This document shows, piece after piece, positions 1 to 64,000 of a DNA stretch of 64,000 nucleotides (positions are counted from its first letter, which is position 1; each line of letters opens with the position of its first letter). The translations under genes and the position numbers were made by a program. The DNA is from Streptomyces sp. NBC_00539 (GTDB taxonomy: Bacteria > Actinomycetota > Actinomycetes > Streptomycetales > Streptomycetaceae). The stretch covers positions 2,238,501 through 2,302,500 of the forward strand of contig NZ_CP107811.1 of the NCBI RefSeq assembly GCF_036346105.1. Direction: 5' to 3'. The notes under the pieces are model-generated. The model worked only from the letters and a program-made list of their open reading frames with translations. It searched no databases and had not been told where the DNA came from.

Positions 1-391
1 TTCCGCCGGCTGGCCGCCGGCGCACGAGAGAGTCACCCCGGTACGAGGGGCGTCCCGGGCCGCCCGGGCCGGTGTCCGGCGCCGGATCGGCGGGCGCGAC
101 CAAATTCGCACGCCGCTGGGCACCCCGCATCCGCGCACGAGCGGCCGTCCCGCCCGAGCGGGGACGGTGGCGCAGGGGCCGCACCGCCCCGTACGCAGGG
201 CTCCGGGGCCGCCGCGGCACCACGGGCCGCGGCCGGCCGGGAGCCCCGCCCGGGTACGCCCGTACGGGTGGCCCGCCGGCCGCCGCGCGCCCGCACCGCC
301 GGCCCCCGGCCCGCTCCCGGTCGCACGGGGCCGCGGGTACGACGAGGGCCCCGGCCTTGTGGCCGGGGCCCTCGTCACACGGTCGTGCCGA
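1..391. other. Non-coding stretch left of ilvE
   Basis: I see no credible gene here. Open frames exist on both strands but they lack family similarity and a ribosome binding site. The only clear element is the ilvE terminator at 341-376. One AT-richer patch (about 100-115) could belong to a promoter reading leftward, but I cannot support it. Confidence 0.5.
341..376 (-). terminator. ilvE terminator hairpin
   Basis: A perfect 16-bp stem (341-356 with 361-376) closes a TTGT loop and begins 15 bases beyond the ilvE stop codon. There is no U-tract, which is usual for strong G+C-rich Streptomyces terminators. Confidence 0.8.
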
Positions 392-1477
392 CTAGCCGAG
401 CGGGTGCATCCAGCCGTGGGTGTCGGCGGTGTGGCCGGTCTGGAGGTCCAGCAGCGCCTTGCGGAGCTTCATGGTGACCTCGCCCGGCTCGCCGGTGCCC
501 TGGGTCCAGTTGGCGCGCTCCGACTTGACCGAGCCGACCGGGGTGATCACGGCGGCGGTACCGCAGGCGAACACCTCGGTCAGGGTGCCGTTCTCGTTGT
601 CGCGCTTCCAGTCCTCGGTGCTGATCCGGCCCTCCTCGGCGGTGTAGCCGAGGTCGCGGGCGATGGTGAGGAGGGAGTCGCGGGTGATGCCCGGGAGCAG
701 CGAGCCGGTGAGCTCGGGGGTGACGATGCGGTCGCCGTACACGAAGTACAGGTTCATGCCGCCCATCTCCTCGATCCAGCGGTGCTCGACGGCGTCGAGC
801 CACACGACCTGGTCGCAGCCGTGGGAGGCGGCCTGGGCCTGGGCGACCAGGGAGGCCGCGTAGTTCCCGCCGGTCTTCGCCGCGCCCGTGCCGCCCTTGA
901 CGGCGCGGACGTACTCCTCCGAGAGCCAGACGGAGACGGGCTTGACCCCACCGGGGAAGTACGCGCCGGCCGGCGAGGCGATGACCATGAACAGGAACTC
1001 GTTGGCCGGACGGACCCCCAGGCCGACCTCGGACGCGAACATGAACGGCCGCAGGTACAGCGAGGCCTCGCCGGAGTCCGGCACCCAGGCGCGGTCCTGC
1101 GCGATGAGGGCGTCGCAGGCGGCGATGAACAGGTCGGCGGGAAGTTCCGGCATCGCCATGCGGCGCGCGGAGGCCTGGAAGCGCTCGGCGTTGGCCTCGG
1201 GGCGGAACGTGGCGACGGTGCCATCGGGCTGCTTGTAGGCCTTGAGGCCCTCGAAGATGGTCTGCGCGTAGTGCAGGGTCATGTTCGCCGGGTCGATCGA
1301 CAGCGGCGCGTACGGGACCAGTTCGGCGTCGTGCCAGCCGCGGCCCTCGGTCCACTTGATCGTCACCATGTGATCGGTGAAGTGGCGGCCGAAACCGGGG
1401 CTGGCCAAGATCGCCTCGCGCTCCGCGTCGGACAGGGGGGTCGAGGAGGGCTTCAGCTCGATGGTGGGCGTCGTCAT
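392..1477 (-). CDS. ilvE: Branched-chain amino acid aminotransferase
   Basis: Cytoplasmic PLP enzyme that transaminates the 2-keto acids of Val, Ile and Leu with glutamate, the last step of their synthesis and the first of their breakdown. The 361-residue length and sequence fit the class IV fold. The segment [12 protein letters not shown] places the PLP-binding lysine at residue 201, as in the animal BCAT enzymes (GTGDCKMGGNYG). FEGLKAY (75-81) and EVFACGTAA are further conserved blocks. The ATG start gives the family N-terminus [12 protein letters not shown]. It lies downstream of leuB on the same strand, but a strong terminator between them (1649-1686) suggests its own promoter in 1478-1640. 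A terminator follows directly. I am sure of the assignment. Confidence 0.97.
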
Positions 1478-1648
1478 GAGTGCTTGTCCTTCACCGTTTG
1501 TGTATGGCGGACCGCGCTCACGCGTACTAGGACGTCCGAGCTTCCCCGTATTCCGCGGCCTCGCGTTCGATTATCGCGCGCGAGGTGTCCTCGGAGAAAC
1601 GGGGTGATGCGGCCCAGGGGAGATGGTGGCACCCGGGGCCGCGCAGGA

Positions 1649-1686
1649 GAAGCCGCCGGGTGCGGTGATCGCGACCCGGCGGCTTC
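1649..1686 (-). terminator. leuB terminator hairpin
   Basis: A perfect 13-bp stem (1649-1661 with 1674-1686) with a 12-base loop starts 22 bases after the leuB stop. It separates leuB from ilvE. Confidence 0.8.
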
Positions 1687-1708
1687 CTGGGTGTGGAGCT
1701 CTGCCGGG

Positions 1709-2749
1709 TCAGCCGGCTACGCGCGCGGCGAGGGCGTCGCCGATCACGTCGGTGGAGCGGAACGTGCCGTCGCGCTCGGCCAGGTCGGCGGAGACCGCTT
1801 CCTCGATGCGGACGGCCTGGGCCTCGTAGCCCAGGTGGCGCAGCAGGAGGGCGACGGAGAGGATCGTCGCGGTCGGGTCGGCCTTGCCGGTGCCGGCGAT
1901 GTCCGGGGCCGAGCCGTGGACGGGCTCGAACATGGACGGGAAGGCGCCGGTCGGGTTGATGTTCCCGGAGGCGGCCAGGCCGATTCCGCCGGTCACGGCC
2001 GCGGCCAGGTCGGTGAGGATGTCACCGAAGAGGTTGTCCGTGACGATGACGTCGAAGCGCTCGGGCTGGGTGACGAAGAAGATCGTCGCGGCGTCGACGT
2101 GCAGGTAGTCGGTGGTGACCTCGGGGTACTCCCGGCCGACCTTGTCGAAGATGTTCTTCCACATGTGGCCCGCGTACACGAGGACGTTGTTCTTGTGGAC
2201 CAGCGTCAGCTTCTTGCGGGGGCGGGAGTTCGCCCGCTCGTACGCGTCACGCACGACGCGCTCCACGCCGTACGCGGTGTTGATGCTGACCTCGGTGGCC
2301 ACCTCGGCCGGCGTCCCCGTGCGCAGGCTGCCGCCGTTGCCGGTGTACGGGCCCTCGGTGCCCTCGCGGACCACGACGAAGTCGATCTCCGGACGGCCGG
2401 CCAGCGGGGTGGCCGTATTGGGGAAGAGCTTCGACGGGCGCAGGTTGATGAAGTGGTCGAACGCGAAGCGGAGCTTCAGCAGCAGCCCGCGCTCGAGGAC
2501 CCCCGAGGGGACCGAGGGGTCGCCGATGGCGCCCAGCAGGATCGCGTCGTGGTGCTTGAGGCTTTCGAGCTCCGCGTCCGGGAGGGTCTCGCCGGTGCGG
2601 TGCCAGCGCTGGGCGCCGAGGTCGTATTCCTTGGTCTCCAGCTTCACATCCTGGGGCAGGACCGCGGTAAGGACCTTGAGGCCCTGAGCCACGACTTCCT
2701 GGCCGATGCCATCACCGGGGATCACTGCGAGATTGATGCTGGTCGACAT
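1709..2749 (-). CDS. leuB: 3-isopropylmalate dehydrogenase
   Basis: NAD-dependent oxidative decarboxylation of 3-isopropylmalate in leucine synthesis, cytoplasmic. The 346-residue protein starts [20 protein letters not shown], the typical N-terminus. The block [19 protein letters not shown] carries the metal-binding aspartates, and [14 protein letters not shown] follows in the C-terminal half. The open frame continues 12 codons upstream, but the ATG at 2749 begins the conserved sequence and has AGGGAG about 12 bases before it. A 43-aa gene (2888-3019) lies just upstream on the same strand and may share its transcript. Family and start are both secure. Confidence 0.96.
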
Positions 2750-2887
2750 GCCGGAACCGTACTCCCTGTCCCAGCCCTCAGACATCTTCCGTCCACCATG
2801 TGGACCAGTGGCTGCGGGGCCTCCCGGGGTTGCGGCCCGGGCGGCGGGGCTGGGACGGAGGGGGTGACGGCGGCCCCGCGAGGTGGC

Positions 2888-3019
2888 TCAGTGTCCGGTG
2901 GCGCCGCCGTTGTCGCGGCGGTCGAGCGCCCGCTGGAGCGCGGCGGCGGCGTTCTTGCGGTCGGCGTCGGCCGTGGAGGAGTGGCGGACGCGGCGGACCG
3001 CGGCGGTGGTGGGGGTCAT
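2888..3019 (-). CDS. Small conserved Arg/Ala-rich protein (43 aa)
   Basis: A 43-codon gene with an ATG start at 3019 and an excellent AAGGAG site 8 bases before it. The product begins MTPTTAAVRRVRHSSTADAD and ends in ALDRRDNGGATGH. It is very basic, has no membrane segment, and contains a likely short amphipathic helix (RKNAAAALQRALDRR). I recall near-identical small proteins beside leuB in other Streptomyces but know no function. It is 138 bases upstream of leuB on the same strand, so co-transcription is possible. Third-position G/C and the strong Shine-Dalgarno site support real translation. Confidence 0.8.
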   Translation of the reverse strand: MTPTTAAVRRVRHSSTADADRKNAAAALQRALDRRDNGGATGH

Positions 3020-3297
3020 GGTGATCGACTCCTTGAGATCACGGCGTGGCGGGGCCACGGATGAGGGGTTCCTTCAAGGCGCCGGAAGAGGCGGGGAGCG
3101 GTGCGCCGCAGGGGTTGCCTGCCAAGGGCGCGCTCTCGACCGCCATTCGCCGGATCGGCGAGACGTTCGGCTCCTACAAAGCTAGGGCAGGTGCCGCTGT
3201 CTGTCTCCGCAATTACTCGGACTTCCTAGTATCTGAGACGGGAATGACTCGAACACAGCGCCGGTGCGACGCCGATCCGGTTCCGCTTTTCAGCCGC

Positions 3298-4197
3298 TTA
3301 CGAGCGGATTTCCCTGATCAGAGCCATGACAGCGAGCGTGGACGCTGATTCCGGGGTGGTGACGTATCCCACCCGCCTCGTGGGCCTCCCGGGCCCCAGG
3401 TCCGCGATCTCGACGGACCCGCCGGCCTCGCGCAGGGACAGCTCGGGCAGGATCGCCATCCCCAGTCCCCGGCCGACCATGGTCAGCACCATCCCGTCGT
3501 CCTCCGCCTTGACGGTGGCCCGCGGGATCCAGTCCTGGGCCGCCCACCAGGAGCGGGTGGAGGAGCCGCAGTTCTCGTCCCAGTCCAGCAGGGGCAGCGC
3601 CTTCGGGTCGGGGTGCCCCGCCGGATGGACCAGTGCGTACGCCTCCTCGGCGATCAACCCGCTCAGGAGGCCGGACGGCAGCTCCGCCGAGCCCCCGAGG
3701 GTGGCTATGCCCAGGTCGGCCCGGCCCGCCAGCACCTCACCGGCGGCGCCGGCGCCGAGTTCGCGCACGACCCGGACCTCGGGCCGCAGCCCCGGGTGGC
3801 GGGCCGTGAGGCGCTCCAGGACGGGCGGCAGCAGGTGCAGGGCCGCACTGCGGAACGCCGCGATGCGCAGCACCCCCTCGAGCGCCCCGGCCGCCCCGGC
3901 CGCCCCGTCCGGGGCCCGGCCGGCGCTCCGGGCTTCGGCGCCCAGTACCTCGTACAGGCGCAGGATGCGCCGGCCCACGGCGACGGCCCGCTCGCCCGCC
4001 GGGGTGGGCACCGCCCCTGCGCGCCCCCGCGCGAACAGCACCGCGCCGACCTTGGCCTCACTGCCGCGCACCGAGTGGGAGACGGCCGACTGTCCGATGC
4101 CGAGCGCGGCGGCCGCGGCGGAGAAGCCGCCGGTCTCGGCGACGGCGACCAGGATGCGCAGTTCCTGCGGAGCGAGCTCGGCCACGCCTGCTCTCAC
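3298..4197 (-). CDS. LysR-family transcriptional regulator
   Basis: DNA-binding regulator of about 299 residues. The N-terminal winged helix-turn-helix covers about residues 8-66 (LRILVAVAETGGFSAAAAAL, then GQSAVSHSVRGSEAKVGAVL), followed by a linker helix and a two-lobed effector domain. The start is uncertain: GTG at 4197 gives MRAGVAEL, but GTG at 4185 has the GAGG motif at a better distance. It is divergent from the MDR reductase at 4287, and the 89-bp gap holds an ATGA-N7-TCAT repeat, so it probably controls that gene and itself. The inducer is unknown. Confidence 0.88.
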   Translation of the reverse strand: MRAGVAELAPQELRILVAVAETGGFSAAAAALGIGQSAVSHSVRGSEAKVGAVLFARGRAGAVPTPAGERAVAVGRRILRLYEVLGAEARSAGRAPDGAAGAAGALEGVLRIAAFRSAALHLLPPVLERLTARHPGLRPEVRVVRELGAGAAGEVLAGRADLGIATLGGSAELPSGLLSGLIAEEAYALVHPAGHPDPKALPLLDWDENCGSSTRSWWAAQDWIPRATVKAEDDGMVLTMVGRGLGMAILPELSLREAGGSVEIADLGPGRPTRRVGYVTTPESASTLAVMALIREIRS

Positions 4198-4205
4198 CTC
4201 GTTCT

Positions 4206-4220
4206 ATGAGCGGGATTCAT
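4206..4220. promoter_or_regulatory. Candidate LysR operator
   Basis: The inverted repeat ATGA-N7-TCAT spans 15 bases, the size of a T-N11-A LysR box, in the gap between the LysR gene and the divergent reductase. A further ATGAG half-site lies at about 4236. Assignment rests on position and symmetry only. Confidence 0.4.
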
Positions 4221-4286
4221 GGGTGTGCGGCTTCCATGAGCCCAACCCCCTGCCCGGCCCCGTGATTCCTTCCTACGGTCACTGCC

Positions 4287-5300
4287 ATGACCACGCAGAC
4301 CGGCTACGCCGTGCACCAGATCACCCGCCCCCGCGGCTTCCCCCTCGCCACCGACTTCGCCTACGTGCGCACCCCGGTCCCCTCCCCCGCTCCCGGGACC
4401 GCCGTGGTCCACAACCTCCTGCTCTCCGTGGACCCTTACCACCGCGGGCTGATGGACGGCGGCGAGGGCGGCTTCGAGCTGGACGCCCCGCTGGAGGGGC
4501 GCGCGGTCGGGCGGGTCATCGCCTCCCGGGACCCCGGGCTGGCCGAAGGCGACCTCGTCTTCCACCGGCAGGGCTGGCGCACCCACGCCCTGGTCGCCCT
4601 GGGCGCGGACGGCACCCGCAGACTCCGCGGCCACGAGGGCGTCCCGCTCGAGGCGTACCTCTCCATCCTCGGCGGCACCGGCCTGACCGCGTACGCCGCC
4701 CTGACCCGGACGGCGGCCCTGCGCGAGGGCGAGGACCTCTTCGTCTCCGCCGCCGCGGGCGGGGTGGGCACGGCGACCGGGCACATCGCCCGCCTGCTCG
4801 GCGCCCGCCGGATCATCGGCAGCGCGGGCTCGGCCGCCAAGGTCGCCCACCTGACCGGCCGGCTCGGCTTCGACGCCGCCTTCGACTACCACGACGGCCC
4901 GGTCGGCGAGCAGCTCGCGCAGGCCGCGCCCGGCGGTATCGACGTCTACGTGGACAACGTCGGCGGCGACCACCTCGCGGGGGCGATCGACGTGCTGCGC
5001 GAGTTCGGGCGGATCGCCTGGGTCGGCGGGATCTCGATGTACAACGGCGACCGCTCCCCCGCCGCGCCGCGCAACCTCTTCGAGATCGTGCACAAGTCGC
5101 TGCGGCTGGAAGGGGTATTGGTTCGCCATCACACCAATCTCCAGGACGAACTGGAGGAGTTCCTGGTCCCGCACCTGCGCAACGGGCGAATCGGTACGGA
5201 TACCACGGTCGTCCAGGGATTCGAGCACACGGTGGACGCCTTCCTCGGCCTGCTCCGCGGGGAAAATCTGGGCAAGATGCTCGTTCGCGTCGACACCTGA
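4287..5300 (+). CDS. NADP-dependent MDR-family oxidoreductase (prostaglandin/curcumin reductase type)
   Basis: Zinc-free medium-chain reductase of 337 residues that would reduce the C=C bond of an enone or quinone with NADPH. The N-terminus (HQITRPRGFP) and VDPYHRGLM are typical of the YncB/CurA and leukotriene B4 dehydrogenase group. The nucleotide-binding loop is AAAGGVGTATGHIARLLGA and is followed by the NVGGDHL and GISMYN blocks. The zinc-ligand cysteines of alcohol dehydrogenases are absent. It is divergent from a LysR gene that probably regulates it. The true substrate cannot be read from the sequence. Confidence 0.9.
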   Translation: MTTQTGYAVHQITRPRGFPLATDFAYVRTPVPSPAPGTAVVHNLLLSVDPYHRGLMDGGEGGFELDAPLEGRAVGRVIASRDPGLAEGDLVFHRQGWRTHALVALGADGTRRLRGHEGVPLEAYLSILGGTGLTAYAALTRTAALREGEDLFVSAAAGGVGTATGHIARLLGARRIIGSAGSAAKVAHLTGRLGFDAAFDYHDGPVGEQLAQAAPGGIDVYVDNVGGDHLAGAIDVLREFGRIAWVGGISMYNGDRSPAAPRNLFEIVHKSLRLEGVLVRHHTNLQDELEEFLVPHLRNGRIGTDTTVVQGFEHTVDAFLGLLRGENLGKMLVRVDT

Positions 5301-5419
5301 TTCCGGCCACCCGGAAGTTCACCGACTACTTGCCGCACGGATGTAGACCTTTGACCCGGCGCCCGCCACTCTTTCGCTCAACGTGCCAGCCGGGCACTTG
5401 AGTGGGAGGCGAGCAGCCA

Positions 5420-7447
5420 GTGACACCGATCAGCCGCAGGGGTTTCGTGGGTATCGGCGCCGGGCTGGTGGCGGGGGCCGCCCTGCCCGCGGTCACGCCG
5501 ACGACGGCAGCCGCGGCGGCCGCGACCGGCACGATCACCGATGTGAAGCACGTGGTCATCCTCATGCAGGAGAACCGCAGCTTCGACCACTACTTCGGCA
5601 GGCTGAGGGGTGTCCGCGGCTTCGCCGACCGTGCGGCCGGCAACATCCCGGGCGGCTGGGGCACCTTCAACCAGTCCAACTGGGGCGGGCGCCAGCACCC
5701 CTGGAAGCTGAGCGCCACCCCGGCCGCCGGCGGCGTGGACGGCGAGACCCTCGCCCAGTGCAACGGCGACCTCCCGCACAGCTGGACCTCGCAGCACGCC
5801 GCCTGGAACAAGGGCCGGATGGACAACTGGGTCCTCGGCGTCGGCAACACCCGCACCCTCGGCTACCTCGACCGGGGCGACATACCCTTCCACTACGGGC
5901 TCGCCGACAACTACACGGTCTGCGACGCCTACTTCTGCTCCACCCTCAGCGCCACCGGCCCCAACCGCACCTTCCTGTGGAGCGGCAAGGTCGACGCGGG
6001 CAGCAAGGACGGCGGCGACGAGTCCGGGCTCACCTGGGAGACGTACGCCGAAGCCCTCCAGCGGGCCGGGATGAGCTGGAAGGTCTACCAGAACGCCCAG
6101 GACAACTACGGCGACAACGGCCTGGCCTACTTCAAGAAGTTCACGGACGCGGCCCCCGGCAACCCGCTGTGGGACCGGGGCATGGGCTCGGTCCCCAAGG
6201 TCACCGGCTCCACCCCCGATGACATCGCGGCGGCGATCCGCGCCGACGTGGTCGCCGGCACCCTCCCCCAGGTGTCCTGGGTCGTGGCCAGCGAGGCCTT
6301 CTCGGAGCACCCGTACGCGCCCCCCGGCGACGGCGCGCACTTCGTCGACCTGGTCTACCGGGCGCTCGCCGCGAACCCGGAGGTCTTCGACTCCACGGTC
6401 CTCTTCCTCAACTACGACGAGAACGACGGCTTCTTCGACCACGTCGCGCCGCCGATCGCCCCGCCCGGCACCCCCGGCGAGTACATCGACGGCACCCCCA
6501 TCGGCCTCGGCTTCCGCGTGCCGATGATCGTGATGTCCCCGTGGACCCGGGGCGGCTGGGTCAGCTCCGAGGTCTTCGACCACACCTCCGTCCTGCGCTT
6601 CATGGAGACGTGGACCTCGGCCCTGGGCACTCCTGCCACCTGCCCCAACATCAGCGCGTGGCGCCGCAAGGTCACCGGCGACCTGACCGGGGTGTTCGAC
6701 TTCGCGCACCCCGTCTACGGCGTCCCCTCCGGGCTGCCCCCGACGGCGAAGGTCATCGGCCAGTCGACCTGCGGCCCGCTGCCCAACCCCGCGCCGCAGG
6801 ACAACGCCCTGCCGGCGCAGGAGGCCGGGACCCGTCCCGCGCGGGCCCTGCCGTACCAGGTCAACGGCAACCTCGACCGCTTCGAGTTCGGGGCGGCGGG
6901 CAAGATCCTGGCCTGGTTCTCGATGACCAACCAGGGTGCGCAGGCGAAGCAGGCGGCGCACTTCTCGATCCACCCGCACCAGTACCGGGACACGGCGGCC
7001 TGGCAGTACACGGTCGACCCCGGCTCCACGGCTACGGACTACTTCAACATCGGGCTCGGCAGCGGCTCCGGCAAGTACGACATCTCGATGTACGGGCCCA
7101 ACCGCTTCCTGCGGCGCTTCATCGGCGACGCGTCGAAGGCCGGCAAGTCGGTTGAGGTCGCGGCCCGCTACGCGGTGGAGCCCGGCACGGGCAAGACGGC
7201 GCTCTACCTCAAGATGACCAACGCCTCGGCCGCGCCGGTCACCTTCACGATCCGCTCGAACGCCTACCGCACCGACGGCCCGTGGACGTACACCGTCCCG
7301 GCGAACTCCTCCCGCGAGGACTACTTCAACGCGGTCGCGTACAGCAACGGCTGGTACGACTTCACGATCCTGGCGGACTGCGACGGCACCTGGTCGCGCC
7401 GCTACACGGGCCACATCGAGACGGGCGCGCCGAGCATCTCGGGCTGA
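5420..7447 (+). CDS. Phosphocholine-specific phospholipase C, Tat-exported
   Basis: Secreted hydrolase of about 675 residues of the non-haemolytic PLC/AcpA family, which splits phosphatidylcholine-type lipids. The N-terminus PISRRGFVGIGAG followed by an Ala-rich hydrophobic stretch is a twin-arginine signal. The catalytic metal motif ENRSFDHYFG is at residues 51-60 and YDENDGFFDHVAPP comes later. Two repeats of the PLC C-terminal domain close the protein (about 480-670). I chose GTG at 5420 because GGGAGGC lies about 10 bases upstream; GTG at 5402 is also in frame but has no such site. A perfect hairpin follows the gene. A phosphate-scavenging role is inference. Confidence 0.93.
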   Translation: MTPISRRGFVGIGAGLVAGAALPAVTPTTAAAAAATGTITDVKHVVILMQENRSFDHYFGRLRGVRGFADRAAGNIPGGWGTFNQSNWGGRQHPWKLSATPAAGGVDGETLAQCNGDLPHSWTSQHAAWNKGRMDNWVLGVGNTRTLGYLDRGDIPFHYGLADNYTVCDAYFCSTLSATGPNRTFLWSGKVDAGSKDGGDESGLTWETYAEALQRAGMSWKVYQNAQDNYGDNGLAYFKKFTDAAPGNPLWDRGMGSVPKVTGSTPDDIAAAIRADVVAGTLPQVSWVVASEAFSEHPYAPPGDGAHFVDLVYRALAANPEVFDSTVLFLNYDENDGFFDHVAPPIAPPGTPGEYIDGTPIGLGFRVPMIVMSPWTRGGWVSSEVFDHTSVLRFMETWTSALGTPATCPNISAWRRKVTGDLTGVFDFAHPVYGVPSGLPPTAKVIGQSTCGPLPNPAPQDNALPAQEAGTRPARALPYQVNGNLDRFEFGAAGKILAWFSMTNQGAQAKQAAHFSIHPHQYRDTAAWQYTVDPGSTATDYFNIGLGSGSGKYDISMYGPNRFLRRFIGDASKAGKSVEVAARYAVEPGTGKTALYLKMTNASAAPVTFTIRSNAYRTDGPWTYTVPANSSREDYFNAVAYSNGWYDFTILADCDGTWSRRYTGHIETGAPSISG

Positions 7448-7459
7448 CCGCGGTCGCTG

Positions 7460-7487
7460 CCGGCCGGCCCGGAGCAGGGCCGGCCGG
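7460..7487. terminator. Bidirectional terminator, PLC / acetyltransferase
   Basis: A perfect 11-bp stem (7460-7470 with 7477-7487) with loop GGAGCA lies between the two convergent stop codons. Confidence 0.7.
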
Positions 7488-7515
7488 AGCGCGCCCCGCC
7501 CGGAGGGCGTCCCGC

Positions 7516-8061
7516 CTACAGGACGTCCCCGTCGCGCCAGTCGAAGTCGAGCCGCCCGGCCGGGTCCAGCCGGACCCCGCCGGGCGGCGACCACACGTAC
7601 GTGGACCCCTCCTCGTCGGGAAGCCGCACCGCCCCCTCGGGGGCGAGCACCCCGATCGGTCCCGGCCACACCGACCAGCCCCGGCCGAGGTAGAGCCGGG
7701 CGCCGTCCTGCGACGCCGAGAGGGCGCCGAGCACGTAGGCCCGTCCGATGACCGCCTCCAGGCCGGCCATCACGGCGCTCCCGATCCCGCTGCGCCGCCG
7801 GTCCGCCCGGACGGCCACGGCCTCGACGTACCCGGTGCGCAGGGCCCGCCCCCGGTGCAGCACCCGCCGCTGGACCACGCTCCCGTGCGCGACGAGTTCG
7901 CCGCCCTCGTGCACCAGGGCGTGCATCCCGCCGAGCGCGTGCTCGAAGTCCTCGTCGGCGAAGTCCCCGTCGAACGCGGCGTCCAGCAGCGCCCGGACCT
8001 CCTCCAGCGCGCCGGGCGCCAGTTGGGAGGTGTGCGCGAGGACTGTCCGTGTATCGGTCAT
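7516..8061 (-). CDS. Aminoglycoside 2'-N-acetyltransferase, AAC(2')-I family
   Basis: GNAT-fold enzyme of 181 residues predicted to acetylate the 2'-amino group of aminoglycosides with acetyl-CoA. The whole chain follows the mycobacterial AAC(2')-I proteins as I remember them: GDF-DED-EHALGGMHALV, VVQRRVLHRGRALRTGYVE, the acetyl-CoA segment VAVRADRRRSGIGSAVM, LGALSAS, and the C-terminal DWRDGDV ending. Start ATG at 8061 gives MTDTRTVLAH; the frame runs 26 codons further upstream into the divergent gene's promoter and I discount that part. The gene is convergent with the phospholipase and divergent from a nitroreductase. Clinical-level resistance is not implied; a house-keeping acetylation role is possible. 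Confidence 0.88.
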   Translation of the reverse strand: MTDTRTVLAHTSQLAPGALEEVRALLDAAFDGDFADEDFEHALGGMHALVHEGGELVAHGSVVQRRVLHRGRALRTGYVEAVAVRADRRRSGIGSAVMAGLEAVIGRAYVLGALSASQDGARLYLGRGWSVWPGPIGVLAPEGAVRLPDEEGSTYVWSPPGGVRLDPAGRLDFDWRDGDVL

Positions 8062-8137
8062 GGAACCAGTGTCTCCCGGCCAGGGATCGACCGGCACGGC
8101 CCTGGCCTCCCCGCGGCCGCCCGCGCACACTCGCTGC

Positions 8138-8839
8138 ATGGCTCCCGAGACCCAGCAGTGGACCCCGACCCACGGCGATCCCTACCGGCCCGTCCCCTAC
8201 CGGCCCGAGCGGATGCCGAGCACCGAATCCCTCGCGCGCGCCGCGCAGTTGCGGGCGCGGATGGACGAGCGGCGGACCGTACGCCACTTCTCCACCGACC
8301 CCGTGCCGGAGCAGGCCGTCCGGGACGCCATCGCCTGCGCCGCGACCGCCCCCTCCGGCGCGCACCAGCAGCCGTGGACGTTCGTCCTGGTCAAGGACCC
8401 GGACGTCCGCCGGCAGATCCGCGCCGCGGCGGAGCGGGAGGAGCAGGTCTCCTACGACGGCCGCCTCGGCGAGGAGTGGCTCGCCGCGCTGCGCCCGATC
8501 GGCACGGACGCCGTCAAGACCCACCTCACTGACGCCCCCGCCCTGGTCGTGGTCTTCCAGCAGCGCTACTGGCTGGGGCCGGACGGCACGAAACACAAGC
8601 ACTACTACGTCGACGAGTCGGTCGGCATCGCGGTCGGCATGCTGCTGTCAGCGCTCCACCTCAGCGGTCTTGCGGCGCTGGTCCACACCCCGAGCCCGAT
8701 GCGGTTCCTCTCCCAGGTCCTGGACCGCCCGGCTAACGAGAAGGCCTTCGCCGTCATCCCGGTCGGCTACCCCGCGGACGACTGCGAGGTCCCGGACCTG
8801 GTGCGCAAGTCCCTGGACCAGGTCCTGGTCGAGGTCTGA
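8138..8839 (+). CDS. Nitroreductase-family flavoprotein
   Basis: FMN-dependent NAD(P)H oxidoreductase fold of 233 residues. The segment RRTVRHFSTDPVP is the usual N-terminal FMN-phosphate-binding block, followed by AATAPSGAHQQPWTFVLV and, near the C-terminus, VIPVGYPADD. The longer N-terminus (about 35 residues before RRTVRHF) resembles the iodotyrosine-deiodinase-like branch. ATG at 8138 begins MAPETQQW. The 76-bp gap to the divergent acetyltransferase must hold both promoters. It ends 16 bases before the convergent MarR gene. Substrate unknown. Confidence 0.88.
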   Translation: MAPETQQWTPTHGDPYRPVPYRPERMPSTESLARAAQLRARMDERRTVRHFSTDPVPEQAVRDAIACAATAPSGAHQQPWTFVLVKDPDVRRQIRAAAEREEQVSYDGRLGEEWLAALRPIGTDAVKTHLTDAPALVVVFQQRYWLGPDGTKHKHYYVDESVGIAVGMLLSALHLSGLAALVHTPSPMRFLSQVLDRPANEKAFAVIPVGYPADDCEVPDLVRKSLDQVLVEV

Positions 8840-8855
8840 GGGCCCCAGGCCGCCC

Positions 8856-9323
8856 CTATGGGGCGTCGTGGATCCGGTACGAGGCCTCGTGGAGCCGGCC
8901 GAGCAGCGCCAGCAGGGTGTCCCGCTCCGCCGGTTCCAGCGGCGCGAGGAACTCGGCGTTCGCCGCCTGCGCCAGGGCCGTGCAGCGGGCCAGGGTGTCC
9001 GCACCGGCCGGGGTGAGGCTGACGGCGTTCTTGCGGCGGTCGGCGGGATCCGGCGTGCGCAGGACGAGGCCCGCGCCCTGGAGGTGGTTGAGCAGGCCGA
9101 CGAGGTCCTTGGGGTCGATGGCGAGCCGGCGGCCCAGGTCGGCCTGGGCGAGGGGGCCGTACTCGTCCGTCGCCGCGAGTACCGCGTGGTGCGCGAGCTT
9201 GAGCCCCTCCGTGGCGAGCGCGTCGGCGACCAGGGCCCGCCCGTGGGCGGCCACCCGGCCGACGAGCCAGCTCGGCAGGGTCTGGATGTGGGCGAGCGCT
9301 GAGGTCTTGGGCGCGGGGTTCAT
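8856..9323 (-). CDS. MarR-family transcriptional regulator
   Basis: Dimeric winged-helix repressor of 155 residues. The recognition region is PLAQADLGRRLAIDPKDLVGLLNHLQ with the wing DPADRRKNAVSLTPAG, where D-x-R-x-x is the family hallmark. ATG at 9323 (MNPAPK) is preferred over a GTG two codons upstream. It is divergent from the MDR reductase at 9411, and the 87-bp gap holds a perfect inverted repeat and a second imperfect copy that overlaps where its own promoter must be. Autoregulation and control of the reductase are therefore likely. Ligand unknown. Confidence 0.9.
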   Translation of the reverse strand: MNPAPKTSALAHIQTLPSWLVGRVAAHGRALVADALATEGLKLAHHAVLAATDEYGPLAQADLGRRLAIDPKDLVGLLNHLQGAGLVLRTPDPADRRKNAVSLTPAGADTLARCTALAQAANAEFLAPLEPAERDTLLALLGRLHEASYRIHDAP

Positions 9324-9342
9324 GGGCACAGCCTATCGAGAA

Positions 9343-9389
9343 ACCGTTGGACATCCCCACGATCTCCGTTACCGTTGGGACATCCAACG
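9343..9389. promoter_or_regulatory. MarR operator pair
   Basis: CGTTGG-GACAT-CCAACG (9373-9389) is a perfect 6-5-6 inverted repeat. A related copy, ACCGTTGGACATCCCCACG, starts at 9343. Both lie in the gap between the divergent MarR and reductase genes, about one helical turn multiple apart. Confidence 0.6.
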
Positions 9390-9410
9390 AAATCGATCGA
9401 GGGAGGTTCC

Positions 9411-10334
9411 GTGCTGCGTGTCCGGTACGAGGTCAACGGCGGCCCCGAGGTGCTGTTCGGCGAGGAAGCCGAAGTCCCCCGCCCGTCGGCCGGCGAGCTG
9501 CTGGTCCGCGTGGAGGCGATCGGCGTCACCCTGCCCACCGTCCGCAAGGTGCGCGAGAGCAGCGAGCCGATGCCGCTGGGCGGCGAGGTCGCCGGCACCG
9601 TGGAGGCCCTCGGCGCCGGCGTGACGGGCTTCGCCGTCGGCGACCGCGTCACCGGACTCTGCTTCGCCCAGGCCTACGCGGAGTTCGCCGTCCTGCACAC
9701 CGCCATGGCCTCACGCGTCCCCGACGGCGCGAGCGCCGTCGAGGCGATCGCCCTCGTGCGCAGCGGCCTGGTGGCGCGCGGGGCGTACGAGGCCGCCCGC
9801 CCGGAGCCCGGCGAGTCGGTCCTGGTGACGGCGGCGGCCAGCGCCACCGGCACGCTCGCGCTCCAGTACGCCAGGGCGGGTGGCGCCGGGCGGGTGGTGG
9901 CCGCCGTCAGCGACCCCGCCAAGGGGGACTTCGTCCGCTCCCTCGGCGCCGACGAGGTCGTGCTGTACCGGGACGACGACTGGGGAGACCCGTACGACAT
10001 CGTCCTGGACGGCGTCGGAGGCGACCTGCTCTCCCCCGCCGTACGCGCCCTCGCGCCCGGCGGCCGCCTGGTGGCCTTCGGCTCCGGCGGCGGCACGGTG
10101 GAGGCGTACGAGCTGCTGGTCCGCGGCGCGTCGGTGATCGGCTTCCAGATGCGGGCCATCGCCCTCGGCAAGCCGGCGCTGTACGCCCGCTGGCTGCGCG
10201 AGGTGTGGCAGATGCGGGACGCGGGCACCCTGCGCGCGTCGGTCCACGAGGAGATCCCGCTGGCCGAGGCGGCCCGCGCGCACACGGTGGTCGAGCGGCG
10301 CCGCAACCTCGGCAAGGTGGTGCTCGTGCCGTGA
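9411..10334 (+). CDS. Zinc-free MDR oxidoreductase (quinone reductase type)
   Basis: NAD(P)H-dependent reductase of 307 residues. It has the N-terminal GroES-like domain (LLVRVEAIGVTLPTVRK, LGGEVAGTVEALGAGV) and a Rossmann domain with the loop TAAASATGTLALQYARAGG. No zinc-binding cysteine pattern is present. GTG at 9411 follows GGGAGG after four bases; an ATG 12 codons further upstream would fall inside the operator, so I reject it. It is divergent from the MarR gene with shared operators, a layout typical of electrophile- or quinone-induced detoxification. The end meets a hairpin shared with pruA. Confidence 0.87.
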   Translation: MLRVRYEVNGGPEVLFGEEAEVPRPSAGELLVRVEAIGVTLPTVRKVRESSEPMPLGGEVAGTVEALGAGVTGFAVGDRVTGLCFAQAYAEFAVLHTAMASRVPDGASAVEAIALVRSGLVARGAYEAARPEPGESVLVTAAASATGTLALQYARAGGAGRVVAAVSDPAKGDFVRSLGADEVVLYRDDDWGDPYDIVLDGVGGDLLSPAVRALAPGGRLVAFGSGGGTVEAYELLVRGASVIGFQMRAIALGKPALYARWLREVWQMRDAGTLRASVHEEIPLAEAARAHTVVERRRNLGKVVLVP

Positions 10335-10353
10335 CCCCGCTCTCCCGGACATG

Positions 10354-10403
10354 GAAACCGCCCCCGATCCGGACTTGGGGGTACCGGAACGGGGGCGGGG
10401 TTC
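10354..10403. terminator. Bidirectional terminator, reductase / pruA
   Basis: A long imperfect stem (GAAACCGCCCCCG near 10354 with CGGGGGCGGGGTTC ending 10403) sits between two convergent stop codons. Confidence 0.65.
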
Positions 10404-10415
10404 AGCGGGGGGCCG

Positions 10416-12047
<1,632 letters not shown>

Positions 12048-12079
12048 GGGGCTGGTAACTCCTTGAGCTAGTTCTGGAC

Positions 12080-13006
12080 CTAGTTCTTGGTGATCATCGA
12101 GCGGAGGAAGAAGAGGAGGTTGGCCGGCTTCTCCGCCAGGCGGCGCATGAAGTAGCCGTACCAGTCCGTCCCGTAGGCGGTGTAGACACGCATCCGGTGG
12201 CCCTCGGCGGCCAGCCGCAGGTGCTCTTCGCCGCGGATGCCGTACAGCATCTGGAACTCGTACTCGTCCAGTTTGCGCCCGGCCGCCCGCGCGAGCTCCT
12301 GTGCGATGGCGATCAGACGCGGGTCGTGGGACCCGATCATCGGGTACCCCTCGCCCTCCATCAGGACTTTCATGATCCGGACGTACGCCTTGTCGATCTC
12401 GGCTTTGTCCTGGTAGGCGACCTCGGCGGGCTCCTTGTAGGCACCCTTGACGATGCGCACGCGGCTGCCGGCGGCGGCGAGGCGCCGGGCGTCGGCCTCG
12501 GTGCGGAAGAGGTAGGCCTGGATCACGCAGCCGGTCTGCGGGAAGTCGCGGCGCAGCTCCTCGTGGATGGCGAACATCGAGTCGAGGGTGGTGTGGTCCT
12601 CGGCGTCCAGGGTGACGGTGGTGCCGATGGCGGCGGCGGCCTCGACGACGGGGCGGACGTTGGCGAGCGCCAGCTCGTGACCGCCCTCCAGCGCCTGTCC
12701 GAACATGGACAGCTTGACGGACATCTCGGCCTTGTCGCCCAGACCGAGGGCGCCGAGCCGCTCGATCAGCTCCAGGTAGGCGTCCCGCGCGGCGTGGGAC
12801 TGCTCCACGGTGGTGATGTCCTCGCCGACCACGTCGAGGGTGACCTCAAGGCCCTTGCGCGTGAGGTCTTCGACGATCGGGATGACCTGGTCGACCGTCT
12901 CACCGGGGATGAACCGGTTCACCACGGGCTTGGTCACGGGGGCGGCAGAGACGATTCGGCGCATCTTGTCGCTGCGCGACGCGGCGAGGATCGCGGGACC
13001 CAGCAC
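12080..13006 (-). CDS. putB: Proline dehydrogenase (monofunctional, FAD)
   Basis: First enzyme of proline catabolism, a flavoprotein TIM barrel that oxidises proline to pyrroline-5-carboxylate and passes electrons to the respiratory chain. It has 308 residues, the size of monofunctional Gram-positive PutB. Conserved parts include VKLSMFGQAL, TLDAEDHTTLD, GCVIQAYLFRTEAD, RIVKGAYKEP and the C-terminal YGTDWYGYFMRRLAEKP. I use GTG at 13006 (MLGPAILAASRSDKM) with GGAGG six bases upstream; the frame runs 36 codons further upstream but without family similarity. It is the promoter-proximal gene of putB-pruA and divergent from a PucR-type regulator. Confidence 0.95.
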   Translation of the reverse strand: MLGPAILAASRSDKMRRIVSAAPVTKPVVNRFIPGETVDQVIPIVEDLTRKGLEVTLDVVGEDITTVEQSHAARDAYLELIERLGALGLGDKAEMSVKLSMFGQALEGGHELALANVRPVVEAAAAIGTTVTLDAEDHTTLDSMFAIHEELRRDFPQTGCVIQAYLFRTEADARRLAAAGSRVRIVKGAYKEPAEVAYQDKAEIDKAYVRIMKVLMEGEGYPMIGSHDPRLIAIAQELARAAGRKLDEYEFQMLYGIRGEEHLRLAAEGHRMRVYTAYGTDWYGYFMRRLAEKPANLLFFLRSMITKN

Positions 13007-13103
13007 GGGGCACCTCCAACGGGTGGCAGAAGCGGACATACGATCCGTCGCCGGATGGGCGGAGGACGTAAGAAAAACGCAAGTAAAACCACCGTGAAAC
13101 CTA

Positions 13104-13138
13104 AGGATCTCCACGATCCTCTGCTATCGACAGCTGTC
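13104..13138. promoter_or_regulatory. Candidate put operators
   Basis: Two perfect symmetric sites lie in the 199-bp gap between putB and the divergent PucR gene: AGGATC-TCCAC-GATCCT at 13104-13120 and the palindrome GACAGCTGTC at 13129-13138. The surrounding DNA is the most AT-rich of this neighbourhood, as expected for promoters. Binding protein not proven. Confidence 0.45.
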
Positions 13139-13205
13139 ACGCATCCGTGGCGGCTATCTCATACATATGTCTGACGACCGGTGCGCAGGGTGGGAGAATG
13201 TGCGG

Positions 13206-14348
13206 GTGAAGGGCGATTACCAGGACCTGGTGGACGAGATCTCGGCGCTGGTCGGCGCCCCGGCGACGCTGGAGAACCGGGACTTCCGCCTCATCGCCTT
13301 CGGCGCGCACGACAGCGACGACGATCTCGCCATGGACCCGGTACGGACCCGTTCGATCCTCACCCGGCAGTCCACCGCGGCCGTCCGCGCCTGGTTCGAG
13401 GCGTTCGGCATCGCCCGCGCCACCGGACCGGTACGGATCCCGGCGGCGCCCGACGCGGGGGTGCTCCGGGGCCGGACCTGCCTCCCCGTGCGGTACCGGG
13501 GCATCGTGCAGGGCTACGTGTGGCTCCTGGATCCGGAGCCCGGATCCGGCGAGGGACCCGGCCCGGCGGCGCTGGCCTCCGCCATGGAGGTCGCCGAGCG
13601 GATCGGGGTGCTGCTCGCGCAGGAGGCCAGGGCGGGGGCGGACCTCTCGCGGGAGTTCCGTACCGCCCTCACCGCCGGGCGGGGCTGGGAGCGGGAGATG
13701 GCGGAGGCCGCGCTGCGCTCCGCCCTCGGCCCGGACGGGGACGGCCTGCACACCGTGGTGTGCCTGACCCCGTGGGCCGCGGAGGCGCCGGGCTCGGTGG
13801 CGGGCGCGGCGGCGGTGTGCGTGGCCCCGTCCCCGGGGCCGCCGGGGCTGGCCGTGCTGGTCAGGCTCCGCTCGGCGGACGCGCTGACCCCGGCAGAGAC
13901 GGTGGCGGCCCGGCTGCTGCCCCGGGACACCGCCGCGGCCACCGCCGGGATCGCGGAGCCCCGTCGCGGGACGGCGGGGCTCGCCGACGCCTGGTCCCAG
14001 GCCTGGGCCGCGGCCCGGGCGGCGGCCGCGCAGCCCCGGCTCGGCCCGGTGGCCCGCTGGTCGGCGATCGGCCCGTACCGGATGCTGGCCACCCTGGCGA
14101 CGACCCCGCCGGACGACCCGGCGACCCGCGCACTCCTCGCCCCCGCCCACCGCGAACTGGCCCGCACGGCGGAGGTCTTCCTCGACTGCGCGGGCCAAGC
14201 CGGCCGCGCGGCAGCCGCCCTCGGCATCCACCGCCAGACCCTGTACTACCGCCTGGGCAGAGTGGAGCACCTGACGGGCCTCGACCTGGACGAGGGCGAG
14301 GACCGCCTCCTGCTCCACATGGCCCTCAAAACGGCCCGCCTGCGCTGA
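13206..14348 (+). CDS. PucR-type regulator, probable proline-responsive activator
   Basis: Transcription factor of about 380 residues. The N-terminal half ([35 protein letters not shown]) is the sensor common to PutR-like proteins. The C-terminal [26 protein letters not shown] is the PucR helix-turn-helix (about residues 330-365). I prefer GTG at 13206 ([11 protein letters not shown]), which has GGGAG nine bases before it; ATG at 13167 and GTG at 13200 are alternatives. Its divergence from putB-pruA suggests it activates proline use, as known for the Streptomyces and Bacillus relatives. Very Ala/Arg-rich in the centre. Confidence 0.85.
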
Positions 14349-14357
14349 CCGGGGCGG

Positions 14358-15518
14358 TCACTTGGCCGCGAACGGGCCGCCGGCTCCGAAGGCGTGTTCC
14401 GCGAAGCGTTCGCCGATGCGGCGGTGGCCGGTGGCGTCGGGGTGGATGCCGTCCGGGAGGGGGAGGCCGGCGAGGTCCGGCTCGCCGTAGAGGGCGCGGC
14501 CGTCCAGGTAGTGCAGGTGGGGGTCCTGCGCCGCCCGGGCCGCGGTGATCCGGGCCAGCTCGTCACGGATGACGTTGAGCGTCAGCCGCCCGGCGGCCCG
14601 CTCCGCCGGGTCGCCCGTCGCCCGGAACCTCAACGTCCCGCCCTCGAACTCCGGCGCGAGGGGCCCGGGAGTGTCCTCCTGGACCGGGCACAGGATCGGC
14701 GAGACGACGAGCAGCGGCACGCTCGGGTGCCCCTCGCGGAGGGTGTCGAGGAAGCCGTGGACCGCCGGACCGAAGGCGCGCAGCCGCATCAGGTCGGTGT
14801 TGACCAGGTTGATGCCGATCTTGACGCTGATCAGGTCGGCGGGGGTGTCCCGCATGGCCCGGGCGGTGAACGGGTCGAGCAGGGCGTTGCCGCCGAATCC
14901 GAGGTTGATCAGCTCCACGCCGCCCGCGCGCGCGGCGACGGCCGGCCACGTCCCGGTCGGACCGGAGTCCCTCGAACCGTGGCTGATCGAACTGCCGTGG
15001 TGCAGCCACACCCTGCGGCCGTGGCCGGCCGCCTCCCCGACGGGCGCGTCGGTGCGCAGGGCCACCAGCTCGGTGATCTCCGCCTGGGGCAGCCAGATCT
15101 CGATGTCCTTCTCCGCGGCGGCCAGCCCGGTGAACCGGACGGTGGCGACCGGCCCGGGCTCGGTCACCGTGGATCCGGTCGCCATGTCGACGGTGAGCAC
15201 GTTCCCGCCGACGGCGGCGGCCCGGGCCGTCACGCGGCCGTCGACGACCAGTTCGTACACGCCGTCCGGCTGCGCCGGGGCGCCCCGATAGGCCACCTTC
15301 GTGGGCAGGACGTCCAGTTCGACGGCGGTGGTGCGACTGCGGAACGCGAGGCGGACACCGGAGGGCTGGGACTCGACCATCGCGAGGTAGGGGTCGGGGC
15401 ACTGCCTGCGCGCCCAGCCCGGCAGCCGGTGGGGGAGCAAGCCGTGCGCGGTGCGCTCCAGTTCGAGCGCACCGCGCAGGATGTGGGGTCCGACAGGGGT
15501 GGTGGTCCAGTCCGCCAC
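14358..15518 (-). CDS. SGNH/GDSL-type hydrolase
   Basis: Esterase or lipase fold of 386 residues with no signal peptide. A beta-sandwich-like N-terminal half (about 1-155) precedes the SGNH domain. The nucleophile block is HGSSISHGS, block II glycine is in LGFGGNALLD, block III is KIGINLVN, and the catalytic Asp-His pair is DGIHPDATGH close to the C-terminus. GTG at 15518 (VADWTTTPVGPH) has AAGGAGG five bases upstream. This two-domain layout resembles carbohydrate esterases, which deacetylate polysaccharides, but substrate cannot be fixed. It is convergent with the PucR gene, nine bases apart. Confidence 0.85.
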   Translation of the reverse strand: MADWTTTPVGPHILRGALELERTAHGLLPHRLPGWARRQCPDPYLAMVESQPSGVRLAFRSRTTAVELDVLPTKVAYRGAPAQPDGVYELVVDGRVTARAAAVGGNVLTVDMATGSTVTEPGPVATVRFTGLAAAEKDIEIWLPQAEITELVALRTDAPVGEAAGHGRRVWLHHGSSISHGSRDSGPTGTWPAVAARAGGVELINLGFGGNALLDPFTARAMRDTPADLISVKIGINLVNTDLMRLRAFGPAVHGFLDTLREGHPSVPLLVVSPILCPVQEDTPGPLAPEFEGGTLRFRATGDPAERAAGRLTLNVIRDELARITAARAAQDPHLHYLDGRALYGEPDLAGLPLPDGIHPDATGHRRIGERFAEHAFGAGGPFAAK

Positions 15519-15593
15519 TTTGGCCTCCTTAAGGGGTGACCAGCGACGATAGCCACACGGCATGACGGGGCGCCGCATGGTTTTCCCCCGGCC

Positions 15594-15629
15594 CCCTGGC
15601 ATCCCCCGGCTCCCTGGCATCCCCCGGCT
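15594..15629. repeat. Tandem 18-bp repeat (2 copies)
   Basis: Two exact adjacent copies of CCCTGGCATCCCCCGGCT lie in the 130-bp gap between the SGNH hydrolase start and the TetR stop. Confidence 0.75.
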
Positions 15630-15648
15630 TCGCCGCCCGCCCGGCCCG

Positions 15649-16254
15649 CTACGCGCCGTCGTCGCCCTTCGCCTGTCCCCCCGCGGCCCGGAAGATGCCC
15701 TCGGCGGCCATGCGCATGCCCTCGGTGAACTCCTCGGCCGTGGCCGCCGACTCGGGATCGAAGATCCACTGGATCATCAGGCCGTTCAGGAGCGCCTGGT
15801 AGAACGCTCCGAGCGTGCGTACGTCCCGGTCCGTCAGCTCGTCCTCCGGCCGGCCCGTCATCAGCGCGATCATGCCCTTGCGCCCCTCGCCCTGCGAGGC
15901 GGCGAGGAGTTGGCGCAGCTGCGGCAGCCGCTCGCCGCCGAGTGCGACCTCCATGCTCGCCGCCCACAGCGGGCCGCTCTGCTCGTGCCCGGACACGACG
16001 CCCTCCCACACCGAGCGGAACCGTTCCAGCGAGCCGTCCTCGCCGACCCGGTCGGCCGTCCAGGTGTCGCCCCACTGCTGGATGAGTTCGATGTAGGCCT
16101 GGGTCAGCAGCGCGTCCTTGGAGCCGTAGTGGTAACCGATGGACGCCAGGTTGGTACCCGAGGCGTTGACGATGTCGCGCGCGGTGGTCCGCACGAAACC
16201 CTTCTCCATCAGGCACTTCTTCGCGCCCACGAGCAGATCTTCACGATGTCCCAT
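15649..16254 (-). CDS. TetR-family transcriptional regulator
   Basis: Repressor of 201 residues. The N-terminal helix-turn-helix is about residues 8-55 (EKGFVRTTARDIVNASGTNL, ASIGYHYGSKDALLTQAY); the rest is a ligand-binding helical domain with a TetR C-terminal fold typical of efflux repressors. ATG at 16254. A much longer frame continues upstream through the divergent transporter on the opposite strand and is a shadow. The 102-bp gap to the divergent MFS gene contains four copies of a GACAAGCGT-like element, so it almost certainly represses that pump and itself. Confidence 0.92.
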   Translation of the reverse strand: MGHREDLLVGAKKCLMEKGFVRTTARDIVNASGTNLASIGYHYGSKDALLTQAYIELIQQWGDTWTADRVGEDGSLERFRSVWEGVVSGHEQSGPLWAASMEVALGGERLPQLRQLLAASQGEGRKGMIALMTGRPEDELTDRDVRTLGAFYQALLNGLMIQWIFDPESAATAEEFTEGMRMAAEGIFRAAGGQAKGDDGA

Positions 16255-16269
16255 GGCCGCAGCATAACA

Positions 16270-16341
16270 AGACAAGCGTCCTAGACGAGCGTCTCTGACA
16301 AACGTTCCACACAGTCGTACTAGACAAGCGTTTATGACGTC
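16270..16341. promoter_or_regulatory. TetR operator array
   Basis: Copies of AGACAAGCGT occur at 16270-16279 and 16322-16331, with variants AGACGAGCGTCT (16283-16294, palindromic arms AGACG/CGTCT) and TGACAAACGTT (16296-16306). GACGTCT follows at 16335-16341. They fill the gap between the divergent TetR and MFS genes. Confidence 0.65.
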
Positions 16342-16356
16342 TGTACATTTCTTCTC

Positions 16357-17898
16357 ATGACGAACCCCGCTGCTACAGCACGCCTCGCCGGCCGCCGTGA
16401 ATGGATCGCCTTCACCGTCCTCGTGCTGCCCCTGCTCCTGGTCTCGATGGACGTATCCGTCCTCTACTTCGCCATCCCCGCCATCACCCGGCAGCTGGAC
16501 CCGAGCGCGACCCAGCAGCTGTGGATCTTCGACAGCTACGCCTTCGCCCTCTCCGGACTCCTCATCACCATGGGTTCGCTGGGCGACCGGATCGGCCGCC
16601 GCAAGCTGCTGCTGATGGGCGCGGCCGCCTTCGGCCTCGCCTCCGTCGGCGCCGCCTACGCCACCAGCCCCGAGATGCTCATCGCGGCCCGCGTCCTCCT
16701 CGGCATCGGCGGTGCGACCCTGATGCCGTCCACGCTGGCGCTGGTGCGCAACCTCTTCCAGGACGACAAGCAGCGCGGCCAGGCCATCGCGATCTGGTCC
16801 GGCGTCATGACCGGCGGCATCGCACTCGGTTCCGTGATGAGCGGCCTGATGCTGAACCACTTCTGGTGGGGTTCGGTCTTCCTCATCAACGTCCCCGCGA
16901 TGCTGCTCCTGCTGCTCCTGGTCCCCGTGCTGGTCCCGGAGTTCAAGGACCCGGCCCCCGGCCGCTTCGACCTGCTGAGCGTCCCGCTCTCGATGGCCGC
17001 CGTCCTGCCGCTGGTGTACGGCCTCAAGGAGATCGCCGCCGAGGGCTTCGAGCCGCTCTACCTCGGCTGCGTCGCGGTCGGCCTGGTCTTCGGCTACGTC
17101 TTCCTGCGCCGCCAGCGCACCCGTGAGGACGCCATGATCAGCCGGGCGCTCTTCCGGGGCCGCGGCTTCGGCGCCGGCATCGGCCTCAACACCGTCGCCG
17201 CCTTCGCCATGATGGGTTCGGCCTACTTCACCACCCAGTACCTCCAGTCGGTCCTGGGCATGGGCACCCTCGAAGCGGCCCTGTGGAGCCTCGCCCCCTC
17301 GCTGGCCATCGGCGCCGCCGCCCCCGTCGGAGCGGCCCTCGCCCAGAAGACCGACCGGGCCCACGTCATCGCCGGCGGGTTCGTCCTCGCCGCGGTCGGA
17401 TTCGCCCTGATGGGGCTCCTCGACACCGACTCGCTGTGGCTGCTGCTGGTCGCGGCCGGCGTCCTCGCCTCCGGCATCGTGACGGTGATGTCCCTCGTCT
17501 CCGACATGGCGCTGGGTTCGGCCCCCGCCGAGAAGGCCGGTTCGGCCGCCTCCCTGCTGGAGACGGGCCAGGAGTTCGGCGGGGCCCTCGGGATGGCGCT
17601 CCTCGGCAGCCTCGGCACCGCCGTCTACCGCGGTGACCTGGCCGGCTCGGACCCCGCCGTACGGGAGACCCTGGGCGGCGCGGTCGCGGTGGCCCAGCGG
17701 CTCGGCGGGGAGGCGGGCGGGCAGGTCCTCACGGTGGCCCGGGAGGCCTTCGTCCACGGGATGCGGTACGCGGCCTGGGGCGGCACGGCGTTGCTGCTCG
17801 CGGCGGCGGTGCTCGCGGTGGTCTCGATGCGGGGCATCGCCGCTCCTGCCCCGGCCGAGGCGGAGCCGGCCGAGGGTCCCGGAGCCCTCGTCCACTGA
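16357..17898 (+). CDS. MFS drug-efflux transporter, DHA2 (14-TMS) family
   Basis: Proton-coupled exporter of 513 residues in the inner membrane. The alternation of hydrophobic segments fits 14 helices. Motif A is GSLGDRIGRRKLLLMGA after TMS2, and LLGIGGATLMPSTLALVRNLF carries the family motif of the EmrB/QacA branch in TMS4-5. WIFDSYAFALSGLLI is also typical. ATG at 16357. It is controlled, by inference, by the divergent TetR gene through the operator repeats. Substrate unknown; relatives export antibiotics and antiseptics. Confidence 0.93.
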   Translation: MTNPAATARLAGRREWIAFTVLVLPLLLVSMDVSVLYFAIPAITRQLDPSATQQLWIFDSYAFALSGLLITMGSLGDRIGRRKLLLMGAAAFGLASVGAAYATSPEMLIAARVLLGIGGATLMPSTLALVRNLFQDDKQRGQAIAIWSGVMTGGIALGSVMSGLMLNHFWWGSVFLINVPAMLLLLLLVPVLVPEFKDPAPGRFDLLSVPLSMAAVLPLVYGLKEIAAEGFEPLYLGCVAVGLVFGYVFLRRQRTREDAMISRALFRGRGFGAGIGLNTVAAFAMMGSAYFTTQYLQSVLGMGTLEAALWSLAPSLAIGAAAPVGAALAQKTDRAHVIAGGFVLAAVGFALMGLLDTDSLWLLLVAAGVLASGIVTVMSLVSDMALGSAPAEKAGSAASLLETGQEFGGALGMALLGSLGTAVYRGDLAGSDPAVRETLGGAVAVAQRLGGEAGGQVLTVAREAFVHGMRYAAWGGTALLLAAAVLAVVSMRGIAAPAPAEAEPAEGPGALVH

Positions 17899-17916
17899 GC
17901 CTCGTACACGAAAAAA

Positions 17917-17950
17917 GCGGAAGGGCCCGGGGGAACCCGGGCCCTTCCGC
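17917..17950 (-). terminator. serA/MFS terminator with U-tract
   Basis: A perfect 15-bp stem (17917-17931 with 17936-17950) with a GGAA loop. Six A on the + strand (17911-17916) give a U-tract for serA transcripts, and the hairpin also faces the MFS gene end. Confidence 0.9.
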
Positions 17951-17965
17951 CGCGCGTACGGCAGA

Positions 17966-19555
17966 TCAGGTGAGGCTGACCGTGCGCGCCGAGACGGCGC
18001 CGATCTCGGCGGCGATGTCCGCGAGGACGTTGGCCGGGACCTCCGCGTCGACGGTGAGGACGCCGAGCGCCTCGCCGCCCTCCTCGGCGCGGGCGACCTG
18101 CATGCCCGCGATGTTCAGGCCGGCTTCGCCGAGGATGCGGCCGACGGTGCCGACGACGCCCGGGCGGTCGGCGTAGCGCAGGACGATCATCTGGTCGGCG
18201 AGCGCGAGGTCGAGGTCGTACTCGCCGATGCCGACGATCTTCTGCAGGTGCTTGGGGCCCGCGAGCGTGCCGGAGACCGAGATCTCCTGACCGTCCGACA
18301 GGGTGCCGCGCACGGTCACCACGTTGCGGTGGTCCGGGGACTCCGAGCTGGTGGTCAGCCGGACCTCGACGCCGCGCTCCTGCGCGAACAGCGGCGCGTT
18401 GACGTAGGAGACCGTCTCGTCGACGACGTCCTCGAACACACCCTTGAGGGCGGAGAGTTCCAGCACCTTGACGTCGTGCTGGGTGATCTCGCCGCAGACC
18501 TCGACGTCGAGGCGGACCGCGACCTCGCCCGCGAGGGCGGTGAAGATGCGGCCGAGCTTCTCGGCGAGCGGCAGACCGGGACGCACGTCCTCGGCGATGA
18601 CGCCGCCCTGGACGTTGACCGCGTCGGGCACGAGCTCACCGGCGAGGGCGAGGCGCACCGACTTGGCGACCGAGACACCGGCCTTCTCCTGGGCCTCGTC
18701 CGTGGACGCGCCGAGGTGCGGGGTGCAGACGACCTGGTCGAGCTCGAACAGCGGGGAGTCCGTGCAGGGTTCCTTCGCGTACACGTCCAGGCCGGCGCCG
18801 GCGACGCGGCCCTCCTTGATGGCGGAGTACAGCGCGGCCTCGTCCACGATCCCGCCGCGGGCGGCGTTGACGATGCGGACGGACGGCTTCACCTTGTGCA
18901 GGGCCTCGTCCCCGATGAGACCGAGGGTCTCGGGGGTCTTGGGCAGGTGCACGGTGATGAAGTCCGCGACCTCCAGCAGCTCGTCCAGCGTCAGCATCTT
19001 GACGCCCATCTGGGCGGCGCGCGCGGGCTGTACGTAGGGGTCGTACGCGACGACCTTCATGCCGAAGGCGGACATGCGCTGGGCGACGAGGACGCCGATG
19101 CGGCCGAGGCCGACGACACCGAGGGTCTTCTCGCTCAGCTCGACGCCGGTGTACTTGTTCCGCTTCCACTCGCCGTTCTTGAGGGCGGTGTTGGCCTGCG
19201 GGATGTTGCGGGCGGTGGCGACGAGCAGGCCGCAGGCCAGTTCGGCGGCGGTCACGATGTTCGAGGTCGGCGCGTTCACGACCATCACGCCGGCCTTGGT
19301 GGCGGCGGAGACGTCGACGTTGTCCAGGCCGACACCGGCGCGGGCGACGACCTTGAGCTTCTTCGCGGCGGCGATGGCCTCGGCGTCGACCTTGGTGGCG
19401 GAGCGCACCAGGATCGCGTCGACGTCCGCGATCGCGGGCAGCAGTTCCGCGCGGTCGGCTCCGTTGACGTGCCGGATCTCGAAGTCAGGGCCGAGCGCGT
19501 CCACGGTGGCGGGCGACAGCTCTTCGGCGATGAGTACGACAGGTTTCGAGCTCAC
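17966..19555 (-). CDS. serA: D-3-phosphoglycerate dehydrogenase
   Basis: First enzyme of serine synthesis, oxidising 3-phosphoglycerate with NAD. The 529-residue length is that of the long actinobacterial type: catalytic and NAD domains (GLGRIGVLVAQRMSAFGMKV, NAARGGIVDEAALY, CTPHLGASTDEAQ), then an intervening domain and a C-terminal ACT domain (about 455-529) that binds serine for feedback inhibition. I use GTG at 19555 (MSSKPVVLIAEELS) with GAGG six bases upstream; GTG at 19567 is in frame but adds residues not seen in relatives. A 306-bp leader with inverted repeats separates it from ilvC. Assignment is certain. Confidence 0.96.
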   Translation of the reverse strand: MSSKPVVLIAEELSPATVDALGPDFEIRHVNGADRAELLPAIADVDAILVRSATKVDAEAIAAAKKLKVVARAGVGLDNVDVSAATKAGVMVVNAPTSNIVTAAELACGLLVATARNIPQANTALKNGEWKRNKYTGVELSEKTLGVVGLGRIGVLVAQRMSAFGMKVVAYDPYVQPARAAQMGVKMLTLDELLEVADFITVHLPKTPETLGLIGDEALHKVKPSVRIVNAARGGIVDEAALYSAIKEGRVAGAGLDVYAKEPCTDSPLFELDQVVCTPHLGASTDEAQEKAGVSVAKSVRLALAGELVPDAVNVQGGVIAEDVRPGLPLAEKLGRIFTALAGEVAVRLDVEVCGEITQHDVKVLELSALKGVFEDVVDETVSYVNAPLFAQERGVEVRLTTSSESPDHRNVVTVRGTLSDGQEISVSGTLAGPKHLQKIVGIGEYDLDLALADQMIVLRYADRPGVVGTVGRILGEAGLNIAGMQVARAEEGGEALGVLTVDAEVPANVLADIAAEIGAVSARTVSLT

Positions 19556-19861
19556 GTGGGTCCTCACAAGTCCAGTGCGGACGGCCGTCCCGACGGCCGC
19601 AGGCGGTGGAGGGGGTAGCCGCGTGGAAGACGCACGACACTGTGGGCCTGACGCGTTGTGTTGAGCAGTGTAGTAGCGCTTCCGGGCCGGAACTCCGCCT
19701 GTACGGAAGGATCACCCGTCCGTGATTGGCCGGGGTGGACAATCGGCGGCTTCGGAGGGTACCGATCCGGCCTGATCGGCTGCGCGGTGACACCGCGGCG
19801 GCCGGGGCCGGTGGTGTGCGGCGGGGCCGGGACACGGTCCCGGACCCGCCGCCTCACCGGA
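19556..19861 (-). promoter_or_regulatory. serA leader and promoter region
   Basis: No gene in this stretch. Read on the minus strand it holds the ilvC terminator, then ATCAC-N6-GTGAT (19711-19726), TTCCGG-G-CCGGAA (19680-19692) and a possible -10 element TACACT (19672-19667), about 115 bases before the serA start. The 13-bp repeat sits where the -35 region would be and may be an operator. Confidence 0.4.
19819..19851 (-). terminator. ilvC terminator hairpin
   Basis: A GC-rich stem with one bulge (arms about 19819-19831 and 19838-19851) starts 10 bases past the ilvC stop. It ends the ilvBNC transcription unit. Confidence 0.65.
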
Positions 19862-20968
<1,107 letters not shown>

Positions 20969-21012
20969 TCACCGGCGAGTCACATCGGGGGGCCGCCGCG
21001 CGGGGCGATCGG

Positions 21013-21537
21013 TCAGGCGCTGCGGTCGAGCGCGCGCAGGCTGCGGTCCGTGATGGACCGGCCGCCACGCCCTATGGCGATCGTGCCGGACTGCACGAGC
21101 TCCTTGATGCCGAAGGGCTCCAGCATCTTGAGCATGGCGCCGAGCTTGTCGCTGCCACCGGTCGCCTCGATGGTGACGGCCTCCGGGGAGACGTCGACCG
21201 TCTTGGCACGGAACAGCTGGACGATCTCGACGATCTGCGAGCGGGTCTCGTTGTCGGCGCGGACCTTCACCAGAACGAGTTCGCGCTCGATGGCGCTGTG
21301 CGGTTCCAGCTCGACGATCTTGAGCACGTTCACCAGCTTGTTCAGCTGCTTGGTCACCTGCTCCAGCGGAAGGTCCTCGACGTTCACGACGATGGTGATG
21401 CGGGAGATGTCGGGGTGCTCGGTGACGCCGACCGCGAGGGAGTCGATGTTGAACCCGCGGCGGGAGAACAGCGCGGCGATCCTGGCGAGGATGCCGGGCG
21501 TGTTCTCGACCAGGACGGAGAGCGTGTGCTTGGACAT
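21013..21537 (-). CDS. ilvN: Acetolactate synthase small (regulatory) subunit
   Basis: Regulatory subunit of acetohydroxyacid synthase, 174 residues. An N-terminal ACT domain (MSKHTLSVLVENTPGILARI, FSRRGFNIDSLAVG) binds valine for feedback inhibition; a second ACT-like domain covers about 85-160. It activates and stabilises the IlvB subunit. ATG at 21537 begins the conserved sequence. It lies 31 bases after ilvB and is clearly co-transcribed. Assignment is certain. Confidence 0.97.
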   Translation of the reverse strand: MSKHTLSVLVENTPGILARIAALFSRRGFNIDSLAVGVTEHPDISRITIVVNVEDLPLEQVTKQLNKLVNVLKIVELEPHSAIERELVLVKVRADNETRSQIVEIVQLFRAKTVDVSPEAVTIEATGGSDKLGAMLKMLEPFGIKELVQSGTIAIGRGGRSITDRSLRALDRSA

Positions 21538-21568
21538 GTGGGGCGTTCTCTCTCTCGGCTCTCTCGGC

Positions 21569-23455
21569 TCAGTCGTCTTCGTTGTCGCCGAAGTCGGGAC
21601 GGACGCCCCGGGCTGCCATGACCTCGTCGTTGGAGGTGCCGGCGGCGACCATCGGCCACACCATGGCGTCCTCGTGGACGATGAAGTCGACGACCACCGT
21701 ACGGTCGTTGATCGCGTTGGCCTCGGCGATGACACGGTCCAGGTCGGCCGGGTCCTCACAGCGCAGGGCGACGCAGCCCATGGCCTCGGACAGCTTGACG
21801 AAGTCCGGGACGCGGGTGCCCTGGCGGGGGGCGACGGACTCTCCGAGCTGGGAGCCGACGGTGTCGTGGCCGGTCTCGTCCGCGTGCAGGACGGTGTTGG
21901 AGTACCGCTGGTTGTAGAACAGGGTCTGCCACTGGCGGACCATGCCCAGCGCGCCGTTGTTGATGATCGCGACCTTGATCGGGATGTTGTTCAGCGCGCA
22001 GGTGACCAGTTCCTGGTTGGTCATCTGGAAGCAGCCGTCGCCGTCGATCGCCCAGACGGTGCGCTCGGGCATGCCGACCTTGGCGCCCATGGCGGCCGGG
22101 ACGGCGTAGCCCATGGTTCCGGCGCCGCCGGAGTTCAGCCAGGTACGGGGCTCCTCGTAGTTGACGAAGTGCGAGGCCCACATCTGGTGCTGGCCGACGC
22201 CGGCAGCGTAGATCGTGTGTTCGGGGGCCAGTTCGCCGATGCGCTGGATGACCTGCTGCGGGGAGAGCATGCCGTCCGAAGGCAGGTCGTAGCCCAGCGG
22301 GTACGTCTCGCGCCAGCGGTTGAGGTCCTTCCACCAGGCGCTGTAGTCGCCGGCGTTGCCCTCGGTGTGCTCGGCCTGGACGGCCTGGATCAGGTCGGCG
22401 ATGACCTCGCGGGCGTCGCCGACAATCGGGACGTCCACCTCGCGGTTCTTGCCGATCTCCGCGGGGTCGATGTCCGCGTGGATGACCTTCGCGAAGGGGG
22501 CGAAGCTGTCCAGCTTGCCGGTGACGCGGTCGTCGAAGCGGGTACCGAGGGCGATCAGCAGGTCCGACTTCTGCAGCGCCGTGACGCCGGTGACCGAGCC
22601 GTGCATACCGGGCATGCCGACGTGCAGGGGGTGGCTGTCGGGGAACGAGCCGAGCGCCATCAGGGTGGTGCAGACCGGGACGCCGGTCAGCTCGGCGAGG
22701 ACCTTGAGCTCGGCGGTCGCGCCGGACTTCATGACACCGCCGCCGACGTACAGGACCGGGCGCTTGGCCTGGCAGATGAGCTTGGCGGCCTCGCGGATCT
22801 GCTTGGCGTGCGGCTTGGTGACCGGCCGGTAGCCGGGCAGGTCGTGGGCGGGCGGCCAGGAGAAGGTCGTCTTCGCCTGGAGCGCGTCCTTGGCGATGTC
22901 GACCAGGACCGGGCCGGGGCGGCCGGTGGAGGCGATGTGGAACGCCTCGGAGATCGTCCGCGGGATGTCCTCGGCCTTGGTGACCAGGAAGTTGTGCTTG
23001 GTGATCGGCATGGTGATGCCGACGATGTCCGCCTCCTGGAATGCGTCGGTGCCGATCGCCTTGGAGGAGACCTGGCCGGTGATCGCGACCAGCGGGACGG
23101 AGTCCATGTGGGCGTCGGCGATCGGGGTGACCAGGTTGGTGGCGCCGGGGCCGGAGGTGGCCATGCAGACGCCGACCTTGCCGGTCGCCTGGGCGTAGCC
23201 GGTGGCGGCGTGGCCGGCGCCCTGCTCGTGGCGGACCAGGATGTGACGGACCTTCTTGCTGTCCATCATCGGGTCGTAGGCGGGAAGGATGGCGCCGCCC
23301 GGGATGCCGAATACGGTGTCGCACCCCACCTCTTCGAGAGAGCGGATGAGGGACTGCGCACCCGTGACGTGCTCAACTGCGGCGGACTGCTGTCCACCCG
23401 TACGGGGCCGCGGCTGCGGATGGTGGGCCCCGGTGGCCTGGTCGGTCATCGGCAT
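21569..23455 (-). CDS. ilvB: Acetolactate synthase large (catalytic) subunit
   Basis: ThDP-dependent enzyme that condenses two pyruvates, or pyruvate and 2-oxobutyrate, at the head of valine, leucine and isoleucine synthesis. About 628 residues. The catalytic glutamate is in [15 protein letters not shown], an FAD-binding middle domain follows, and the ThDP/Mg motif is [19 protein letters not shown]. The N-terminal 30 residues are a disordered His/Pro-rich tail typical of Streptomyces. ATG at 23455 (MPMTDQ) and ATG at 23449 (MTDQ) are both possible; the second has better spacing to the GAAGAG motif. Expression is governed by the leader-peptide attenuator just upstream. Confidence 0.97.
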
Positions 23456-23531
23456 TCTCTTCTCGAAGCTGAGGGTTTTACGAGGAGCGGGGATCCCCCG
23501 GACCGTGGCCGGGGGCGTGTGCCAGTGCAAC

Positions 23532-23565
23532 AAAAAACCCCTCGTGCCGGGAGGCAAGCGAGGGG
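23532..23565 (-). terminator. ilvB attenuator terminator
   Basis: On the minus strand CCCCTCG (23565-23559) pairs with CGAGGGG (23544-23538), an inner TGCC/GGCA stem completes the hairpin, and six T follow (23537-23532). It lies between the leader peptide stop and ilvB, so it is an attenuator rather than an operon end. Confidence 0.85.
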
Positions 23566-23567
23566 AG

Positions 23568-23620
23568 CGCGTCGGGCGTTGTGGAGCGGGGACATACCGA
23601 CCCCGGCTTCAGCCGACGCG
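23568..23620 (-). promoter_or_regulatory. ilvB leader switch stem
   Basis: CGCGTCGG, which encodes the last leader residues Arg-Val-Gly (23620-23613), can pair perfectly with CCGACGCG (23575-23568) just before the terminator. Alternatively GGGGTCGG (23604-23597) can pair in two blocks with CCGA and CCCC around 23575-23562, which would block the terminator. This is the expected two-state layout of a ribosome-controlled attenuator; the alternative fold is my inference. Confidence 0.6.
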
Positions 23621-23650
23621 CTTTCCAAGTACGAGAATTCGGGTGCGCAT
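23609..23650 (-). CDS. ilvB leader peptide (13 aa)
   Basis: A 13-codon gene, MRTRILVLGKRVG, with GGGAGGG eight bases before the ATG. It is the regulatory leader of the ilvBNC operon: the run Ile-Leu-Val-Leu tests charging of all three branched-chain tRNAs. The codons used are ATT, CTC, GTA and CTT; three of these are rare in Streptomyces, which should make stalling more sensitive. I recall the same peptide in other Streptomyces ilvB leaders. A terminator with U-tract begins 44 bases downstream. Stalling should prevent that terminator and let ilvB be read. Confidence 0.9.
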   Translation of the reverse strand: MRTRILVLGKRVG

Positions 23651-23683
23651 GGCATTGACCCTCCCTCTGGCGGGAGGTCGATG

Positions 23684-26593
23684 TCAAGTAGGTGGGACGG
23701 GCGTCTCATTATGTGAGCCTCTAAGGGTGACCATCGAGCCACTGGGTGAGCCACCGGCCAAGGCCGGCTGGGCCAGCACGCCCGGTACTGGGAACGTACC
23801 GCGCACGAGGGCGCGCCGCAGCCTGTATTCGTCGAGTGGCCCGGAGAAGGCGATTCCCTGGCCGTGGGTGCACCCCATCGAGCGCAGCGCCATCACCTGC
23901 TCGGGCAGGTCCACCCCGTCGGCCACGGACTGCATGCCGAGGTCGTTTGCGATCCGCAAGAGCCCTGCGGTGATCTTGTGGAGGCGGGCCGACTCGACCA
24001 CGCCCTCGACCAGGCCGCGGTCCAGCTTGAGCATGTCGACGGGCAGGCGGCGAAGGGCGCTGATGGCCGCGTAGCCGCTGCCGAAGCCGTCGAGGGCGAT
24101 CAGCACGCCGAGCCTGCGCAGGGCCGCCAGACGCCGCTCCAGCTCGTCGAAGGGGACCCTGGGGTCGTTGTCGGCGAGCTCGATCACCAGCGAACCGGAA
24201 GGCAGCCCGTGGCGGGTCAGCAGGGCTTCCACCGAGGCCGCCGGCGCATCCCGGTCCAGCAGCCGTTCGGCGGTCATCCGGACGGCCACCGGGACGTCGT
24301 GCCCGGCCCGGTGCCGCTCGGCGGCCGCCTCCACGGCCTCCTCCAGCAGCCAGCGCCCCAGCTCGGCGGCGCGTACGGACGCGGCCCCGGCGAAGGCGCC
24401 CGGGGCGCCTTGGGATGCGGCGCGCGTGCCCTCGCCGGCCTCGGCGACGCGCAGGAACTCGGCCGGGGTGAAGAGGATCCCCTGGGCGGAGCGCCAGCGG
24501 GCCTGTGCGGCCACCGCCGTGACCTCCCCGGTGGCCAGCGACACCACGGGCTGGTGGAGCAGGGCGAACTCGCCCTCGTGGAGCGCGGTGCGCAGCCGGC
24601 CGGCCAGCTCCGCCTTGCGTACGACTTCGGTCTGCATCTGCGGCGCGTACAGCTCGACGCGGTCCTTGCCGCCCGCCTTGGCCCGGTACATCGCCAGATC
24701 CGCGTTGCGCATCAGGTCCGAAGGGGTGATGCCCGGATCCGCGAAGGCCACCCCGATGCTGGCGGCGACGCGTACCTCGCTCCCGGAGATCCGGTACGGC
24801 TGGGACAGCGTGGCGCGCAGCCGGTCGGCGATCTCGCGCACCTGGTACTCGCGGGCACTGCGGTCACGGCTGCCGTCACCGACGATCAACGCGGCGAACT
24901 CGTCCCCGCCGAGACGGGCCGCCGTGTCACCGGCCCGGACGGAGTCCTGGAGGCGGCGCCCGGCCTCGACGAGCAGTTCGTCGCCGGCCTGGTGCCCGAT
25001 GGTGTCGTTGACGGCCTTGAAGCCGTCGAGGTCGATGAAGAGCACGGCGGTGCTGTGGTCGCCGGCCCGGCGGCCGGTGAGGGCCTGGCGGACGCGGCGG
25101 GTGAACAGGGCCCGGTTGGGCAGGTCGGTGAGGGCGTCGTGCTCGGCGCTGTGCTGCAGCTGGGCCTGGAGGCGGACCCGCTCGGTGACGTCCCGGCTGT
25201 TGAGGATGAGGCCGCCCTGGTGGCGGTTGACGGTGGACTCCACGTTGAGCCATTCGCCGGCGCCCGACTTGAACCGGCACTCGATGCGGGTGGTGGGCTC
25301 CTCGGCGGGCGGCGTGGCGAGGAAGCGGCGTACCTCGTGGACCACGCGGCCCAGGTCGTCGGGGTGGATCAAGGCGGCCAGTTCGGTGCCGACGAGGTCC
25401 TCCGCCTCGCGGCCGTAGACCCCGGCGGCGGCGGGGCTGACGTAGCGCAGCGTCCCCGTGGGCGCGGCGATCATGATGACGTCGCTCGAACCCTGGACCA
25501 GGGAGCGGAAGTGGTTCTCCTTCTGGGCCAGTTCCTGGGTGAGCGCGATGTTGTCGAGGAGCATGATGCCCTGGCGGATGACGAGGGCGAGCACGACGGT
25601 GCAGCCGGTGAAGACGACCACGCGGTCGACTTTGCGGCCGTCCACGACGTTGTACAGGATGCCCAGCGTGCAGACGGCGGCGGCGAGGTACGGGGTGAGG
25701 GCGGTCAGCGACCCGGTGATGGGACGGCTGACCGGGCGGTCTCCCCCGGGGTGCCGGGCGACGACGGGCGCCGGGTGGCTGCGCCGGGCGCCCCAGGGCG
25801 CGTACGCGAGCAGCAGCGAGCCGGCGAACCAGCCGGCGTCCAGCAGCTGACCGGACTTGTACTCGGCGCTGAGCAGCGGTGAGGTGAACAGCGCGTCGCT
25901 GAGCACGGTCAGGGCCAGCGCGGAAATGGCGGTGTTGACGGCGGACCGGTTGCTCTCGGAGCGCCGGAAGTGCAGCACCAGGACTATCGAGACGAGCGCG
26001 ATGTCGAGGATCGGGTAGGCGAGGGTGAGCGCGGCGCTCAGCACGCTGCTGGGGGTGCCCGACTGGGCGGTGCGCGCGGCGTTGGCGAGGGCCAGGCTCC
26101 ACGACAGGGTCAGGAGCGAGCCGCCGATGAGCCAGGAGTCGAGCCCGAGGCAGACCCATCCGGCACGGGTGACCGGGCGTTTGGCGAGGACGAGCAGGCC
26201 CACGATCGCGGGCGGCGCGAAGCAGAGGAAGGCGAAGTCGGCGAGCGAGTGCTTGGGCACCTCGGCGCCGAGAACCACCTCGTACCAGCCCCAGACGGCG
26301 TTCCCGCATGCACCCATGAGGGACGAGAAGGCGAAGAGCAGCCACGCGGGGCGCTCGCGCGGGTCGATGGTGCGCGCGTATCCGTAGCAGGAGACGGCGG
26401 CGAGTAACGCGGCCCCGCTGAGCCCGAAGTCGCCCATGAAGTCGGCGACTTGTTTGGATCCCCAGCCGAGGGCGGATCCGACGGCGTACCCGGCGCAGGC
26501 GCCGGCGAGGAGCAGCTGCATCGCCAGACCCCTGCCCCGGCCTCCGCCGCCGCCGGGCGGGCGGGTCAGGAGCGCGGCGCCCGGGGCGCTCAC
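23684..26593 (-). CDS. Membrane PAS-GGDEF-EAL c-di-GMP protein, degenerate EAL
   Basis: About 969 residues. The first ~370 contain roughly nine hydrophobic helices. A PAS domain (about 375-490, ENHFRSLVQGSSDVIMIAA) leads into a GGDEF domain with an intact GGDEF at 562-566, so diguanylate cyclase activity is likely. The EAL domain has lost key residues: EAL is Ala-Ala-Gln (695-697, in AVAAQARW), DDFG is DGFG, and AEGVE is ADGVD, so hydrolysis of c-di-GMP is unlikely. I use GTG at 26593 with GAGGGG five bases upstream; ATG at 26671 lacks a site. By position it matches S. coelicolor SCO5511, which I believe is called cdgC. Its 3' end carries the ilvB promoter. Confidence 0.9.
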   Translation of the reverse strand: MSAPGAALLTRPPGGGGGRGRGLAMQLLLAGACAGYAVGSALGWGSKQVADFMGDFGLSGAALLAAVSCYGYARTIDPRERPAWLLFAFSSLMGACGNAVWGWYEVVLGAEVPKHSLADFAFLCFAPPAIVGLLVLAKRPVTRAGWVCLGLDSWLIGGSLLTLSWSLALANAARTAQSGTPSSVLSAALTLAYPILDIALVSIVLVLHFRRSESNRSAVNTAISALALTVLSDALFTSPLLSAEYKSGQLLDAGWFAGSLLLAYAPWGARRSHPAPVVARHPGGDRPVSRPITGSLTALTPYLAAAVCTLGILYNVVDGRKVDRVVVFTGCTVVLALVIRQGIMLLDNIALTQELAQKENHFRSLVQGSSDVIMIAAPTGTLRYVSPAAAGVYGREAEDLVGTELAALIHPDDLGRVVHEVRRFLATPPAEEPTTRIECRFKSGAGEWLNVESTVNRHQGGLILNSRDVTERVRLQAQLQHSAEHDALTDLPNRALFTRRVRQALTGRRAGDHSTAVLFIDLDGFKAVNDTIGHQAGDELLVEAGRRLQDSVRAGDTAARLGGDEFAALIVGDGSRDRSAREYQVREIADRLRATLSQPYRISGSEVRVAASIGVAFADPGITPSDLMRNADLAMYRAKAGGKDRVELYAPQMQTEVVRKAELAGRLRTALHEGEFALLHQPVVSLATGEVTAVAAQARWRSAQGILFTPAEFLRVAEAGEGTRAASQGAPGAFAGAASVRAAELGRWLLEEAVEAAAERHRAGHDVPVAVRMTAERLLDRDAPAASVEALLTRHGLPSGSLVIELADNDPRVPFDELERRLAALRRLGVLIALDGFGSGYAAISALRRLPVDMLKLDRGLVEGVVESARLHKITAGLLRIANDLGMQSVADGVDLPEQVMALRSMGCTHGQGIAFSGPLDEYRLRRALVRGTFPVPGVLAQPALAGGSPSGSMVTLRGSHNETPVPPT
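23708..23737 (-). promoter_or_regulatory. Candidate ilvB promoter inside the upstream gene
   Basis: On the minus strand TCGATG (23737-23732), an 18-base spacer and CATAAT (23713-23708) resemble -35 and -10 sites. Transcription would start near 23700, about 50 bases before the leader ATG. The whole promoter lies in the last codons of the PAS-GGDEF-EAL gene (stop at 23684). Confidence 0.55.
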
Positions 26594-26769
26594 CGGTCCC
26601 CCTCGCCGACTGGTTCCGGTACACCCCGTCGTCGCTTCCGGCGGCTTTGCCGCAGCGGATCCTTCGTCCATTGGCCGTGCATCGCCCGTCGCCCCCCAAA
26701 TGGTCCGATCACTCCCCAGCGCCAGACGTTCGTGGCGCAGCCCCTTCTTCCGGACGATACACCACTTTC

Positions 26770-26826
26770 GTCACTCAGCGACATAGAGCATCTACTCTCC
26801 GTGACCAGCGAGAGGGTTGTGACCAC
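26770..26826. promoter_or_regulatory. Possible BldD-type sites upstream of the GGDEF gene
   Basis: GTCACT (26770-26775), GTGACC (26801-26806) and GTGACCAC (26819-26826) resemble half-sites of BldD, the c-di-GMP-responsive master regulator that controls several GGDEF genes. The two GTGACC copies are 18 bases apart. Short motifs such as these occur by chance. Confidence 0.28.
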
Positions 26827-26867
26827 TGCGCGCACCCGCACGAACGCGCATGGTCACCATCCTGCCC

Positions 26868-27815
26868 TCAGTCGGTGATCAACACCGTGTTCTCCACGGG
26901 TTCCCCCGCGGCGAAACGGGTGAGCTGGCGGGCTACGAGGCGCTTCGCCCGTGGCTCGAAAGCGCTGCTGCTGCCGCCCACGTGAGGCGTGATCAGGAGG
27001 TTCGGGGCGTGCCAGAGCGGGTGTCCGGCGGGCAGCGGTTCCGGGTCGGTGACGTCGAGCGCCGCCCGCAGCCGTCCCGCACGCAGCTCCGCCAGCAGTG
27101 CCCCGGTGTCGACGACCGGTCCGCGGGCCACGTTGACGAGCAGGGCGCCGTCCTTCATGCGGCCGAGGAACCCGGCGTCCGCCAGGCCCCGGCTCTCCTC
27201 GGTCAGCGGCGTGCACAGGATGACCACGTCCGCCTCCGGCAGCAGCCGGGGCAGGTCGGCGAGGGCGTGCACCGGACCGCGCGGCACCGAGCGGGCCGAG
27301 CGGGCGACGCGCGTGATCCGCCTGCATTCGAACGGATCCAGGCGGTCCTCGACGGCCGCGCCGATCGACCCGTAGCCGACGATCAGGACGGACTTGTCGG
27401 CGAGCGCCTCGTAGAAACCGGAGCGCCACTCCTCGCGGTCCTGGCCGCGCACCATGCCCGGGATGCCGCGCAGGGACGCGAGGATCAGGGTGAGGGCCAG
27501 TTCGGCGGTGCTCGCCTCGTGGACGCCGCGCGCGTTGCACAGCCGTACGCCGGAGGGCAGGCCGGCGACGCCGGGGAGGACGTGGTCGATGCCGGCCGTC
27601 AGGGTCTGCACGACGCGCACCGCGGGCATGCCGGCCAGGGGGCGCAGGGTCACGGCCGGGGACTTCATGTAGGGCGTCACGTAGAAGACGCAGGGCCGCG
27701 GGTCCGCCGGGAACCGCTCCTCGCCGTCCCAGAGCCGGTAGCGGAAGCAGTCGGGGAGACCATCGACGTCTTCGGCGGGGAAGGGGAGCCAAACGTCCCC
27801 GGTCGTTGCAGTCAT
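26868..27815 (-). CDS. D-2-hydroxyacid dehydrogenase family protein
   Basis: NAD(P)-dependent dehydrogenase of 315 residues acting on an unknown 2-hydroxy acid. The Rossmann loop is IVGYGSIGAAVEDRL, the substrate arginine is in NVARGPVVDTGAL, and the catalytic Glu/His pair is in DPEPLPAGHPLW and LITPHVGGSS. The N-terminal lid begins MTATTGDVWLPFP. ATG at 27815 is my choice; ATG eight codons upstream is possible, and neither has a strong ribosome site. It is divergent from the aldo/keto reductase with a 73-bp gap. Confidence 0.9.
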   Translation of the reverse strand: MTATTGDVWLPFPAEDVDGLPDCFRYRLWDGEERFPADPRPCVFYVTPYMKSPAVTLRPLAGMPAVRVVQTLTAGIDHVLPGVAGLPSGVRLCNARGVHEASTAELALTLILASLRGIPGMVRGQDREEWRSGFYEALADKSVLIVGYGSIGAAVEDRLDPFECRRITRVARSARSVPRGPVHALADLPRLLPEADVVILCTPLTEESRGLADAGFLGRMKDGALLVNVARGPVVDTGALLAELRAGRLRAALDVTDPEPLPAGHPLWHAPNLLITPHVGGSSSAFEPRAKRLVARQLTRFAAGEPVENTVLITD

Positions 27816-27888
27816 GATCACGAGGCTATGCGAAGGCATCGGGATCAAGCCGTTAGTTTGAGGGCCGGACCGGGAGGGGGACGCAGGG

Positions 27889-28896
27889 GTGGAGCGCAGG
27901 TCGATCGGGGCGGGACCGCTGACGGTGGGCGCCATCGGGCTCGGCTGCATGCCGATGAGCTGGGGGTACGCACCTTCGCACCGGCGGGGCGAGGAGTCGC
28001 TGCGCACCCTGCACACGGCGCTGGACCTGGGGGCCAGCCTGCTGGACACGGCCGACGTGTACGGGCCGTACACCAACGAGCTCGTGCTCGGGCGCGTGCT
28101 GCGGGAGCGGCGCTCCGATGCCTTCGTGTCCGCCAAGGTGGGGCTGCGGGCGGGTGAGCAGCACGTGGTGGCCGACGGCCGGCCGGGGTACGTGCGGCGG
28201 GCCTGCGACGCGTCGCTGCGGCGGCTGCGGACCGACGTCATAGACCTCTACCAGCTGCACCGGGTGGATCCCGACGTCCCGGTGGAGGAGACGTGGGGCG
28301 CCATGGCGGAGCTGGTGGGGGCGGGGAAGGTGCGGGCGCTCGGGTTCTGCGCGCTGGGGGCGGCGGCCGGCCCGGGGGCGGGTCGGCGCGGGGACCGGGA
28401 GTACCGGGCGACCGTGCGGCACCTGGAGCGGGCGCAGCAGGTGTTCCCCGTGAGCGCGGTGCAGGCGGAGCTGTCGGTGTGGTCGCCGGAGGCGGCGTGG
28501 CAGCTGCTGCCGTGGTGTGCGGCCCGGGGGGTGGGGGTGCTGGCGGCGATGCCCCTGGGCAGCGGGTTCCTGACGGGGACGCTGCGGCCGGGGGCGGGCT
28601 TCGAGCCGCAGGACGTGCGGGCCCGGCACCCCCGGTTCACGGCGGAGGCGATGGCCTCGAACCAGGTACTGGTGGCGGGGCTGCGGCGGGTGGCCCTGCG
28701 GCACGGGCCCGAGGTGACCGCCGCGCAGGTGGCGTTGGCGTGGGTGCTGGCGCAGGGGCCGCACGTGGTGCCGGTGCCGGGCGCGGACCGGGCGCACTGG
28801 GCGGCGGAGAACGCGCGGGCGGCGGAGGTGCGGCTGACGGCCGACGACCTGGCGGAGATAGCGGGGCTGCCGGCGGCGGTGGGGGCCTGGGACTGA
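27889..28896 (+). CDS. Aldo/keto reductase
   Basis: NADPH-dependent TIM-barrel reductase of 335 residues. The catalytic tetrad is visible: Asp and Tyr in LLDTADVYGPYTNELVLG, Lys in FVSAKVGL, and His in LYQLHRVDPDVPVEE. The C-terminal VVPVPGADRAHW block binds the cofactor phosphate. GTG at 27889 follows GGGAGGGG at good spacing. The second half of the gene is extreme in G at all positions, unlike its neighbours, but the protein stays normal. Substrate unknown. Confidence 0.9.
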   Translation: MERRSIGAGPLTVGAIGLGCMPMSWGYAPSHRRGEESLRTLHTALDLGASLLDTADVYGPYTNELVLGRVLRERRSDAFVSAKVGLRAGEQHVVADGRPGYVRRACDASLRRLRTDVIDLYQLHRVDPDVPVEETWGAMAELVGAGKVRALGFCALGAAAGPGAGRRGDREYRATVRHLERAQQVFPVSAVQAELSVWSPEAAWQLLPWCAARGVGVLAAMPLGSGFLTGTLRPGAGFEPQDVRARHPRFTAEAMASNQVLVAGLRRVALRHGPEVTAAQVALAWVLAQGPHVVPVPGADRAHWAAENARAAEVRLTADDLAEIAGLPAAVGAWD

Positions 28897-29002
28897 GCGG
28901 GCCCGCTCAGGGGCGCCCCCGGCCCTCCCGGCCGGCGCTCCGGGGCCGCTCCGGGGCCACTTCCGGGCCGTCCCCGGGCCGCTCCCCGACCGCCCGGACA
29001 TC

Positions 29003-29053
29003 CACTCGATCGAGTGTACGAGCGGTGGAACTTCGGGTAGGGCCGTGGCTGTT
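29003..29053 (+). promoter_or_regulatory. Palindrome and ECF-like promoter upstream of the sugar dehydrogenase
   Basis: CACTCGATCGAGTG (29003-29016) is a perfect 14-bp palindrome. It is followed by GGAAC (29027-29031), 19 bases and GTT (29051-29053), close to the SigR-type pattern GGAAY-N19-GTT. The gene starts at 29101. Both are read by eye only. Confidence 0.4.
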
Positions 29054-29100
29054 GAGTCAGATGGAAGGGCACAGTCGGAGGGCCGGAGGGGAGCAGGGCG

Positions 29101-30387
29101 ATGCGATACGGACAGGGACCGGCGGGGGCGGCGCGGGGCCGTGAGCGGGCACGAGGGTCCGGGAGGGTGCCGCCACCGCACCTGCCTTACGAGGGCCCGC
29201 GCGCCCGGCCGCGAGGAGCACTGGCGGCTTTCGCCCTGGCGGGGTGCGGGGCCCTGCTGGCGGCCGGGTGTTCACCGCCGGGCGGCTCCACCGCGCGGCC
29301 GGGCACCTCACCACCGGACGCGGCGCCCACCGCGCGGGCGACGGCGGCCTCGGGCGGCCCGTCCGGTTCCCCGCAGTCTCCGGCGCCGCCCGCGAAGGGG
29401 TCGGTGACCGTGACGGGTGAGGTCGCCAAGGGCCTGGAGTCGCCGTGGGGCGTGGCGCCATTGCCGGAGGGCGACCTGCTGGTGGCGTCGCGGGACAAAG
29501 GGACCATCAGCAGGGTGCGGGTGGGCACGGGCACGGTGACGCAGATCGGCGAGGTGCCGGGGGTGGCTCCGGGCGGCGAGGGCGGACTGCTGGGCCTGGC
29601 CCTGTCCCCCTCCTTCGCCTCGGACCATCTGGTGTACGCGTACTTCACGACCGAGTCGGACAACCGCATCGCCCGGATGCGGTACGACCCCGACCGTGCA
29701 CCCGGACAGCAATTGGGCGCTCCGGACACCATCTTGCGGGGCATCCCCAAGGGCGTCATACACAACGGCGGCCGGATCGCTTTCGGCCCGGACAAGATGC
29801 TCTACGCCGGGACCGGGGAGACGGGTGACACCGGGCTGGCGCAGGACAAGAAGTCGCTCGGCGGGAAGATCCTGCGGATGACCCCGGACGGTCAGCCGGT
29901 GCACGGCAATCCGGAGCCCGATTCCGTCGTCTACTCCTACGGCCACCGCAACGTGCAGGGACTGGCCTGGGACCAGGACAAACGGCTGTGGGCGACCGAG
30001 TTCGGGCAGCACACCTGGGACGAGCTCAATCTCATCGAGCCGGGCGGCAACTACGGCTGGCCCGAGGCCGAGGGGAAGGCGGGCAGACCCGGCCTGCGGG
30101 ATCCGGTGGCGGTGTGGAAGACGGATGAGGCCTCGCCGAGCGGGATCGCGTGGGCGCAGGGCTCGATCTGGATGGCGGCCTTGAAGGGCGAACGGCTGTG
30201 GCGGATCCCCTTGTCGGGGGCGGCCCCGGTGGCGCAGCCGGAAGCCTTCCTCCAGGGCACTTACGGCCGCCTGCGGACGGTGGTGGCCCTGGGCGGGGAC
30301 AGGTTGCTGCTGGTCACCAGTGAGACGGACGGGCGCGGGTCGCCGTCCGCCGGTGACGACAGGGTCCTGACACTGACGGTGCGGTGA
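29101..30387 (+). CDS. PQQ-dependent sugar dehydrogenase-like lipoprotein
   Basis: Exported protein of 428 residues of the soluble glucose/sorbosone dehydrogenase family, a six-bladed beta-propeller. After a long basic N-region, LAGCGALLAAGC is a lipobox with the acylated cysteine near residue 57, then a Ser/Pro/Ala-rich linker. The propeller begins about residue 110 (LESPWGVAPLPEGDLLVASR) and includes HNGGRIAFGPDKMLYAGTGE, YGHRNVQGLAWD and EPGGNYGWPEAEG, which form the PQQ/Ca site in relatives. ATG at 29101 has GGAGGGG nine bases upstream. Whether PQQ is used here is not known, and many Streptomyces homologues are uncharacterised. Confidence 0.88.
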   Translation: MRYGQGPAGAARGRERARGSGRVPPPHLPYEGPRARPRGALAAFALAGCGALLAAGCSPPGGSTARPGTSPPDAAPTARATAASGGPSGSPQSPAPPAKGSVTVTGEVAKGLESPWGVAPLPEGDLLVASRDKGTISRVRVGTGTVTQIGEVPGVAPGGEGGLLGLALSPSFASDHLVYAYFTTESDNRIARMRYDPDRAPGQQLGAPDTILRGIPKGVIHNGGRIAFGPDKMLYAGTGETGDTGLAQDKKSLGGKILRMTPDGQPVHGNPEPDSVVYSYGHRNVQGLAWDQDKRLWATEFGQHTWDELNLIEPGGNYGWPEAEGKAGRPGLRDPVAVWKTDEASPSGIAWAQGSIWMAALKGERLWRIPLSGAAPVAQPEAFLQGTYGRLRTVVALGGDRLLLVTSETDGRGSPSAGDDRVLTLTVR

Positions 30388-30406
30388 CCGCTCCCGGGGC
30401 GGTCGG

Positions 30407-30429
30407 CCCAGCCATCACGGCCGGCTGGG
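30407..30429. terminator. Weak hairpin between convergent genes
   Basis: CCCAGCC (30407-30413) pairs with GGCTGGG (30423-30429); it overlaps the 3' end of the LuxR gene. Confidence 0.4.
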
Positions 30430-33400
30430 TACCGCCGGGGCGGGCGGGGCCGGGTGGAGGGCCGGGCCGAACAGCCGCAGCCGGTGGGCGAGGGCAGCCG
30501 CCTCACCCCGGCCGGAGACGCCCAGCTTGGCCAGGATGTTCGAGACGTGCACGCTCGCCGTCTTCGGGGAGATGAACAGCTCCTCGGCGATCTGCCGGTT
30601 GGTGCTTCCCGTCGCGACCAGCCGGAGCACGTCCCGCTCCCGGCTGGTCAGGCCGAGCGTCTCGACCGGGTCCGCCTCCGGTGCGGCCGGCTGCCCGGCC
30701 GGTTCGGGGGCGGTGAGGGGGAGCCGGGCCCGCTGCGCGAGCAGCACCAGGCACTCACTCAGCCGGCGGGCGCCCAGCCGCTCGGCGGTGGCGTAGGCGT
30801 CCCGGACCAGGCACGCGGCCCGTTCGCGGTCGCAGCCGGCCGCCAGCCGGGCCTCGGCGAGCCGGTGGCGGGCGCGGGCCAGCAGGTAGGGGCGGTCCAG
30901 CGGGGCGATCGCCTGCACGACCGAGGTCCAGTCGCGGACGGTGTCCTTGCCTTCGGCCCGGCGCAGCTCGGCGCGGAGGTACTCGGCGTGGGCGGCCCAC
31001 ACCGGCACCGGGGTGGCCAGGTTCCGGGCGGCTGCGCGCAGGGCGTCCACGGCGGCGTCGCGGCCGGCGTCGGCGGCGGGCAGGCCCCGGGCGTCGGCTT
31101 CCGCGGTGGCCGCGGCGAGGAGCAGCGGCCAGGCGTAACGGTGGTGGCCGAGCGGGAAGCCCGCGGCGATCGCCTCGGCGACCTCGGTGCGCACGTCGGC
31201 GATCCGGCCCTCCCCCGCGGCCAGTCCGACGGCGAGGCGGTACAGGGGTATCCGGTGCTGGGGCTGGGTGTCGTGCGTGCCGAAATGGGCGTGGGCCGCG
31301 GCGAGCTGCGTCGCGGTCTCGCTCAGCTCGCCCCGGGCGAGGGCCAGGTAGGCCAGGCGGGCGGCGCCGGAACCGCGCGGGGCGGCGCTCTGGCCGACCC
31401 GCAGGGTGCGCCGGGCCGCCTCTGCGGCCTCGTCCCAGCGGCCCAGGCTGTAGAGGCTCTCCGCCATGTTCCCGAACATCCAGGCCTGGATGTCCAGCAT
31501 CCGGGCCCGGCCGACGAGTTCGACCCCCTGCTGGGCCAGTTCCACGGCCTCGGCGGACCTTCCCAGACTCTCCAGCTGGGAGCTGAGGTTGATGTGGGCC
31601 CGGCCCGCCAGCATGAAGTAACCGCGTGCGGTGGCCCGTTCCTTCACCTCGGCCATCACCGCGAGGCCCCGGTCGCGTTCCCCGGAGTCGGCGAGCAGGG
31701 AGCCCATGGTGATGCGGGCGTTGAGCTCGATCTCCTCGGCGCCCACCATGTGCGCGTACTCGACGGCGCGTTCGGCGGCCTCCAGGTTGCCGGGGCCGGG
31801 GTTGTGGAGCATGCCCCAGCCCGCGGCCCGGACCAGGACCTGGGCGTGGACGTGGGAGGGGGGCAGTCCCTGGACGAGCTCCTGCGCCTTGGCGAGCTCC
31901 TCCCACCCGTCGCCCCGGCCGAGGCCGGCGACCAGGGAGGAGCGCTCGGCCCAGAACCAGGCGGCCCGCAGGGGGTCCTGGTCCTCTTCGAGGAGCCTCA
32001 GCGCCATCTTGGTGATCTTGAGGGCGCGCTCGCGTTCGCCGCCGAACCGGGCCGCGACGGTCGCCTCGGCGAGCAGGTCGAGCCGGGCGAGCGCGGTGGT
32101 GGCCGGGTCGCAGCCGCACGGAGGGTACACGTCGGTGTAGTCCACCGGGCGCAGGGCGTCGCGGACCTCGGCGGGGGCGCTCTCCCACAGGTCCAGGGCG
32201 CGTTCCAGCAGCCGCAGCTGCTCCGAGTAGGCGTGCCGGCGCCGGGCGGCCACCGAGGCGGCGAGCACCGCGGGAAGCGCCTTCGCCGGATCGTTGGCGT
32301 GGTACCAGTAGGTGGCCATCCGGATGACCCGCTCCTCGGCGCGGACCAGCGAGTCGTCGGCTTCCATGGCCTCGGCGTAGCGGCGGTTGACGCGGGCCCG
32401 CTCCCCGGGCAGCAGGTCGTCGCTGACGGCTTCGCGCACCAGCGAGTGGCGGAACCGGTAGCCGTCCCCGTCGGGCGTCGCGAGCAGGATGTTGGCTCCG
32501 ACGGCGGCCCGCAGGGCCTCGATCAGCTCGTCCTCGGTGAGTCCGGCGACGGCCCGCAGCAGTGGGTACTCGACGGTGGAGCCTCCCTCGGCGACGAGGC
32601 GCACCACGCGCTGGGCGGCGTCGGGCAGCACCTCGACCCGCACGAGCAGCAGGTCGCGCAGGGATTCGGTGAGCCCGGCGTGGCAGCCGCTCGCCCGGCA
32701 GGCGACGAGCTCCTCGACGAAGAAGGCGTTGCCGTCGGAGCGTTCGAAGACGGAGTCGACGAAGCTCTCGTCGGGCTCGGTGGCGAGGATCCCGGCGAGC
32801 TGGCGGCGTACCTCCGCCCGGTTGAAGCGGGACAGCTCGATCCGCTGGACGGTACGGAGGCGGTCCAGTTCGGCGAGGAGGGGCCGCAGCGGGTGGCGGC
32901 GGTGGACGTCGTCCGCACGGTAGGTGGCGACGACGACGAGACGCCCGCTGTCCAGGGTGCGGAAGAGGTAGGCGAGGAGGTGCCGGGTGGAGGTGTCGGC
33001 CCAGTGCAGGTCCTCCAGGACGAGCACGATGGTGCGGTCCGCGGCGAGCCGCTCCAGCATCCGGGCCGTCAGCTCGAACAGCCGGGCGGTGCTCTCCTCG
33101 TCGTGCGGGCCGCGGGGGGTGTCGCCGAGTTCGGGGAGGATCCGGGCCAGTTCGTCCTGCTGGCCGGCGGCCGCGGCGGTCAGCTCGTCGGGGAGCCGGC
33201 GGTGCAGACTGCGCAGGGCGGTCGAGAAGGGGGCGAAGGGCAGCCCCTCCGCCCCGATCTCGACGCAGCCTCCGACGGCCACCACGGCCCCTCGGCGGGC
33301 GGCCGTGTCGAGGAACTCCTCGGTGAGGCGGGTCTTGCCGACCCCCGCCTCTCCGCCGATGAGCAGGGCTTGCGGCTCGTTTCCGGCGGCGCGCGTCAAA

Positions 33401-33528
33401 GCGTCGACGAGTGCGGCCAGTTCATCGGCTCGGCCGACGAACACCGGGCTGACAGATCTGGTCTCCACGGCGTCGAGCATCGCACAGGGGTGCTGCCCTG
33501 CGGCACTCGTTATCGGTGCGCTCGTCAT
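30415..33528 (-). CDS. Large ATP-binding LuxR-family regulator (LAL type)
   Basis: Regulator of 1037 residues. An AAA/NACHT-like ATPase occupies the N-terminal part: Walker A GGEAGVGKTRL (about 58-68) and Walker B VLVLEDLHWAD (about 167-177). A long helical TPR-like region (about 400-930) probably senses a ligand or partner. The C-terminal LuxR helix-turn-helix is LTSRERDVLRLVATGSTNRQ followed by ISPKTASVHVSNIL. ATG at 33528 begins MTSAPIT; an internal ATG (MLDAVETRS) is another option. The small gene at 33561 lies just upstream on the same strand. Target genes unknown; relatives act as pathway activators. Confidence 0.92.
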   Translation of the reverse strand: MTSAPITSAAGQHPCAMLDAVETRSVSPVFVGRADELAALVDALTRAAGNEPQALLIGGEAGVGKTRLTEEFLDTAARRGAVVAVGGCVEIGAEGLPFAPFSTALRSLHRRLPDELTAAAAGQQDELARILPELGDTPRGPHDEESTARLFELTARMLERLAADRTIVLVLEDLHWADTSTRHLLAYLFRTLDSGRLVVVATYRADDVHRRHPLRPLLAELDRLRTVQRIELSRFNRAEVRRQLAGILATEPDESFVDSVFERSDGNAFFVEELVACRASGCHAGLTESLRDLLLVRVEVLPDAAQRVVRLVAEGGSTVEYPLLRAVAGLTEDELIEALRAAVGANILLATPDGDGYRFRHSLVREAVSDDLLPGERARVNRRYAEAMEADDSLVRAEERVIRMATYWYHANDPAKALPAVLAASVAARRRHAYSEQLRLLERALDLWESAPAEVRDALRPVDYTDVYPPCGCDPATTALARLDLLAEATVAARFGGERERALKITKMALRLLEEDQDPLRAAWFWAERSSLVAGLGRGDGWEELAKAQELVQGLPPSHVHAQVLVRAAGWGMLHNPGPGNLEAAERAVEYAHMVGAEEIELNARITMGSLLADSGERDRGLAVMAEVKERATARGYFMLAGRAHINLSSQLESLGRSAEAVELAQQGVELVGRARMLDIQAWMFGNMAESLYSLGRWDEAAEAARRTLRVGQSAAPRGSGAARLAYLALARGELSETATQLAAAHAHFGTHDTQPQHRIPLYRLAVGLAAGEGRIADVRTEVAEAIAAGFPLGHHRYAWPLLLAAATAEADARGLPAADAGRDAAVDALRAAARNLATPVPVWAAHAEYLRAELRRAEGKDTVRDWTSVVQAIAPLDRPYLLARARHRLAEARLAAGCDRERAACLVRDAYATAERLGARRLSECLVLLAQRARLPLTAPEPAGQPAAPEADPVETLGLTSRERDVLRLVATGSTNRQIAEELFISPKTASVHVSNILAKLGVSGRGEAAALAHRLRLFGPALHPAPPAPAVPSRP

Positions 33529-33560
33529 GTCGGGTCAGTGGAGCCGGTGTGCGGGGCGGT

Positions 33561-33734
33561 TCACGCGGCCGGTGTGAAGCGGCTGCGTTGGCTCGTCACC
33601 ACCGTCCCTCCGGATTCCCGGCTCCGTGAGGAGGCGGCGCGGCGCGCCTTCCTGGCCTCGCGGACCAGCCGGTAGTTGTCGGCCTCGCGGATGAGGTCGG
33701 CGCGGCGGGCGGTGGCGATCTCGTAGGCGAACAT
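33561..33734 (-). CDS. Small conserved basic protein (57 aa)
   Basis: A 57-codon gene starting at ATG 33734 with GGGAG six bases upstream. The product begins MFAYEIATARRADLIREADN and continues YRLVREARKARRAASS: one long amphipathic, Arg-rich helix (about 4-35) and a flexible tail ending FTPAA. No membrane segment. I recall similar small Streptomyces proteins of unknown function. It is 32 bases upstream of the LuxR gene on the same strand and could be co-transcribed with it. Confidence 0.75.
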   Translation of the reverse strand: MFAYEIATARRADLIREADNYRLVREARKARRAASSRSRESGGTVVTSQRSRFTPAA

Positions 33735-33981
33735 CTCGTACTCCCTGGTTGCGTTTCTCGGGCACCTCGTTCGGTGTGGTCCAAGATTCGCGTCCCAGGG
33801 GGTACCAGCGCATCGGGCGCATGCCGCATCTGTACGGGCCGGGGTGCCTTAGGCGGGGGCCGTGGATGCCTGAGGCGGGGTGCGGAAGGGGTGAGGGGGC
33901 TCTAAGACGGTGCCTAGTCCCCCGCTCCCGGCGGTGTTCTCGGGTCCGGGCAGGACCTGGGCCGCCTCCTGCGGAGACGGC

Positions 33982-34617
33982 CTAGCCGACGGGCTGGGCG
34001 GGGGCCGTCGGGACGGGGAGGAGGACGTCGAAGTACATGAGCGCGAAGAGCACGATCCCGAGGGCGGCGAGGGCGACGGCCGCCCAGGCGACGGACCTGA
34101 CCCAGGTGGGGAGGGTACGGCCGGGGGCGCCGAACGCCGGGCGGGCCAGGACGAAGACGGCCACGAGGAGCGCGATGGTGGCGAGGACGCCGTTGACGAG
34201 CGCGGTCGCGTGCCACGGTGAGCTGTAGAGCGCGGCGATCTTCTCGTTGTTGTCGGCCCCGGCGCTCAGGTCGAGCTGGTTCGCCAGGTTCTCGCGCTCG
34301 GCGGCGACGCGGGAGACCCAGCTGCCGGAGAGGGCGACGGTGCCGAGCGCTGCGGCGACGACGGCGCTCGCGGCCGCTCCGACGCCGCCGGTGCGCTCCT
34401 CGGACGAGTCCGTTCCGCCGGCCGCGTGCGCCTCGTCGGTCTCGTCCACCGCGTCCGTCTCGTCATCGGTCTCGTCCACCGCGTCCGTCTCGTCCGCCTC
34501 GGCGGCGACGTCCTTGTCCAGGACGACGGGCTCGCCGGCCGTGGTGTCGGCCGCCGTCACGTCCTCGGGGGTCTCGGTGGCGGCGTCGGCGGGGGCGGGG
34601 GTCTTGGTGGTCTCCAT
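33982..34617 (-). CDS. Membrane protein with acidic repeat N-terminus
   Basis: Protein of 211 residues, function unknown. Residues 1-85 are very acidic and low complexity and contain a duplicated DETDAVDETD unit. Two clear hydrophobic helices follow (about 140-165, ALVNGVLATIALLVAVFVLA, and 180-205, AWAAVALAALGIVLFALMYF), with a weaker one near 85-105. The acidic part is probably cytoplasmic. ATG at 34617 (METTKTPAP) is chosen by composition; the ribosome site is weak. Related two-helix proteins occur widely in Streptomyces without assigned roles. Confidence 0.75.
   Translation of the reverse strand: METTKTPAPADAATETPEDVTAADTTAGEPVVLDKDVAAEADETDAVDETDDETDAVDETDEAHAAGGTDSSEERTGGVGAAASAVVAAALGTVALSGSWVSRVAAERENLANQLDLSAGADNNEKIAALYSSPWHATALVNGVLATIALLVAVFVLARPAFGAPGRTLPTWVRSVAWAAVALAALGIVLFALMYFDVLLPVPTAPAQPVG
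34436..34494. repeat. 29-bp direct repeat inside a coding region
   Basis: TCGGTCTCGTCCACCGCGTC plus nine more bases occurs at 34436-34464 and again at 34466-34494, a 30-bp period that keeps frame and encodes DETDAVDETD twice. Confidence 0.85.
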
Positions 34618-34704
34618 GCGGGGCACCGTAGGCGGCGTTTCTGAGAGGTTCCTGAGAACCACCGCTCCGCATCGGCCCAGGTGGGCGCCCGCGGCGGGGC
34701 GCGG

Positions 34705-35259
34705 CTAGCGCCCGGCGGTTTCCGGCCACTCGGAGGCCAGCACCGCCCAGATCTCGGTGTCCTGACGGACGCCCCGGTGCGGGTAGCTCTCCCGCAGCAC
34801 CGCCTCCCGCCGCATCCCGAGGCGCTCGGCCACGGCGAGGCTCTTGTGGTTGGCGGCGGAGGCCCGCCACTCCACACGGTGCATGCCGCGTTCCCGGAAG
34901 GCCCAGTCGATCAGGATCCGGCAGGCCGCCGTGACCAGGCCCCGGCCGGCCGCGGCGGGCTCCAGCCAGCAGCCGGCCTCACAGTTCCCGGTCTCCGTCT
35001 CGAAGATCCGGAAGAGGACCCCGCCCACGAGCTTCCCGTCGACCCGGATCCCGTAGAGCCGTCCGCCGTCGGCCGCCGTCTTCTGCGCGTAGCCGGACAG
35101 GAAGGCGCGTGCCGAGTCGATGTCGGTGACGAAGTCGGCGAGCTTGATGTGCTCACCGATGTACTCGCGGCCGCGGTCCATGTGCGCGAGGAACTCCTCG
35201 GCGTGCCAGGTCTCCAGCGGGAACAGCTGGGCGTCGGCGGCGAGGTCTATCGAGAACAT
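34705..35259 (-). CDS. GNAT acetyltransferase, RimJ/RimL type
   Basis: Acetyl-CoA-dependent N-acetyltransferase of 184 residues. The N-terminal LFPLETWHAEEFLAHMDRGR and LADFVTDIDSARAFL match the RimJ/RimL group. The acetyl-CoA-binding part is LEPAAAGRGLVTAACRILIDWAF, followed by HRVEWRASAANHKSLAVAER and a LRESYPHRG block. ATG at 35259 after AAGGAAG. Relatives modify ribosomal protein N-termini or small molecules; the target here is unknown. It lies 75 bases downstream of the broken MMPL gene. Confidence 0.88.
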   Translation of the reverse strand: MFSIDLAADAQLFPLETWHAEEFLAHMDRGREYIGEHIKLADFVTDIDSARAFLSGYAQKTAADGGRLYGIRVDGKLVGGVLFRIFETETGNCEAGCWLEPAAAGRGLVTAACRILIDWAFRERGMHRVEWRASAANHKSLAVAERLGMRREAVLRESYPHRGVRQDTEIWAVLASEWPETAGR

Positions 35260-35334
35260 GGGGCTCTTCCTTCGGATCGGTCGGACCGGTCGGGCGGTCG
35301 GTCGGCCCGGTCGGCCCGGTCGGTCGACCCGGGG

Positions 35335-37614
35335 TCACCGGGACGCGGTCGCGATGTCGGCGGCGGAGGGGGTGCCGGTACCGCCCCGCCGCGCCGGAAG
35401 TGTCGCACGGCCGCGGCATTCGGGCGGCTCGATGCTGAGGCGCGGCAGCCGGCGGTCCAGCCACGCGGGCAGCCACCAGTTGGCGCCGCCGAGCATGTGC
35501 ATGAGCGCGGGGACCAGCAGCGTCCGCAGGACGAAGGCGTCGAGCGCGACGGCGGACGCGAGGGCGATCCCGAACATCGCGATGAGCCGGTCGCCACTGA
35601 GGACGAACGCCAGGAAGACGGAGATCATGATGACGGCAGCCGAGTTGATCACCCGGCTGGTCTCCGCGAGTCCCACGCGTACGGCGCGGCGGTTGTCGCC
35701 GGTCTCCAGCCACTCCTCGTACATCCGGCTCACCAGGAAGACCTGGTAGTCCATGGAGAGCCCGAAGAGCACCGACACCATGATCACGGGGAGGAACGGC
35801 TCGATCGGGCCCGCCCGGCCCAGGCCGAGAAGCTCGCTGCCGTAGCCCCACTGGAAGACGCCGACGACGATGCCGAAGGAGGAGACGACGGCCGCGACGT
35901 TCATGGCGGCGGCCTTGACCGGGATCCCGACGGACCGGAAGGCCAGCAGGAGCAGTACGCAGCCCAGGGCGATGACCACTGCGACGAAGAGCGGCAGTTT
36001 TCCGATGATCACCTCGGCGAAGTCGTCGAAGGAAGCGGTCACCCCGCCGACGTGGGCCTCCATCGAACTGCCCCGGGCGGCACGCGGTATGACGTCCTGG
36101 CGCAGCCTGTCGACCAGGGCGCTGGTGGCTCGGGACTGGGGCGCGGAGTCCGGTACGACGGTCAGGACGGCGGTGTCACCGCTCCGGTTGAACACGGGCG
36201 GGGCGGCGGAGGCCACGCCCTTCGTGGTGCGCAGCGCGTCGGCGAGCCGGTCCACGGCGATCCGGTCGCCGGCGCCGTCGAGCCGGGCGACGACGGTGAG
36301 CGGCCCGTTGGTCCCGGGACCGAAGCCCGGGGCGGGCGACGCGGGCGCCGCTTCCCGCGCGGGGCTCCCGGCCAGCAGGTCGTAGGCCTTGCGGGTGGTG
36401 GAGGTCGCCGGGTCGTTGCCCTGGTCGGAGGTGCCGAGGTGCAAGGAGGCGGTGGGCAGCGCCAGCACCACCATCACGGCCGCGGCGACGAGTCCGAGCA
36501 GCTTGGGGTGCCGTTCCACGAAAGCGGACCACCGGGCGGCGAAACCGCCGGCCGCCCCGGGCCGCGGCCCCTCCAGCGCCAGCCTGCGGCGCTCGCGGCG
36601 CGAGAGGGCGCGCGGGCCGATGACCGACAGGAGGGCGGGGAGCAGCGTGAGCGACGCGGCCACGGTGAGGAGCACCGTGAGGGAGGCCGCGATCGCGACG
36701 CCGTCGAGGAAGTCGAGCCGCAGCACGAGCATGCCGAGCAGCGCGATGCAGACGGTGGCCCCGGCGAAGACCACGGCCCGGCCGGTGGTGGCGACCGCGT
36801 GCGCGGCCGCGTCCTCCACGGGCAGGCCGCGGCCGAGGCCCTTGCGGTGCCGGGTGACGATGAACAGTGCGTAGTCGATGCCGACTCCCAGGCCCACGAG
36901 CGTGCCCAGCATCGGGGCGAAGTCGGCCACGGCCATGGCGTGCCCGAGAAGGGTGGTGGCGAAGTAGGCGGTGCCCACGCCGACCAGGGCGGTGGCGATG
37001 GGCAGCAGGCTCGCTGCGAGGGAGCCGAAGGCGAGGAAGAGGACGACGGCCGCGATGCCCACGCCGACGGCCTCGGCGTAGTGGGCGCCGGGCGCCTAAG
37101 TCAGGGCGATGGCGCGGCCGCCGAGTTCCACCTGGAGCCCGTCCGTCTCCGTGGCCGGGTTCTTGGCCGCGCGGACGACGGCCTCGGCCTGGGACTTGGG
37201 TACGGAGTCGGCCTGGAGGTCGAAGGTGACGACGGCGTAGGCGGTGCGCCCGTCGGGGCTGATCTGCGCGGCCTGCCCGGGGTGGGAGCCGTAGGGGCTG
37301 CTGACCGATCCGACGCCCGGCAGGTGCGAGACCGCCTCCAGCGCCGCCGTCATCCGCCGCTCGACGGCGGGGCTGCGGGCCGTCTGGTGGCCGGGGGTCC
37401 GCCAGACGATGGTGTCGGTGTCACCGCCCTGGCCGTGGAAGCCCTCGCGCAGGAGGGCGGTGGCCCGGCCGGACTCGGTCCCGGGGACCTCGTAGTCGTC
37501 GGAGAACGCCGATCCGGCGGCTCCGGCGGCGATCGCCGTCCCGACGAGGGCGAGCAGCCAGATCAGGACGGTGGCCAGGCGGTGCCGGACGCACCACCGT
37601 GCGAGTGCTGCCAA
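35335..37614 (-). pseudogene. MMPL/RND-type membrane transporter, broken by an in-frame TAG
   Basis: Two pieces in the same frame, 37096-37614 (172 aa) and about 35335-37062 (575 aa), together match one MMPL lipid or drug exporter of about 759 residues. TAG at 37098-37096 interrupts the sequence after GGRAIALT, and eleven sense codons later the conserved membrane part resumes. Relatives have Glu there, so one G-to-T change (GAG to TAG) explains it. Everything else is intact: TMS1 and periplasmic domain, GIDYALFIVTRHR, a second periplasmic domain, and GLSMDYQVFLVSR. The second piece could start at GTG 37062 but lacks the first helix. Recent decay, a real null allele or a sequence error are the options. 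Confidence 0.85.
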
Positions 37615-37695
37615 CGGACGTGCTCCCTGTGGTTCGGATCTTCACGGGAGACAGCCCGTCGCAAAGAACGCCTGAACGCGTGAAGGCCCGGCCGG

Positions 37696-37743
37696 GGTTC
37701 CGGGCTTCGCCGGTTCCGGGTTTCGCCGGTTCCGGGTTTCGCC
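37696..37743. repeat. Three tandem 16-bp repeats
   Basis: GGTTCCGGGYTTCGCC is repeated three times without gaps in the region upstream of the MMPL gene and downstream of the cupin gene. The first copy differs by one base. Confidence 0.8.
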
Positions 37744-37761
37744 AGCGCGTACGCCGGGGCC

Positions 37762-38280
37762 CTACGGTCCACCTTCAAGGATCGCAGCGGTTCGTGATCG
37801 TTGGTCCCTTTCGTGCGCATCGTCACAAGCAGCCGGTTCCGGAGCCGGGACCCGATGCGGGGCCGTCTCCTCCGGCAGGCCCGGCGACGGCGCTTCGGCC
37901 CGGTACCCGGGGACCGAGGGCCAGCGGACCGTGAGGACCACCGTGTCCTCTTCCGCGTACCAGGAGTGGTCGACGCCGCGACCCCAGACGACGTAGTCGC
38001 CCTGTTCGGCGAGGACGACGCTGCGGCCGGGGAACTCCAGCCGGAACCGCCCGCTGATCAGCACCTGGAGCGCGGTGCGCTCCTCTCCGGTGACCCACTG
38101 CGCCCGCTCGTCGCCCTTGGGGTGGACGCCCCACTTGATCTCCACGTCCTCGCTGTGGCGGGGATCGCCGGGCGCCTTGAAGTGCCCGAGGAGCCAGCCG
38201 CGGTCGGCGGCGGCATCGGGAGCCGCCTTGCCGGTGTAGACGGCCGGGGCGGGAGCGGGGGGCGTCGAGTGGTCGTTCAC
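37762..38280 (-). CDS. Cupin-domain protein
   Basis: Protein of 172 residues with a single beta-barrel cupin (about 40-125): VEIKWGVHPKGDERAQWVTG, ALQVLISGRFRLEFPG, GDYVVWGRGVDHSW and VLTVRWPSVPG. A His/Glu metal site is only partly present. The C-terminal 40 residues are polar and probably disordered. GTG at 38280 gives MNDHSTPPAPAP. Some database relatives are labelled signal peptidase I, but no serine/lysine dyad or membrane anchor is visible. Function unknown. It is divergent from the acetyltransferase at 38347. Confidence 0.8.
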   Translation of the reverse strand: MNDHSTPPAPAPAVYTGKAAPDAAADRGWLLGHFKAPGDPRHSEDVEIKWGVHPKGDERAQWVTGEERTALQVLISGRFRLEFPGRSVVLAEQGDYVVWGRGVDHSWYAEEDTVVLTVRWPSVPGYRAEAPSPGLPEETAPHRVPAPEPAACDDAHERDQRSRTAAILEGGP

Positions 38281-38346
38281 GGGGCGAGGCTAATGCAGTT
38301 GTGCGGGGCGGCCGGCCAGTGGTGGGCTGGGCGGATGGAGACTGCG

Positions 38347-39153
38347 ATGGATCGTGACGACCTGTTGGAGGTGCGCGCCCTGTACGACGCACAGATGCGC
38401 CGCGGGGCACAGCCCGACTCGGACCTGGCGCGGGTCGAGCGGGTGGGCGCCGTCGTCCGGTATACGACGCCGGGGCGGCAGGGCTGGAACGGCGTGCTCT
38501 GGTCGGAGCTGGACGAGGGGAACGCGGACGCGGAGATCGCGGCGCAGATCGCGCACTTCGGGCAGCGGGCGCGCAGCGGGCAGCCGGCGGACTTCGAGTG
38601 GAAGCTGTACGACTACGACCGCCCGGCCGACCTGGCGCAGCGACTGCGCGCGGCGGGCTTCGTACCGGAGCCGCCCGAGACCCTGCTGGTGGCCCGTACC
38701 GCCGACCTGGCCCGGCTGCCGGTGGAGCCGCCGGAGGGGATCACCCTGCGGGTGGTGCGGGACGAGGCGGGCGTGGACCTGATGATGGAGGCCCATGCCC
38801 GGGCCTTCGGCGTCGAGCGCCCGCGCATCCGTGAGCAGATCCTCGGCCTCCTGCGGGAGCGGCCGCAGACCATCGAAGCCGTGGTCGCCATGGCGGGCGA
38901 AACCCCGGTCAGCGCGGCCCGGATGGAGATGGTCCCGGGCTCCTCCTTCGCCGGCCTGTGGGGCGGCGGCACGGCCCCCGAGTGGCGCGGTCGCGGCATC
39001 TACCGCCTGCTGGTCGCCCACCGCGCCCGCCTGGCGGCGCAGCACGGCATCCCCTACCTCCAGGTGGACGCGTCGGCCGACAGCCGCCCGATCCTGGAGC
39101 GCCTGGGCTTCCGGGTGCTGGGGACGACGGTGCCGTACGTCTGGCAGGGCTGA
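38347..39153 (+). CDS. GNAT-family acetyltransferase
   Basis: Protein of 268 residues with a C-terminal GNAT domain (about 125-268). The acetyl-CoA loop is WGGGTAPEWRGRGIYRLLVA, and the final strands are YLQVDASADSRPILERLGFR. The N-terminal half (DLARVERVGAVVRYTTPGRQ) is a second, degenerate GNAT-like part. I use ATG at 38347 (MDRDDLLEV) because GGAG lies six bases before it; ATG at 38335 is an alternative. Substrate unknown. The divergent neighbour is the cupin gene. Confidence 0.87.
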   Translation: MDRDDLLEVRALYDAQMRRGAQPDSDLARVERVGAVVRYTTPGRQGWNGVLWSELDEGNADAEIAAQIAHFGQRARSGQPADFEWKLYDYDRPADLAQRLRAAGFVPEPPETLLVARTADLARLPVEPPEGITLRVVRDEAGVDLMMEAHARAFGVERPRIREQILGLLRERPQTIEAVVAMAGETPVSAARMEMVPGSSFAGLWGGGTAPEWRGRGIYRLLVAHRARLAAQHGIPYLQVDASADSRPILERLGFRVLGTTVPYVWQG

Positions 39154-39235
39154 GGGGGGCCGGGGACGCCCGGCGGTCCGGCCAGCCCACTAAATTGCCT
39201 TCCGTCCGCGGGGCCGCGCGGGGCAAGATCCGTAC

Positions 39236-39736
39236 ATGGAACGCATCCCACCCTCTCCGATCGCCTCCGAGCGCGAAAGCCTGCGCGCCTACCTCGACTT
39301 CCACCGCGCCACCCTCGCCATGAAGTGCGAGGGCCTGTCCGACGAGGAGCTGCGCCGCCAGGCGTCGCCGCCCTCCACGCTGTCGCTGCTGGGCCTCGTC
39401 CGGCACATGGCCGAGGTGGAGCGGCAGTGGTTCCGGCGCATCATCGGCGGCGCCGACGTACCGCACGTGTGGTCGGACCGGCACGACTTCCAGGCCGCCT
39501 ACGACGCTTCGTCCTCCACCCGCGCCGAGGCCTTCGCGGCCTGGGAGGCGGAGGTCGAGCACTCGCGCGCCGTGGAGGCCGCCGCCGACTCCCTCGACGT
39601 GCGCCGCTACGTCCCCCGGTGGGAGGCGGAGGTCTCGCTCAGGCACCTGATGCTGCACATGATCCTCGAGTACGCCCGTCACAACGGCCACGCCGACCTC
39701 ATCCGCGAGGCGGTCGACGGCACTGTCGGCGTCTGA
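39236..39736 (+). CDS. DinB-family (DUF664) protein
   Basis: Four-helix-bundle protein of 166 residues. The histidine positions expected for the DinB metal site are present: LLGLVRHMAEVERQWFRR and, near the end, MLHMILEYARHNGHADLIRE (H-x3-H). This fold includes mycothiol- or bacillithiol-dependent transferases as well as proteins without known function. ATG at 39236. It stands alone between the acetyltransferase and the iron-box operon, whose promoter overlaps its last bases. Confidence 0.88.
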   Translation: MERIPPSPIASERESLRAYLDFHRATLAMKCEGLSDEELRRQASPPSTLSLLGLVRHMAEVERQWFRRIIGGADVPHVWSDRHDFQAAYDASSSTRAEAFAAWEAEVEHSRAVEAAADSLDVRRYVPRWEAEVSLRHLMLHMILEYARHNGHADLIREAVDGTVGV

Positions 39737-39747
39737 TCCCCTGCCCC

Positions 39748-39782
39748 TATAGTGGTCCCGACATTAGGGAAGCCTTACCTAA
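39748..39782 (+). promoter_or_regulatory. Iron box (DmdR/IdeR type) with promoter
   Basis: TTAGGGAAGCCTTACCTAA (39764-39782) is close to the actinobacterial iron box TTAGGTTAGGCTAACCTAA (14 or more of 19 positions, with both outer arms nearly intact). A -10-like TATAGT lies at 39748-39753, so the box would cover the start point. DmdR1/IdeR with Fe2+ should repress the operon starting at 39808. Confidence 0.8.
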
Positions 39783-39807
39783 GCCACTACCGCGGGGGTA
39801 CCCCAGC

Positions 39808-41871
39808 ATGCGCAGCACGGACGACGCGGAGCTCTACCGCGACAGCTGGGGCGTCCCCCACCTCCGCGCCGGTGACCACCACGGCCTCGCCCGCGCCCAG
39901 GGCCGCGCCACCGCCCTGGACCGGGCCTGGCAGATCGAGGTGGAGCGGCACCGCGCCCAGGGGTCGAGCGCCGCGTTCCTCGGTCCCGGGGCCGTCGCCT
40001 GGGACCGCTTCGCGCGCCAGGCCCGGCTCGACGACACCGCGCGCCGCTGCCACGACTCCCTCGACCCGCAGACCGCCGCCTGGGTGGGGGCCTACGTCGA
40101 CGGCGTCAACGACGGCCTCGCCGAAGGAGCCGCCCGCGACGAGCGGTTCGCGCGCACCGGACACCGGCCCACCCCCTGGGAGCCGTGGGTCCCGCTCTCC
40201 CTCTGGATCGCCACCCACATCCTCTTCGCAGGCTTCGCCACCAAGCTCTGGCGCGAGCGCGTCGCCCGCGCCCTCGGTGACGACGCCGCCACCCTCTTCG
40301 CCACCGACGGCCCCGGCACGGCCGGCAGCAACGGCTGGCTGGTCCCCGGGGAGCGCACCGCCTCCGGAGCGGCGATCATCGCGGGCGACCCCCACCGGTT
40401 CATCGAGGACCCGGGGGTCTACCAGCAGATACGCCTCTCGTGCCCCGAGTACGACGTCCTCGGCCTCGCCGTCCCCGGCGTCCCCGGCCTCGCGCACTTC
40501 GGCCACACCGGCAGCGCCGCCTGGGCCATCACCAACGCCATGGCCGACTACCAGGACCTGTACGTCGAGCAGTTGCGCCCGGCCGCCGACGGCGACGGCG
40601 TCGAGGCGCTGGGCCCGCACGGCGCCTGGGAGCCCGTCCACCGGCACACCGAGACCCTCACGGTCGCCGGCGCCGACCCCGTCACCGTCGAGGTGCTCGA
40701 AACCCCGCGCGGCCCGGTGATCACGCACACCCCCGCGGCACAGCAGACGCTCTCCCTGCGCTACCCGCCCCGCGTCCGCCGCGACCTCGGCTTCGCCGCC
40801 CTCCCCGCGCTGCTGCGCGCCCGCACCGTCGCCGACATCGACCACGCCCTCGACGGCTGGGCCGAGCCCGTCAACGTGGTGCACGCCGCCGACACCGGGG
40901 GCGGGCTCCTGCACCGCGTCGCCGGAGCCGTCCCGCTCCGCGACCCGGCCAACCGGCTGCGTCCCGTGCCCGCCTGGGAGGCGCGGTACGCGTGGCAGGG
41001 CTGGGCCACGACGCCCGCCGAACCCGTCCAGGGCTTCGCCGTGATGGCGAACGCGCGCGGCATCGCCTCCCCGCTCGGCGTGGAGTTCGCGCCCCCGCAC
41101 CGCGCGAACCGCATCCGCGAGCTGCTCTCCGGCTCGGCCGACTGGTCCCCGGCGGCGATGGCCGACGTACACCGGGACACCCACCTGGCTTCGGCCGAAC
41201 CCCTGCTGGCCCTGCTGCCGGGGCTCGACGGCCTCTCCCCCGGCGCGGAGCGGCTGAGGGAGCGCCTGCTCGCCTGGGACCGGCACATGGAGGCCGGCTC
41301 CACCGACGCCACCGTCTTCGCGGCCCTGCGGACCGCGACCGTACGCCGCTTCGCCGCAGACCCCGTCTTCGTCGGCCTGGCCGACGCGCCCACCGCCCCC
41401 GAGGTGTTCCACCCCTGGCTGTACCTCGTCCCGCGCGTCGGCTACGCCCTGGAGGGGCTGCTCACCACCTCCCTGCTGCCCGGCCTGGACCGTGCCGCCC
41501 ACGTCCGCGCCGCCCTGGAGGAGACCGCGGCCGCGCACACCGCCGACACGCCCTGGTCGCAGGTGCACCGCCTCGCCCCGTGGTCGGCGCTCCCGGACCC
41601 GGACGTGCAGTGGCCCGGGCTCGGCGGCGACCACGACTGCGTGAACGCCACCAGCTCCGTCCCCGGCGTGACCGACCTCGCCGGCCGCGCGTCGGCGGCC
41701 CGCTACGTGTGGGACCTGGCCCGGCGCGAGGACAGCCTCTGGGCGGTCCCGCTGGGTGCGGACGGCGTCACCGGCTCCCCCCACCACCGCGACCAGCTCC
41801 CCCTGTGGGCGCGCTGCGCACTCGTCCCGGTCGTCACCGACTGGGCCCGACTCACCAAGGAATCCGCATGA
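39808..41871 (+). CDS. Penicillin acylase-family Ntn hydrolase, iron-regulated
   Basis: Amidase of 687 residues. The autocatalytic N-terminal nucleophile is Ser174 in TAGSNGWLVPG, which would split the chain into an alpha part (1-173) and a beta part. Downstream FIEDPGVYQQIRL, FGHTGSAAWAITNAMADYQDLY and EPVNVVHAADTGGGLLHRVAG are family blocks. No signal peptide is visible at ATG 39808 (MRSTDDAELYRDSWGVPHL), unusual because most family members are secreted. An iron box lies 25 bases upstream, and its stop overlaps the start of a siderophore-type acyltransferase. I recall a similar pair (desG/desH) linked to aryl-ferrioxamines; that link is inference here. Confidence 0.88.
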   Translation: MRSTDDAELYRDSWGVPHLRAGDHHGLARAQGRATALDRAWQIEVERHRAQGSSAAFLGPGAVAWDRFARQARLDDTARRCHDSLDPQTAAWVGAYVDGVNDGLAEGAARDERFARTGHRPTPWEPWVPLSLWIATHILFAGFATKLWRERVARALGDDAATLFATDGPGTAGSNGWLVPGERTASGAAIIAGDPHRFIEDPGVYQQIRLSCPEYDVLGLAVPGVPGLAHFGHTGSAAWAITNAMADYQDLYVEQLRPAADGDGVEALGPHGAWEPVHRHTETLTVAGADPVTVEVLETPRGPVITHTPAAQQTLSLRYPPRVRRDLGFAALPALLRARTVADIDHALDGWAEPVNVVHAADTGGGLLHRVAGAVPLRDPANRLRPVPAWEARYAWQGWATTPAEPVQGFAVMANARGIASPLGVEFAPPHRANRIRELLSGSADWSPAAMADVHRDTHLASAEPLLALLPGLDGLSPGAERLRERLLAWDRHMEAGSTDATVFAALRTATVRRFAADPVFVGLADAPTAPEVFHPWLYLVPRVGYALEGLLTTSLLPGLDRAAHVRAALEETAAAHTADTPWSQVHRLAPWSALPDPDVQWPGLGGDHDCVNATSSVPGVTDLAGRASAARYVWDLARREDSLWAVPLGADGVTGSPHHRDQLPLWARCALVPVVTDWARLTKESA

Positions 41872-42476
41872 CCGCCCCCTCCGGCGCCCCCACCACCCGG
41901 CAGCCCGTGTTCACCCGTTCCGTCGAGGGCTTCGGCACCGTCACGCTCACCCCCGTCGACCCGGCCGCCGACTCCGCCCTCATCCACAGCTGGGTCATCG
42001 AGGAGCGGGCCGCGTTCTGGGGCATGGCCGAAGCCAGCCGCGAGCTGGTCCAGGAGATATACGAGGACGTCGACCGCCGCACCACCCACCACGCGTTCCT
42101 CGTCCGGCGGGACGGGGAGCCGGTCGCACTGTTCCAGACGTACGACTGCGCCGAGGACCGGATCAGCGAGTGCTACGAGGTCGAGCCGGGCGACGTCGGC
42201 ATCCACCTGATGCTCGGCCCCGCGCACGGCGCCCCCGAGCACGGGTTCAGCGCCGCCCTGGTGGGGGTGTTCACGGCGTACCTCTTCACGGACGCGGGCG
42301 CCCGCCGCCTGGTCGGCGAGCCGGACGTGCGCAACGGCAAGGTGATGGCCTTCCTGGAACGTTCCGGTTTCGTCCTCGGGCGCGAGATCGAGCTCCCCGA
42401 GATCGACCTGCCCGAGGTGTACCTCCCGGCGAAGCGGGCCCGGCTCGCGTTCCTCGACGCCCCGGAAGGACGCTGA
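41868..42476 (+). CDS. Siderophore-type GNAT acyltransferase
   Basis: Acyl-CoA-dependent N-acyltransferase of 202 residues of the AlcB/IucB/MbtK type, which acylates hydroxylamine or amine groups of siderophore precursors. Blocks: LIHSWVIEERAAFWGM, LVRRDGEPVALFQTYD, GDVGIHLMLGPAHGAPEHGF, and ARRLVGEPDVRNGKVMAFLE. The ATG overlaps the TGA of the upstream hydrolase gene (ATGA), so translation is coupled. The pair is under one iron box. No other siderophore genes are nearby, so it likely modifies products of a cluster elsewhere, such as desferrioxamine. Confidence 0.88.
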   Translation: MTAPSGAPTTRQPVFTRSVEGFGTVTLTPVDPAADSALIHSWVIEERAAFWGMAEASRELVQEIYEDVDRRTTHHAFLVRRDGEPVALFQTYDCAEDRISECYEVEPGDVGIHLMLGPAHGAPEHGFSAALVGVFTAYLFTDAGARRLVGEPDVRNGKVMAFLERSGFVLGREIELPEIDLPEVYLPAKRARLAFLDAPEGR

Positions 42477-42517
42477 CCGCTGCCGTCGCCCTCCCGGCGG
42501 CAAACTCACCGTTCCGA

Positions 42518-42547
42518 TTGACCGTGTGATTCAGGCCACGCCAGACT
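42518..42547 (+). promoter_or_regulatory. Promoter of the Ser/Thr kinase gene
   Basis: TTGACC (42518-42523), an 18-base spacer and CAGACT (42542-42547) fit the Streptomyces HrdB-type pattern. Transcription would begin near 42554, about 28 bases before the TTG start. Confidence 0.6.
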
Positions 42548-42581
42548 GACCTCTCATCAGACCTGTTCCGCTGGGGGGAAA

Positions 42582-44330
42582 TTGACCAGCCAGAATCTGC
42601 ACATCGGACCGGATTCCGCAGCCGACCGCTACCGGCTGCTCCGGTCCATCGGGCGCGGCGGGGAGGCCGTGCTCTACCTCGCGGAGATCGAGCTCGCCGG
42701 CAGCAGCGAACCGGTGGTCGTCAAGGTGCTCGACTCCAAGACGACCATCACGCCGGACGTCTTCGACCGGATCAGCCAGAAGTGGAACGAGCAGGCCGAG
42801 CTGCTCCGCTTCGTCCACCGGCCCGGTGTCGTCGGCGTCCGGGAGCACTTCGAAGGGCCGCCGATCCACCGGCCCGGGGAGTCGGGGACCCTGACCGGGC
42901 GGGCCCTCGTCCTCGTCATGAACCACGTCGACGGGCTGGACCTGCGCGACTGGCGGGCCGAACGGACCCTCACCACCGCCGCCGAGCGGCGCGAGGTCAT
43001 GCGCACGCTGGAGCAACTGGCCGACGTACTGGACTGGCTGCACTCGGGGAAGGCGACCCCCTCCGGGCGGCAGGTCATCCACGGGGACCTCTCCCCCGGC
43101 AACGTCATGGTCGACGCCCACGGACAGGCGACCCTGGTGGACTTCGGCCTCAGCAAGCTCACCGCCGACCACCAGACGGCCGAGGTCTGGTTCACCCCGG
43201 GCTACGCGGCTCCCGAGGTCTTCGACGGCAAGCGGACTCCGGGGACGGACCGGTACGCCTTCGGGGCCATCGCCTACTTCCTCCTCAGCGGGGAGTCCCC
43301 GCCCAGCTCACCCGAGCAGCTGGCCCGGGCCGTGCAGGCGCTGCCGCAGATCGCGGTGCTGGACGCCGAGCAGCGGAGCCGGATCACCGCGATCTACGCC
43401 TACGACCCGGCCGAGCGCCCGGTGAGCCTGACCGGCTGGATGAAGGAGGTCCGGCACGCGGTGGTGTCCACGACCGGCTCCACCTCCCAGCGGGCCACGG
43501 CCGCACAGGACGCCGTCCCGCCCAGGCCGGTGGCGGCGCCGGTCGTCCCGCCCCAGCCCGCCGCACCACCCGTCGCCGCCACGCCACCCGCCGCCGCACC
43601 ACACGCCGCCACGCCACCGGCCGCGTACGCGCCCACGTACGCACTGCATTCGACTCCGCCCCCGGAGCCGGCGCGGAAGAAGAAGCGGCCCGGGCTCGTC
43701 CTGGGCTCGGTGGCCGCCGTGCTGGTCATCGCCGCGCTGGCGGTGATCGGCGTACAGCTGCTCCAGCACGACGACAAGGGGCGGGACAAGGCGACCGCCA
43801 ACAGCAAGGCGGACGGCACCGCCTCCGACGAGACCACCGCGGAGGAGACACCGTCGCCCACCCCGTCACAGAGCGAGAGCGACGGGGTCGTGGCCGACCC
43901 GACCGCCTCGGGTACCAAGCCGGCGGGTGTCGCGCCGGGCATCAAGGCCGCCGACCTGACCGTCATGACGCCCGTGGACTCGCTGGGCGACTTCACCGTC
44001 GGCGCGGCGAAGATCAACACCCAGCAGTACGGCGCGGCCTTCATCGCCGACCTGGGCTGCAACGGCGACGCGATCGCGGAGTTCGACCTCAACCGGGAGT
44101 GGAAGTCCCTGGACCTCACGGCCGGGATCGATGACGGCTCCACCCACGAGAAGGGCCGCGTCAGCATCTCGCTCGACGGGCAGCCGGCCGCCTTCTCCGA
44201 GCTCGTCGAGCTCGGCAAACCGATCACCAAGAAGGTGGACGTGAGCGGCGCCCTGCGGCTGCGTCTCAAGGTGGACGCGGGGTGCGACATGGGCAAGGTC
44301 GTCATCGCCGCCCCGCAGCTGACGCGCTGA
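42582..44330 (+). CDS. Membrane Ser/Thr protein kinase with NPCBM-like sensor domain
   Basis: Hanks-type kinase of 582 residues. The glycine loop is GRGGEAVLYLAE (24-35), the ATP lysine is Lys48 (VVVKVL), the catalytic loop is HGDLSPGNVMV (167-177; Gly replaces the Arg of HRD) and DFGLSK is at 187-192. A Pro/Ala-rich linker precedes one membrane helix (about 366-392). The external part ends in a beta-rich domain (about 445-582; GDFTVGAAKINTQQY, EFDLNREWKSLDLTAGIDDG, VDVSGALRLRLKVDAGC) resembling NPCBM carbohydrate-binding modules. TTG at 42582 is the start, with GGGGGG three bases upstream. It may sense cell wall or sugar ligands. Confidence 0.88.
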   Translation: MTSQNLHIGPDSAADRYRLLRSIGRGGEAVLYLAEIELAGSSEPVVVKVLDSKTTITPDVFDRISQKWNEQAELLRFVHRPGVVGVREHFEGPPIHRPGESGTLTGRALVLVMNHVDGLDLRDWRAERTLTTAAERREVMRTLEQLADVLDWLHSGKATPSGRQVIHGDLSPGNVMVDAHGQATLVDFGLSKLTADHQTAEVWFTPGYAAPEVFDGKRTPGTDRYAFGAIAYFLLSGESPPSSPEQLARAVQALPQIAVLDAEQRSRITAIYAYDPAERPVSLTGWMKEVRHAVVSTTGSTSQRATAAQDAVPPRPVAAPVVPPQPAAPPVAATPPAAAPHAATPPAAYAPTYALHSTPPPEPARKKKRPGLVLGSVAAVLVIAALAVIGVQLLQHDDKGRDKATANSKADGTASDETTAEETPSPTPSQSESDGVVADPTASGTKPAGVAPGIKAADLTVMTPVDSLGDFTVGAAKINTQQYGAAFIADLGCNGDAIAEFDLNREWKSLDLTAGIDDGSTHEKGRVSISLDGQPAAFSELVELGKPITKKVDVSGALRLRLKVDAGCDMGKVVIAAPQLTR

Positions 44331-44332
44331 GG

Positions 44333-44380
44333 CGAAAGGGCGGCCCCGCACCGGGATTCCGGTGCGGGGCCGCCCTTTCG
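44333..44380. terminator. Bidirectional terminator, kinase / gatB
   Basis: A perfect 22-bp stem (44333-44354 with 44359-44380) with a GATT loop lies between the convergent kinase and gatB stop codons. Confidence 0.9.
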
Positions 44381-44390
44381 TCCGCGTACG

Positions 44391-44417
44391 GGTCGTGCGG
44401 GTCGTGCGGGTCGTGCG
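44391..44417. repeat. Three tandem 9-bp repeats
   Basis: GGTCGTGCG occurs three times in a row, immediately downstream of the gatB stop. Confidence 0.75.
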
Positions 44418-44421
44418 GGGT

Positions 44422-45930
44422 CTACTCCGAGACGCCCAGGCGCTCCAGGATGAGCTCCTTGACGCGCGCCGCGTCGGCCTGGCCGCGCGTGGTCTTCATG
44501 ACCGCGCCGACCAGGGCGCCGACGGCCGCGATCTTGCCGCCGCGGATCTTGTCCGCGATGGCGGCGTTGCCCGCGATGGCCTCGTCCACGGCCGCGCCCA
44601 GCGCGCCCTCGTCCGAGACGACCTTCAGGCCGCGCTTCTCGACGACCTCGTCGGGGGTGCCCTCGCCGACGAGGACGCCCTCGATGACCTGACGGGCCAG
44701 CTTGTCGTTGAGCGAGCCCTCGGCGACCAGCGCCGCGACCCGGGCGACCTGCGCCGGGGTGATGGGCAGCTCGTCGACGGAGACGCCCTGCTCGTTGGCG
44801 TTGCGGGCCAGCTCGCCCATCCACCACTTGCGCGCGGCGGCCGAGTCGGCGCCCGCCTCGATGGTGGCGACGATGGAGTCCACCGCGCCGGCGTTGAGGA
44901 TCGACTGCATGTCGTGCTCGCTCACGCCCCACTCCTCGCGGAGCCGGTTGCGGCGTACGCGCGGCATCTCGGGCAGACCGCCCCGCAGTTCCTCGACCCA
45001 GTCGCGGGCCGGGGCGACGGGGACCAGGTCGGGCTCCGGGAAGTACCGGTAGTCCTCGGCGTTGTCCTTGATGCGGCCGGCCGTGGTGGAGCCGTCCTCC
45101 TCGTGGAAGTGCCGGGTCTCCTGGATGATGGTGCCGCCGGAGGAGAGCACCGCCGCGTGGCGCTGGATCTCGAAGCGCGCCGCCCGCTCCACGGAGCGCA
45201 GCGAGTTGACGTTCTTCGTCTCCGAGCGGGTACCGAACTTCTCGGTGCCGTGCGGCCGCAGCGACAGGTTCACGTCGCAGCGCATCTGGCCCTTGTCCAT
45301 CCGGGCCTCGGACACGCCGAGTGCCTTGATGACCTCGCGCAGCTCGGCGACGTACGCCTTGGCGACCTCGGGGGCCCGCTCGCCCGCGCCCTCGATGGGC
45401 TTGGTGACGATCTCGATGAGCGGGATGCCGGCGCGGTTGTAGTCCAGCAGGGAGTGGGACGCACCGTGGATACGGCCGGTGGCGCCGCCGACGTGCAGCG
45501 ACTTGCCGGTGTCCTCCTCCATGTGGGCGCGCTCGATCTCCACGCGGAAGATCTCGCCGTCCTCCAGCTGGACGTCGAGGTAGCCGTTGAAGGCGATGGG
45601 CTCGTCGTACTGGGAGGTCTGGAAGTTCTTCGGCATGTCCGGATAGAAGTAGTTCTTCCGGGCGAAGCGGCACCACTCGGCGATCTCGCAGTTCAGCGCG
45701 AGGCCGATCTTGATGGCGGATTCGACGCCGATCGCGTTGACGACCGGCAGCGCGCCGGGCATGCCGAGGCAGACGGGGCAGGTCTGCGCGTTGGGCTCGG
45801 CGCCCAGCTCGGTCGAGCAGCCGCAGAACATCTTGGTCTTGGTGCCGAGCTCGACATGGACCTCCAGGCCCATGACGGGGTCGTACGACGCGAGGGCGTC
45901 CTCGTACGACAGCAGTTCGGTGACGGTCAC
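44422..45930 (-). CDS. gatB: Asp-tRNA(Asn)/Glu-tRNA(Gln) amidotransferase subunit B
   Basis: tRNA-binding and kinase subunit of GatCAB, which phosphorylates misacylated Glu-tRNA(Gln) or Asp-tRNA(Asn) and amidates it. 502 residues. Characteristic parts are [25 protein letters not shown] (zinc site with Cys-rich [12 protein letters not shown]), [16 protein letters not shown] and the C-terminal YqeY-like domain (about 350-500). ATG/GTG start at 45930 ([13 protein letters not shown]). It follows gatA and an 81-aa membrane gene, 15 bases away. Assignment is certain. Confidence 0.97.
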
Positions 45931-45945
45931 AGTGAAACTTCCCTC

Positions 45946-46191
45946 TCAGCCCAGCAGGACGTCGTCGTCGCCGAGGCGCTTGAGCTCGCGGTACAGGATC
46001 GCGAGCCCGGTGACGATGGCGGCGGCGGACACAACGGCGTCGACCAGCTTCAGCGTGTCGTTCTCGGTGCGGGCCTTCTTGGCCTGCTTGATCACGCTGA
46101 TGGCACCGAAGGCGGTGGTGCCGATCGACAGGTACGTACCGGACTTGGACTTCTTGAAGCCCTTGGCCTTGGACAGTGCGCTACCACTCAC
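45946..46191 (-). CDS. Small membrane protein between gatA and gatB (81 aa)
   Basis: Conserved hypothetical of 81 residues. A basic N-terminus ([14 protein letters not shown]) is followed by two moderate hydrophobic stretches (about 21-37, [17 protein letters not shown], and 48-68, [20 protein letters not shown]) and an acidic end. GTG at 46191 overlaps the gatA stop (GTGA), and gatB begins 15 bases later, so it is translated as part of the gat operon. In S. coelicolor the gene at this place is SCO5500 as far as I recall. Its role in or beside the amidotransferase is unknown. Confidence 0.85.
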
Positions 46192-47687
46192 AGCGACGGA
46201 GCCTCCTCAAGCAGCGGGTGACCCCAGCGCGCGGTGAAGGCGGCCTCGACGGCGGCACCGACCTTGTACAGCCGGTCGTCCTTCATGGCGGGGGCGATGA
46301 TCTGCAGTCCGACCGGCAGGCCGTCCTCCGGTGCCAGGCCGCAGGGGAGCGACATGGCGGAGTTGCCGGCCAGGTTGGTCGGGATGGTGCACAGGTCGGC
46401 GAGGTACATCGCCAGCGGGTCGTCGGTGCGCTCACCGATCGCGAAGGCGGTGGTCGGGGTCGTCGGGGAGACGATCACGTCCACCTGCTCGAAGGACTTC
46501 TCGAAGTCCTTCGAGATGAGCGTGCGCACCTTCTGGGCGGAGCCGTAGTACGCGTCGTAGTAGCCGGAGCTGAGCGCGTACGTGCCGAGGATGATGCGGC
46601 GCTTGACCTCGTCGCCGAAGCCGGCTTCGCGGGTCAGGGCGGTGACGTCCTCGGCGGACAGGGTGCCGTCGTCGCCGACGCGCAGGCCGTAGCGCAGGCC
46701 GTCGAAGCGGGCCAGGTTCGAGGAGGCCTCGGACGGGGCGATCAGGTAGTACGCGGCCATGGCGAGGTCGAAGGACGGGCAGTCCAGCTCGACGATCTCG
46801 GCGCCGAGTTCCTTGAGGAGCTCGACCGACTCGTTGAAGCGCTGGACGACACCGGCCTGGTAGCCCTCGCCCGCGAACTGCTTGACCACGCCGACGCGCA
46901 TGCCGGCGACGGAGCCGTTGCGGGCCGCTTCGACGACGGGCGGGACCGGGGCGTCGATGGAGGTGGAGTCCATCGGGTCGTGGCCGGCGATGACCTCGTG
47001 GAGGAGCGCGGCGTCCAGGACCGTGCGGGCGCAGGGGCCGCCCTGGTCGAGGGAGGAGGAGAAGGCGACCATGCCGTAGCGGGACACCGAGCCGTACGTG
47101 GGCTTCACGCCGACGGTGGCCGTGACGGCGGCGGGCTGGCGGATGGAGCCGCCGGTGTCCGTGCCGATGGCGAGGGGCGCCTGGAAGGCCGCGAGGGCCG
47201 CGGCGGAGCCGCCGCCGGAGCCGCCGGGGATGCGGGTGAGGTCCCACGGGTTGCCGGTGGGGCCGTACGCGCTGTTCTCGGTGGAGGACCCCATGGCGAA
47301 CTCGTCCATGTTGGTCTTGCCGAGGATGACGACGTCGGCTTCCTTGAGCCTGCGCGTCAAGGTGGCGTCGTAGGGCGGGATCCACCCTTCGAGCATCTTC
47401 GAGCCGACGGTGGTCGGGATGCCGACGGTCGTGAAGATGTCCTTGAGCGCGAGCGGCACGCCGGCCAGCGGGCCGAGCTTCTCGCCGCGCTCGCGCTTGG
47501 CGTCGACGGCGCGGGCCTGGGCGAGGGCGCCTTCACGGTCGACGTGGAGGAAGGCGTGGACCTTCTCGTCGGTCGCCTCGATGCGGGCCAGGTGGGCCTC
47601 GGTGACCTCGACGGCCGTGAGCTCGCCGGAGGCGATCTTCTCGGCGGTCTCGGCGGCCGTGAGCTTGATGATGACGGTGTCAGCCAT
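46188..47687 (-). CDS. gatA: Asp-tRNA(Asn)/Glu-tRNA(Gln) amidotransferase subunit A
   Basis: Amidase-signature subunit of GatCAB that releases ammonia from glutamine. 499 residues. The Ser-cisSer-Lys triad is visible: Lys in VPLALKDIF, cis-Ser in [14 protein letters not shown] and the nucleophilic Ser in [33 protein letters not shown] follows. ATG at 47687, five bases after gatC; the 3' end overlaps the small membrane gene by four bases. Assignment is certain. Confidence 0.97.
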
Positions 47688-47692
47688 GGTTG

Positions 47693-47989
47693 TTAGTCCT
47701 CCCCCAGGATCTGCGGCACCTTGAAACGCTGCTGCTCCTGGGCGGGAGCGCCGGAAAGCGCCTGCTCGGGGGTGAGCGACGGACGGACCTCGTCCGCGCG
47801 CATGACGTTGGTCAGCGGCAGCGGGTGGGAGGTCGGCGGGACGTCTTGGTCGGCGACCTCGGATACGCGGGCGACCGCGCCGATGATGTCGTCGAGCTGT
47901 CCGGCGAAGTGGTCGAGCTCTTCGCTCTTCAGTTCCAGACGTGCCAGCCGAGCGAGGTGGGCGACCTCCTCGCGCGTGATGCCAGGCAT
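47693..47989 (-). CDS. gatC: Asp-tRNA(Asn)/Glu-tRNA(Gln) amidotransferase subunit C
   Basis: 98-residue clamp subunit that wraps around GatA and stabilises the complex. [20 protein letters not shown] at the N-terminus and the C-terminal [20 protein letters not shown] are the family signature. ATG at 47989 has AGAGGA seven bases upstream. First gene of gatC-gatA-small gene-gatB. Confidence 0.96.
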
Positions 47990-48303
47990 GCAGCGATCCT
48001 CTGGGGGTGGTGAGTGTGTAGGTTTCGCTGCCAATCCTATGGGGCGGGGGGCCGCAGCCACTAAACGGTTTGCCGCGTCGGCCGCCGGGAACGCCGACGG
48101 GAGCGCCGCGCGGGCCGCTGCGCGGTGCCTCGCCCGGCGCCGCCCGGACCCGCGCCTCGATCGCCGACGGGGCCGGAAGGGTCCGGCGGCGCGCCCGGGG
48201 CCTCGCCCGATCGGCGCCGGATCGGCGCCGGACCCCTCGCCCGGGGCGGGCGCGGGGCCCGTCCGTCCGGGCTCGGGGACGTGGGCCGGCGCCCGGGCGT
48301 GGG
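47990..48303 (-). promoter_or_regulatory. gatC promoter region and rmdB 3' flank
   Basis: No gene here. TAGGAT (48039-48034, minus strand) fits a -10 element for gatC with a leader of about 38 bases; the -35 is unclear. The remainder is extremely GC-rich and holds a tandem 11-bp repeat ATCGGCGCCGG (48210-48231). I see no clean terminator for rmdB. Confidence 0.4.
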
Positions 48304-50502
48304 CTAGGAGGCGGCCTGGGATTCCTTGGCGGCCGCGGCGGCGAGTTCGGCCGTGATGTCCGCCGGGCGGCGCCAGCCGCGTTCGCCGCGGGCCAGGAGC
48401 CAGGCCGTGGCCTCCTGGGGAGGCATCGCGGCGGCGACCAGCCAGCCCTGGACGGCGTCGCAGCCCAGGTCGCGCAGGCGCTCCCAGGTCTCGTCGTCCT
48501 CGACGCCCTCCGCGACGACCAGCAGGCCCAGCGAATGCGCGAGGTCCACCGTGCACCGCACGATCTCGGCGTCCTGGGCGTCCACGGCCAGCCGCGCCAC
48601 GAACGAGCGGTCGATCTTGAGCTCGCTGACCGGCAGCCGCCGCAGGTGCACCAGCGAGGAGTAGCCGGTGCCGAAGTCGTCCAGGGACATCTTCACCCCG
48701 TGGCCGGTCAGCCCGGCCATGGTGTCCGCCGCCCGCTGGGGGTCCTCCAGCAGGACGTGTTCCGTTATCTCCAGCTGGAGGCCGCTCGCCGGGACACCGT
48801 GCCGGGCGAGTCTGGCGGCCACCGCCCCCGCGAAGCCGGGGGTGTGGACGTCGCGCGGTGAGACGTTCACGGCGACCGGCACCTCGAGGCCCTGGGCGCG
48901 CCAGCGGGCCACCTGGGCCAGCGCCGTCTCCAGGACGTACTCCGTCAGGTGCGGCATGAGGCCGGAGGTCTCCGCGATGGCGATGAACTCGTCCGGGGAG
49001 ACCCGCCCGCGTTCCGGGTGGACCCAGCGCACGAGCGCTTCGAGGCCGGCCACCTTCCCGTCGAAGCGGACCTTCGGCTGGTAGTGGAGTTCGACCTCGC
49101 CCGCGTCGAGCGCCCGCCGGAGGTCGCCCAGGAGGCCGAGCCGGTCGGGCGTGTTGCTGTCGCGCTTGGACTCGTACACCTCCACGCCGGTGCGGTCCCG
49201 CTTGGCCTGGTACATGGCGACGTCGGCCCGCCGCAGCAGGCCCTCCGCGTCCAGGGCGTGGTCGGGGAAGACGGCGAGGCCGGCGCTGGCCTCCAGGACG
49301 AGGGTGAGACCGTCCAGGTCGAGCGGGGAGCTGAGCTCGGAGACCAGGTGGCGGGCGACCCGCTGGGCACTGGTGGTGGAGTCGGCGAGGGGCAGCAGGA
49401 CGGCGAACTCGTCGCCGCCCAGGCGCGCCGCCTCGGCGTCCGGCGGGAGCGCCTGGCGCAGCCGTTCGGCGATCTGGAGGAGCAGCCGGTCCCCGGCGAG
49501 GTGGCCGAGGGTGTCGTTGACGGCGCGGAAGCGGTCGAGGTCGATGAGGACCAGGGCGGAGCGGGTGCCCAAACGTTCAGCCTCGTCCAGTGCCGACCAG
49601 GTGCGCTCCAGCAGCCACTGCCGGTTCGGCAGGCCGGTCAGCGGGTCGCGCAGCTGTTCCTCGGCGCGGGCGCGGGCGATCCAGAGGGTGGAGTCCAGTG
49701 CGATGAGCGGTACGGCGAACAGCGGCAGCAGTACCGGCTGGTTGGAGGCGACGACGCAGATCAGCGGGGCGATGCCGAGCAGCGCGGCGGCGACCAGCGC
49801 CTGCCTGAGCAGGGCGGTGCGGGCGACGGTGGGCAGTCCGGCGCCGCGCGGGGCGAGCGCGAACCACAGCACGATCCGGGTCACCAGCAGGTAGGCCAGG
49901 GCTGCCAGGACCACTGCGGGGATCGCCGCCAGGTCCCAGGTGCCGGGCAGCCAGGGGGTCTCCACGGTCGGCGTCTCGCCGAAGGCGGCCAGGGCGAGGG
50001 CGCCCGCGCCGATGCCGAGGATGTCGGCGGAGCCGTGCAGCAGGCCCTGCCGCCAGCGGTGGCGGCGGGCGGCGCCCACGAGCGAGACCACCGCCAGCGA
50101 GACCAGTCCGGCGGGGACCCATCCGTACAGGAGGAGGACGCCGAGGGTGAGCGCGGCTCCCGAGCCGGTACCGCCCCACCAGCGGTCGCGGCCGAGCGCC
50201 ACGAGGTGGCCGACGATGACGCCGGTGAGCAGGGCGAGGGCCCAGCCCACCGGGCCCCCGGGGAACAGGGCGTGACGGTCGGTCAGCGAGGTGACGACGC
50301 CCGACGCCAGTACGACGACGGCCAGGCCGACGACGGCGAAGGGCAGCACGGTACGCCCTTGTCCGTCGCCCGCGCCCGCCCCGGTGTCGAGCGTGCGGGT
50401 CTGCGGTGTCCTGGTACGCAGGAGACCGAGCCGGCCCGTCCGCACGGGCGGGGGTTCCCCGCCGGATTCGGGTGACGGGTCGGCGCTTTCGGTGGGTTTC
50501 AT
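48304..50502 (-). CDS. rmdB: Membrane GGDEF-EAL c-di-GMP phosphodiesterase RmdB
   Basis: 732-residue protein with six or seven N-terminal membrane helices (about 50-290), a GGDEF domain with intact GGDEF at 362-366, and an EAL domain with EAL at 488-490 (GLEALVRW), [10 protein letters not shown] and VAEGVEDDE all kept. The S. coelicolor gene at this position, SCO5495, is RmdB, a c-di-GMP phosphodiesterase that affects development; I assign the symbol by synteny and domain layout. ATG at 50502 (MKPTESADP) has AGAGGG six bases before it; a 61-codon upstream extension is Arg-rich non-coding DNA. Confidence 0.9.
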
Positions 50503-50891
50503 GCCCGTCCCTCTCACAGCCGGCAATGCCGATGTCACGCGATGGCCCCTGTGTCGTGCCACCACGGCTGACAGCACATCAGGCAGCCGTGGACGACGGG
50601 GCGCACCCCTCAACAGTAGGACGCGAGAGGGGCCCAGGGGCAGCGGTCGGCGGTGGTTGCCCGAATGCGACCCAGCCATCCTCATCAGTACCGTATCCGC
50701 CGAACAGGTGAGTTTGGACCAGGGCGACCCGGGCCACCCATCCGATGATCCGACAGCTCACGGGGGCGCCACCAGCCTTGTACCGGCCTTTTACCACTGG
50801 GAGCCGCGCCGGGCGTGCGCCCGCCCGTACGGCCGCACGCCACGCATCGGTTCGCCCTCGCCGCCACCGCGCGAGGACGTTCATCCGGTGC
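50503..50891 (-). promoter_or_regulatory. rmdB upstream region and ligA 3' flank
   Basis: No gene seen. GGCGTGCG (50812-50819) and CGCACGCC (50834-50841) form an 8-bp hairpin about 50 bases past the ligA stop, a modest terminator candidate. The rest must hold the rmdB promoter, but no convincing -35/-10 pair stands out. Confidence 0.4.
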
Positions 50892-53132
<2,241 letters not shown>

Positions 53133-54128
53133 TCACTCAGGGTTGTCGGCGAGCGACCTCGCCGCTCTGACGCAGTGCGCCTGTGCCGCGCGGGCGTAGG
53201 CGGGCGAGGCGCCCGCCAGACCGCACGACGGGGTGACCACGACGGACTCGGCCAGAGTCCCCGGGGCCAGCCCCAGCCTGCGCCAAAGCTTCCTGACACC
53301 CATGACGCTACCGCCCGGGTCTGACAACGGGGCATCCGTGCCCGGCACCACTCCGGCGAAGAGTTTCAGGCCGTCTTCGACCGCTTCCCCGATGGCGTCG
53401 TCCTCGCGCTCGGTGAGCAAGGAGAAATCGAACGACACCCCCGCGGCACCGGCTCGCCGCAGGAGGCCGAAGGGCACTTCGGGGGCGCAGGAGTGGACGA
53501 TCACCTCGCCGCCCCCGACGGAGTCCGTGACGGCGAACAGCTCGCGGAGGGTGCCCTCGACCACCTGCCGGTCGACCGCCCGGTAGGTGCGGTAGCCGCT
53601 CGCGGAGCGGACCCGGCCGAGCAGGACGGCCGTCAGCGAGGGCTCGTCGAACTGGAGCACGATCTGGGCGCCGGGGACCCGCCGCCGGACGTCGGCCAGG
53701 TGCTCGCGCAGCCCCTCGGCGAGGGATCCGGCCAGGTCGCGGCAGGCGCCCGCGTCCTGGAGCACGGCCTCGCCGCCGTGCAGCTCCAGGGCGGCGGCCA
53801 GGGTCCACGGGCCGACGGCCTGGACCTTGAGCTTGCCCCGGTACCCCTGGGTGAACTCCTCCAGGGCGTCCAGGTCCTCCCCGAGCCAGGACCGCGCGCG
53901 CCTGGTGTCGCGGCCGGGCCGGTCGCTGATGCGCCAGCCGCTGGGTTCGACGTGGGCGTACATCTCCACGAGCAGCCCCAGGCTCCGGCCGATCATGTCG
54001 GCGCCCGGCCCGCGGGCGGGCAGCTCGGGGAGGTACGGGAACTCCTCGAAGGAGCCGGTGGCGGTCTTGGCGGCTTCGCGGGCGTCGCCGCCGGGCAGCG
54101 AACCGACGCCGGTGGCGTTCGCGGTCAT
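53133..54128 (-). CDS. Cobalamin-independent methionine synthase-like protein
   Basis: 331-residue protein equal to the C-terminal barrel of MetE only. Zinc ligands are kept: His and Cys in VIVHSCAPEVPFG and Cys in VVTPSCGLAGASPAYA. VGSLPG near the N-terminus and QFDEPSLTAVLLG are further family marks. The N-terminal folate-binding half of MetE is missing, so it may use another methyl donor, as shown for archaeal core-MetE proteins. ATG at 54128 overlaps the stop of the SDR gene (ATGA). It forms a run SDR-this gene-ligA. Name it with care: methionine synthase activity is inferred. Confidence 0.85.
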   Translation of the reverse strand: MTANATGVGSLPGGDAREAAKTATGSFEEFPYLPELPARGPGADMIGRSLGLLVEMYAHVEPSGWRISDRPGRDTRRARSWLGEDLDALEEFTQGYRGKLKVQAVGPWTLAAALELHGGEAVLQDAGACRDLAGSLAEGLREHLADVRRRVPGAQIVLQFDEPSLTAVLLGRVRSASGYRTYRAVDRQVVEGTLRELFAVTDSVGGGEVIVHSCAPEVPFGLLRRAGAAGVSFDFSLLTEREDDAIGEAVEDGLKLFAGVVPGTDAPLSDPGGSVMGVRKLWRRLGLAPGTLAESVVVTPSCGLAGASPAYARAAQAHCVRAARSLADNPE

Positions 54129-54814
54129 CGGCCGGGCCTCACGGACAGGTCGTTGACCTCGGCGTCGCGGGGCAGGTCGACGGCCATGACGATGGTGGTG
54201 GCCACCGATTCGGGGTCGATCCAGTCGGCGGGGTCGTACTCCTTGCCCTCCTGCGAGTGCACCTTGGCCTGCATGGGGCTGGCGGTGCGGCCCGGGTAGA
54301 CCGAGGTGACGCGGACGCCGTGGGGCTTCTCCTCGGCGCGCAGGGAGTCGGCGAGCGCCTTGAGGCCGTGCTTGGAGGCGGCGTACGCGCTCCAGTCGGC
54401 GTGGGCGGTCAGGCCGGCGCCGGAGTTCACGAAGACGACGGTGGCGCGTGAGGCGCGCAGGGTGGGCAGCAGCAGCCGGGTGACCTCGGCGGGGGCGATG
54501 AGGTTGACGTTGAGCTGCTGGTGCCAGGTCTTGGGGCGCAGCTCCCCGACGGGGCCGAGGTCGACGATGCCGGCGATGTGCAGCAGGGAGTCGATCCGCT
54601 CGGGGACGGCCTGCTTGGAGAACGCCCAGGAGAGCCGGTCGGGGTCGGCGAGGTCGCCGACGAGCGCGCGGGAGCCGGGGTAGCGGTCGGTGAGCTGCCT
54701 GGCGCGGCCGGCGTCGCGGGCCAGCAGGACGAGGTCGTCGCCGCGCGCGTGCAGGCGGGCGGCGACGGCGGCGCCGATGCCGGATCCGGCACCGGTGATC
54801 AGGTGAGTAGCCAT
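54125..54814 (-). CDS. Short-chain dehydrogenase/reductase
   Basis: NAD(P)-dependent SDR of 229 residues. Cofactor motif TGAGSGIGAAVAARL (7-21), LLHIAGI, the catalytic Ser in VVFVNSGAGL and YAASKHGLKAL (Y-x3-K), then VYPGRTASPMQ. ATG at 54814 (MATHLITGAG). The gene is translationally coupled to the MetE-like gene by a four-base overlap, so a shared pathway is possible. Substrate unknown. Confidence 0.9.
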   Translation of the reverse strand: MATHLITGAGSGIGAAVAARLHARGDDLVLLARDAGRARQLTDRYPGSRALVGDLADPDRLSWAFSKQAVPERIDSLLHIAGIVDLGPVGELRPKTWHQQLNVNLIAPAEVTRLLLPTLRASRATVVFVNSGAGLTAHADWSAYAASKHGLKALADSLRAEEKPHGVRVTSVYPGRTASPMQAKVHSQEGKEYDPADWIDPESVATTIVMAVDLPRDAEVNDLSVRPGR

Positions 54815-54858
54815 ACGGCCATGCTCGCACCCCGGGGCGGGCCGTCGTCCGTGCCGGG

Positions 54859-54940
54859 GTGCGGTGGGCGCGCGGTGCGGTGGGCGCGCGGTGCGTGGGG
54901 GCACGGTGCGGTGGGCGCGCGCGGTGCGGTGGGCGCCGCC
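54859..54940. repeat. Imperfect 16-bp tandem repeats
   Basis: About four to five copies of GTGCGGTGGGCGCGCG, some with small insertions, lie between the SDR start and the DUF1330 stop. Confidence 0.7.
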
Positions 54941-54943
54941 CGG

Positions 54944-55288
54944 TCAGAGGCCGGCGGCCTCGCGCAGGCCGGCGGCGGTCTTGTGGGCGTCGTAGCCCGG
55001 CGGGACTCCGTCGACCAGGATGATCTCGCCGGGGATGTGACGGGCGCGGAGCGGGACGAGGGCCTGGTAGGCGGGGGACGCGTACCAGGCGCGGGCCCGC
55101 TCGATGTCCGGGAAGCCGATCACGACGAGCGTGCCGGGGAAGGTGCCTTCCATGACCTCCACCTCGGCCCCGTGGACGAGGAAGCGGCCTTCGAAGGGGT
55201 CCATGGTGGCCTGGACCTCCTCGATGTAGCGCAGGATCTCCTCGTTCATGGTCTCGGGACGCTGGAGGCCGATGGCGTACGCGGTCAT
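54944..55288 (-). CDS. DUF1330 family protein
   Basis: 114-residue dimeric alpha-beta barrel protein. MDPFEGRFLVHGAEVEVMEG, TLVVIGFPDIERARAWYASP and YQALVPLRARHIPGEIILVDG match the DUF1330 signature. ATG at 55288. It lies 88 bases downstream of the GlxA-type regulator on the same strand and may be in its operon. Relatives are uncharacterised; a small-molecule role is a guess. Confidence 0.88.
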   Translation of the reverse strand: MTAYAIGLQRPETMNEEILRYIEEVQATMDPFEGRFLVHGAEVEVMEGTFPGTLVVIGFPDIERARAWYASPAYQALVPLRARHIPGEIILVDGVPPGYDAHKTAAGLREAAGL

Positions 55289-55376
55289 GACTGTCTCCCC
55301 TCTCGGCTTTCCGGGTGGTCCGGGCCGTTGCCCCGATCCTGTCGCGCCGTGGCGTCGATGGCGATTACCTCGCGGG

Positions 55377-56348
55377 TCATGCCTCCACGAGGGCCGGGCG
55401 GAAGGTGCGCCGGTAGGCGATCGGGGAGATGCCCAGGGCGGCCCGCATGTGCTGGCGCAGGGAGTTCGCGGAGCCGAAGCCGGAGCGGTGGGCGACGAGG
55501 TCGACGGGCAGGTCGCTGGACTCCAGCAACTGCCTTGCCAGATCGAGGCGTTGTCCGGTGAGCCACTGGACGGGGGTCATGCCCACCTCGTCGCGGAAGC
55601 GCCGGGTGAAGGTGCGCAGGCTCATCCTCGCGTGCGCGGCCAGCTCGGCCAGGGTGAGCGGCTGGGCGAGCCGCTCCAGGGCCCAGGCCCGGGTGGCGGT
55701 GGTGGTGGCGACGGTGGGTTCGGGGACCGGCCGGTCGATGTACTGGGCCTGGCCGCCGTCGCGCCACGGCGGCACGACGCACAGCCGGGCGGCGCGGTTG
55801 GCGACGGCGGTGCCGTGGTCGGCGCGGACCAGGTACAGGCAGAGGTCGATGCCGGCGGCGACGCCGGCGGAGGTGAGGAGGTCGCCGTCGTCGACGAAGA
55901 GCACGTCCTCGTCGAGCTTGACGCGCGGGAAGGCCCGCTGGAACTCCGGTGCGTGCACCCAGTGGGTGGTGGCGGGCCGGCCGTCGAGGAGCCCGGCGGC
56001 GGCGAGCACCTCGGAGCCGGTGCAGATGGACACGATGCGGGTGCCGGGGCGGATGGCCGCGAGGGCGTCGGCGAGGGACTGCGGCAACGGTTCGCCGCGC
56101 AGCAGCCCGGGCATGGCGTGGGTCGGCGGGACGATCACGGTGTCGGCCGCGGCGAGGGCTTCGGGGCCCGCGGCGACACCGACGGTGAAGCCCGCGTCAC
56201 TGGCGACCGGGAGTCCGTCCGCGGTGCAGACGGTGACCTCGTAGAGGGCGCTGCCGTCCTCGGCGCGGGCGTTGCCGAAGACGCGCGAGGGCATGCCGAG
56301 CTCGAAGGGGGCGACGCCGTCGAGGGCGAGTACGGCTACACGGTGCAT
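55377..56348 (-). CDS. GlxA-type regulator (DJ-1/PfpI plus AraC domains)
   Basis: 323-residue transcription factor. The N-terminal DJ-1/PfpI-like domain (about 1-170) has the nucleophile-elbow cysteine in IVSICTGSEVLAAAGLLDG and ATTHWVHAPEF. The C-terminal AraC double helix-turn-helix (about 220-315) includes AHARMSLRTFTRRFRDEVGM and VAHRSGFGSANSLRQHM. ATG at 56348. It is divergent from the MDR reductase at 56463, and the gap holds a perfect 20-bp inverted repeat. It likely controls that gene and the DUF1330 gene behind it. Confidence 0.92.
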   Translation of the reverse strand: MHRVAVLALDGVAPFELGMPSRVFGNARAEDGSALYEVTVCTADGLPVASDAGFTVGVAAGPEALAAADTVIVPPTHAMPGLLRGEPLPQSLADALAAIRPGTRIVSICTGSEVLAAAGLLDGRPATTHWVHAPEFQRAFPRVKLDEDVLFVDDGDLLTSAGVAAGIDLCLYLVRADHGTAVANRAARLCVVPPWRDGGQAQYIDRPVPEPTVATTTATRAWALERLAQPLTLAELAAHARMSLRTFTRRFRDEVGMTPVQWLTGQRLDLARQLLESSDLPVDLVAHRSGFGSANSLRQHMRAALGISPIAYRRTFRPALVEA

Positions 56349-56365
56349 GGCCAGATTCTGTCACA

Positions 56366-56385
56366 TGGTGGCCGTCCGGCCACCA
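56366..56385. promoter_or_regulatory. Perfect inverted repeat between GlxA and reductase genes
   Basis: TGGTGGCCG-TC-CGGCCACCA, two perfect 9-base arms with a 2-base spacer, lies 18 bases before the regulator start codon. An operator is the simplest reading. Confidence 0.5.
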
Positions 56386-56462
56386 CCATGAGCGTCTCCG
56401 GGCGGCCAAGCTGGTGCCATCGGCCGGTAAAACCGGCGCAGAACGCAACCAAGGAGACATAC

Positions 56463-57386
56463 ATGCGTGCCGTCGTCGTCAGCCGGTGGGGTGGACCCGA
56501 GGTTCTCACCGAGGTCGAGGCCGACCGGCCCGAGCCGGGTCCGAACGAGATCCTGGTACGGGTGCACGCGGCCGGCGTGAACCCGGTGGACTTCAAGACC
56601 CGGGCCAGTGGCGCCCTCATCGGCTGGGGCGAGGTCCCGATGGTCGGCTGGGACGTCTCGGGCACCGTCGAGGCCGTCGGCCCGGGCGTCACGCTCTACC
56701 GCGCGGGCGACGAGGTCTACGGCATGCCGAACTTCCCGCGCCAGGCGGGCGGCTACGCCGAGTACGTGGTCGCTCCGGCCCGGCACTTCGCGCGCAAGCC
56801 CGCCTCCCTGGACCACGTGCAGGCGGCGGCCCTGCCGCTGGCCGCGCTGACCGCCTGGCAGGCGCTGGTGGACACGGCCGGGGTCACCGAGGGCCAGCGG
56901 GTGCTGATCCACGCGGCGGCCGGCGGCGTCGGCCACCTGGCGGTGCAGATCGCCAAGGCCCGCGGCGCGTACGTGATCGGCACCGCGAGCGAGGGCAAGC
57001 ACGAGCTGCTGCGCGAGCTGGGCGCCGACGAGCTGATCGACTACCGCTCCACCGACTTCGAGGACGCCGTCCGCGACGTGGACGTCGTGCTCGACGCGGT
57101 CGGCGGGGACCACGGGCAGCGCTCGCTGAAGGTGCTCAAGCAGGGCGGGCACCTGATCACCCTGCCCGGCCCGGACGGCCTGCCGCAGGACCCGCAGGGC
57201 GTGCACTGCGCCTGGATGCTCGTGGAGCCCGACCTCCACGGCCTGCGGGAGATCGCCGCGCTGGCCGACGCGGGCGAGCTCCGCGTGGTCATCGACACGG
57301 TGCTGCCGCTGGAGCAGGCGGCGAAGGCCCACGAGATCGGCGAGCAGGGGCGGACCACCGGCAAGATCGTCCTGACGGTGGCCTGA
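56463..57386 (+). CDS. Zinc-free MDR oxidoreductase (quinone reductase type)
   Basis: NADPH-dependent reductase of 307 residues. MRAVVVSRWGGPEVL, VNPVDFKTRASG and VGWDVSGTVEAVG form the N-terminal domain; AAAGGVGHLAVQIAKARGA is the nucleotide loop, followed by LGADELIDYRSTDF. ATG at 56463 has AAGGAGA five bases upstream. Divergent from the GlxA-type regulator. It resembles the other two MDR genes of this window only as a family member. Likely detoxification of quinones or enones; substrate not known. Confidence 0.9.
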   Translation: MRAVVVSRWGGPEVLTEVEADRPEPGPNEILVRVHAAGVNPVDFKTRASGALIGWGEVPMVGWDVSGTVEAVGPGVTLYRAGDEVYGMPNFPRQAGGYAEYVVAPARHFARKPASLDHVQAAALPLAALTAWQALVDTAGVTEGQRVLIHAAAGGVGHLAVQIAKARGAYVIGTASEGKHELLRELGADELIDYRSTDFEDAVRDVDVVLDAVGGDHGQRSLKVLKQGGHLITLPGPDGLPQDPQGVHCAWMLVEPDLHGLREIAALADAGELRVVIDTVLPLEQAAKAHEIGEQGRTTGKIVLTVA

Positions 57387-57410
57387 GCCGGGCGGGCCGG
57401 ACCGCCCGGC
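57387..57410. terminator. Bidirectional terminator, reductase / mnmA
   Basis: A perfect 9-bp stem (57387-57395 with 57402-57410) lies exactly between the two convergent genes. Confidence 0.65.
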
Positions 57411-57415
57411 CCCGG

Positions 57416-58549
57416 TCAGACGTGGGCGGTGGCGCGGGTGGTGGTGGCGATGGTGGCGGAGCCGACCACGCGCGTGCCGTCGTAGAGCACGACGGCCTGC
57501 CCGGGCGCCACGCCGCGCACCGGCTCCGTGAAGGAGACGCGCAGCTCGCCGTCCACGACCTCGGCGAAGACCTCGCTCTCGCCGCCGTGGGCGCGCAGCT
57601 GGGCGGTGTACGTCCCCGGGGCGGCCGGGGTGGAGCCGCACCAGCGGGGGCGGATGGCGGTGAGGGCGCTCACGTCGAGGGCTTCGACGGGGCCCACGGT
57701 CACGGTGTTGTTCACCGGCGAGATGTCGAGGACGTAGCGCGGCTTGCCGTCGGGGGCCGGGTGCCCGATGCGCAGGCCCTTGCGCTGGCCGATGGTGAAG
57801 CCGAAGGCCCCGTCGTGGCTGCCGACCTTCTCGCCGGTCGCCCCGTCCACGATGTCGCCCTCGGCCTTGCCCAGGCGGCTCGCGAGGAAGCCCTGGGTGT
57901 CCCCGTCGGCGATGAAGCAGATGTCGTGGCTGTCGGGCTTCTTCGCGACGGCCAGGCCCCGGCGCTCGGCCTCGGCGCGGATCTCGTCCTTGGTGGTGAG
58001 GGTGTCGCCGAGCGGGAAGAGGGCGTGGGCGAGCTGCTTCTCGTCCAGGACGCCGAGGACGTACGACTGGTCCTTGGCCATGTCGGAGGCGCGGTGCAGC
58101 TCGCGGGAGCCGTCGGGGTTCTCCACGACGGTGGCGTAGTGGCCGGTGCACACGGCGTCGAAGCCGAGGGCGAGGGCCTTGTCGAGCAGGGCCGCGAACT
58201 TGATTTTCTCGTTGCAGCGCAGGCAGGGGTTGGGGGTGCGGCCGGCCTCGTACTCGGAGATGAAGTCCTCCACGACGTCCTCGCGGAAGCGTTCGGCGAG
58301 GTCCCAGACGTAGAAGGGGATGCCGATGACGTCGGCGGCGCGCCGGGCGTCGCGGGAGTCCTCGATGGTGCAGCAGCCGCGGGCACCGGTCCGGAAGGAC
58401 TGCGGGTTCGCGGAGAGGGCGAGGTGGACGCCGGTCACCTCGTGCCCGGCTTCGACCGCGCGGGCCGCGGCGACGGCGGAGTCCACACCGCCGGACATGG
58501 CGGCCAGGACGCGGAGGGGGCGGGGGGTGCGCGGCAGGTTCTCAGTCAT
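57416..58549 (-). CDS. mnmA: tRNA-specific 2-thiouridylase
   Basis: Makes 2-thiouridine at the wobble position of Lys, Glu and Gln tRNAs. 377 residues. The PP-loop SGGVDS is at 19-24. The catalytic cysteines are in [15 protein letters not shown] and [26 protein letters not shown] and the C-terminal barrel with RPRWCG follow. ATG at 58549 (MTENLPRTP). The likely sulfur donor, a cysteine desulfurase, is encoded 740 bases upstream on the same strand, separated by an amidase gene on the other strand. Assignment is certain. Confidence 0.96.
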
Positions 58550-58618
58550 AGCACCGTCCAGGGTACGGGGGAACCGCCCGGGGTCACAGCGCGTTGTGGG
58601 GAGCGGGGGGTGGATCAC

Positions 58619-59266
58619 ATGGGGAGCAGGGGCAGGACCCGCAGAGCCGTGCTGTTCGGGGGGCTCGGGATCTTCGCGGTGGCGGCGGTCGCCGGGCGGG
58701 AGGAGCTCGGGCGCGCGTGGTGGATGCTGCCGGGGGTGTCCCGGCCCCGCGAGGAGGGGGCGCTGGACCACGCGGGCGCGAGCTGGACGGCGGCCTCGCC
58801 GGCGAACTGGCGGATGGCGGACCGGCCCGAGGACTACCGGGTCGACCGGATCGTCATCCATGTCACCCAGGGCAGCTTCGACACCTCGGTGGACGCCTTC
58901 AAGAATCCTTGGCACAAGGCGTCGGCGCACTACATAGTCCGCCAGGACGGGCACGTGGAGCAGATGGTCCGCGAGCTGGACGTGGCCTTCCACTCCGGGA
59001 ACCGCTCGATGAACGAGCGCAGCGTCGGCATCGAGCACGAGGGGTTCGTCGACCGGCCGCAGGACTTCACGGACGCGATGTACGCGGCGTCGGCCCGGCT
59101 GGCTGCGGACGTCTGCCACCGGTACGGCATACCGGTCGACCGCAAGCACCTGCTGGGCCACTCCGAGGTCCCGGGCACCGACCACACCGATCCGGGCCCC
59201 CTGTGGGACTGGGACCGGTACCTGCGCATGGTCGGTGAGGCGCTGCGGGAGCGGATACCCGGCTGA
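58619..59266 (+). CDS. Peptidoglycan amidase (Amidase_2/PGRP), exported
   Basis: N-acetylmuramoyl-L-alanine amidase of 215 residues that cleaves the stem peptide from murein. The N-terminal [20 protein letters not shown] is a Tat-like signal. The zinc site is read from [11 protein letters not shown] (His), VAFHSGN and [16 protein letters not shown] (His and Asp). ATG at 58619 has a G-rich site eight bases upstream; GTG at 58610 is also possible. It is divergent from mnmA and convergent with the cysteine desulfurase. Family relatives act in wall turnover and sporulation. Confidence 0.88.
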
Positions 59267-59313
59267 GGCCGGCGGTGCGGGAGCAGGTACCTAGCTGAGG
59301 CCGGCGGTGCGGG
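59262..59313. repeat. 20-bp exact direct repeat
   Basis: GCTGAGGCCGGCGGTGCGGG occurs at 59262-59281 and 59294-59313. The first copy spans the amidase stop, the second the last codons of the desulfurase. Confidence 0.85.
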
Positions 59314-60454
59314 CGCGTGCCACGGCGGGGCCGATGGCGGCGGCCACGGCGGTGACGTCCTCCTTGGTGGAGGTGTGGCCGAGGGAGAACCGCAGGGTGC
59401 CGCGGGCAAGCTCGGGGTCGGTTCCGGTGGCGAGCAGGACGTGGCTGGGCTGGGCCACGCCCGCGGTGCAGGCGGAGCCGGTGGAGCATTCGATGCCCTG
59501 GGCGTCGAGGAGCAGCAGCAGCGAGTCGCCCTCGCACCCGGGGAAGCTGAAGTGCGCGTTGGCGGGAAGCCGCTCGACGGGGTCTCCGCCGAGGACGGCG
59601 TCGGGCACTTCCCGGAGCACGGCGGTGACCAGCTCGTCGCGCAGGGCGCCGATCCGGGTGGCGAAGTCCTCGCGCCGCTCGGCGGCGAGGACGGCGGCGA
59701 CCGCGAAGGCCGCGATGGCGGGCACGTCCAGGGTGCCGGAGCGGACGTGCCGCTCCTGGCCGCCTCCGTGCAGGACGGGTACGGGGCTCTGGTCGCGGCC
59801 GAGCAGCAGCGCGCCGATGCCGTAGGGGCCGCCGACCTTGTGGCCGCTGACCGTCATGGCGGCGAGGCCGCTGCCGGCGAAGCCGACGTCGAGCTGCCCG
59901 AAGGCCTGGACGGCGTCGGAGTGCACCGGAATCCCGAACTCGGCTGCGATCGCGGCGAGTTCGGGGACCGGCAGTACGGTGCCGATCTCGTTGTTGGCCC
60001 ACATGACGGTGGCGAGGGCGATGTCGTCGGGGCCCCGCTCCACCGCTTCCCGGAAGGCCTCGGGGTGTACGCGCCCGTACCGGTCCACGGGCAGGTACTC
60101 GACGCGGGCGCCCTCGTGCTCGGCGAGCCAGTCGACCGCGTCGAGGACGGCGTGGTGCTCGACCGGGCTGGCGAGGACACGGGTGCGGGCGGGGTCCTGG
60201 TCGCGGCGGGCCCAGTAGAGGCCCTTGACGGCGAGGTTGTCGGCCTCGGTGCCGCCGGCGGTGAAGACCACCTCGCTCGGGCGCGCGCCGAGGGCTTCGG
60301 CGAGTGCCTCGCGCGCCTCCTCGACGGTGCGGCGGGCGCGGCGGCCGGCGGCGTGGAGGGAGGACGCGTTACCCGTGGCGGCGAACTGCGCGGTCATCGC
60401 CGCAGCTGCCTCCGGCAGCATCGGCGTGGTAGCGGCGTGATCGAGGTAGGCCAT
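59291..60454 (-). CDS. Cysteine desulfurase (NifS/IscS type)
   Basis: PLP enzyme of 387 residues that moves sulfur from cysteine to acceptors for tRNA thiolation or Fe-S clusters. The PLP lysine is Lys206 (VSGHKVGGP), His in SPVEHHAVL is kept, and the persulfide cysteine is Cys329 in [26 protein letters not shown] opens the protein at ATG 60454. Given the nearby mnmA it probably supplies sulfur for 2-thiouridine; a Suf-linked desulfurase is expected elsewhere. Stop TAG at 59291. Confidence 0.94.
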
Positions 60455-60554
60455 GATCCCCCGATTCTACGAGCCCCCCGCCGCCACCGACCCCTCCGGG
60501 CCCCGAGCCGGCCGCGACCCGCCCTCCAGTGCGGTGCACCGGCCGGGGCTCGCG

Positions 60555-60575
60555 CCGCCCGGCGCGGCCGGGCGG
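60555..60575 (-). terminator. Thioesterase terminator hairpin
   Basis: CCGCCCGGC (60555-60563) pairs perfectly with GCCGGGCGG (60567-60575), 13 bases past the thioesterase stop. Confidence 0.6.
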
Positions 60576-60588
60576 AGCGAGAGCCGCG

Positions 60589-61449
60589 TCAAGAAGTGGT
60601 GCGCGGGGCGCGGGCCAGCTGGCGTGACTGGGCCACCAGGCGGTCGGCCGAGTCCCAGACCTCGGCGTCCTCCTCCAGGAAGCCGCCGGCCAGGTTGCGC
60701 GTGGTGATGGCGACCCGCAGCGGACCGGGGGCCGGGCGGTGGCGGATGTGCGTGGTGAGTTCGACCGTCGGCGTCCAGCCCATCAGGCCGAGGTCGAAGG
60801 CGGTCGGCGGCAGCGCGTCCACCGCCAGCAGCAGGGACAGCGGGTCCGCGTCCCGGCCGTCGGCCAGCTCGAACCAGGCCCGCATCTCGCCCTTGCCGGA
60901 CGGTGCGCCGACGGCCCAGCCGGCCGTCGCGGGGTCCAGCCGCAGCCGCAGCCGGTCGACGATCTCGGAGCTGCCCGGGATGGGGGCGGGCCCGGCTTCG
61001 GTGCCGAGGCAGTCCTGGTACGCCGGGATGGCCGGGGGCCGCGCCGTGGTGTGGACGGAGTCGGGGAGCGAGTCGAGGTCGCCGTAGGAGGCGAGGACCC
61101 GGATGCGTTCGATCTCGGCGCCGCTCTCGTCGTACTGGAAGAGCGAGGCCTGCCCGGTGGAGAGGGTGCGCCCGGTCCGCACGACCTGCGTGCGGACGAC
61201 GGCGGGGCCGGGCACGGAGGAGGTCAGGTAGTGGGCGGAGACGGTGAACGGGTCCGGGTGCGGCAGCGCCGCCGCCAGCGCCCGGCCGACCAGGGCCAGC
61301 AGGTATCCGCCGTTGACCGCGCTGATGATCGTCCAGCCGGCGGAGAGTTCCGTGTCGTACACCCCGGCCTCGCCCGCGCGGGGGGCGAGGGCGGTGTCGC
61401 GGTCGAACTCGCTGTCTCCGATGGCTGCCTGGGCCGCTGTGTGTGACAT
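60589..61449 (-). CDS. Acyl-CoA thioesterase-like (double hot-dog) protein
   Basis: 286-residue protein of the TesB-like thioesterase superfamily. The N-terminal hot-dog (AGWTIISAVNGGYLLALVGRAL, FTVSAHYLTSSVPGPAVVRTQV) and a second one (GEMRAWFELADGRDADPLSL, TVELTTHIRHRPAPGPLRV) are both recognisable. It would hydrolyse acyl-CoA thioesters, substrate unknown. ATG at 61449 (MSHTAAQAAIG); seven more codons upstream are not conserved in kind. It follows the TRIC channel gene by 57 bases. Confidence 0.88.
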   Translation of the reverse strand: MSHTAAQAAIGDSEFDRDTALAPRAGEAGVYDTELSAGWTIISAVNGGYLLALVGRALAAALPHPDPFTVSAHYLTSSVPGPAVVRTQVVRTGRTLSTGQASLFQYDESGAEIERIRVLASYGDLDSLPDSVHTTARPPAIPAYQDCLGTEAGPAPIPGSSEIVDRLRLRLDPATAGWAVGAPSGKGEMRAWFELADGRDADPLSLLLAVDALPPTAFDLGLMGWTPTVELTTHIRHRPAPGPLRVAITTRNLAGGFLEEDAEVWDSADRLVAQSRQLARAPRTTS

Positions 61450-61506
61450 GAGGCGACGGTACACCGGCAAGCTACTAAGCGGTAGCTTTGGTCTGCTACG
61501 GCAGCG

Positions 61507-62163
61507 TCACGGCTCTTCGGTCACGGCGGAGCGGCGGTTCCAGGCCAGCGGCGCCCGCCAGTGGTAGCGGATCGCGAGGAGCCGGAGCACGAAGGCGGTG
61601 ACGATGGCGACGCCCGTGGTGATGCCGTTCAGCACCTCGAACCCGATGAACAGGGCCACCATCGAGGCCCCGACCACGGCCGGGACCGCGTACATCTCCC
61701 GGTCGCGCAGCAGCGACGGCACCACGCCGGCGAGGACGTCCCGCATGACGCCGCCGCCGACCGCCGTCGCCACCCCCAGCGCGGCCGACGCGGTGAGGCC
61801 GAGCCCGTACTCGTAGGCCTTCGTGGTGCCGGACACGCAGAACAGTCCGAGCCCGGCGGCGTCGAAGACGTTGATGGCGCGGTTGATCCGCTGGACCTCG
61901 GGGTGCAGGAAGAAGACGAGCGCGGCGGCGACCAACGGGGTCGTGAAGAAGCTGAGCTCGCCGAACGCGGCCGGCGGGACGGCGCCGATCACCAGGTCGC
62001 GCAGCAGTCCGCCGCCGAGGGCGGTGACGAGCGCGAGCACGCAGATGCCGAAGACGTCGAAGTTCTTGCGGACGGCCAGCAGCGCGCCGGCGGTGGCGAA
62101 GACGAAAATGCCCGCGAGGTCCAGGGCGTGCTGGATACCGGGCGGGAAGAGATCCTGGGACAC
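61507..62163 (-). CDS. Trimeric intracellular cation channel (TRIC/UPF0126) family protein
   Basis: 218-residue inner-membrane protein with seven predicted helices and two repeats, each holding the GGG-x2-RD motif (GGGLLRDLVIG at about 50-60 and GGGVMRDVLAG at about 136-146). Prokaryotic relatives form trimeric K+ channels. GTG at 62163 (MSQDLFPPGIQHAL) has only a weak ribosome site. It is upstream of the thioesterase gene. Function in Streptomyces is not known to me. Confidence 0.9.
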   Translation of the reverse strand: MSQDLFPPGIQHALDLAGIFVFATAGALLAVRKNFDVFGICVLALVTALGGGLLRDLVIGAVPPAAFGELSFFTTPLVAAALVFFLHPEVQRINRAINVFDAAGLGLFCVSGTTKAYEYGLGLTASAALGVATAVGGGVMRDVLAGVVPSLLRDREMYAVPAVVGASMVALFIGFEVLNGITTGVAIVTAFVLRLLAIRYHWRAPLAWNRRSAVTEEP

Positions 62164-62224
62164 GCCCCCATTGTGCGTGCTGGCGGCGGTGGCCCCGGCA
62201 GGGCCCCGCCACGGCGGAACGGCA

Positions 62225-62272
62225 GCGCGTCCGGGGTCCCCGGGCGTGGCCGCCCCGGGACCCCGGACGCGC
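62225..62272 (-). terminator. ABC transporter operon terminator
   Basis: A perfect 16-bp stem (62225-62240 with 62257-62272) starts four bases beyond the stop codon of the second ATPase gene. Confidence 0.8.
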
Positions 62273-62276
62273 CGGA

Positions 62277-63413
62277 CTAGACGGTCGGCGTCTCGACGGC
62301 TTCCGCCGCGCCGGGCAGGGCCTTGTCGCCCGGCGCCTGGTCGGGGGCGTTCTCCGGGTGGTGGCAGGCGACCTGGTGCCCGGTCTTGAGGGCGACCAGC
62401 GGCGGCTCCTGCGTGGTGCAGAGCTCGGTCGCCTTCCAGCAGCGGGTGTGGAAACGGCAGCCGCTCGGCGGTGAGATGGGCGAGGGCACGTCGCCCTTGA
62501 GCAGGATGCGGCCGCTCTTCGCGCCCCGCCGCCTCGGGTCCGGCACCGGCACGGCCGACATCAGCGCGGTCGTGTACGGGTGCATCGGCGCCTCGTACAG
62601 CGACTTGCGGTCCGCCAGCTCCACGATCTTGCCGAGGTACATCACCGCGATCCGGTCGGAGACGTGCCGGATGACCGACAGGTCGTGCGCGATGATGACG
62701 TAGGTCAGGCCCAGTTCCTCCTGGAGGTCGTCCAGCAGGTTCACCACCTGGGCCTGGATCGAGACGTCCAGCGCCGACACCGGCTCGTCCGCGACGACCA
62801 GCTTCGGCTTGAGGGCCAGCGCCCGTGCGATGCCGATGCGCTGGCGCTGGCCGCCGGAGAACTCGTGCGGATAGCGGTTGTAGTGCTCGGGGTTGAGGCC
62901 CACCAGCGAGAGCAGCCGCTGGACCTCCGCCTTGACCCCGCCCTCGGGGGTGACCTTCTGGAGGCGGAACGGCGCTCCGACGATCGTGCCGACCGTGTGG
63001 CGGGGGTTCAGCGAGCCGTACGGGTCCTGGAAGATCATCTGGACGTCGCGGCGCAGCGGCCGCATGCCGGCCACACCGAGGTGGGTGATGTCCTTGCCCT
63101 CGAACTCGACCTTCCCGCCGCTCGGTTCGAGCAGTCGCGTGATCAGCCGGCCCATCGTGGACTTGCCGCAGCCGGACTCGCCGACGATGCCGAGGGTCTC
63201 ACCCCGGCGGACGTCGAAGTCGATGCCGTCGACGGCCTTGACCGCTCCGGCCTGGCGGCGCAGCAGCCCCTTGTTGATGGGGAAGTGCTTGACCAGCCCG
63301 GTCACCTTGAGGAGCGGCTCCTCGGCGGAGGCCGCCGCGGGGGCCGCAGGGACCTCGGAGAGCTCGGAGACCTCGGAGGCCCCCGGCTCACCCGTCTTGT
63401 TCATGTCGGTCAC
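62277..63413 (-). CDS. Dipeptide/oligopeptide ABC transporter ATPase (DppF/OppF type)
   Basis: ATPase of 378 residues that powers peptide import. Walker [10 protein letters not shown], signature [15 protein letters not shown], Walker [13 protein letters not shown] and the switch histidine in [11 protein letters not shown] are all present. The C-terminal oligopeptide extension ([17 protein letters not shown]) binds a cluster or stabilises the dimer in this family. GTG at 63413 overlaps the TGA of the upstream ATPase gene (GTGA), which I prefer to the ATG three codons later. The N-terminal 30 residues are an acidic, Ala-rich tail. Last gene of the operon. Confidence 0.95.
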
Positions 63414-64000
63414 AGCTTCGGCGCAATCTCTTCGGTCCAGATCCGGGTCCGCTCCGCCTGCGACATGTGGCAGGCGGACCAGTGCCGGCTGTCGTCCTGG
63501 GTCAGCTCGGGGCGCTGGGTGCGGGTGATGCCGCCCTTGGGTACGTCGGCGTACGGGCACCGGGGGTTGAAGGCGCAGCCGCTCGGGATGTTGATGAGGC
63601 TGGGCGGGGAGCCCTTGACCGGGATCAGCCGCTCGGTCTGGTCGCGGTCGATGCGCGGCATCGAGCCGAGCAGGCCCCAGGTGTAGGGGTGGCGCGGCTC
63701 GTAGAAGACCTTCTCGGCGGTGCCGCGCTCGACGCACCGGCCGCCGTACATCACGAGGATGTCGTCGGCCATCTCGGCGACCACGCCGAGGTCGTGCGTG
63801 ATCATGATGACGGCGGAGCCGAACTCCTTCTGGAGGTCCCGGATCAGGTCCAGGATCTGCGCCTGGACGGTGACGTCCAGGGCGGTCGTGGGTTCGTCCG
63901 CGATGAGCAGTTCGGGGTTGTTGACCAGCGCCATCGCGATCATCGCGCGCTGGCGCATGCCGCCGGAGAACTCGTGGGGGTACGCGTCCACGCGCCGGTG
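63410..64000 (-). CDS. Dipeptide/oligopeptide ABC transporter ATPase (DppD/OppD type), partial
   Basis: The C-terminal 196 residues of the partner ATPase; the start lies beyond the right edge. Visible: signature [19 protein letters not shown], Walker [32 protein letters not shown] and the C-terminal [19 protein letters not shown]. Walker A is outside the window. The stop overlaps the next gene by four bases. The operon's permease and substrate-binding genes should lie to the right. Confidence 0.94.

Follow-up and report, generated by a model that had tools for sequence, protein, structure and literature searches.

The closest described counterpart of the locus analyzed here is the group SCO4048–SCO4050 of Streptomyces coelicolor, i.e., desJ, desG and desH, which is under the control of DmdR1 (PMC12161575). 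According to that paper, loss of desG lowers desferrioxamine B about 1000-fold and loss of desH lowers it 16-fold, with desferrioxamine E going up in both mutants; complementation restores desferrioxamine B, and loss of desJ raises it. The authors propose that DesG strips the succinyl group from N-hydroxy-N-succinylcadaverine (HSC) and that DesH acetylates the product. They present a link to aryl compounds as the original hypothesis and state that arylated desferrioxamines are not known in S. coelicolor. The same source searches for desGH by the rule that PF01804 and PF13523 occur within 1 kb of each other, and cites S. atratus as carrying a fused pair. A second paper on desGH was not found in the open-access literature searched.

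The pair described here lies in a 64-kb stretch of Streptomyces DNA, referred to below as the window, meaning the whole stretch that was analyzed. The desGH pair itself is already published, and the window copy is a further member. It is very likely an acyl-swapping pair, which would exchange succinyl for acetyl on N-hydroxycadaverine and serve a desferrioxamine pathway encoded elsewhere in the genome.

The desGH operon and its iron box

The first gene, desG (39808..41871, plus strand, ATG at 39808), encodes a 687-aa Ntn-hydrolase of the penicillin acylase family (S45) that matches PF01804 with 503.5 bits. The second, desH (41868..42476, plus strand, ATG at 41868), encodes a 202-aa acyl-CoA N-acyltransferase of the AlcB/IucB type that matches PF13523 with 154.8 bits. 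The two genes overlap by 4 bases (ATGA). An initial annotation, made from the letters alone, had read the locus as a two-gene, translationally coupled operon of this kind, and the two domains and the overlap bear that out. It had also named, without confirming it, a desG/desH pair; this identity is right, because PF01804 and PF13523 lie within 1 kb as in the rule of PMC12161575, and it agrees with the S. atratus locus (L080), which on retrieval is a DesG-DesH fusion as cited there, and with the presence of desEFABCD in the genome. NCBIfam gives a weak match to PvdQ for DesG and weak matches to aminoglycoside acetyltransferases for DesH, all far below cut-off, and neither was accepted as an identity.

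The likeness to S. coelicolor extends to the arrangement: a PF01804 gene followed by a PF13523 gene, an iron box in front, and a position away from desABCD, all of which are present here. There are also differences. The coding region of SCO4049 is given as +1/+2,347, or about 781 aa (PMC12161575), versus 687 aa for the window DesG, and the window neighbors (DinB-like, kinase-like and gatBA-like, named by eye) are not those that the paper describes for SCO4045–4047 and SCO4051–4052. A desJ gene, which stands beside desGH in S. coelicolor and is no part of the published rule, does not adjoin the pair here.

The iron box, a putative DmdR1 operator, is the 19-bp consensus match TTAGGGAAGCCTTACCTAA at 39764..39782, to which no strand is assigned. 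With its three mismatches, it is the sole match to TTAGGTTAGGCTCACCTAA at ≤3 mismatches in the 64-kb window, and 100 shuffles gave none, in keeping with the near-consensus box that the initial annotation had placed over the likely start point of the operon. A degenerate core, TTAGGNNNGNCTNNCCTAA, occurs at ≤1 mismatch in four places in the 7.5-Mb genome, and its two perfect copies lie before desG and just upstream of desA. The reversed control of this core, counted at ≤1 mismatch with mismatch classes pooled, reaches a similar frequency (5 and 2 versus 4 and 4), and the count over the genome therefore says little on its own. The one-mismatch count over the genome, being no better than its reversed control, was dropped as proof.

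A search of genome contigs gave at least 577 relatives among at least 594 pattern stretches, and the best 80 of these at least 577 relatives, with 62%–88% identity over the best segment, were analyzed. In 70 of these best 80, the region from −300 to +60 of desG contains a box with ≤4 mismatches to TTAGGTTAGGCTAACCTAA, compared with 14 of 3455 random windows from the same loci. The ten loci of the best 80 of at least 577 that lack it are L036, L043, L049, L054, L056, L059, L071, L083, L069 and L098 (six mismatches), and the first eight of these have desABCD within the fetched flank. Two further loci, L045 and L051, have desA and desG in divergent orientation with a box between the two genes.

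Where does transcription start? A sigma-70 scan of 39600–42700 returned neither a promoter nor a terminator. By eye, TATAGT at 39748..39753 (plus strand) could be a −10 element, in which case transcription would begin at the border of the iron box. The spacing differs from that in relatives: TATAG abuts the iron box in 13 of 14 aligned relatives, and the window TATAGT is 10 bases further upstream.

Probable acyl groups of DesG and DesH

By sequence, the nearest solved proteins to DesG are 35sz (entry name “penicillin acylase family protein”), then the glutaryl-7-ACA acylase 4hsr/4hst, then the D-succinylase 7eby/7ea4. Catalytic residues were placed via the alignment to 4hsr and Table 1 of PMC11241749. 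Ser174 (codon 40327..40329, plus strand) aligns with the first residue of the 35sz and 4hsr beta chains and is the expected nucleophile and self-cleavage point. Ser174, His196, Asn415 and Arg432 are the equivalents of beta-Ser1, beta-Gln/His23, beta-Asn241 and beta-Arg263 and are invariant in 30 of 30; DesG thus carries the catalytic residues of an S45 Ntn-hydrolase.

The residue at beta-24 differs among acylases of this fold. In Table 1 of PMC11241749, it is Phe in the E. coli penicillin acylase 1FXH, in 3K3W and 7REO and in PvdQ (2WYB), Trp in 4YF9, Val in 6NVW of Bacillus, Leu in 1FM2 and 1KEH, and Arg in 4HSR and the D-succinylase 7EA4. In DesG it is Arg197 (codon 40396..40398, plus strand), which is proposed to anchor the carboxylate of the acyl group. 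All 81 DesG proteins compared, i.e., the window protein and those of the best 80 of at least 577 relatives, have Arg here, a conservation that is partly expected, since these 80 include near relatives only (62%–88% identity). The two other PF01804 proteins of the genome have Leu and Ile. Arg is also found in DesG-like acylases without DesH, so it is no marker of the desGH pair. Moreover, a single residue is a weak predictor, because the glutaryl acylase 1FM2 has Leu at beta-24 and an Arg elsewhere in its pocket (PMC11241749). Under our own, weak yardstick, in which Arg at this position stands for acylases of dicarboxylic acyl groups and Phe for phenylacetyl acylases, DesG falls with the former. 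Judged by this residue, the acyl group removed is more probably a dicarboxylic one than phenylacetyl.

The AlphaFold model of DesG has a mean pLDDT of 67.5, with values below 50 for the greater part of the active site, and because of this poor confidence it was used solely for ranking folds, not for pocket geometry. With this mediocre model, Foldseek places D-succinylase first, then cephalosporin acylases and the homoserine-lactone acylase MacQ, and then penicillin G acylases (rank 17 for that of E. coli). The D-succinylase of Cupriavidus sp. P4-10-C (7eby, 7ea4) has in common with DesG the S45 Ntn-hydrolase fold, the Ser nucleophile, His at beta-23 and Arg at beta-24, yet identity between the two is 24%–25%; PMC11241749 describes it as active on D-amino acid compounds. 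The cephalosporin/glutaryl-7-ACA acylase (4hsr, 4hst), second after 35sz by sequence, has the GDPHR motif in common with DesG and, unlike DesG, was engineered for cephalosporin side chains, according to its entry title.

The classical substrates of penicillin acylases carry phenylacetyl groups. This favors the function first proposed for desG in other streptomycetes, namely that the pair adds or takes off aryl (phenylacetyl) caps, giving aryl-ferrioxamines, and the initial annotation had leaned the same way. PMC12161575 mentions that older proposal, counts aryl caps among capped products, and reports that strains lacking desGH yielded none but uncapped products; DesH may therefore use other acyl-CoAs in some strains. 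Nevertheless, aryl-ferrioxamine tailoring is unlikely for this pair and was set aside: the pocket residue is Arg and not Phe in the window protein and in all of the best 80 of at least 577 relatives, D-succinylase and not the E. coli penicillin acylase heads the fold ranking from the mediocre model, and the S. coelicolor knock-outs alter an acetyl-capped product (PMC12161575).

A simple hydropathy cut-off of our own finds no hydrophobic N-terminal stretch in any of 80 DesG proteins (that of the window plus 79 of the best 80 of at least 577 relatives; L054 was left out for its over-long start) and finds one in one paralogue of the same genome. Since it lacks such a stretch, DesG is expected to remain cytoplasmic, in the compartment where HSC is formed.

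DesH resembles the genome's own DesC, with 38% identity and with PF13523 and the GDVGxH and EPDVRN motifs in both; its best solved relative is DfoC (5o7o). In a tree of 59 rows, in which DesH is represented by 45 of the loci from the best 80 of at least 577, the window DesH sits in a 16-row DesH set with support 100/99. Eleven DesC rows form a group of their own (100/100), with the window DesH outside it. Because this DesC group branches from within the DesH rows, neither one DesH clade nor a single origin of DesH follows from the tree. One row labelled DesC, from L085, falls among the DesH rows; this label is most likely wrong binning, because L085 is a DesG-DesH fusion. The acyltransferase own_L100AT is a very long branch.

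The desferrioxamine pathway elsewhere in the genome

The genome encodes the desferrioxamine pathway on the same contig, 2.2 Mb from desGH, in the order DesE, DesF, DesA, DesB, DesC, DesD (names taken from translations, with PF04183 also identifying DesD and PF13523 DesC). The initial annotation had noted that no siderophore assembly genes are near, and for NIS synthetases this holds: the genome has five IucA/IucC matches, none of them in the window. Its proposal that an acylase and an acyltransferase tailor a siderophore made elsewhere is supported, for a hydroxamate siderophore, by the presence of desEFABCD in the same genome.

DesG and DesD also occur together across genomes. In a sample of 199 genomes of the genus (E ≤1e-100 for DesG and ≤1e-150 for DesD), DesG is present in 112 and DesD in 155, and DesD is found in all 112 genomes with DesG (Fisher p 4e-20, shared ancestry ignored). 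A class-wide sample of 345 genomes, which overlaps the genus sample and was scored at E ≤1e-120 for both proteins, has DesG in 50, DesD in 77 and both in 46 (shared ancestry again ignored). Outside the genus, in this class sample, 23 of 27 DesG genomes have DesD. DesG and DesD lie within 9 kb in 20 of these 23, and in nine of the 20 they are less than 100 bases apart. Within the genus, nine class-sample genomes have both on one contig; eight of these have them 0.5–2.2 Mb apart and one has them 1.6 kb apart.

At E ≤1e-120, DesD was not detected in 4 of the 50 DesG genomes (G258, G316, G407 and G507), and these four have neither DesH nor an iron box in the 19 kb around DesG. In two other genomes, G390 and G344, DesD is far off or on another contig, and DesH adjoins DesG. 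Of these two comparison loci, L109 lacks an iron box and L110 has a four-mismatch box, so the boxlessness of the four DesG-only loci is not telling alone.

Could desGH serve another siderophore of the same genome? Two loci besides the des cluster hold NIS synthetases, and one of them, G000:C1:1975768-1979327, has two IucA/IucC synthetases, an IucB-type acyltransferase and an aminotransferase (by eye). Such a cluster would be a candidate partner for a pair that lies 2.2 Mb from desABCD. This assignment is very improbable, given that DesG co-occurs with DesD, that desG is near desD outside the genus, and that the two-synthetase cluster already encodes an acyltransferase, one only very remotely related to DesH.

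Variation among relatives and the proposed role of desGH

In 75 of the best 80 of at least 577 relatives, DesG has DesH behind it on the same strand, no more than 400 bases away. In the other five of these 80 (L069, L076, L081, L091 and L092), DesH is not directly after DesG; L092 ends 116 bases after DesG, and in L076 an acyltransferase sits further downstream. The two proteins are fused in frame in 8 of the best 80 of at least 577 (L038, L048, L053, L061, L063, L080, L085 and L088). The first 14 relatives (L019–L032, 74%–88% identity) have the pair in the same place as the window, as far as their contigs reach: the left flanks match the window MMPL, cupin, GNAT and DinB genes and the right flanks match gatB and gatA (names by eye), with gatB in 13 of 14 and L025 ending before it. 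The DinB gene is inverted in L019. In L035 (75%), DinB is present and gatB is absent from the 10 kb downstream.

Among the 77 loci in which desG is preceded by 900 bases or more (from the best 80 of at least 577), 38 have a divergent gene for a desJ-like reductase next to desG, and at E 1e-20 none was found in the other 39. The desJ-like match ends 66–149 bases from the estimated desG start, and in these 38 loci the iron box can serve both directions. Neither the 64-kb window nor L019, which stands closest to it in the DesH tree, has a desJ match at E 1e-20; the best match in the genome has 30% identity and lies 3.3 Mb away. The absence of desJ from the window is a local peculiarity relative to the 38 of 77 loci (from the best 80 of at least 577) that have it.

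A siderophore-reductase-like gene beside desG in these 38 of 77 and a DesG that looks cytoplasmic would suit a recycling system, in which completed or foreign ferrioxamines are taken up and then hydrolysed by DesG, with DesH capping the resulting products anew. This is highly unlikely, as desJ was not found in the window or in 39 of the 77 relatives, and as loss of desJ raised desferrioxamine B and loss of desG nearly abolished it in S. coelicolor (PMC12161575), which fits biosynthesis.

The acyl-swapping reading places desGH within biosynthesis and would work as follows. Under low iron, a DmdR1-type iron-dependent repressor would leave the box at 39764–39782, and desGH would then be expressed along with the des cluster. 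DesC would succinylate N-hydroxycadaverine to give HSC, and part of the HSC would lose its succinyl group through DesG, a self-cleaving cytoplasmic Ntn-hydrolase. From the freed N-hydroxycadaverine and acetyl-CoA, DesH would make HAC, and DesD would join HAC with HSC into linear, acetyl-capped desferrioxamine B, besides making cyclic desferrioxamine E. The initial annotation had suggested the swapping or supplying of an acyl group; the swap fits, and it most likely takes place on the monomer before assembly rather than on the finished siderophore.

What does this locus mean for the desferrioxamine pathway? Desferrioxamine B, made by Streptomyces, is a drug for iron overload, and desGH of S. 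coelicolor shifts the product balance from cyclic E to linear B (PMC12161575). The window case leaves the published picture of desGH unchanged. It contributes computational evidence for the desuccinylase step that has been proposed, namely the pocket Arg, the fold ranking and the lack of a signal peptide. Further additions are the fusions (8 of the best 80 of at least 577) and the proximity of desG to desD (≤9 kb) in 20 of 23 genomes outside the genus. A more speculative idea, and one that we hold only tentatively, is that desGH forms a dedicated acyl-editing cycle, sometimes fused into one protein, in which a siderophore monomer is deacylated by one enzyme and acylated again by the other, and that the cell, by regulating desGH apart from desABCD, controls how much linear relative to cyclic desferrioxamine it makes. 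If this were true, the loss of desJ in the window's lineage and the re-spacing of the promoter against the iron box would retune that balance.

A siderophore-like cluster and paired iron-box cores elsewhere in the genome

A second siderophore-like cluster of the genome (G000:C1:1968000-1986000) contains two IucA/IucC synthetases and one IucB-type acyltransferase. It also includes an aminotransferase, named by eye, and adjoins lexA-like and helicase-like genes. A pattern scan of the genome located two iron-box cores, each with one mismatch, whose starts are 26 bases apart (G000:C1:5054603-5054647); the pair is distant from both des loci.

An interrupted transporter gene

Within the window, an MMPL-like transporter gene (35335-37614, minus strand; family named by eye) appears, from its sequence, to be broken by an in-frame TAG at 37096-37098, with the reading frame open on either side. 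Its downstream piece is matched at the same place in 10 close relatives.

DesG relatives and the divergent desJ-like gene

Four loci from other genomes (L105, L106, L107 and L108) encode DesG-like acylases (43-49% identity) that share Arg at beta-24, the acyl-pocket position, with DesG; DesH, DesD and an iron box were not found in the 19 kb around each acylase gene. No desJ-like reductase gene was found beside desG in the window or in L019, its nearest kin in the DesH tree. Among the best 80 of at least 577 relatives, 77 loci reach 900 bases or more upstream of desG, and 38 of these carry such a gene in divergent orientation. Because of this arrangement, the iron box in those loci can be a putative two-way operator.
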